Shown here in pieces: positions 1 through 27,436 of a stretch of 27,436 nucleotides of DNA. Below the pieces are notes generated by a model that had not been told where the DNA came from, did no database searches, and saw only the letters and a program-made list of their open reading frames with translations. The DNA comes from Bacillota bacterium (GTDB lineage Bacteria > Bacillota_A > Clostridia > Lutisporales > Lutisporaceae), in assembly GCA_022706865.1 (NCBI GenBank), contig JAKJBT010000010.1, positions 1 through 27,436 of the forward strand, in the 5' to 3' direction. The translations under genes were made by a program, and so were the position numbers. How positions within the stretch are numbered: position 1 is the first letter of the stretch; each line of letters opens with the position of its first letter.

Positions 1-350
1 CCGAAGTATGCAGGTTCTGCTCCGCAGCCAAGTACAAGGTAATCATAGCTGTATGTCCCTTTACTTGATGTCAGAGTTTTTGCTTCATAATCAATGCTTT
101 CTATTCTGTCCCTTACAAAATTGACTTTGGTAGCCTTAAATACCTTATAAAGATCTACCATTACACTTTCTTTTTCTGTTCTACGTCCGGCAATTTCATG
201 CAGCTCAGTAAGAAGAGTCTGGAAAGGATTATCATTAATTAAAGTTATTTCAACGCTATCATCCTTTTTAAATTTCTTGCCCAGAACCTTAGCTGCCTCG
301 ACTCCAGCGTAGCCTGCGCCGAGTATGACTATTCTCTTTAAATCCGGCAA
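1..350 (-). CDS. Type II NADH dehydrogenase-like FAD oxidoreductase (5' part only)
   Basis: Partial gene that runs off the left edge; about 116 N-terminal residues are visible. The protein opens with a dinucleotide-binding Rossmann motif (ILGAGYAGVEAAKVL, about residues 9-23). It continues with NDNPFQTLLTELHEIAGRR and a second conserved stretch, YDYLVLGCGAEPAYF, as in NDH-2/Ndh-type NAD(P)H:quinone oxidoreductases. Members are monotopic membrane flavoproteins that pass electrons from NADH to quinones or related acceptors. The start is read as TTG at 348-350, preceded seven bases upstream by a GGGGG stretch (358-362) as ribosome binding site; no better start is seen. It is divergent from everything else in the window. 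The family call is good, but the substrate is uncertain because the C-terminal half is missing. Confidence 0.8.
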   Translation of the reverse strand, partial: MPDLKRIVILGAGYAGVEAAKVLGKKFKKDDSVEITLINDNPFQTLLTELHEIAGRRTEKESVMVDLYKVFKATKVNFVRDRIESIDYEAKTLTSSKGTYSYDYLVLGCGAEPAYF

Positions 351-712
351 AACTATACCCCCTTGTATATAATTAACTATTAAAGAATAAAAATATTAAT
401 ATAATAATATTCATTATCATTATATAATATATATCCAAATAATGCGATAGTTTTTATCGTTATTTTGTGAAAAAAATCTCATTTTTCTTGTTTTACTTTA
501 TCAATTTCCTATTCCCGAGGCTCAGGTAATCATAATTGTCCAGCTTTTCAGAAATTAACCATGATGTATAAAATTAAATCGAATAAATTATTCAAAAATT
601 ATATAATTGAAATAGGAAAATTTTGCAGCAATTTGTCTTGGAAGGATTAATATTATCTGCCGGGGAATATTAAAAAATGGGAATATATGAAGCGTCAGAA
701 GGAGGAAAGAGG
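351..712. other. AT-rich divergent intergenic region
   Basis: Non-coding spacer between the leftward oxidoreductase and the rightward AmmeMemoRadiSam gene. It is very AT-rich, especially 361-440 and 560-620. It should hold the promoters for both directions. A TATAAT at 602-607 could be a rightward -10, but I find no good -35 at the right distance. A Fur-box-like sequence is listed separately. I see no RNA gene or ORF here. Confidence 0.6.
406..424 (-). promoter_or_regulatory. Fur-box-like operator candidate
   Basis: The minus strand contains ATAATGATAAT followed by a partly matching second half. By eye about 15 of 19 positions agree with the classical Fur consensus built from GATAAT hexamers. 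It lies about 56 bp upstream of the start of the minus-strand oxidoreductase, where an operator would be expected. The surrounding sequence is so AT-rich that a chance match is possible. Confidence 0.3.
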
Positions 713-2086
713 ATGGGTAAGATAGCGGGTGCATTCATTTTTCCGCATCCGCCTATAATGGTGGAGGAAGTAGGGGAAAGCGAGACCAAAAAGGTTTCAG
801 ACACAGTTGCCGGTGCTCTGGAAGCTTCGGAGCGCATCGCTGAAATAAAACCGGATGTTATAATTCTTATAACACCTCATGGTGCAATGCTCGAAGATGC
901 CATGGCTATTGCGGCGGATGAAAGGCTGCAGGGGAGTTTAGCCAGGTTTGGAGCCCCCGGGACAAAGCTGAGCTTTGACAATGACTTGGAGCTGGCGGAC
1001 AAGATAATGGAGCAGGCTGATAAAAAACAGGTATACTGCATTCCCATACATGAGGATGTAAAAAAGACCTACAGAGTTGAGCCGGGAATGGATCATGGTG
1101 CCATAGTTCCCCTTTATTTTGTAAGTAAGAAACACAGGCATTTCAAGCTGGTGCATATAACATACAGCCTTCTTTCAAGGGAGCAGCACTACAAGTTTGG
1201 TATTGCCATAAGGGATGCTGTGGCTGAGCTTGATAGAAGGGCAGTCATAATTGCAAGCGGAGATCTTTCCCACAGGCTTATAAAAAATGCTCCCGCAGGT
1301 TTTGATCCCCGGGGAGCGGAATATGATAAAAAGTATATGAAAATCATAAGAGAAGGAGATGTCACAGGACTGCTTTCCATGCCTGCCGGCTTTCTGGAGG
1401 CTGCAGGGGAATGTGCCTATAATTCCACTGTTGTGCTTATGGGCTGTCTGGATGGCTGCAGTTTGAAGGGAGAGGTAATCTCCTATGAAGGCCCCTTTGG
1501 TGTAGGCTACTGCGTGGCTGAGATTCAATCAGAGGTGTGTACGGATAAAAAGAAGGTTATAAGCAGCGATCCATATGTACAGCTGGCTATAGATACCCTG
1601 GAGACTTATGTAAGAACAGGACGCAAAATAGATGTGCCCGAAGGATTGCCTGATGAAATGAAAACACGCAGGGCAGGAGTTTTTGTTTCGTTAAAGAAAT
1701 ATGGCGAACTCAGGGGTTGTATAGGTACCATTAGGCCTACAACAAAAAATATTGCTTTGGAAATCATACAGAACGCAATCAGTGCGGGAACCGGAGATCC
1801 CCGGTTTTTGCCGGTGGAAGAAAGTGAGCTTTCTGAATTGGTCTATTCAGTGGATGTATTGGGAGAACCGGAGCCAATCACGACAAAAGAGGAGCTTGAT
1901 GTGAAAAGGTATGGGGTTATTGTGAGAAGCGGGTACAAATCCGGCTTGCTGCTTCCCAATCTGGACGGAGTGGACACCGCTGATTATCAAGTGAGTATTG
2001 CACTGCAGAAAGCGGGCATCAGACCGGGCGAATCATATAAAATGGAGCGTTTTGAAGTGGTAAGGCATTATCAGCATATGGAGTGA
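713..2086 (+). CDS. AmmeMemoRadiSam system protein, fused B (MEMO1/LigB-like) and A (AMMECR1) domains
   Basis: 457 residues. The N-terminal half resembles class III extradiol dioxygenase/MEMO1 proteins, with FPHPPIM near residue 10, a second His at about 56 (TPHGAM), MDHGAIVPLYF, and SGDLSHRL further on. The C-terminal part, from about residue 285, is an AMMECR1 domain, recognisable by GVFVSLKKYGELRGCIGTI, the FLPVEESEL stretch and GLLLPNLDGVDT. In this three-part system A and B domains often occur together and next to a radical SAM enzyme, which follows after 6 bp. The biochemical role of the system is not established. The start at 713 is chosen because AGGAGG sits just upstream (700-705); an in-frame ATG at 677 has no such site. 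Four residues or fewer separate the two genes, so they are almost certainly cotranscribed. Confidence 0.88.
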   Translation: MGKIAGAFIFPHPPIMVEEVGESETKKVSDTVAGALEASERIAEIKPDVIILITPHGAMLEDAMAIAADERLQGSLARFGAPGTKLSFDNDLELADKIMEQADKKQVYCIPIHEDVKKTYRVEPGMDHGAIVPLYFVSKKHRHFKLVHITYSLLSREQHYKFGIAIRDAVAELDRRAVIIASGDLSHRLIKNAPAGFDPRGAEYDKKYMKIIREGDVTGLLSMPAGFLEAAGECAYNSTVVLMGCLDGCSLKGEVISYEGPFGVGYCVAEIQSEVCTDKKKVISSDPYVQLAIDTLETYVRTGRKIDVPEGLPDEMKTRRAGVFVSLKKYGELRGCIGTIRPTTKNIALEIIQNAISAGTGDPRFLPVEESELSELVYSVDVLGEPEPITTKEELDVKRYGVIVRSGYKSGLLLPNLDGVDTADYQVSIALQKAGIRPGESYKMERFEVVRHYQHME

Positions 2087-2092
2087 TTCATT

Positions 2093-3106
2093 ATGGATCA
2101 ATTGAAAGAAGCAAAGTATTATGAGAAGCAAGAAGGGGGCAATGTCATATGCAGGCTCTGCCCTCACGAATGTACCATTGCACCGGGCAAATACGGAATT
2201 TGCAGAGTAAGGAACAACATTGAAGGTATCCTCTATACTCATAACTATGGAAAAATCTCTTCAATTGCAATGGACCCCATGGAGAAGAAGCCCCTTTATC
2301 ATTTTTTCCCGGGCAGATATGTACTGTCTATAGGGACTGTAGGCTGCAATCTCAGGTGCAGCTTTTGTCAGAACTATCAGATTGCACAGCGGGGAGTAGC
2401 TGAGCAGGGCATAGAGGATAATCTGTACGAGGCATCTGAGGCTTATCTGCTGAGCTTATGCAGGAAGGAAGAGGATTGTATTGGTGTGGCATATACCTAC
2501 AACGAGCCCAGTATATGGTTTGAGTATATATTGGATACGGCAGGGCATATAAGGTCTGCAGGATTAAAAAATGTGCTGGTCACAAACGGATATATAAGCA
2601 GAGAGGCTCTGGCTGAGCTGCTGCCTTATATTGATGCCATGAATATTGATGTCAAAGGATTTACGGAGAAATATTACCGCAATATTTGCGGAGGCAGCCT
2701 TGAGCATGTGAAGAAAACGGTTGAAGCAGCTGCTGCGGAATGTCATATAGAAATTACCACTCTTATTATTCCCGGGCACAATGACAGTGAGATGGAGATG
2801 CAGGAGCTCTCAAAATGGTTGTCATCTATCAATCCTTCAATTCCTCTCCATCTATCCCGGTACTTCCCGAGATACAGGATGAAGGAGCAGCCTACCCCGG
2901 CAGGGACTCTGATTTCTCTGAAAAAGGCGGCCGAAAGCTATCTGGAGTATGTATACATAGGCAATATGCAGAGTGAGGCAGTAAATACTTATTGCCCGCA
3001 GTGCGGAGCCTTGCTTATAAGAAGAACAGGAGGCATATTCATAGAGCATCTGGATGACGGTATATGCTCCAAATGCGGTAAAGCTATAAGTATAACCGGT
3101 GTTTAG
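2093..3106 (+). CDS. AmmeMemoRadiSam system radical SAM enzyme
   Basis: 337 residues. The radical SAM cluster motif CxxxCxxC is seen at C85, C89 and C92 (GCNLRCSFCQNY). It is preceded by an N-terminal Cys set at C20, C23, C27 and C37, and followed at the C-terminus by a zinc-ribbon-like pair (YCPQCG and CSKCGK, about residues 302-330). This layout matches the PflA-like radical SAM member of the AmmeMemoRadiSam system, which would cleave S-adenosylmethionine with a [4Fe-4S] cluster to make a substrate or protein radical. The substrate is unknown. It starts 6 bp after the A/B fusion gene and is presumably translated from the same message. The gene order supports a functional unit: an AMMECR1 domain, a MEMO-like domain and a radical enzyme. 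Confidence 0.9.
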   Translation: MDQLKEAKYYEKQEGGNVICRLCPHECTIAPGKYGICRVRNNIEGILYTHNYGKISSIAMDPMEKKPLYHFFPGRYVLSIGTVGCNLRCSFCQNYQIAQRGVAEQGIEDNLYEASEAYLLSLCRKEEDCIGVAYTYNEPSIWFEYILDTAGHIRSAGLKNVLVTNGYISREALAELLPYIDAMNIDVKGFTEKYYRNICGGSLEHVKKTVEAAAAECHIEITTLIIPGHNDSEMEMQELSKWLSSINPSIPLHLSRYFPRYRMKEQPTPAGTLISLKKAAESYLEYVYIGNMQSEAVNTYCPQCGALLIRRTGGIFIEHLDDGICSKCGKAISITGV

Positions 3107-3148
3107 AAATATATTGAATATGCCGGATAGCATCTGACTTGATATATC

Positions 3149-3157
3149 TGGTATAAT
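3149..3157 (+). promoter_or_regulatory. Extended -10 promoter candidate
   Basis: The sequence TGGTATAAT is an extended -10 element (TGN plus TATAAT at 3152-3157). It lies about 50 bp upstream of the DUF1189 gene, in the 101-bp gap after the radical SAM gene. No clear -35 is present, which is common for extended -10 promoters. It would start a transcript for the membrane protein and the phosphodiesterase. Confidence 0.4.
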
Positions 3158-3207
3158 TATCCTGTCATATATAGATATAAGCTTCAGGATGTGCGGGAGG
3201 CGATGAA

Positions 3208-4026
3208 ATGAATTTTTTCGTGCAGATGAGGGAAAGCGTAATTGATTTTAAGTTTTACAGAAGCATTAGGGATAATAGATTCAGCAGGAGCTTTGTTTAT
3301 CTGCTGCTGCTTTTCCTGATAGTCTATTTCATAAATGGAACCAAAACTTTTGTAGTGACCCGGATATTAATGGATAATCTGGCTGTCCAGCTGGATGAAA
3401 ATGTTCCGGAATTCAGGCTGGAGAACGGTGAATTCAGCTTTGAAGGAGATATGCCCTACTATATCAGCGGCAGTACCAATGAGGTTTTCATCATTGATAC
3501 TACAGGGCAGGTGACAGAAAGCGCATTAAAGGATGCAGAAACCGGAATTTTGATAACCAGGAACAAATTATTTGTAAAAAGAAACGAAATAGAGACAAGG
3601 GAGTTCAGCCTGAATGAGTTGAAAGGCATCACCCTGACAAAGTCTGATGTGCTGGAGTTTATGCCGAAGCTCAGCTGGATTGTTCTTATCTTCATTGTCT
3701 TTGGTTTTATTTTTGCATTGGGATGGAAGCTTCTTAATGCAGTTATACTGGCATTGATGGGAATTGTCGCCAATGCTGTGCTGAAGGGGAGGCTGAAATA
3801 CAATAATCTGTTGAATATCAGCATATATGCACTGACACTTCCAATGCTTGTTCAATTAGCCGTGAACCTTTACGGATACCCTATTCCCAGATTCGGGTTA
3901 ATATACTGGGTTATTTCCATACTATACCTTGATTTGGCAATAAAAAGCTGCATAGACCAGGATAAGGAATCTGGTGCAGGAAATGAACTGGAGGATATTA
4001 AAGGTGAAGATAGGAGTAATATCTGA
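3208..4026 (+). CDS. DUF1189 family membrane protein
   Basis: 272 residues. The start MNFFVQMRESVIDFKFYRSI and the layout are typical of the DUF1189 family of Bacillota. There is one N-terminal membrane helix (about 29-43), then an extracytoplasmic domain of roughly 110 residues, then a cluster of hydrophobic helices (about 153-190, 201-222 and 229-245) and a short charged tail. The function of the family is unknown. A GGGAGG ribosome binding site lies just upstream. The last 23 bp overlap the start of the phosphodiesterase gene, so the two are translationally close. Nothing in the sequence suggests a substrate. Confidence 0.8.
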   Translation: MNFFVQMRESVIDFKFYRSIRDNRFSRSFVYLLLLFLIVYFINGTKTFVVTRILMDNLAVQLDENVPEFRLENGEFSFEGDMPYYISGSTNEVFIIDTTGQVTESALKDAETGILITRNKLFVKRNEIETREFSLNELKGITLTKSDVLEFMPKLSWIVLIFIVFGFIFALGWKLLNAVILALMGIVANAVLKGRLKYNNLLNISIYALTLPMLVQLAVNLYGYPIPRFGLIYWVISILYLDLAIKSCIDQDKESGAGNELEDIKGEDRSNI

Positions 4027-4489
4027 TACACATATAAGAAGCAGCGCGAAGCTCCTTCCCAACATAATATACAAGGTGTTTGACGGTGTGGATATGATAT
4101 TTCACGCAGGAGATATACTTATTGATGAGGTAATAATTGAACTGGAGTCTATTGCTCCTGTTTATGCTGTAGCAGGAAACAACGACAGTTATGAAATGCT
4201 GTATAAATACGGCACAAAAAGAATAATTGAGGCTAATGGAAAAAGAATAGGGCTGACCCACGGAACAAGCAGGGTAAACGCATATGCGGGCGCTTATTCA
4301 ATGTTTGAAAAGAGCAAAGTGGACTGTGTCGTATATGGGCATAGCCACAAACCGCATAATGAAGTAATTGACGGAGTATTGTTCTTCAACCCGGGTTCCC
4401 CGACCTCAAAAAGGTTTGAGCCCAGGTATTCTTTGGGACTTTTGCATGTGGACAGGGGTATAAGAGGAGAAATAATATATTTTGATTGA
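4004..4489 (+). CDS. YfcE/MJ0936-family metallophosphodiesterase
   Basis: 161 residues with the full set of calcineurin-like phosphoesterase motifs in order: ISDTH near the N-terminus, FHAGD, GNND, LTHG and YGHSH, which supply Asp, His and Asn ligands for two metal ions. Length and motif order fit the MJ0936/YfcE family of small phosphodiesterases; the natural substrate is not known. I place the start at the GTG at 4004, which has GGAGG at 3990-3994 and begins MKIGVISDTH as in the family. An upstream ATG at 3974 would add ten unlikely residues. The gene overlaps the end of the DUF1189 gene and ends at an intrinsic terminator. Confidence 0.88.
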   Translation: MKIGVISDTHIRSSAKLLPNIIYKVFDGVDMIFHAGDILIDEVIIELESIAPVYAVAGNNDSYEMLYKYGTKRIIEANGKRIGLTHGTSRVNAYAGAYSMFEKSKVDCVVYGHSHKPHNEVIDGVLFFNPGSPTSKRFEPRYSLGLLHVDRGIRGEIIYFD

Positions 4490-4513
4490 AGTGCGGTATG
4501 AGGCACTTTTTTA
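4489..4513 (+). terminator. Intrinsic terminator after the phosphodiesterase gene
   Basis: AAGTGC (4489-4494) pairs with GCACTT (4503-4508) around an 8-nt loop. A run of T follows immediately. It begins at the last base of the stop codon and separates this operon from mobA. Confidence 0.75.
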
Positions 4514-4514
4514 T

Positions 4515-4543
4515 TTGTGTATTTTTTAACAATGATGTAAAAT
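4515..4543 (+). promoter_or_regulatory. Promoter candidate for the mobA-fdhD genes
   Basis: TTGTGT (4515-4520), a 17-nt spacer, and TAAAAT (4538-4543) form a plausible sigma-A promoter. It lies directly after the terminator and about 50 bp before mobA. Confidence 0.5.
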
Positions 4544-4595
4544 ATGAATTGTATCAAAGGATAAAAAACATGTCAGATACTACTGAGAGGTCAAA

Positions 4596-5204
4596 ATGGC
4601 ACATATGGAAACCGCGATAATACTTGCAGGAGGCAAGAGCAGCAGGATGGGATTCGACAAGCAGTTTCTCAAGCTTCAAGACAAGTATGTTATTGAAATT
4701 ATTGCAGAAAGGCTGAAAGAAGTCTTTAGTGAGATTATTATTGTTACCGGCAGGCCGGAGGAGTATGTGAAATACGGATTTAAGCTTGTAGAGGATGAAG
4801 TCAGGAATTTCGGGCCTCTGGCAGGAATACACGTGGGACTGAAAAACTCCGGCAGCATATACAATTATGTTGTCGCCTGCGATATGCCCTTCATAAATCT
4901 CAAATACATCAGATATATGATGCAGCTTATCGAAGAGAGTGACGACCGCGTCGACGGTGTAATAACAAAGCTGGGGGATTGGATTGAACCCTTTAATGCC
5001 TTCTACTCACAAAACCTGATCAGCAGGATAGAAGAGAACATGAAAAATGGCAAGAGACAGATTAATCTGATGCTTCAGGACGCCAATGTGCTGTATGTCA
5101 GCGAAGCAAAAGCAAGGGAATTCAGCCCTGACTGGGAAATGTTCACTAACATAAATACTTTCAAGGACTATGAAAGCCTTATGAAACGGCTGTCAAATGA
5201 ATAG
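4596..5204 (+). CDS. mobA: MobA-like molybdenum cofactor guanylyltransferase
   Basis: 202 residues. The N-terminus carries the nucleotidyltransferase signature LAGGKSSRMGFDKQ (about residues 10-23), and VACDMPF supplies the metal-binding Asp. This is the MobA/IspD-like fold that transfers GMP from GTP to Mo- or W-molybdopterin, giving the bis-MGD form used by formate dehydrogenases and other DMSO-reductase-family enzymes. A modest ribosome binding site (GAGAGG) precedes the ATG. The gene is followed 11 bp later by fdhD, also a formate dehydrogenase maturation gene, and shares its direction, which supports the specific MobA call over another small nucleotidyltransferase. Confidence 0.88.
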   Translation: MAHMETAIILAGGKSSRMGFDKQFLKLQDKYVIEIIAERLKEVFSEIIIVTGRPEEYVKYGFKLVEDEVRNFGPLAGIHVGLKNSGSIYNYVVACDMPFINLKYIRYMMQLIEESDDRVDGVITKLGDWIEPFNAFYSQNLISRIEENMKNGKRQINLMLQDANVLYVSEAKAREFSPDWEMFTNINTFKDYESLMKRLSNE

Positions 5205-5215
5205 GGGGCGGCAAT

Positions 5216-5998
5216 ATGGATCTGACCAAGGGAATTCCAATTATTAAATATGAAAATGGTTTGGTATCGTCTCTTGAGGATACGGTAGTAAAAGAGTATG
5301 CCCTTACCATAATTCTGGATGGAGAAGAGTTCATAACGCTGCTTTGCACTCCTTCAAGCCTTGATTGCCTTACTGTCGGGTTCCTGCTTTCAGAAAGCAT
5401 CATAAAAAGCAAATCTGATATAAAGAGGATTAGAATTGATGAGGAAAAAGGTACAGCCGAGGTCAGCACCTTTGAGAGCAGCATTATAGCAAAAAATCTG
5501 CACGGAAAGAGGACAATGACTACCGGCTGCGGCAAAGGTTCTTCCTTCTATAATGCGGTTGACTCTCTCAGCTGCAGAAAGGTAACAGGAGGTTTGGAAG
5601 CCAGTGCGAAAGATATACTGGAGATAATGAGGGATTTCAACAAAAGGTCGGAATTGTTCCACGATACCGGAGGGGTTCATAGCGTAGCACTGGGGACAGG
5701 TACAGGCATTATTATTTTTCATGAAGATGTTGGCCGCCACAATGCCATGGACAAGGTTGTGGGAGAGGCATCCCTGAAGGAGATTCAGATGTCTGATAAA
5801 ATAATACTTACAAGCGGCAGGGTGTCATCAGAAATGCTCATAAAGGCTGCCAAAGGCCGGATACCGGTGATTGTATCAAGATCTGCTCCTACCGATCTGG
5901 CAGTTGAGCTGGCAGTTCAGCTTGGCATAACTGTAATAGGTTTTGCCCGGGGACAGAGGATGAATATATACAGCAATAAGGAAAGAATTAAATTTTAA
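5216..5998 (+). CDS. fdhD: FdhD, sulfurtransferase for formate dehydrogenase maturation
   Basis: 260 residues. The family signature TTGCGKGSS is at about 102-110 and VGRHNAMDKVVG lies in the second half. FdhD takes sulfur from a cysteine desulfurase and loads it on the bis-MGD cofactor, without which formate dehydrogenase is inactive. E. coli FdhD has a C-x-x-C pair. Here the first Cys is kept (C105) but the second position is Gly (TGCGKG), so the protein would act with a single conserved cysteine at this site. A GGGGGCGG ribosome binding site precedes the ATG. Its place between mobA and carbonic anhydrase fits formate/CO2 chemistry. Confidence 0.93.
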   Translation: MDLTKGIPIIKYENGLVSSLEDTVVKEYALTIILDGEEFITLLCTPSSLDCLTVGFLLSESIIKSKSDIKRIRIDEEKGTAEVSTFESSIIAKNLHGKRTMTTGCGKGSSFYNAVDSLSCRKVTGGLEASAKDILEIMRDFNKRSELFHDTGGVHSVALGTGTGIIIFHEDVGRHNAMDKVVGEASLKEIQMSDKIILTSGRVSSEMLIKAAKGRIPVIVSRSAPTDLAVELAVQLGITVIGFARGQRMNIYSNKERIKF

Positions 5999-6018
5999 TA
6001 AATATTCAGGAGGTCATT

Positions 6019-6552
6019 ATGTTAGAAAAGATATTGGAGCACAACAGGAATTTTGTACAGGAAAGAAAGGCTGCAGGAGAAGACAAGCCCATCAGCGGTC
6101 ATGCCCATGAGGATATAATGGTATTCACCTGCATGGATACAAGACTGGTAGACCTGTTGGAGCCTGCCATGGGCTTTGGCAGAGGTGACATAAAAATACT
6201 TAAGAATGCAGGCAACATCATAAGAAACAACTGCAGTGACGTTATCAGAAGCGTGGCTGTAGGAACAGTATTGATGGGATTGAAGGAAGTATATGTGGTA
6301 GGCCATAGTGATTGCGGAATGAGAAAGCAGAAACCGGAGGACATAAGGGCAAAAATGGAGGAAAGAGGCATACCTGCGGAGGCAATAGAAGCCATAGATA
6401 TAAAAGAATGGTTCGGTCTATTGCAGGACGAAACAGAAAACGTAAAGGACGCGGTTTTCAAACTGAAGAATTCTCCATATATACCTAAAGATGTGAAAAT
6501 CTATGGATTACTAATGGATCCTAATTCAGGAGAAATAACGGTAATAGAGTAA
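6019..6552 (+). CDS. Beta-class carbonic anhydrase
   Basis: 177 residues, which is the short form of the family. The zinc ligands are C38, H96 and C99 (TCMDTR with the D40-R42 dyad, and GHSDCGM). The enzyme interconverts CO2 and bicarbonate in the cytoplasm. A textbook AGGAGG precedes the ATG. It lies 20 bp after fdhD and upstream of the formate channel gene. This suggests it supplies or removes CO2/bicarbonate for a formate dehydrogenase or for carbon fixation; that link is inferred from position only. Confidence 0.92.
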   Translation: MLEKILEHNRNFVQERKAAGEDKPISGHAHEDIMVFTCMDTRLVDLLEPAMGFGRGDIKILKNAGNIIRNNCSDVIRSVAVGTVLMGLKEVYVVGHSDCGMRKQKPEDIRAKMEERGIPAEAIEAIDIKEWFGLLQDETENVKDAVFKLKNSPYIPKDVKIYGLLMDPNSGEITVIE

Positions 6553-6606
6553 TCATACGGGAATCAAGAAATCTGAATTTTTAAAACTCTCCAGAATTAT
6601 AGACAT

Positions 6607-6671
6607 ATTGTTAAAAAGATGCTAAACTTAAATTGTTAAAAAAGTACTCAACTTATATATACTATTTAACA
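6607..6671 (+). promoter_or_regulatory. focA upstream region with tandem repeat and promoter candidate
   Basis: Two 24-nt direct repeats lie at 6607-6630 and 6632-6655. Both begin ATTGTTAAAAA and end with a CTNAACTTA-like stretch. An inverted TTAACAA half follows at about 6665-6671. The second repeat supplies a possible -35 (TTGTTA, 6633-6638) with TATATA 17 bp later (6656-6661). TTGTTAA/TTAACAA half-sites resemble those of redox regulators such as Rex, but spacing does not match the standard site. The repeat is clear; the regulator is a guess. Confidence 0.4.
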
Positions 6672-6697
6672 AAGTTTAGAATGGAGGGTCTTTTAGA

Positions 6698-7510
6698 ATG
6701 GAGAAAAGGATGTTGACTCCAAAAGAAATTGCAATGGCGACCTGCGATGCCGGTGCTGCGAAAGCAAAACTTACAATTCCGCAGATGCTGGTGTTGGGTA
6801 TCTTTGCAGGTGTGTTCATCGGCTTTGGAGCACAGGGAGCAATCACCATCGGGCAGACACTGGCAAAGATTGATACGGGTTTGCAGAAGTTTGCATTTGC
6901 CGGAGCATTCCCTGTAGGACTTATGCTGGTGGTTATCTGTGGTGCAGAGCTCTTTACAGGTAATAACCTGATGACTTTAGGATGTCTGAACTGCCGTTAC
7001 AAGGTATCGGATATTCTTAGGAACTGGTTCTTTGTTTATACAGCAAACTTTATTGGTTCGATCCTGCTTGCGGCTATTGTTGCAAATTCAGGATTGATGG
7101 CTGCAGGAACTCCTATTGCAGAATCTGCTATCAAAATTGCATCTAATAAGGTTGCCATACCTTTTGGTGCTGCAGTATTAAGAGGAATACTCTGCAATAT
7201 AATGGTTGTACTTGCAGTATGGATGGCCACAGGAGCAAAAGACGTAATATCGAAGATATTCGCTTGCTGGTTCCCGATTATGCTTTTTGTACTCTGCGGA
7301 TATGAGCATAGTGTTGCAAACATGTACTTTATTCCTCTTGGAATGTTCTTGGGCGCACCAGTTACCTGGGGACAGATTTGGATTAATAATTTGATACCTG
7401 TTACTATAGGCAATCTCATTGGTGGAGCACTTATTGTTCCGTTATTCTACCATGTAGCATACATGAAGGCTCCGGCAGCAGCTGCCGCAGCAAAGGATGC
7501 TAAAGCATAA
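6698..7510 (+). CDS. Formate/nitrite transporter family channel (FocA/NirC type)
   Basis: 270 residues with six hydrophobic segments. The family motifs are GAELFTGNN (about 82-90) and CGYEHSVANMY (about 200-210), with the pore His at about 204. These proteins form pentameric inner-membrane channels that pass formate, nitrite or related small anions as the acid. The neighbourhood (mobA, fdhD, carbonic anhydrase, tungstate uptake) favours formate over nitrite. The C-terminus ends in an Ala-rich tail. GGAGG lies 12 bp before the ATG. The gene has its own upstream region with a tandem repeat and is followed by a separate promoter and riboswitch. Confidence 0.88.
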   Translation: MEKRMLTPKEIAMATCDAGAAKAKLTIPQMLVLGIFAGVFIGFGAQGAITIGQTLAKIDTGLQKFAFAGAFPVGLMLVVICGAELFTGNNLMTLGCLNCRYKVSDILRNWFFVYTANFIGSILLAAIVANSGLMAAGTPIAESAIKIASNKVAIPFGAAVLRGILCNIMVVLAVWMATGAKDVISKIFACWFPIMLFVLCGYEHSVANMYFIPLGMFLGAPVTWGQIWINNLIPVTIGNLIGGALIVPLFYHVAYMKAPAAAAAAKDAKA

Positions 7511-7513
7511 GAA

Positions 7514-7542
7514 TTGCAAAAGCAATCATGATAGTATATAAT
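7514..7542 (+). promoter_or_regulatory. Promoter candidate for the tungstate transport operon
   Basis: TTGCAA (7514-7519), a 17-nt spacer, and TATAAT (7537-7542) lie just after focA. Transcription would begin near 7550, immediately upstream of the structured leader. Confidence 0.55.
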
Positions 7543-7562
7543 TGAATATAAATATATAAGTT

Positions 7563-7676
7563 TTCCGAGTCATCCCTTCTAAAGGTATCCATGAAGCGAT
7601 GACCGATGGGCAAGTCCCATAAGGGTTCAGGGAGAAATCCCCGGGCCTCCCGTGTTAGGAAAGGAAAATGTTTTGT
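7563..7676 (+). ncRNA. Moco/Tuco-type riboswitch candidate
   Basis: A GC-richer leader between the promoter and the tup genes. Visible helices are GTCATC (7569-7574) with GATGAC (7598-7603), ATGGG (7606-7610) with CCCAT (7616-7620) around a 5-nt loop, and a GGGAG...CTCCC pairing around the conserved-looking GGGCCTCCCGTG (7642-7653). From memory these match the Moco RNA motif, a cofactor-sensing leader found upstream of molybdate/tungstate transport and pterin cofactor genes. A strong terminator follows at 7690, so control would be by premature termination when cofactor is plentiful. Family assignment rests on remembered features and context, not on a covariance search. Confidence 0.7.
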
Positions 7677-7689
7677 TAAATTCTGCTGA

Positions 7690-7719
7690 AAACAATCCTT
7701 TCTCGGATTGTTTTTTTTA
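7690..7719 (+). terminator. Intrinsic terminator/attenuator between riboswitch and tupB
   Basis: AACAATCC (7691-7698) pairs perfectly with GGATTGTT (7705-7712) over a 6-nt loop, followed by an uninterrupted T run. It is inside the leader, 46 bp before the tupB start, so it is best read as the expression platform of the riboswitch. Confidence 0.85.
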
Positions 7720-7764
7720 TTGCAAGAATTAAAACCCATATTTAATGCATTAAGGAGAGATTTA

Positions 7765-8472
7765 ATGGAATACTTCGCCGAAGCCTTTAACAAAGCATTA
7801 TCCCTGATGCTGTCTCTTGATCCTGAGTTATATGGAATAATACTGCTGTCACTTAAGGTATCCGTAATCGCAACGCTAATCAGTACATTTATAGGTATAC
7901 CTCTGGGAACTGTAATCGGACTCAACAAATTTTGGGGAAGAACAGCATTGATTAATGTGACTAATACTTTTATGGGAATGCCTCCTGTAGTAGTGGGACT
8001 TCTTGTGTATATACTCCTTTCCAATCAAATAGGTTTACTTGGACCTTTAAGGCTGCTTTTTACTCCTACTGCCATGATAATTGCCCAAGTGCTTCTGGCG
8101 ACGCCGATAGTGACAGGCCTTACTATTGTAGCGGTTCAGGGAGTAGACCCTCTGATTAAAAAAACTTCGGTAAGCTTGGGAGCTAACGGTCTGCAGCTGA
8201 TGTGGCTTGTTATAAAAGAAGCGAGGTATGCTATAGGTGCCGCGGTAATTACCGGATTTGGACGCCTTACGGCAGAAGTAGGTGCCGTAATGATGGTAGG
8301 CGGTAATATAAGGTTTCAGACCAGAGTGATGACAACATCTATTGCGCTTCATAAGGGCATGGGGGAATTTCAAATGGCCCTTGCACTTGGAATAATCCTC
8401 ATAATAATATCCCTCCTGATAAATAGTGCACTGGATATACTAAGAGGCACAAGGGGGGCATCTGACAGATGA
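7765..8472 (+). CDS. tupB: Tungstate ABC transporter permease TupB
   Basis: About 235 residues with several membrane helices and the MetI-like permease stretch (about 160-200, EARYAIGAAVITGFGRLTAEVGAVMMVGGN). The TAEVGAVMMVGGNI segment is characteristic of Tup/WtpB-like tungstate permeases. The start at 7765 has AAGGAGAG directly upstream (7752-7759); an upstream in-frame start at 7708 would sit in the terminator. The stop overlaps the tupC start (ATGA), so expression is coupled. It forms the membrane channel of the tungstate importer with TupC and TupA. Confidence 0.88.
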   Translation: MEYFAEAFNKALSLMLSLDPELYGIILLSLKVSVIATLISTFIGIPLGTVIGLNKFWGRTALINVTNTFMGMPPVVVGLLVYILLSNQIGLLGPLRLLFTPTAMIIAQVLLATPIVTGLTIVAVQGVDPLIKKTSVSLGANGLQLMWLVIKEARYAIGAAVITGFGRLTAEVGAVMMVGGNIRFQTRVMTTSIALHKGMGEFQMALALGIILIIISLLINSALDILRGTRGASDR

Positions 8473-9197
8473 ATATGATATTCAGCATTAAGGCGCTTAC
8501 AAAAGAGTATAATGGCAGGAAAGTCCTTGACATAGAAGAACTGTACATGGAGAAAGGCAGCATAACGGGAATAATAGGCCCAAGCGGAGCAGGGAAGAGC
8601 ACACTCTTATACATATTAAACGGTTTGGAAAAAGCCTCAAGCGGAGAAATTTTCTTTAACGGAAAGAAGATTAACGGTGAACCTGACATTGAAGCAAGAA
8701 GAAAGATGTCAATGGTTTTCCAGAAGCCGACGGTATTTAACATGTCGGTGTACGGTAATATGGCATACAGCCTGAAGCTCCGGGGATTTTCCAAGCAGGA
8801 GATAAGAAACAGAGTTATTGAGCTCTCAAGATTTATCGGTATGGAGGACAAGCTCAGGCAGCGGGCAGTGACACTTTCAGGAGGAGAAGCCCAAAGGCTT
8901 TCATTGGCAAGAGCAATCATACACAGGCCTGAAGTGCTTTTATTGGATGAGCCTACAGCCAACCTTGATCCGGCAAATGTAGCGATGATGGAAAAACTTA
9001 TATTACACGCCAGGACAGAATACGGGACATCAATAATAGTAGTTACTCACAACATGTTCCAGGCAAAAAGGCTATCTGACAATTCGGTTTTCCTGCTGAA
9101 TGGCAATGTCATCGAGAGCGGCAGCTCTGCTCAAATATTCGGCAGTCCCCAGGATACAAGGACACTGGATTTTATCGAAGGAAAAATGATTTATTAG
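8469..9197 (+). CDS. tupC: Tungstate ABC transporter ATPase TupC
   Basis: 242 residues with every ABC motif: Walker A GPSGAGKST (37-45), Q-loop Q85, signature LSGGEAQ (136-142), Walker B LLLDEP (D160, E161) and the switch H194. It powers tungstate import from the cytoplasmic side. Its start codon overlaps the tupB stop, and tupA follows 11 bp after its end, so the three genes make one unit behind the riboswitch. The ATPase alone could serve molybdate or sulfate, but the neighbouring TupA-type binding protein points to tungstate. Confidence 0.88.
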   Translation: MNMIFSIKALTKEYNGRKVLDIEELYMEKGSITGIIGPSGAGKSTLLYILNGLEKASSGEIFFNGKKINGEPDIEARRKMSMVFQKPTVFNMSVYGNMAYSLKLRGFSKQEIRNRVIELSRFIGMEDKLRQRAVTLSGGEAQRLSLARAIIHRPEVLLLDEPTANLDPANVAMMEKLILHARTEYGTSIIVVTHNMFQAKRLSDNSVFLLNGNVIESGSSAQIFGSPQDTRTLDFIEGKMIY

Positions 9198-9208
9198 GAG
9201 GTAGCATT

Positions 9209-10333
9209 ATGAGCAACAGAAGAAATCCCAAACAAAGAATTATGGTTCTATTCTTGATCCTCGTTATGACCATGATGTCAAGCATTGCTTTTGTCAATGC
9301 AGAAGCAGCTGACGTATTAAACCCCGGAGATAAGGCAGTTACAACCGCCTCATGGCTTAATTTCAGAACCGGCCCGGGAATGCAGAATAAAGTAGCATCA
9401 GTACTTGCAAGAAATACAACAGTGAATATTATTGAGAAATCAAATGAATGGTACAAGGTAAGCCTGGCAAACGGCAGTACCGGTTATGTGCATGGAATGT
9501 ATCTTTCAAAAATAACATCAGCACCTGCACCTGCACCCGTACCGGAGGCTGCTGCCCCTGCTGCCGCACCTGAGGCAGCAATAGGCAAGCCGGAAGCAAC
9601 GATGGTTCTGGCGACTACAACAAGCACCAGGGATACAGGATTGTTGGATGTTCTCGTCCCATTCTTTGACAATAAGTATGGAGTAACTACGAAGGTTGTT
9701 TCGGTAGGTACCGGTGAAGCAATAGAGATGGGCAAGCAGGGCAATGCCGACGTAGTACTCGTACATTCAAGGGCATCTGAAGATAAGTTTGTAAATGAGG
9801 GTTACGGTGTGAACAGAAAAGACGTAATGTACAACTTTTTCTTTGTTGTAGGCCCGAAGAACGACCCGTCGGGGATTTCAGCAATTAAAGATGCCGGAAC
9901 GGCAATGAAAAAAATAGCTGATGACAAGGCCACATTTGTATCAAGAGGTGACCAGTCAGGCACACACAAAAAAGAACTTGAGATCTGGAAAAAATATAAT
10001 ATCGATCCTGTCGGACAGAGCTGGTATAAGGAAGCAGGCCAGGGCATGGGGAATACACTTATGATGGCAAGTGAGATGGGAGGCTATACATTGGTCGACA
10101 GCGGCACCTGGTATGCTTTTGAGGATAAGGTAAATCTGAAGATAGTGTTACAGGGAGACCCTGTGCTTTTCAATCCTTACGGCGTAATAGCGGTTAACCC
10201 GCAGAAGTACCCGAATATCCACTATAATGCAGCGATGAGCTTTATACAATTCCTTACTTCTGACGAGGGTCAGAAGATGATCGGGGAGTATACAAAAAAC
10301 GGGAAGCAGCTTTTTGTACCTGATGCAAAATAA
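9209..10333 (+). CDS. tupA: Tungstate-binding protein TupA with an N-terminal SH3b domain
   Basis: 374 residues in four parts: a Sec signal peptide (about 1-33, no lipobox Cys); a bacterial SH3 domain (about 36-101, with ASWLNFRTGPG, VNIIEKSNEWYKV and GYVHGMYL); an Ala/Pro-rich linker (about 103-130); and a TupA-type oxyanion-binding domain (131-374, starting ATTTSTRDTGLLD, then VLVHSRASEDKFV, SRGDQSGTHKKE and GMGNTLMMA). The Thr/Ser-rich start and SRGDQSGTH are the known tungstate-binding region of the family. An SH3b domain often holds a protein to the cell wall, so here it may replace a lipid anchor. AGGAGG precedes the ATG. It is the last gene of the riboswitch-controlled operon. Confidence 0.88.
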   Translation: MSNRRNPKQRIMVLFLILVMTMMSSIAFVNAEAADVLNPGDKAVTTASWLNFRTGPGMQNKVASVLARNTTVNIIEKSNEWYKVSLANGSTGYVHGMYLSKITSAPAPAPVPEAAAPAAAPEAAIGKPEATMVLATTTSTRDTGLLDVLVPFFDNKYGVTTKVVSVGTGEAIEMGKQGNADVVLVHSRASEDKFVNEGYGVNRKDVMYNFFFVVGPKNDPSGISAIKDAGTAMKKIADDKATFVSRGDQSGTHKKELEIWKKYNIDPVGQSWYKEAGQGMGNTLMMASEMGGYTLVDSGTWYAFEDKVNLKIVLQGDPVLFNPYGVIAVNPQKYPNIHYNAAMSFIQFLTSDEGQKMIGEYTKNGKQLFVPDAK

Positions 10334-10385
10334 TCTGAAGCATCTGAACCGATATTAAAGAGCTAATAAACCACCAATATTAAAA

Positions 10386-10430
10386 CAGCCATGTATTATA
10401 GTCCTATTATATACATGGCTGGCTTTTTTG
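10386..10430 (+). terminator. Intrinsic terminator after tupA
   Basis: CAGCCATGTAT (10386-10396) pairs with ATACATGGCTG (10411-10421), an 11-bp perfect stem, followed by GC and six T. It closes the tup operon. Confidence 0.85.
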
Positions 10431-10523
10431 CTGTTCATATCATTCTTTATGAGCACTGTATTTTATCAATCTACTGTGTTAAGATAATATTCGAGGAACT
10501 AATACCGAAGGGGATGACTGTGC

Positions 10524-11753
10524 GTGAAGCTCTTAGAAGTTGACACCGTGAATGAAGTTAAGCAGAAGATGGAAGACTATTTTGGAGATATTTCAGTTGG
10601 ATATGAAGAAGTGGAAATAACAGAGGCTATGGGCAGAGTAGCCTTTGAGGATGTTTTTTCATCATATGATATTCCTGACTTCAACAGGTCTACTGTTGAC
10701 GGTTATGCAGTGGTATCAAAGGATACCTTCGGGGCCGGCGAGAGCCTTCCTGCTTTTCTTAATATGATTGGGAAGGTAGATATGGGGGAAACAGCTGCAC
10801 TTAAGGTGAGTAACGGGAATTGTGTATATGTACCTACCGGAGGCATGATACCTGAAGGGGCTGACGGTATGCTGATGATTGAACATGCTGAGCTTATTGA
10901 TGAAAGCATGCTTGCAGTTCAAAGCCCTGTGGCTCCGGGGGAGAATATCATTTTTATCGGAGATGATGTTCGAAGGGGGGATAGGATACTTCCCAAAGGC
11001 AGAGTGATAGGGTCCCGGGACGTTGGGGTGCTGTGTGCGGCAGGGATATGCCGTGTCAGGGTAAGCAAGAGGCCAAGAGTGTCTATTATATCCACCGGAG
11101 ATGAAATAGTTGACCCCTTTGGGCCGGTAGAAAAGGGCCAGGTAAGGGATATAAATACTTATACCCTATCTGCTATGGTGCAGGAATTGGGAGGACAGGT
11201 AACCGGGAGCATTGTAGTGAAAGATGACTATGATCTTATAAGGGATACCATTGATGAGGCATCAAGACACTGTGATATTGTAGTAATATCGGGGGGAAGC
11301 TCGGTAGGGTTAAAGGACAATACCGAGAAGGTAATAGATTCCTTTGGAGAACCCGGAGTATTTGTACACGGAGTTGCTGTGAAGCCCGGGAAGCCTACTA
11401 TTATCGGAAGGGTAAGAAATGCGGCGGTTTTTGGACTGCCGGGACATCCGGTTTCTGCAGTAATTATATTCAAGGTATTTGTCGAGCATCTTATTGACAG
11501 AATGCTTGGAAAAACAAAGGAAAGCTATTTTATTACCGCAGTTTGCGGTGCAAATATCCATTCTTCACCGGGTAAAGAGACCTATCAGATGGTTGAGCTG
11601 ATTGAGGATGAAAAAGGATTCACTGCAAAGCCGATACATGCAAAATCCTCGGCAATTTCCCAGCTTTCAAAAGCCCGGGGCGTGATTAGGATACCTTTAA
11701 AGGAGGAAGGAATAAAAAGAGGTGAAACCGTGAGGGTGGAGCTTTTCAGATAA
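10524..11753 (+). CDS. moeA: MoeA-like molybdopterin molybdenumtransferase (first copy)
   Basis: 409 residues, the usual MoeA length. The family landmarks run in order: FNRSTVDGYAV near residue 53, the STGDE motif, VISGGSSVGLKDN, VKPGKPTIIG and FGLPGHPVSA. MoeA inserts molybdate or tungstate into adenylylated molybdopterin. GTG at 10524 is chosen as start, with AGGGGATG upstream; the distance of about 11 nt is a little long. A second, longer MoeA follows 24 bp later. Two copies are common in organisms that use tungsten, where one copy may handle each metal; which copy does what cannot be read from sequence. Confidence 0.9.
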   Translation: MKLLEVDTVNEVKQKMEDYFGDISVGYEEVEITEAMGRVAFEDVFSSYDIPDFNRSTVDGYAVVSKDTFGAGESLPAFLNMIGKVDMGETAALKVSNGNCVYVPTGGMIPEGADGMLMIEHAELIDESMLAVQSPVAPGENIIFIGDDVRRGDRILPKGRVIGSRDVGVLCAAGICRVRVSKRPRVSIISTGDEIVDPFGPVEKGQVRDINTYTLSAMVQELGGQVTGSIVVKDDYDLIRDTIDEASRHCDIVVISGGSSVGLKDNTEKVIDSFGEPGVFVHGVAVKPGKPTIIGRVRNAAVFGLPGHPVSAVIIFKVFVEHLIDRMLGKTKESYFITAVCGANIHSSPGKETYQMVELIEDEKGFTAKPIHAKSSAISQLSKARGVIRIPLKEEGIKRGETVRVELFR

Positions 11754-11777
11754 ACAATACGAAAGGAGCGGACAAAG

Positions 11778-13700
11778 GTGAACAAGTACGAGAGAAACAT
11801 ATACATTTCGAATATGGATGTCAGTGAAGCCCAAAAGCTTTTGATGGATCGTACGGAAGCATATCCGAAGAATGCAGCTGCAGAGAAGGTGTCTGTCCTT
11901 GCTTCGCAGGGCAGGGTGTCTGTAAATTCAGTGTTTGCCAGGGTATCTTCTCCAAATTTCAATGCCTCTGCAATGGATGGAATTGCGGTAAGGGCAAAAT
12001 CCACCTATGGAGCCTCCGAGGCAAATCCGATAAGGCTTACAAAGGGGAAGGACTTTATTTACGTAGACACCGGGGATCCTATTACAGATCCTTATGATGC
12101 GGTAATAATGATAGAAGACGTTATTGAAATCGACAGCGAGACTGTGGAGATAATAAAGCCTGCCGCTCCATGGCAGGATGTAAGGCCAATCGGGGAAGAT
12201 ATCGTAGCAAATGAAATGATAATTCCGGCCAACCATGAAATAAGGCCGGTAGATATCGCTGCAATGCTTTCGGGAGGCATTACGGAGCTTGAGGTACTGA
12301 AGAAGCCAAGAGTAGGAATAATACCGACAGGAACTGAAATAATAGAACCCGATGAACCCCTTGTACTTGGCAAGATTATTGAATCCAACTCCAGGATGTT
12401 CGAGGGCATGGTGAGGGAATATGGCGGTGAGCCTGTAAGATACAAGCCTGTGCCGGATGATTATGAACTGCTGAAAACCACAATAGCAAAAGCAGTGGAG
12501 GAAAACGACATAGTCCTGATTAATGCAGGTTCTTCAGCCGGAAGTGAGGATTTTACCGTTAAACTCGTAGCTGAACTGGGAGAAGTGCTGGTTCACGGAA
12601 TTGCAGCCAGGCCGGGGAAACCTGCAATACTTGGAATAATCGGGGGGAAGCCGGTTTTGGGTATTCCGGGCTATCCGGTTTCTGCATATTTTGTGTTTGA
12701 AACCTTTGCAAAACCCCTTATCCGAAGGTTCCTCAAGCAGGGAGTGCAGCCAAAATCAAAGGCTGATGCGGTATTATCAAGAAGGATCGTATCATCCCTG
12801 AAGCATACTGAATATGTAAGAATAAAGCTTGGGATGGTTGAGGGCAAATTAATAGCCACACCTCTGAACAGGGGTGCCGGAGCTACCATGTCACTTGTCA
12901 GGGCTGACGGAATACTGACAATACCTCAAAACAGTGAAGGCATTGAAGCAGGGGAAAAAGTACAGGTTGAGCTTATCAAGAGCATTGATGATATAAAGAA
13001 CACTATCGTATCCATAGGCAGCCATGATTTAATAATGGATATGATAGGCAGCCTTATGCACAGGAAGGACTCAAGATATAGCCTTTCCTCAGCCCATGTA
13101 GGAAGCATGGGAGGGCTGATAGCCCTTCGAAGGGGTGAAGCCCATATGGCTCCCATACATCTTCTGGATGAAGAATCAGGGATATACAATGAAAGCTATA
13201 TAAGGAAGCTTCTTCCGGACTCAAAAATTGCCCTGGTTAAAGGAGTCAAGAGAGTACAGGGAATGATGGTCAGAAAAGGAAATCCGAAGAATATATCAGG
13301 CTTTAAGGATTTCATCAGGGAAGATGTGCAGTTTGTCAACCGGCAGAAGGGAGCAGGCACAAGGATACTTGTTGACTATATTCTGAAAAGAGAAGGAATA
13401 GATGCGGCCTCAATATCCGGTTATGAGCGGGAAATGACCACACATATGGCGGTTGCAGCGGCTGTAAGCTCAGGGTCGGCAGATGTGGGGGTAGGTGTGC
13501 TGTCTGCTGCCAATGCAATGGATCTGGACTTCATTCCCATCGGAGATGAAGAGTATGATTTTGCCATACGGTCGGAGTATCTGGAATTGGAAATGTTCAA
13601 GCAGTTTATTGATATAATCAAATCAGAGGAGTTCAAGGATACGCTTCTGAATCTGGGCGGCTATGGAGCCGAAGGGATTGGAGAAATAATCCACATTTAA
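11778..13700 (+). CDS. MoeA-like protein fused to a periplasmic-binding-protein-like domain
   Basis: 640 residues. Residues 1 to about 410 are MoeA: FNASAMDGIAV, PTGTEII, INAGSSAGSEDFT, ARPGKPAILG and GIPGYPVSA. Residues from about 420 to 640 form a PBP-like domain (SSAHVGSMGGLIALRRGEAH, then FVNRQKGAGTRIL and SGSADVGVGVLSAANAMDLDF). It is related to the oxyanion-binding domains of transporters but has no signal peptide, so it must be cytoplasmic. Such fusions are common in clostridia and archaea. The PBP-like domain may bind molybdate, tungstate or the cofactor itself; this is inference. Start is GTG 11778 with AAAGGAG upstream. It shares a transcript with the first moeA. Confidence 0.88.
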   Translation: MNKYERNIYISNMDVSEAQKLLMDRTEAYPKNAAAEKVSVLASQGRVSVNSVFARVSSPNFNASAMDGIAVRAKSTYGASEANPIRLTKGKDFIYVDTGDPITDPYDAVIMIEDVIEIDSETVEIIKPAAPWQDVRPIGEDIVANEMIIPANHEIRPVDIAAMLSGGITELEVLKKPRVGIIPTGTEIIEPDEPLVLGKIIESNSRMFEGMVREYGGEPVRYKPVPDDYELLKTTIAKAVEENDIVLINAGSSAGSEDFTVKLVAELGEVLVHGIAARPGKPAILGIIGGKPVLGIPGYPVSAYFVFETFAKPLIRRFLKQGVQPKSKADAVLSRRIVSSLKHTEYVRIKLGMVEGKLIATPLNRGAGATMSLVRADGILTIPQNSEGIEAGEKVQVELIKSIDDIKNTIVSIGSHDLIMDMIGSLMHRKDSRYSLSSAHVGSMGGLIALRRGEAHMAPIHLLDEESGIYNESYIRKLLPDSKIALVKGVKRVQGMMVRKGNPKNISGFKDFIREDVQFVNRQKGAGTRILVDYILKREGIDAASISGYEREMTTHMAVAAAVSSGSADVGVGVLSAANAMDLDFIPIGDEEYDFAIRSEYLELEMFKQFIDIIKSEEFKDTLLNLGGYGAEGIGEIIHI

Positions 13701-13785
13701 ATTTGAACAATGATATATTGAGATGGAACAGATGTATTATATGTTGTATTTTTGAAGTTTCGGTTGTAAAGGGTGGAGGTTACAA

Positions 13786-14766
13786 ATGAAGGATGAATTA
13801 GGGCGAAATATAAATTATTTGCGAATATCAGTCACAGACAGGTGCAATCTCAGATGCCGCTACTGCATGCCTGAGGAGGGCATAGAGAAGAAGGAGCATA
13901 TGGATATACTGGCTCTTGAGGAAATATTTGAGGTAGTAAAGGTATGTGCAGATCTGGGTACAAATAAAATAAGGATTACAGGAGGAGAGCCCCTTGTAAG
14001 GAAGGGACTTACGGGGCTTATTGAGAGGATTGCAGCTCTTGAAAGTATAAAGGATTTGGCGCTTACCACAAATGGAAGCCTTCTTAGGAGATATGCCCGC
14101 GATTTAAAAAAAGCAGGACTCAAAAGAATAAATATAAGCCTGGATACCATGGATGATAAAAAGTATGAATATTTGACCAGGGGAGGGAAACTCAAAGATG
14201 TCCTGGAGGGTTTCCGCGAGGCATTGGAGGTTGGCCTGGAACCCATTAAAATCAATACAGTGCTTACAAAAGGCTTCAATGATGATGAAATCGGGGATTT
14301 CATAAAGCTTACACAAAATTATGACATTGATGTCCGATTTATTGAGCTAATGCCTTTAGGGCATGCCGCCGGCTTTGCATCGGAGCATTACATTTCCAAT
14401 CTAGTGGTGCTGGAAAGATATAAGGAGCTGGAACCGGTGGAAGCAACCGATAAAAGCAGTCCTGCGATGTATTACCGGCTGCCCGGCGCAAAGGGAAGAG
14501 TAGGGCTTATTAATCCCATAAGCCACAAATTCTGTGACAATTGCAACAGGCTGAGGCTTACTGCAGACGGAAAACTGAAGCCATGCTTGCATTCCAATCT
14601 GGAGATAGATGTAAGAGGGATCCTCCGGAATCTAAAGGCTGACGATAAGCAGACGGCATTGAGGGAGGCTGTTGTGGAAGCTGTACAAGCAAAGCCCGGA
14701 CACCACACACTGAATGATCTTTATAACAAGCCCATTGATCGTGATATGTACACAATAGGCGGATAA
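13786..14766 (+). CDS. moaA: GTP 3',8-cyclase MoaA
   Basis: 326 residues. Radical SAM cluster cysteines are C20, C24 and C27 (CNLRCRYC). The second [4Fe-4S] cluster near the C-terminus uses C250, C253 and C267 (FCDNCNRLRLTADGKLKPC), and the chain ends in the typical GG (MYTIGG). MoaA starts pterin cofactor synthesis by converting GTP to 3',8-cyclo-7,8-dihydro-GTP, which MoaC then rearranges. moaC, moaD and moaE are not in this window. GGAGG sits upstream of the ATG. The MOSC gene follows after 18 bp. Confidence 0.95.
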   Translation: MKDELGRNINYLRISVTDRCNLRCRYCMPEEGIEKKEHMDILALEEIFEVVKVCADLGTNKIRITGGEPLVRKGLTGLIERIAALESIKDLALTTNGSLLRRYARDLKKAGLKRINISLDTMDDKKYEYLTRGGKLKDVLEGFREALEVGLEPIKINTVLTKGFNDDEIGDFIKLTQNYDIDVRFIELMPLGHAAGFASEHYISNLVVLERYKELEPVEATDKSSPAMYYRLPGAKGRVGLINPISHKFCDNCNRLRLTADGKLKPCLHSNLEIDVRGILRNLKADDKQTALREAVVEAVQAKPGHHTLNDLYNKPIDRDMYTIGG

Positions 14767-14784
14767 AGAAAAGGGGGATATATT

Positions 14785-15228
14785 ATGAAAGGTAAGGTAT
14801 TAGCAGTAAATATAAGCGAAAAAAAAGGGGTATTTAAAAAGCCCATTGAGCAGGGAGAATTCAAGGTTGACCACGGCCTTGTGGGGGATGCCCATGCGGG
14901 AAACTGGCACAGGCAGGTGAGCCTGCTGGGTATAGAAAGCATAAATAAAATGAAGGCTTTGGGTATTGAGGGGCTTTGTACGGGTAAGTTTGCAGAAAAC
15001 CTGACCACAGAAGGCCTTGAGCTCTGGAAGCTCCCGGTAGGTACCAGGCTTAAAATAGGCGAAACGGAGCAGGAGGTAACGCAGATAGGCAAGGAATGCC
15101 ATGTGAAGTGTGAAATATTCAATAAGATCGGCAGCTGTATAATGCCGACGGAAGGGATATTTACAAAGGTCCTGAAGAGCGGAATAATAAAGCCGGGCGA
15201 CGAAATAGAGGTATTGGGGGATATTTAA
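14785..15228 (+). CDS. MOSC domain protein
   Basis: 147 residues, a stand-alone MOSC domain. Recognisable parts are VNISEKKGVFKKP at the N-terminus, VDHGLVGDAHAG (about 29-40), the FAENLTTEG stretch, GTRLKIGE, and IGKECHVKCEIF with a conserved Cys pair near 113-117. MOSC domains bind or sulfurate molybdopterin-type cofactors through a conserved Cys. The place directly after moaA fits a role in cofactor handling. No partner MogA domain is fused here, unlike some relatives. GGGGGA lies upstream of the ATG. Confidence 0.88.
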   Translation: MKGKVLAVNISEKKGVFKKPIEQGEFKVDHGLVGDAHAGNWHRQVSLLGIESINKMKALGIEGLCTGKFAENLTTEGLELWKLPVGTRLKIGETEQEVTQIGKECHVKCEIFNKIGSCIMPTEGIFTKVLKSGIIKPGDEIEVLGDI

Positions 15229-15312
15229 GCTTTCCAATATGAAATATTCATTTTAGGGATTTGCAGTGATATAATAAGAATAATCCAAGTAATGATATAG
15301 GAGGGAAATTAT

Positions 15313-15624
15313 ATGCCTGATTTCGGTAATTCATTTTCCGGACTTGCCAAGGATCGTAAGCTGACTGAACAGGAGTTGATCAGAGCGATAAGGTTTATGA
15401 TTGCAGCAGAATATGAAGCAGTGCAGCTTTATATGCAGTTAGCCGAATCAACAGACAATACCCTTGCAATTGAAGTGTTAAAGGATATTGCTGATGAAGA
15501 ACGCGTTCACGCGGGAGAATTCCTCAGGCTGCTCTACGAGCTGGATCCCGAAGAGGAAAAGTTCTATGCGGAAGGTGCAGAGGAAGTAGAAGAAGAAATT
15601 GAAGCATTAAAAAGGAAAAAGTAA
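15313..15624 (+). CDS. Small ferritin-like protein (encapsulated-ferritin/rubrerythrin type)
   Basis: 103 residues, nearly all helical. The first helix has FMIAAEYEAVQLYMQLAE and the second IADEERVHAGEFLRLLYELD, giving E-x(n)-E and ExxH iron ligands as in short ferritin-like proteins. A shared acidic C-terminal helix (EEVEEEIEALKRKK) follows. Proteins of this size with only two core helices dimerise to build a di-iron site, and many are cargo of encapsulin shells. No encapsulin gene is visible nearby. A ribosome binding site (GGAGGG) is well placed. An intrinsic terminator follows, so the gene is a single unit. Confidence 0.72.
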   Translation: MPDFGNSFSGLAKDRKLTEQELIRAIRFMIAAEYEAVQLYMQLAESTDNTLAIEVLKDIADEERVHAGEFLRLLYELDPEEEKFYAEGAEEVEEEIEALKRKK

Positions 15625-15684
15625 GATACAGAGAGAGGATAAACACCTTCGGCTGTTTGTTAAAGCAGATGATTCAAGTAAATA

Positions 15685-15728
15685 AGATATTTTGTTTTTC
15701 ATTCTGATAAACAAAATGTCTTTTTTTT
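15685..15728 (+). terminator. Intrinsic terminator after the ferritin-like gene
   Basis: A 13-bp stem with one mismatch, AGATATTTTGTTT (15685-15697) with AACAAAATGTCT (15709-15720), is followed by eight T. It marks the end of the conserved region and insulates the recombinase gene. Confidence 0.8.
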
Positions 15729-15824
15729 GTTCACGAAAGTACTACTCTACTATACAATGGGGATGAATTTAAGAGTATCAAAATCCGGCGTATAAACGGT
15801 GTCGGATTTTATATGATAGTGTAT

Positions 15825-15852
15825 TTGATTTAGAAAGCATATATCGTATAAT
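15825..15852 (+). promoter_or_regulatory. Promoter candidate for the recombinase gene
   Basis: TTGATT (15825-15830), a 16-nt spacer, and TATAAT (15847-15852). Upstream, AAAATCCG (15780-15787) and CGGATTTT (15803-15810) form an 8-bp inverted repeat that could be an operator or a weak terminator. Confidence 0.5.
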
Positions 15853-15906
15853 AGAATATAATAGGTAAATGTTGGCAGCAAATCTGATGCAAAAGAGGGG
15901 ATTCTT

Positions 15907-17001
15907 TTGTCAATTTGTGTGAGAAAGGGAAAGCCGGGAGTGCTGGAGCTTGTGTTTCCATATAATGAGGAATATATTGCTAAAGTCAAAGGAATACCAG
16001 GGCGCAGATGGGATAAGGACAACAAGAAATGGCTGATACCGGATTGTGAGGAGTCCATTAATAAATTACAGGAGCTGTTTACAAAAGAAGAACTGGTTAT
16101 TGCGAAAGGTATTTCAGACAGTGAAAAAGCCGGAATGTATGATGAGAACAGCTCCAATGACAAGTTTCTAAGAAAGATGAAAGAAGTACTCAATCTTAGG
16201 GGATACAGTCAAAAAACCATTAAGTCATATATGAGTCATGCAAGGTTGTTTCTCGAGTGTTGCGGCAAGAATGCCGATTTGATAGGTGATGAAGATATCA
16301 ACAAATATATGCTATACCTGCTGGAAGAACAACAGACCTCCCACTCTTATGTAAATCAAGCAGCAAATTCAATAAAATTCCTCTATAATAATGTATTCAA
16401 AAGAAATGAATTAGCTATAAGAGTAATTAGGCCAAAGAGTGAGAAAAAGCTTCCGGAAGTCTTGAGCCAGAAGGATGTTTTGAGAATATTGAATAATGTA
16501 AGCAATATTAAGCATAAGGCTCTATTATACCTTATCTATTCAGCAGGGCTAAGGGTCGGAGAAGTAGTCAGACTTAGAATTATAGATATAGATAGCACCA
16601 GGATGCTTGTTCATATAGTGCAGGGTAAAGGCAGAAAGGATAGATATACAGTACTTTCTCAAACCGCCTTGGAGGTATTAAGAGAGTATGTAAAAAAGTG
16701 CAGGCCTGAAAAGTGGCTGTTTCAAGGAGCTGATCCGAGCAGGCATATAACCGAGAGAACAGTCCAGAAGATATTTGAAAAAACTAAAGATAAAGCCGGC
16801 ATTCAAAAGAAGGTATCTGTACATACATTGAGACATTCCTTTGCAACTCATCTCTTAGAGGGTGGAGTTGATTTGAGGTATATCCAGGAACTGCTGGGAC
16901 ACCAAAGCAGTAAGACAACAGAGATATATACCCATGTAACTGAGAAGAGTATCAAGAACATACTAAGCCCATTGGATAAGATTATGCTGGGGAAAACCTA
17001 A
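15907..17001 (+). CDS. XerC/D-like tyrosine recombinase, probable cassette integrase
   Basis: 364 residues. The catalytic set is complete: R216, K241, H306, R309, H332 and the nucleophile Y341 (GLRVGEV, QGKGRKDR, HTLRHSFATHLL, LLGHQSSKTTEIYTHV). Residues 80-170 form a SAM-like core-binding domain. An extra N-terminal module (about 10-58) has the IPGRRWDKDNKKWLIP motif also known from Bacteroidetes recombinases annotated as integron-type. The K-to-H spacing is 65 residues, as in XerD (72) and far below IntI1 (106), so the extra domain that defines classical IntI is missing. It starts at TTG 15907 with GAGGGG just upstream. It lies in the same direction as the cassettes, 84 bp before the attI-like site. 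It is the obvious candidate for moving them, but this is inferred. Confidence 0.85.
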   Translation: MSICVRKGKPGVLELVFPYNEEYIAKVKGIPGRRWDKDNKKWLIPDCEESINKLQELFTKEELVIAKGISDSEKAGMYDENSSNDKFLRKMKEVLNLRGYSQKTIKSYMSHARLFLECCGKNADLIGDEDINKYMLYLLEEQQTSHSYVNQAANSIKFLYNNVFKRNELAIRVIRPKSEKKLPEVLSQKDVLRILNNVSNIKHKALLYLIYSAGLRVGEVVRLRIIDIDSTRMLVHIVQGKGRKDRYTVLSQTALEVLREYVKKCRPEKWLFQGADPSRHITERTVQKIFEKTKDKAGIQKKVSVHTLRHSFATHLLEGGVDLRYIQELLGHQSSKTTEIYTHVTEKSIKNILSPLDKIMLGKT

Positions 17002-17017
17002 AACAGACATATAAACA

Positions 17018-17103
17018 TATTGACGAAATATATTCGTAAACACACCTAGCTTTGGATGTATTGACGACATACGTAGTTGCAGTAGTTATATGAAATCATG
17101 CGC
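17018..17103 (+). other. attI-like primary insertion site with two direct repeats
   Basis: The core GTTATATGA (17085-17093) matches the 3' core of all eight cassette sites (consensus GTTAKVYGA). The first cassette therefore begins at 17086. No structured repeat precedes it, which is the attI layout. Two imperfect direct repeats lie just upstream: TATTGACGA followed by ATA...CGTA at 17018 and again at 17059, 41 bp apart. These could be recombinase-binding repeats, as in attI of class 1 integrons. The second includes TTGACG, a possible -35 for a cassette promoter, though no good -10 is evident. The piece 17086-17103 already belongs to cassette 1. Confidence 0.75.
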
Positions 17104-17190
17104 AGAGTGTTGATTTGTTAAGAATTAAAGGATGCGTACCTGTTTATGCATAAATGGGACAACCTATAATAAGTATAAGGAGTAGTAATT

Positions 17191-17943
17191 ATGAGTGATT
17201 TATCTATTAATGAAATTAAAGAAATAAAAACATTAATATCTCAAGCAAAAGGGCTAGAGAAAACGATATTTGAAATATTGAATGACAATACTCCTGAACA
17301 TGCAAGATATTCATCATTTAAAAGTATGGCACTAGTGTATAACGACATTGCAGACCGGGCACAGAAGGTTATGAAATTTGGTAGTTTCTATAAAATGAAC
17401 ACGGACGAAATGAAATCTTGGGCTGATACGCTTTGGCCTGCTTCAAAAAGTATACTTGAGTCTGTTTTGCTTAGTACCCGATTGTTGATTACAACTTTAG
17501 AAAGCAACATTGATTTTATTGGTGAGGAAGTTGACAATATAGAAAACTTTATAAAGACAAAATTGCGAAGTGCTATTTTTGAAATTCCATCAAAAGAAAA
17601 AGAAGTGCAAAATGGAATTGAGACTCTATTTGTTGGTAAAGGTTTTGGCAAAGGAATAGATTATGATAGGGAAACTGGAAAATTCAATTACTCTGGAAGA
17701 GAATACATTCCTGATTTTATTTTACCAAAACTAAGAATGTGTATTGAAGTAAAATTGATCAAAGAAGCTTCGAAAAAATCCAAGATAATTGAAGAAATCA
17801 ATGCAGATATAACGGCATATAAAAAAGAATATGAAAATTTATTATTCGTTGTATACGATATTGGGATAATCAGAGATGAAACAGAGTTCTGTAGGGATAT
17901 AGAAAACAATGATAATGTTAAGATTGTTATTGTAAAGCATTAA
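17191..17943 (+). CDS. Cassette 1: PD-(D/E)XK nuclease-like protein
   Basis: 250 residues. The N-terminal half is helical with no motif I recognise. The C-terminal half (about 120-250) looks like a restriction-endonuclease-type fold: a helix with EKEVQNGIETLF, then IPDF (P174, D175), ten residues, and EVK (E186, K188), which fits the PD-(D/E)XK catalytic pattern, followed by a strand LLFVVYDIGII. This resembles the nuclease domains of DpnII/MboI-like and related defence proteins. The sequence specificity and partner are unknown, and no methyltransferase is nearby. AAGGAG precedes the ATG. Base composition is clearly more AT-rich than the genes before 15,650. Confidence 0.65.
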   Translation: MSDLSINEIKEIKTLISQAKGLEKTIFEILNDNTPEHARYSSFKSMALVYNDIADRAQKVMKFGSFYKMNTDEMKSWADTLWPASKSILESVLLSTRLLITTLESNIDFIGEEVDNIENFIKTKLRSAIFEIPSKEKEVQNGIETLFVGKGFGKGIDYDRETGKFNYSGREYIPDFILPKLRMCIEVKLIKEASKKSKIIEEINADITAYKKEYENLLFVVYDIGIIRDETEFCRDIENNDNVKIVIVKH

Positions 17944-18012
17944 GAAATTGTGAACCAATTTTTTCATAGAGAAAATATGTAGCCTGATATTATTACAGAA
18001 GGGCTTCGAGGG

Positions 18013-18228
18013 GCGCATGACTTCACATAACAATGCCCTCACGCTGCGGCACGTAGGGCTGGGACAAGTAGTATGCGTGCCTTGGGTTGCGAAGGATTGA
18101 CAAACTATAGAATTTCTTAAGCAGCAACCACACCCCTTCACCGGGAGCGGAGCTCCGCCAGGGGGAAGGGCTCAGAGGTCCGGTTCAGTGGTGTCGTGAG
18201 TGCGGAACCGTTAGCTGACAGATAATGC
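18013..18228 (+). repeat. attC-like site 1 (type A)
   Basis: The core runs from ACATAAC (18025-18031) to GTTAGCT (18210-18216). The last 19 nt of cassette 1 (18013-18031) pair with its first 19 nt (17085-17103) at 17 positions. Internal helices are CTCACG (18038-18043) with CGTGAG (18195-18200), GGCACG (18048-18053) with CGTGCC (18076-18081), GGTTGC (18085-18090) with GCAACC (18124-18129), and a CCCCTT-type arm holding a GGAG/CTCC hairpin. Loops vary between copies and stems do not. Confidence 0.85.
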
Positions 18229-18318
18229 AGATTGATTCATGTAAAATTACTATTCTTATATTGCGTATAGGTAGAATTATATGTGATGAGGATTATTTAT
18301 ATTTTATGAGGTTAAGTT

Positions 18319-18906
18319 ATGAAAAAAGTGCTTCTAATAATTATCGCTGTTGCTATTCTGTGCGTAGCATGTGTTGAAAAAGAAAGTCAACCAAATGTAG
18401 AAAATGTAATACAAGATACAACCCCTAAAAACGAAACCAAGACTTCTCTTTCTCCTACTGGTAAGTATCTTGCTGAAGCATATGGCACAATTACTACTAT
18501 TACAGCAGGGGGACTTTATCCCTATGAGGGTATTCGCGTGTTGGACACAGATAATGATGAAGTCCTTTGGAAAATGGAGCCTGGATATTATACCGTAGAT
18601 TTTACATGGTCACCTGATGGTCGCTATGTAGGAATTTATTACGAAGCACGGATTTATGGAGAAAGTGTTGTTTTTGATACAAAGGATAAAAAATTAATAT
18701 CAATGCCCACACTGGTTAATATTGCTCCTCACTACAGTGAAAGTGTGAAGCCGCAAGAAGATCGACCTGACCAATATTTCAGTATAACTGGATGGGAGAA
18801 TGCAGAAACGGTAATTGTAGATTTTCGTTGGAGTAAGGAAGATGGCGAATATTTCAAAGGACAATATACTTTAAATATGAAAACACATATTGTGTCATAT
18901 AAATAG
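18319..18906 (+). CDS. Cassette 2: secreted lipoprotein with propeller-like repeats
   Basis: 195 residues. A hydrophobic N-terminus (MKKVLLIIIAVAILCVAC) ends in Cys 18 in an imperfect lipobox (CVAC), so lipid anchoring at the membrane is probable. The rest contains SPTGKYLAEAYG and, later, WSPDGRYVGIYYE, the blade motif of TolB/WD40-like propellers, spaced about 60 residues apart. Too few blades are present for a full propeller. I do not recognise a specific family. The start ATG follows a weak GAGGTTAA site. The gene is 109 bp from the crossover point of attC-like site 1. Confidence 0.6.
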   Translation: MKKVLLIIIAVAILCVACVEKESQPNVENVIQDTTPKNETKTSLSPTGKYLAEAYGTITTITAGGLYPYEGIRVLDTDNDEVLWKMEPGYYTVDFTWSPDGRYVGIYYEARIYGESVVFDTKDKKLISMPTLVNIAPHYSESVKPQEDRPDQYFSITGWENAETVIVDFRWSKEDGEYFKGQYTLNMKTHIVSYK

Positions 18907-18911
18907 TGGTG

Positions 18912-19036
18912 CAAACTCCTATGCGGAGTTTGTGAGATATATAAACCCAAGGGAGACAATGTTTACAGAAGCGACTCATGTCAGGTCCCGGGTACCGGCA
19001 GTGGTATACAAAGGTTATTGAGCGAGGCTTCGAGGG
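18912..19036 (+). repeat. Cassette 3' module shared with cassette 8 (copy 1)
   Basis: The non-coding end of cassette 2 begins with a perfect hairpin, CAAACTCC (18912-18919), loop TATGC, GGAGTTTG (18925-18932). It then carries AGGTCCCGGGTACCGGCA (about 18983-19000) and a GGTAT stretch. The same elements in the same order occur at the end of cassette 8 (26827-26951) but not in the other cassettes. No T run follows the hairpin, so it does not look like a terminator. Confidence 0.6.
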
Positions 19037-19248
19037 GCATTATCCATCAGCTAACAATGCCCTCACGCTGCGGCACGAAGGGAAAGAGCAAGGAGCGTGC
19101 GTGCCTTGGGTTGCCGGACGCATTTGCTCTGGAGTAAGGTCAGGGCAACCACACCCCTTCACCGGGTGTGACCACCGCCAGGGAGAATGACTTTGAGGTC
19201 CGGTTCAGCGGTGTCGTGAGTGCGGAACCGTTAGGCGACATATCATGC
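19037..19248 (+). repeat. attC-like site 2 (type A)
   Basis: The core runs from AGCTAAC (19049-19055) to GTTAGGC (19230-19236). The end of cassette 2 (19037-19055) pairs with its start (18210-18228) at 17 of 19 positions; pairing with the 3' side present in the array is weaker. The third internal hairpin is GGTG/CACC here instead of GGAG/CTCC, a compensatory change. Confidence 0.85.
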
Positions 19249-19324
19249 GAAATGTTGTATAACCCTTAACTTGGAATAATAAAACAATGTGCTGAATTAT
19301 ATTACCTGAATGGAGTGGTTAGGA

Positions 19325-20113
19325 TTGAGTAAGAACAGAAAGAAAAATCTTACTGAGGCTCTAATTATACAAATGCAACAGTTAAAAGATTCAAGGGATA
19401 GAGCTATTGATAAATATTACTTGAGTTTTATTATAAACATTTATAGAGAAATGACATTTAGAGAGCATGTAAGAAAAATCACTGAAAGCTTTAATAATAA
19501 TCGGGATATATATAATTCTTCAGTTTCATATAGCATTATATCAATCATAAGCTGTTGGGAAACTTTCTTTAGAGACATTTTTGTTTTCATTATTAATACT
19601 GATAATGAAGTTAGAGATAAATTATTAGAGAGCGTTGACATTGCAATGAGTAGTAAAATTCAAGAATCGGGAACGGTGGCAGACTACTTTAGTAAGCTCT
19701 ACAATTTTCAAAGTATAAATGACATTAAAGAAGCATTCAATTTGGTTCTAAACGAGAAAGATATATTTCAGACTATAGGGGGAGTTATAATTCCTTTCAC
19801 TAAAAACGAAGAAATTTATAAGTTTTCCTTAAACCATTCATTTCCTAAATGGTTTGATTATGTAGAGTTGATGTTTCAAGAAAGGCATAGAATTGTTCAT
19901 GATGCAAACTACAGAACAGAAATAAGTCTAAAGGAGCTTGAAAAAGCAGAAAACGCATTTTTGTATTTCCCGCAGATTTATGCGTTTTGGTTAAATGGTA
20001 GATTTAATACGGGAGCAAACATTATTGCTACAGAGATTAAGGAGTATACTATACCATCATTGATGACAAGAGAGTTAATGCTGGATGGTAGTTGGTATAT
20101 ACTTAATAACTAA
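19325..20113 (+). CDS. Cassette 3: HEPN-like domain protein
   Basis: About 262 residues, mostly helical. The motif ERHRIVHDANYR holds R187 and H192 (R-x4-H), the signature of HEPN ribonuclease domains such as the RiboL-PSP/MAE_28990-like groups. The preceding SIISIISCWETFFRDIFVFI helix fits such domains. HEPN proteins often act as RNA-cleaving toxins or defence effectors. No antitoxin or nucleotidyltransferase partner is present in the cassette. TTG at 19325 is preferred as start because GGAGTGG lies just before it; an in-frame ATG at 19310 lacks a ribosome binding site. AT-rich. Activity is unproven. Confidence 0.6.
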   Translation: MSKNRKKNLTEALIIQMQQLKDSRDRAIDKYYLSFIINIYREMTFREHVRKITESFNNNRDIYNSSVSYSIISIISCWETFFRDIFVFIINTDNEVRDKLLESVDIAMSSKIQESGTVADYFSKLYNFQSINDIKEAFNLVLNEKDIFQTIGGVIIPFTKNEEIYKFSLNHSFPKWFDYVELMFQERHRIVHDANYRTEISLKELEKAENAFLYFPQIYAFWLNGRFNTGANIIATEIKEYTIPSLMTRELMLDGSWYILNN

Positions 20114-20173
20114 AGTGTTTGAGCTGAAGGTATTATGTGGACTAATAATAGATTTTAAGTAATGCTACGTGGG

Positions 20174-20385
20174 GCATGATCCATCGCCTAACAATGCCCT
20201 CACGCTGCGGCACGACGGGCAGGGGCAAGGAGCAAGCGTGCCTTGGGTTGCAGATGCCATTGCTCTGGAGGAGGAGCAGCAACCACACCCCTTCACCGAG
20301 AGCGGAGCTCCGCCAAGGGGACAGGCTGTGCGGGTCCGGTTCAGAGGTGTCGTGAGTGCGAACCCGTTAGGCGAAACAAATGAAT
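20174..20385 (+). repeat. attC-like site 3 (type A)
   Basis: The core runs from GCCTAAC (20186-20192) to GTTAGGC (20366-20372). The end of cassette 3 (20174-20192) pairs with its start (19230-19248) at 16 of 19 positions. The arm CCCCTT...AAGGGG is perfect here. A 72-codon reading frame across the site (20169-20387) recurs in part in site 2 because the repeat is conserved, and is not counted as a gene. Confidence 0.85.
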
Positions 20386-20398
20386 AGAGGTGGAAAAG

Positions 20399-21688
20399 AT
20401 GGAAAAATCAAATAGTGAATTGAAAATTTATGCCTATGGATTTTTAGAAGCAGGTTTTAAGATTCCTAGAGACGAGTTTATTGATGTGGATGGATTGGGT
20501 ACAATTGAATTTGTTGGTTTTGATGACAAGAGAAACCTTGATGAAGTAGATGGATTAATTATTCCACAGGGAGTTTTTGAAAAGATAGAACGTGCTCCAA
20601 ATGAATGGGGAGAGATCTATACAGATATAAGTTCTCAGGGAGATTTGCTTTTAGAAAAAGAAAGACAAGTACTAAATTTAATCAATGAGGGAAAATGGAT
20701 TTGCTTCCTTGTGGGAGAGATTATTGACCAAGTTCCGCAAGGATTATCAAGTCAAGATATAAGAGATACAGATCTATGCAAGAGAATATTAAACAGATAT
20801 CGGATTCAACGCAGTAGTATGACTCCTAATTCAGATACTAAGGCTAAATATAACGAGTTTTTTTCTTACATTAAGCAATATGGTGTAGCTAAAACTTTAT
20901 TTCGGAGTTATTCATTTAATGATAAGGAAATAAACATATTAGCTGAAGCAAATGGTAATCCAGTTGGAATCGAGATTGATAATCAAGTGTTTTTTGTGCC
21001 TTTTCATTCACCACGTAATGATTATGAGACGACAGAGAATATCGTATCATTATTAGGGCGCGCATTATATGACTATATACAGAAAAATACAATATATATA
21101 CCAAAATGGCTGGAAGAGTTTCAATTTAAAGTAGAGAAAAGTATAAGGAAAGAGATTATTGAAATAACTGAAAGACAGAACACTTTAGAGAATGATTTAA
21201 TCCGTTGGATTAATTACAAAGCTATTTTAACTACATCTGGAAATGTATTAAAAAAGATAGTTATTGAAATAATGCAGGACTTTTTTGAATTTCATATAGA
21301 TCCAATTGATGAGGGGCGAGAGGATTTTAAAATAGTAAATGAAGAGGGTGAAGTTCTCGCAGTCGTTGAAGTAAAAGGAACAAAGAAGGGAATAAAAAGA
21401 GAACATATAAATCAGGCTGACTCACACAGAGAAAGGAATGATTTACCTAGCTCTATTCCAAGTATTTTGATTATTAATAATGAGATGGGAATATCAGGTT
21501 TAAAAGGGAAAATTGAATCTGATGTTCCGGATGAGCAAATTAAACATGCAAGAAACTTAAATGTTCTGATAGTGAGAACGATAGACTTACTGTTATTTAT
21601 GTCAAGAATGGAGAATGTAAATGATAGAAAAGAAGTTTTCTTAGATAAAATTAGGTCAGAATCCGGATGGATTAATATAAAAGAATAG
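20399..21688 (+). CDS. Cassette 4: PD-(D/E)XK nuclease-like protein
   Basis: About 429 residues. I do not recognise the N-terminal two thirds, which begin LKIYAYGFLEAGFKIPRDEF and include a predicted mixed alpha/beta region. The C-terminal third (about 285-415) has a candidate PD-(D/E)XK site, GREDFKI (D309) then VVEVKG (E324, K326), with NQADSH downstream, as in Mrr-like and other restriction-type nucleases. This suggests a DNA- or RNA-degrading defence protein; the link is by motif only. ATG 20399 is chosen, with AGAGGTGG upstream; a GTG nine bases earlier is possible. The start is only 32 bp after the crossover point, so it depends on an outside or very short promoter. Confidence 0.55.
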   Translation: MEKSNSELKIYAYGFLEAGFKIPRDEFIDVDGLGTIEFVGFDDKRNLDEVDGLIIPQGVFEKIERAPNEWGEIYTDISSQGDLLLEKERQVLNLINEGKWICFLVGEIIDQVPQGLSSQDIRDTDLCKRILNRYRIQRSSMTPNSDTKAKYNEFFSYIKQYGVAKTLFRSYSFNDKEINILAEANGNPVGIEIDNQVFFVPFHSPRNDYETTENIVSLLGRALYDYIQKNTIYIPKWLEEFQFKVEKSIRKEIIEITERQNTLENDLIRWINYKAILTTSGNVLKKIVIEIMQDFFEFHIDPIDEGREDFKIVNEEGEVLAVVEVKGTKKGIKREHINQADSHRERNDLPSSIPSILIINNEMGISGLKGKIESDVPDEQIKHARNLNVLIVRTIDLLLFMSRMENVNDRKEVFLDKIRSESGWINIKE

Positions 21689-21699
21689 TATAGTTGTAA

Positions 21700-21918
21700 A
21701 TTCATTTGCATCGCCTAACAATGCGCTCACGCTGCGGCACGGCGTGACGGGGCAAGAAGCATGCGTGCCTTGGGTTGCAGAGGATTTGCTAAACTATAGT
21801 TTGAATTAAGTAGCAACCACACCCCTTCACCGGGAGCGGAGCTCCGCCAAGGGGTGGGGCTATGCAGGTTCGGTTCAGGGGCGTCGTGAGTGCGAACCCG
21901 TTATACGAAATCGGTCGC
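21700..21918 (+). repeat. attC-like site 4 (type A core, followed by a type B cassette start)
   Basis: The core runs from GCCTAAC (21713-21719) to GTTATAC (21900-21906). The end of cassette 4 (21700-21719) pairs with its start (20366-20385) at 18 of 20 positions, the best match in the array. Its own 3' side belongs to cassette 5 and matches far less. Just beyond lies a small hairpin, CCGCG (21924-21928) with CGCGG (21938-21942), also present after site 5. Confidence 0.87.
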
Positions 21919-22052
21919 AAGGACCGCGCCGTCCTGACGCGGATTGTGAAAGTGGGTATTAGGCATAATTTATTACTATACGGCTTAAATTATTGCAGAA
22001 AAGTTGATTATTGTTGCTGAAGAGAATATAAAATGATAGGAGATTTAAACAT

Positions 22053-22922
22053 ATGGTACAACACTTTGTTTGCATAATTTTTGTTTGCATACTAGCCATC
22101 CTTTTTATATTTCTTCCTTACTTTCCAGGTGGATATGACCATTTGGCTGTAATGATTTCTAGTATTATTCAGATTGCAAGCTTTATTTCTCTGTTGCTTG
22201 TCCCTGTTGGTATCTTATGGTTTATATATGAAAGGGTACAGAGAAAAAAAGGTAAAAACGGCTCAAGAAAATGCGTAAGCTTTGCTATTACGGGTCAGAT
22301 TGTGCTAAGTTTAATAGTTATTGTTTGTTCATTAGCAGCTATTGGTGGTATTGGCAATTTTCGAGGCTCTTTAATGTTGGGCGTTTTTCTACCTATAATT
22401 TTTGTTTGCTATACAAATTCACTAATTATCCCCCGGATAAAGCAAATGAAAAATTCGGATACACATAGACAAAGTTTTATCCCGTTGTATATGATAATCA
22501 TTCCAATAGTTGTTGTTATATTCCGTGTAACTCTTATATCCCCTGCAATAAATTACAGCACGAACTATGCTATCGAGCAGAGTGCTCCATTGATACAGGA
22601 TCTAGAGGAATACTACTCAAAAACCGGGCAATACCCTGTTTCACTGCAAGGATTATGGAAAGACTATTCTCCCAATGTAATGGGTATAGAAAGATACTAT
22701 TATGAACCAAACGGTGAGGCTTATAACCTATTCTTTGAACAGTTTTCCTCTGATTTCTCTGCGCGGGAAATTGTCATGTACAATAAGTTTGATGAACACA
22801 TTATTAGAAGCCACCCAAGTTTTATTTTTACTCTTCCACCTGAAGAATTTGAAAGATACAGAGGATATTTTGCCGAATTTGATTTACCGAAACCGCATTG
22901 GAAATATTTTTTATTCGATTGA
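22053..22922 (+). CDS. Cassette 5: multi-pass membrane protein of unknown function
   Basis: 289 residues with five likely membrane helices (about 4-24, 31-60, 73-98, 106-127 and 142-168), then an outside domain of some 120 residues. That domain starts with a long helix (APLIQDLEEYYSKTGQYP). The EEYYSKTGQYP stretch looks like the region after the N-terminal helix in type II pseudopilin-like proteins, but the fold here is not that of a pilin. I do not recognise a family. AGGAGATT precedes the ATG. About 210 bp of non-coding sequence separate the stop from the cassette end, in which I see no gene. Confidence 0.55.
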   Translation: MVQHFVCIIFVCILAILFIFLPYFPGGYDHLAVMISSIIQIASFISLLLVPVGILWFIYERVQRKKGKNGSRKCVSFAITGQIVLSLIVIVCSLAAIGGIGNFRGSLMLGVFLPIIFVCYTNSLIIPRIKQMKNSDTHRQSFIPLYMIIIPIVVVIFRVTLISPAINYSTNYAIEQSAPLIQDLEEYYSKTGQYPVSLQGLWKDYSPNVMGIERYYYEPNGEAYNLFFEQFSSDFSAREIVMYNKFDEHIIRSHPSFIFTLPPEEFERYRGYFAEFDLPKPHWKYFLFD

Positions 22923-23132
22923 TACTGTAAGGCTGGATTTGCCTCCCGATCGGATTAAAGTCAAACCTATTCTTTTAATAAAACAATATGTCATTGTAAA
23001 TTCCGTGACCGAGATACTTACAATTCTAACGAAATATCTACTTTCATCAAACCAGATAAGTAATGTTTGATTACTCCATTGTTTAATACTATGTCTAAGG
23101 AGTCGCCGTCCATGGCGACGCTGAAGTTCGGG

Positions 23133-23361
23133 GCGACCAACTTCGGATAACATTGCATTGCCGCAGGGCGCGGAATAGCAAGGTCAGCGGGGGCTAGGGC
23201 ATTGGGCGGGGCTGGAGCGTGCCGCGCACATCCCCCGGCCTAAGTCAGGCATGACCCGGCTTGCCCGGGTCTAAGATTTGGCAAGCAAAACGTAAGGCCC
23301 GGCCATCGCCTTAAGGCCGGGGAACGTCGGCAATGCGTGGCCGTTAGGTGAAATTGGTCGC
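23133..23361 (+). repeat. attC-like site 5 (type B, divergent core)
   Basis: The core runs from GGATAAC (23145-23151) to GTTAGGT (23343-23349), the longest in the array. The cassette 5 ends (23133-23151 and 21900-21918) pair at 16 of 19. The inner stem is GCATTGCC (23155-23162) with GGCAATGC (23329-23336), a different sequence from type A with the same pairing. Strong internal hairpins include GACCCGG/CCGGGTC and CCCGGCC/GGCCGGG. Just upstream is a hairpin GTCGCC-GTCCAT-GGCGAC (23102-23119). Confidence 0.8.
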
Positions 23362-23525
23362 AAAGACCGCGCCGTCCATGACGCGGGCTGTGTAAATAGG
23401 TTTGAAGGTTTTTTTGATTTAAAGTTCCAGTTATTTATATTTAACGAAGAAAGTAATTTCAAATAATTACTTGCGATCTAAGAGTTTCGCTTGCCAAAAT
23501 CAAAACAAATGAAAGGGGAAAAATA

Positions 23526-24290
23526 ATGAAGAAACTAATTACCGTGTTGTTGACCTTTGTTTTATTATTGCAACTCTCCGCCTGCACTGGGAAGCCGCAA
23601 TCCTCTGATTCCTCTCAAATTGATGAACCTGTAATTATCAATTTTACAGATCTGTATCTTGAAGAAGGTATACGTGCGGCAATGAACAAATCGACCGGCG
23701 ATATCACGGTCAGTGATGCCGAGATGGTTACTGTACTTGATCTCAGCAATAAGGATTGGGATACAATGAACGCCAAAAACGGCGGGATTAAGGACATTAG
23801 TGATCTGAAGTATTTTACAAATTTAACGGAACTGCATTTGGATTTGAATGACATACAGGATTTCTCTCCATTGTCGACCTTGACGCAGCTCTCCACATTG
23901 ACTTTCAACGGCGTTAGAGCAAAAGATTTGTCTCCTCTTAAAAGCCTCACCAATATGGTTACCCTTGGATTTAGCTGGAGTTATGCACCCGACCAAGGGC
24001 ATTATGGTTATGAAAATATTGATTTCATGGCAGATATGAAAAAGCTGGAAGTATTCGAAGCACGCAATGCCGGGATTAAAGACATCGCAGTCCTTGGAGA
24101 ATTACCCAAACTGTGGAGTGTGTTTATATCTGACAACCTAATCACAGATGTCAGCCCGCTTGCAAAATTAGACCTAAAGGAGTTTTCGCTTGCCAACAAC
24201 CCTATAACAGATTACAGCTCTATCACCCCTATCAGAGAAGTGTTTCCCAACCTGTGGACAGATTTCGAGCCAGATGTCAACATCGAATAA
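23526..24290 (+). CDS. Cassette 6: leucine-rich-repeat lipoprotein
   Basis: 254 residues. A lipoprotein signal peptide ends in LSAC with Cys 20. The mature part has a short N-terminal cap and then about six leucine-rich repeats (NLTELHLDLNDIQDFSPLST, QLSTLTFNG, NMVTLGFSW, KLEVFEARNAGIKDIAVLG, KLWSVFISDNLITDVSPLA and DLKEFSLANNPITD). The repeat type is the internalin-like, 22-residue kind. It would be exposed on the outside of the cell and bind another protein; no partner is suggested. GGGGAA lies upstream of the ATG. The 5' leader of this cassette, about 180 nt after the crossover, is unusually long. Confidence 0.75.
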   Translation: MKKLITVLLTFVLLLQLSACTGKPQSSDSSQIDEPVIINFTDLYLEEGIRAAMNKSTGDITVSDAEMVTVLDLSNKDWDTMNAKNGGIKDISDLKYFTNLTELHLDLNDIQDFSPLSTLTQLSTLTFNGVRAKDLSPLKSLTNMVTLGFSWSYAPDQGHYGYENIDFMADMKKLEVFEARNAGIKDIAVLGELPKLWSVFISDNLITDVSPLAKLDLKEFSLANNPITDYSSITPIREVFPNLWTDFEPDVNIE

Positions 24291-24442
24291 TATTCGTATT
24301 TCGTTTCTACTCTGTTTGGGATGAACAAAATGAGCATAATATGATGTTTGAAGATCCAGACATGCTGATCTTCCTAATTCATTTCGAATTGTTTATTTTG
24401 AATTTGAGGAGTCGCCCTCCATGGCGACTTCTGAGTATGGGG

Positions 24443-24634
24443 GCGACCAACTCCACTTAACAATGCCTTCCCATTCGGCGCGAAAAGTAGGCTCATCGTG
24501 GGTAAGATTAAGGGCAAGGCTGAAGTGTGCGCGCCACACCCCTTCGCCGGGTGCAAGTACCGCCAAAGAAGAAGGGCTCTAAGGGTCCGGCTTAGGGGCA
24601 TCGGGAAGCCGGAACGTTATACGAAACCATACGC
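24443..24634 (+). repeat. attC-like site 6 (type A/B hybrid)
   Basis: The core runs from ACTTAAC (24455-24461) to GTTATAC (24616-24622). The cassette 6 ends (24443-24461 and 23343-23361) pair at 16 of 19. The inner stem is CTTCCC with GGGAAG, and the first hairpin GGCGCG (24477-24482) with CGCGCC (24530-24535), both replacing type A stems with compensatory changes. The second hairpin (GGTTGC type) is absent. An upstream hairpin GTCGCC-CTCCAT-GGCGAC (24411-24428) matches that before site 5. Confidence 0.82.
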
Positions 24635-24741
24635 AAGAGACCGCGCGTCCATGCGCAGATTTTTAAGTGGGAAGCCTTGTTGCTATAAAAGAATTGGTTA
24701 TTCAGCGCAATAGAACTTATAATTTCAGGAGGAATGAGCAA

Positions 24742-25752
24742 ATGTATGTTCCAATTTATCAACTTACTCTCTATGATTATATAGAGGCTCAGGAAGCCCA
24801 GGATAGGTGGCAGAAAAATAGTGAATTGCACGATTATATTATAGATTTAATCAGAAAAGGGGCTGGTGAGGACTTTCTCCAGTGGGATTTTGAACGTGGT
24901 AAATTAAAAGGTTTTCTCAGAGACATGTGGGATTTAAGAGGAATATTATTCCAAGGTGAGAATATCACATTCCCAGACGAAGATAATTTTGAGACAATAG
25001 ATTTTTCATACGGACAGTTTTATAACAGTACCTTCATTAATTGTTACTTTCGATCAACATTCAATTTTGCCAGACTGTATGGTTGCAAATTTATAAACTG
25101 TACTTTTCATTTTACAACTTGGTTAGGTTGTTCAATTGAAAAGTGTAAATTCGAACACTGTGATTTCATTGAATACACGTCTTTGAGAAACTGTGATATA
25201 AAAGATTCTAGCTTTAAGCATTATTTTTCATCCGATTGCTTGTTTGATGATTGTAGATTTGATTCAAATTGTATAGTTGCTGATCCAGAACTGTTACCAA
25301 ATGGCAGGGTACAAATCAAATTTGATGTTAAACAATTCGGCGATTTCTTTACATCCATCAGTGAGGCATATAAGGCAGGAGGCATATATGATAAAGGACG
25401 AAAGTACTTTTACATGTCAAGAAAAGCCAGAACTTGTTACAATAGTACTGGCCTAATAAACTATTTTCTAAATAAGCTTAATGAAATGCTAACAGGTTAC
25501 GGTGTAAAACCGCTGAGACCTATAATTAATTTGCTAATTATATTATTTTTATGTTCAGGAATTTTTACATTACATACAAGGAGTATATACAATTCAATAA
25601 TCATCAGCGTAAGTGCTTTGTTTACAATGGGTGATAGCACTTTATATCCATTTCCTTATGACATGATTTATTTAGCTGAAGGCTTTCTTGGGATAGTTTT
25701 TTTAGGGTTTTACTTAACTGTTTTAGCTAATGTGTGGTTTTCACAACGATAA
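24742..25752 (+). CDS. Cassette 7: pentapeptide-repeat protein with an ion-channel-like C-terminus
   Basis: 336 residues. About residues 88-177 hold irregular pentapeptide-like repeats rich in F and C (FINCYFRS, CKFINCTFHF, CKFEHCDFIE and CLFDDCRFDS), which usually form a right-handed beta-helix. The C-terminus has a helix (260-278), a re-entrant segment SALFTMGDS (about 292-300) like a K+-channel pore loop, and a second helix (308-332). Pentapeptide plus two-helix channel architectures are known in bacteria and may gate ion flux, perhaps in defence; the role here is inferred. ATG 24742 has AGGAGG just before it; upstream in-frame starts lack one. Confidence 0.65.
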   Translation: MYVPIYQLTLYDYIEAQEAQDRWQKNSELHDYIIDLIRKGAGEDFLQWDFERGKLKGFLRDMWDLRGILFQGENITFPDEDNFETIDFSYGQFYNSTFINCYFRSTFNFARLYGCKFINCTFHFTTWLGCSIEKCKFEHCDFIEYTSLRNCDIKDSSFKHYFSSDCLFDDCRFDSNCIVADPELLPNGRVQIKFDVKQFGDFFTSISEAYKAGGIYDKGRKYFYMSRKARTCYNSTGLINYFLNKLNEMLTGYGVKPLRPIINLLIILFLCSGIFTLHTRSIYNSIIISVSALFTMGDSTLYPFPYDMIYLAEGFLGIVFLGFYLTVLANVWFSQR

Positions 25753-25926
25753 AACGCCCTTGTATGGATTAACGTGTAGATTTAGCGACATATGTATATA
25801 ATGAAATTACGCACAAATTTTCGAGACTTTGGGTATTATCATTACATTTGATTTTTGTTATGTAAAGTTAATGATTATGGATGGTTTAAGGGGCCGCTGT
25901 CCGTGGCGACCTCGGGCTCCGTAAGA

Positions 25927-26115
25927 CGTATGGCTTCGTATAACATTGCACTCACGAGGTATAAATCTACAGAGCGTAGTAAGTTACAGAGAGGTTTTCT
26001 ACTAAACCTTCGGGTTACATCCCTTCACCGGGTGTCACCACCGCCATGGGGGAGGGCTCTGCGCGTCCGGTTCAGTGGCGTCGTGAGTGCGAAACCGTTA
26101 TCTGACATATGGTGC
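25927..26115 (+). repeat. attC-like site 7 (type A, shortened)
   Basis: The core runs from GTATAAC (25938-25944) to GTTATCT (26097-26103). The cassette 7 ends (25927-25944 and 24616-24633) pair at 17 of 18. The inner stem GCACTCACG/CGTGAGTGC is perfect, unlike type A copies with one mismatch. The first two type A hairpins are replaced by other sequence that can form AACC-TTCG-GGTT. The GGTG/CACC hairpin and the 3' end are kept. Confidence 0.82.
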
Positions 26116-26234
26116 AGATTGATTACTATTTATGAGGATGTTCCAGTAGTACATATCAGTAGAAGAATGCGAAGTGTTAAAATTAAGAACGACTTTTGGT
26201 AATACATCTTTACCATAGGGAGGATGGAGTTTAT

Positions 26235-26549
26235 ATGGATAAGCAAATGATTGGAATGTGCGGTACATACTGTGGTGTATGTGAATGGAAAGAAAAAACA
26301 AACTGTCCTGGCTGTCAAGCCTGTCTAGGTAAACCATTTTGGGGAGAATGCTCTATTGCAAAATGTTCAATTAATAAGGGATATAATCATTGTGGACATT
26401 GTTCAAATTTATCATGTGATAAATTACAGGATGCATATAATAATGAAGAGCATGGTGATAATGGTGAAAGGTTAATTAATTTAAAGAATTGGACATGTGG
26501 TAAGGAAACCTATTTAAGATTAAGAACACTAAAATTGGATAAAGAGTAG
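26235..26549 (+). CDS. Cassette 8, gene 1: DUF3795 Cys-rich protein
   Basis: 104 residues with cysteines arranged as CGTYCGVC near the N-terminus, then CPGCQAC, GECSIAKCS and CGHCSNLSCDKL, as in the DUF3795 family. The spacing suggests bound zinc or an iron-sulfur cluster. The function of the family is unknown; members are common in clostridial and archaeal genomes. ATG 26235 is chosen, with GGAG four to eight bases before it. The second gene of the cassette follows 69 bp later in the same direction. Confidence 0.75.
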   Translation: MDKQMIGMCGTYCGVCEWKEKTNCPGCQACLGKPFWGECSIAKCSINKGYNHCGHCSNLSCDKLQDAYNNEEHGDNGERLINLKNWTCGKETYLRLRTLKLDKE

Positions 26550-26618
26550 TCAGTTTAGACATATTTTTCTTATATTGTGAAGGAATGAACAAATATAAAA
26601 TTTGGAGGTTACATTTAC

Positions 26619-26807
26619 ATGTATGAATATAAATTTATAAGATTAGGGATGAAGGGATTTTTTGTAAGAAAGCCAGATCAAGACTATCATGCCATAATAG
26701 AAGAATATTCAAGAGAAGGTTGGAGATTAGTGCAAATTTTGACCCCACCAATAGGTTCCTATGGTGTGGCTACATATTTTGAATTAATATTTGAAAAACA
26801 AATCTAA
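26619..26807 (+). CDS. Cassette 8, gene 2: DUF4177 small protein
   Basis: 62 residues. The pattern YEYKFIRLG, a central REGWRLVQIL and a C-terminal strand YFELIFEKQ matches the small DUF4177 family, whose role is unknown. GGAGG precedes the ATG by 12 nt. It is the only case in the window of two genes in one cassette. Confidence 0.7.
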   Translation: MYEYKFIRLGMKGFFVRKPDQDYHAIIEEYSREGWRLVQILTPPIGSYGVATYFELIFEKQI

Positions 26808-26826
26808 GCTGTTTTTTTACAATGTA

Positions 26827-26951
26827 CAAACTCCCATGCGGAGTTTGTTGGAGATTTGAACCCTAGAGAGATAATACTTACACAAGTGACACAAGTTAGG
26901 TCCCGGGTACCGGCAACGGTATAGAAAGACATTAGGGAAATGCGCTGAGGG
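26827..26951 (+). repeat. Cassette 3' module shared with cassette 2 (copy 2)
   Basis: CAAACTCC (26827-26834), loop CATGC, GGAGTTTG (26840-26847), then AGGTCCCGGGTACCGGCA (about 26898-26915) and GGTAT. The layout and most bases agree with 18912-19036 at the end of cassette 2, although the genes upstream are unrelated. Confidence 0.6.
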
Positions 26952-27167
26952 GCACCATACATCAGATAACAATGCCCTCACGCGGCGGCACGGCGGTTCG
27001 AGGCAAGAGGTAGGCGTGCCTTGGGTTGCAAAGATATGCAATACTATAGTTTGACTTAAGCAGCAACCACACCCCTTCACCGGGAGCGAATCTCCGCCAG
27101 GAGGACAGGCTCTGTGGGTCCGGTTCAGAGGTGTCATGAGTGCGAACCGTTAGCTGACAGATAATGC
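26952..27167 (+). repeat. attC-like site 8 (type A)
   Basis: The core runs from AGATAAC (26964-26970) to GTTAGCT (27149-27155). The cassette 8 ends (26952-26970 and 26097-26115) pair at 17 of 19. The third hairpin keeps GGAG/CTCC but its loop is CGAAT instead of CGGAG, so only the loop has changed. The 3' inner arm reads CATGAG, one mismatch from the usual CGTGAG. Confidence 0.83.
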
Positions 27168-27430
27168 AGATTGTCCTGTTCTATAGGAAAAAGTAGAACT
27201 ATTGAAGGGATTCAAAAACAATACAGATTTTCTAGAGTATTAGCTGTATTAAGCATTATTCTTATGCTGTATATCAGTAGAAAACTACTTAGCTGAGAAA
27301 ATTCATATAATAGGAGCATTCCTGTAAAGAAAAACAATGAACTTTGAAAAAGTAGACGCCTGACACTAAAATAGTATTGTGCTGATCCAGACAAGAAAGG
27401 CACAAAACTAAAATAATGGAGGCGTCATAT
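27168..27430 (+). other. Start of cassette 9, non-coding
   Basis: AT-rich sequence from the cassette start to a ribosome binding site. I see no gene, RNA or repeat here. The cassette opens with the same 21 nt as cassette 2. Confidence 0.5.
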
Positions 27431-27436
27431 ATGAAG
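27431..27436 (+). CDS. Cassette 9: start of a gene, two codons visible
   Basis: ATGAAG at the very end of the window is preceded by TGGAGGCG at the right distance for a ribosome binding site (about 27418-27425). The product cannot be told. Confidence 0.45.

What the first reader, a model, noticed from the sequence alone, without database searches (positions are those of the whole stretch)
15907..27436. A complete integron-like system in a clostridial chromosome
A tyrosine recombinase gene, an attI-like site 84 bp downstream and at least eight unrelated one- or two-gene cassettes, each ended by a structured repeat with RYYYAAC-like and GTTRRRY-like cores, all in one orientation. To my knowledge full integrons are rare or unreported in Bacillota, and the sites (about 170-210 bp) are longer than most attC sites.
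Basis: partly seen in the sequence, partly recalled or inferred. Interest (0 to 1): 0.95.

Follow-up and report, generated by a model that had tools for sequence, protein, structure and literature searches.

The report
Integron-like array with I2-less integrase
A recombinase gene is followed by eight gene cassettes whose two ends match each other, likely shuffled the way integrons shuffle genes, but the enzyme lacks the extra domain by which integron integrases are recognised; relatives followed by similar cassettes occur in assemblies from several phyla, so this may be an overlooked, possibly older, kind of integron.

Summary
In detail: a tyrosine recombinase (15907-17001), an attI-like junction at 17085 and eight cassettes, last junction 27149. 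The sites are real cassette borders: each cassette's end arm pairs with its own start (102 of 128 scored bases), not the next start (53 of 128); 2 of 362,880 pairings reach this, and transposon copies between fixed genes would not do that. In a relative's array one 663-bp cassette occurs twice, identical, with both breaks at G|TT.

It fails the usual definition of an integron. The 50 family recombinases aligned lack the roughly 41-residue I2 insertion present in 12 of 12 reference IntIs. Folded sites pair over 19 bases instead of 11 and mostly lack single extrahelical bases (10 of 78 sites, against 33 of 34 in one IntI array). Paired first cassettes follow relatives assigned to eight named phyla.

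Most likely the recombinase inserts and excises circular cassettes through a folded bottom strand; anatomy is shown, activity inferred. The tree puts IntI inside this family, but an AU test does not confirm it. Eight searches of one open-access library listed no description. New variant of a known kind; high interest.

The parts
15907..17001 (+). tyrosine recombinase, 364 aa: N-terminal domain (1-68, weakly HARP-like), SAM-like core-binding domain (87-166), catalytic domain (185-346); no I2 insertion
17002..17103 (+). attI-like region: dyad acgaaatatattcgt ending 47 nt before the junction; cassette junction G|TT at 17085
17086..18210 (+). cassette 1, gene 17191-17943 (DpnII-MboI REase-like, weak PADLOC helical-REase match); site 18013-18228
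18211..19230 (+). cassette 2, gene 18319-18906 (PD40 match; lipoprotein-like start by eye); site 19037-19248
19231..20366 (+). cassette 3, gene 19310-20113 (RiboL-PSP-HEPN); site 20174-20384
20367..21900 (+). cassette 4, gene 20390-21688 (432 aa, no Pfam match at E 0.01); site 21701-21918
21901..23343 (+). cassette 5, gene 22053-22922 (289 aa, no Pfam match at E 0.01); site 23133-23361
23344..24616 (+). cassette 6, gene 23526-24290 (leucine-rich-repeat protein); site 24443-24634
24617..26097 (+). cassette 7, gene 24667-25752 (weak pentapeptide-repeat matches); site 25926-26115
26098..27149 (+). cassette 8, genes 26196-26549 (DUF3795) and 26619-26807 (62 aa); site 26952-27167
27150..27436 (+). 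start of a ninth cassette, cut by the window end; its first 25 nt, counted from GTT, equal those of cassette 2
   Evidence: sequence

Best explanation
The stretch is an integron-like platform: a tyrosine recombinase without the integron-specific I2 domain lies beside an attI-like junction and eight gene cassettes whose own two ends are complementary, and the recombinase likely inserts and excises each cassette as a circle by cutting one folded strand at G|TT. In the circle the two ends of a cassette would join to one site whose bottom strand folds into a hairpin: a 19-bp end stem (cassette start with cassette end, with a conserved T.G wobble at position 11), a one-sided bulge of a few nt, and an inner stem. 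Insertion at the attI-like junction next to the recombinase would put the newest cassette first; repeated insertion would build the array. Shown: the units, their borders, own-end pairing, an exact duplicated unit in a relative's array, the missing I2 insertion and the predicted geometry of the sites. Inferred: that this recombinase acts on these sites, that it uses the folded bottom strand, and, as a guess only, that its HARP-like N-terminal domain helps to recognise the folded site.
For: Own-end pairing in the window: 102 of 128 scored bases with the own start, 53 of 128 with the next start; 2 of 362,880 pairings reach it. Borders in relatives: in G163 a 663-bp cassette occurs twice at 100% identity; only 6 nt left of the first GTT and GTTA at the next are shared, and the flanks are at background (64.3% and 62.7% by global alignment). 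In G024 a pair matches at 99.0% over 626 nt, the full unit. In L124 the unit at the attI-like junction and one inside the array are identical in their first 25 nt from GTT and match at 94% over 805 nt further in. Sites located by inner motifs only in five other arrays: own start is the best partner, ties counted, for 39 of 49 cassettes. First-cassette test (72 loci, window included): at least 11 of 14 pairs in 40 of 72, against 28 of 1,080 shuffles. Anchored chains beyond all 20 shuffles in 28 of 75 loci. Longest ORF on the recombinase's strand in 118 of 133 cassettes with an ORF of 80 aa or more (149 cassettes pooled). Contigs end within 2 kb on the array side in 42 of 80 loci and on the other side in 9 of 80, as repeats would cause. 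Bottom strand folds better in 22 of 24 G163 sites (mean -28.3 against -24.0 kcal/mol) and 16 of 20 in G024. Best PDB match is integron integrase IntI4, 2a3v, by sequence and by Foldseek.
Against: No recombination was observed. The window's own sites show no mean strand preference (-43.9 bottom, -44.0 top; lower on the bottom in 6 of 8). 32 of 72 loci fail the first-cassette test, 17 of them Bacteroidota, and 47 of 75 fail the chain test: not every relative shows such an array, or its sites differ too much. The N-terminal domain is not always there: 46 of 50 family rows have it, and L108, beside a good array, has 12 of its 49 scored columns. L121 has three linked units (spacing 64-65 nt) about 4.4 kb downstream of a short recombinase without that domain, with no other recombinase-like ORF in 14.4 kb. 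No LexA-box excess upstream (6 of 79 against 7.0 expected).
Confidence: 0.78

Rival explanations
1. Ordinary integron: the recombinase is an IntI that has lost its I2 domain in this lineage, and the sites are ordinary attC sites.
For: TIGR02249 (integron integrase) scores 222.9 bits; IntI4 is the best PDB match; the G|TT border, the G after AAC on the bottom strand (8 of 8 window sites) and an unpaired spacer agree with attC. The AU test does not settle where IntI branches.
Against: TIGR02249's cut-off is 265 bits and the matches to it and to IntI4 break in two at the I2 region; the insertion is absent in 50 of 50 family rows from many phyla, not in one lineage; sites pair over 19 instead of 11 bases and single-base bulges are rare.
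Confidence: 0.12
2. The repeats are miniature transposons or RNA-coding repeats inserted between fixed genes, unrelated to the recombinase.
For: Sites are long and similar to each other inside.
Against: The two sides of one repeat would match each other, but each left arm matches the start of its own unit, one repeat back; duplicated units are whole cassettes with exact borders; no Rfam family at gathering threshold covers the sites; paired first cassettes lie beside the recombinase in 40 of 72 loci.
Confidence: 0.02
3. Cassettes are moved by another enzyme (a true IntI elsewhere in the cell or host XerCD) and the neighbouring recombinase does something else, such as dimer resolution.
For: NF040815 (XerA-like) is passed at 233.6 bits (cut-off 220); one genome with this system, G005, also has an IntI; in L121 three linked units lie 4.4 kb from a short recombinase only.
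Against: In the 29 loci listed (picked for a convincing first cassette) the junction lies 75-262 nt after the recombinase; the sites mostly lack the single extrahelical bases that IntI's I2 domain is said to read; the recombinase side of the locus is where contigs break.
Confidence: 0.08

Closest known systems
Integrons with IntI integrases (control: Gemmatirosa kalamazoonensis plasmid array, L187)
   Same: tyrosine recombinase, cassette arrays, G|TT border, cassette ends complementary, G after AAC, unpaired spacer, folding biased to the bottom strand in most arrays (33 of 34 in the control)
   Different: no I2 insertion; an N-terminal domain in 46 of 50 rows; 19-nt instead of 11-nt end stem with a wobble at position 11 (67 of 78 sites); single-base bulges in 10 of 78 against 33 of 34 sites. 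One IntI array is a small control.
XerA/XerCD-type recombinases
   Same: similar length of the I2 region (30-41 aa in 10 Xer rows, 29-31 in the family); NF040815 cut-off passed
   Different: the 10 Xer rows form a separate branch (100/100) and have none of the N-terminal domain (0 of 10); that Xer proteins do not run cassette arrays is recalled, not tested
CTXphi integration through a folded single-stranded site by XerCD
   Same: a hairpin used by enzymes without I2 (PMC4792948, Discussion part 1 read)
   Different: no own recombinase, no cassette array
Short recombinases without the N-terminal domain (L120-L122 and others)
   Same: relatives without I2; L121 has three linked units 4.4 kb downstream
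   Different: 0 of 11 have the N-terminal domain; anchored chains not above shuffles in L120-L122. Kinship with the TnpF gene on plasmids was not tested in a tree.
HARP domain of SMARCAL1 (4o66)
   Same: weak profile match in 21 of 40 rows; top Foldseek match of the N-terminal model
   Different: window match below Pfam's cut-off; Foldseek E 0.037; other folds score as high with VIA-align

Membership tests
Integron (IntI-type) | tyrosine recombinase of the integron integrase kind with the additional (I2) domain | tested here: not met
   50 of 50 family rows have 29-31 aa where 12 of 12 IntIs have 71 (11 of these IntIs had been picked by TIGR02249, which spans the region); window TIGR02249 222.9 bits, cut-off 265
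Integron (IntI-type) | attI-type junction next to the integrase gene | tested here: met
   GTT at 17085 starts cassette 1, whose end pairs with it; 40 of 72 loci
Integron (IntI-type) | array of cassettes with complementary own ends and G|TT borders | tested here: met
Integron (IntI-type) | RYYYAAC/GTTRRRY cores | tested here: inconclusive
   3 of 9 junctions fit GTTRRRY, 9 of 9 fit GTTANNY
Integron (IntI-type) | extrahelical bases in the folded bottom strand | tested here: not met
   predicted single-base bulge in 1 of 8 window sites, 10 of 78 in five arrays; 33 of 34 in the IntI control; predicted folds only
Integron (IntI-type) | bottom-strand recombination | tested here: inconclusive
   folding only: 22 of 24 in G163, 16 of 20 in G024, window 6 of 8 with equal means
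Integron (IntI-type) | SOS (LexA) control | tested here: inconclusive
   simple consensus: 6 of 79 against 7.0 expected
Integron (IntI-type) | attC sites recognised by IntegronFinder's covariance model | not testable with these tools
   model not available
Integron (IntI-type) | cassette excision and integration | not testable with these tools
   needs experiment
XerA (NF040815) | score over the curated cut-off | tested here: met
   233.6 bits, cut-off 220
XerA (NF040815) | dif site and chromosome dimer resolution | not tested
   no host genome held
HARP domain (PF07443) | gathering score | tested here: not met
   window 19 bits, cut-off 25; 21 of 40 relatives match at E up to 1
HARP domain (PF07443) | same fold as the solved HARP domain | tested here: inconclusive

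The most novel reading that the evidence does not exclude
I2-less integrons are the older form: folded cassettes and own-end hairpins existed before the I2 domain, and the classical IntI integrons descend from within this family by gaining I2 together with extrahelical bases. That would answer the chicken-and-egg question of integron origin.
Probability: 0.4. Interest if true: 0.95.

Novelty: new variant of a known kind. Interest (0 to 1): 0.88.

Why it matters
Integron integrases are described as needing the I2 domain, which reads extrahelical bases of attC; Escudero et al. 2016 (PMC4792948, Discussion part 1 read) call it a chicken-and-egg paradox which of the two came first and point to intermediate forms as the way out. 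Here the I2 insertion is absent and single extrahelical bases are rare, while cassettes, borders and folded sites are present. If active, this gives the comparison in nature and makes the question testable. Searches that rely on IntI profiles or standard attC models would likely pass over such arrays, so the reach of cassette exchange in Bacillota, Bacteroidota, Nitrospirota and archaeal assemblies may be underestimated.
Full report
What is there. The window's right half holds a 364-aa tyrosine recombinase (15907-17001, + strand) followed 84 nt later by a GTT junction and then eight units of 1.0-1.5 kb, each with one gene (two in the eighth) and a structured repeat at its end. Site interiors (AAC to GTT) are 155-194 nt. 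A ninth unit starts at 27150 and is cut off.

The sites are cassette borders. For each of the eight left arms (ending in AAC) I counted Watson-Crick pairs with each of the nine right arms (starting with GTT), over positions 5-20. The arm of each unit pairs with the start of its own unit: 102 of 128, against 53 of 128 with the adjoining next start; 2 of 362,880 one-to-one pairings reach 102, the second because starts 2 and 9 are identical there. This includes the junction beside the recombinase, whose partner is the end of cassette 1. A repeat inserted as one piece would pair its own two sides instead. Own-end mismatches include 15 A.C and 1 G.T on the top strand, that is, mostly wobbles on the bottom strand; many fall on one shared position, so they are not independent.

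Units move whole. In genome G163 (25 units called in the first 30 kb, with one 6.4-kb stretch without called units) cassettes 0 and 7 are identical over all 663 bp; 6 nt before the first GTT and GTTA at the next are shared, and the flanks are at background identity. In G024 (genus of Paenibacillus solani's genome) a full-length pair is 99.0% identical over 626 nt. In L124 the unit at the attI-like junction and one inside the array share their first 25 nt from GTT and match at 94% over 805 nt further in; the right border of the second was not determined. Between genomes, G128 and G163 share a cassette at 87% over 557 nt starting at GTT but with different ends, and G024 and G046 share one at 90% over 599 nt. 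None of the eight window cassettes matched a cassette of another genome at 200 nt or more.

How wide. Of 549 confirmed relatives the best 80 loci were kept (37-62% identity in the best segment). In 40 of 72 loci with enough DNA (window, plasmid locus and later-fetched genomes included) the recombinase is followed by a cassette whose two ends pair at 11 or more of 14 positions, against 28 of 1,080 shuffles; 27 of 72 reach 12. The named phyla at 12 or more are Bacillota, Bacteroidota, Nitrospirota, Nitrospinota, Spirochaetota, Aminicenantota, Altarchaeota and that of a Micrarchaeota assembly; most are metagenome bins, so contamination is possible. A chain test anchored at the recombinase passed in 28 of 75. 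Contigs end within 2 kb on the array side in 42 of 80 and on the other side in 9 of 80. 8 of 100 genomes in the genus of L022 match at E up to 1e-80 and 26 of 82 in the class of L002 at 1e-60, 12 of these 26 from residue 16 or before. At least 5,554 proteins match at E up to 1e-60 (7,999 candidates scored, a cap).

The enzyme. The best PDB match is integron integrase IntI4 (2a3v), but in two stretches: residues 182-239 of IntI4 are replaced by 16 residues. In an alignment of 83 recombinases the region is 29-31 aa in 50 of 50 family rows, 71 aa in 12 of 12 IntIs, 30-41 aa in 10 of 10 Xers and 30-31 aa in 11 of 11 short relatives. Eleven of the IntIs had been chosen by a profile that spans the region, so they confirm rather than test its presence. 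Smyshlyaev et al. [quoted passage not shown] The window model is confident (pLDDT 88). Residues 1-68 form a separate domain (pLDDT 91), present in 46 of 50 family rows, 0 of 11 short relatives and 0 of 10 Xers, with weak HARP matches in 21 of 40 and SMARCAL1's HARP domain as the top Foldseek match (E 0.037); other folds score as high with VIA-align. HARP domains are tied to annealing helicase activity (PMC4035279, passages). That it reads the hairpin is a guess, and L108, beside a good array, lacks most of it.

The site. Folded as in a circle, G163 sites typically give one long hairpin with a 4-nt one-sided bulge (14 of 24); the bottom strand is lower in 22 of 24, in G024 in 16 of 20, in the window in 6 of 8 but with equal means. 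Circle-form sites are more stable than the in-array form by 8.8 (window), 8.7 (G163) and 7.0 (G024) kcal/mol, which would favour insertion of circles. As control I used an IntI array on the Gemmatirosa plasmid (35 sites, 34 cassettes): own ends pair at positions 1-11 and predicted single-base bulges occur in 33 of 34. In the five arrays of the family (78 sites) pairing runs to about position 19, lower at 10 in the Paenibacillus arrays, with A.C (bottom T.G) at position 11 in 67 of 78, and single-base bulges in 10 of 78. Missing I2 and missing extrahelical bases thus go together in this comparison. Four of the five arrays had been found by end pairing; with inner motifs only, own start is the best partner in 39 of 49 and position 11 is A.C in 45 of 49.

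Origin. With Xer as outgroup, IntI (100/100) lies inside the family (98/93 and 97/98), next to I2-less rows several of which pass the first-cassette test. The AU test does not reject IntI outside the family (p 0.419) nor the family alone as a clade (p 0.336). So this stays a lead.

Verdict. It works like an integron and fails the tested definition of an IntI integron. I call it a new variant: an I2-less integron. Activity, strand use and the role of the N-terminal domain are inferred.

Noticed in passing
window 7551-7682: Molybdenum/tungsten cofactor riboswitch (RF01055, 88.2 bits) in the left half of the window; the ORF 13786-14766 looks like moaA by eye (not tested).
   Followed up: no
L081:14944-30984: Chryseobacterium plasmid with a family recombinase followed mostly by same-strand genes, with IS110 and group II intron genes among them; first-cassette test 12 of 14, chain test not above shuffles: possibly a plasmid-borne version.
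   Followed up: partly
L029, L039, L043, L054 recombinases: Some Bacteroidota relatives have recombinases of 544-576 aa, much longer than the window's 364.
   Followed up: no
L011:10979-12044: Site of Alkaliphilus pronyensis shares the inner motif CCCTTCACCGGGAGCG with several of the window's long sites.
   Followed up: no
L181 and L012 (genome G005): One genome assigned to Nitrospirota carries both an IntI with I2 and the I2-less system.
   Followed up: partly
L111 (genome G111): Array with sites that read in both orientations and 18 of 18 paired ends, suggesting inverted array pieces.
   Followed up: no
L121:6500-9000 approximately: Three linked cassette-like units (spacing 64-65 nt) about 4.4 kb downstream of a short recombinase without the N-terminal domain; no other recombinase-like ORF in 14.4 kb.
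   Followed up: partly
about 5-12 and 44-56 nt before the first GTT in L005, L012, L115, L124 and others: Two short dyads at similar distances before the attI-like junction: two separate dyads in 9 of 28 loci, 2.4 expected.
   Followed up: partly
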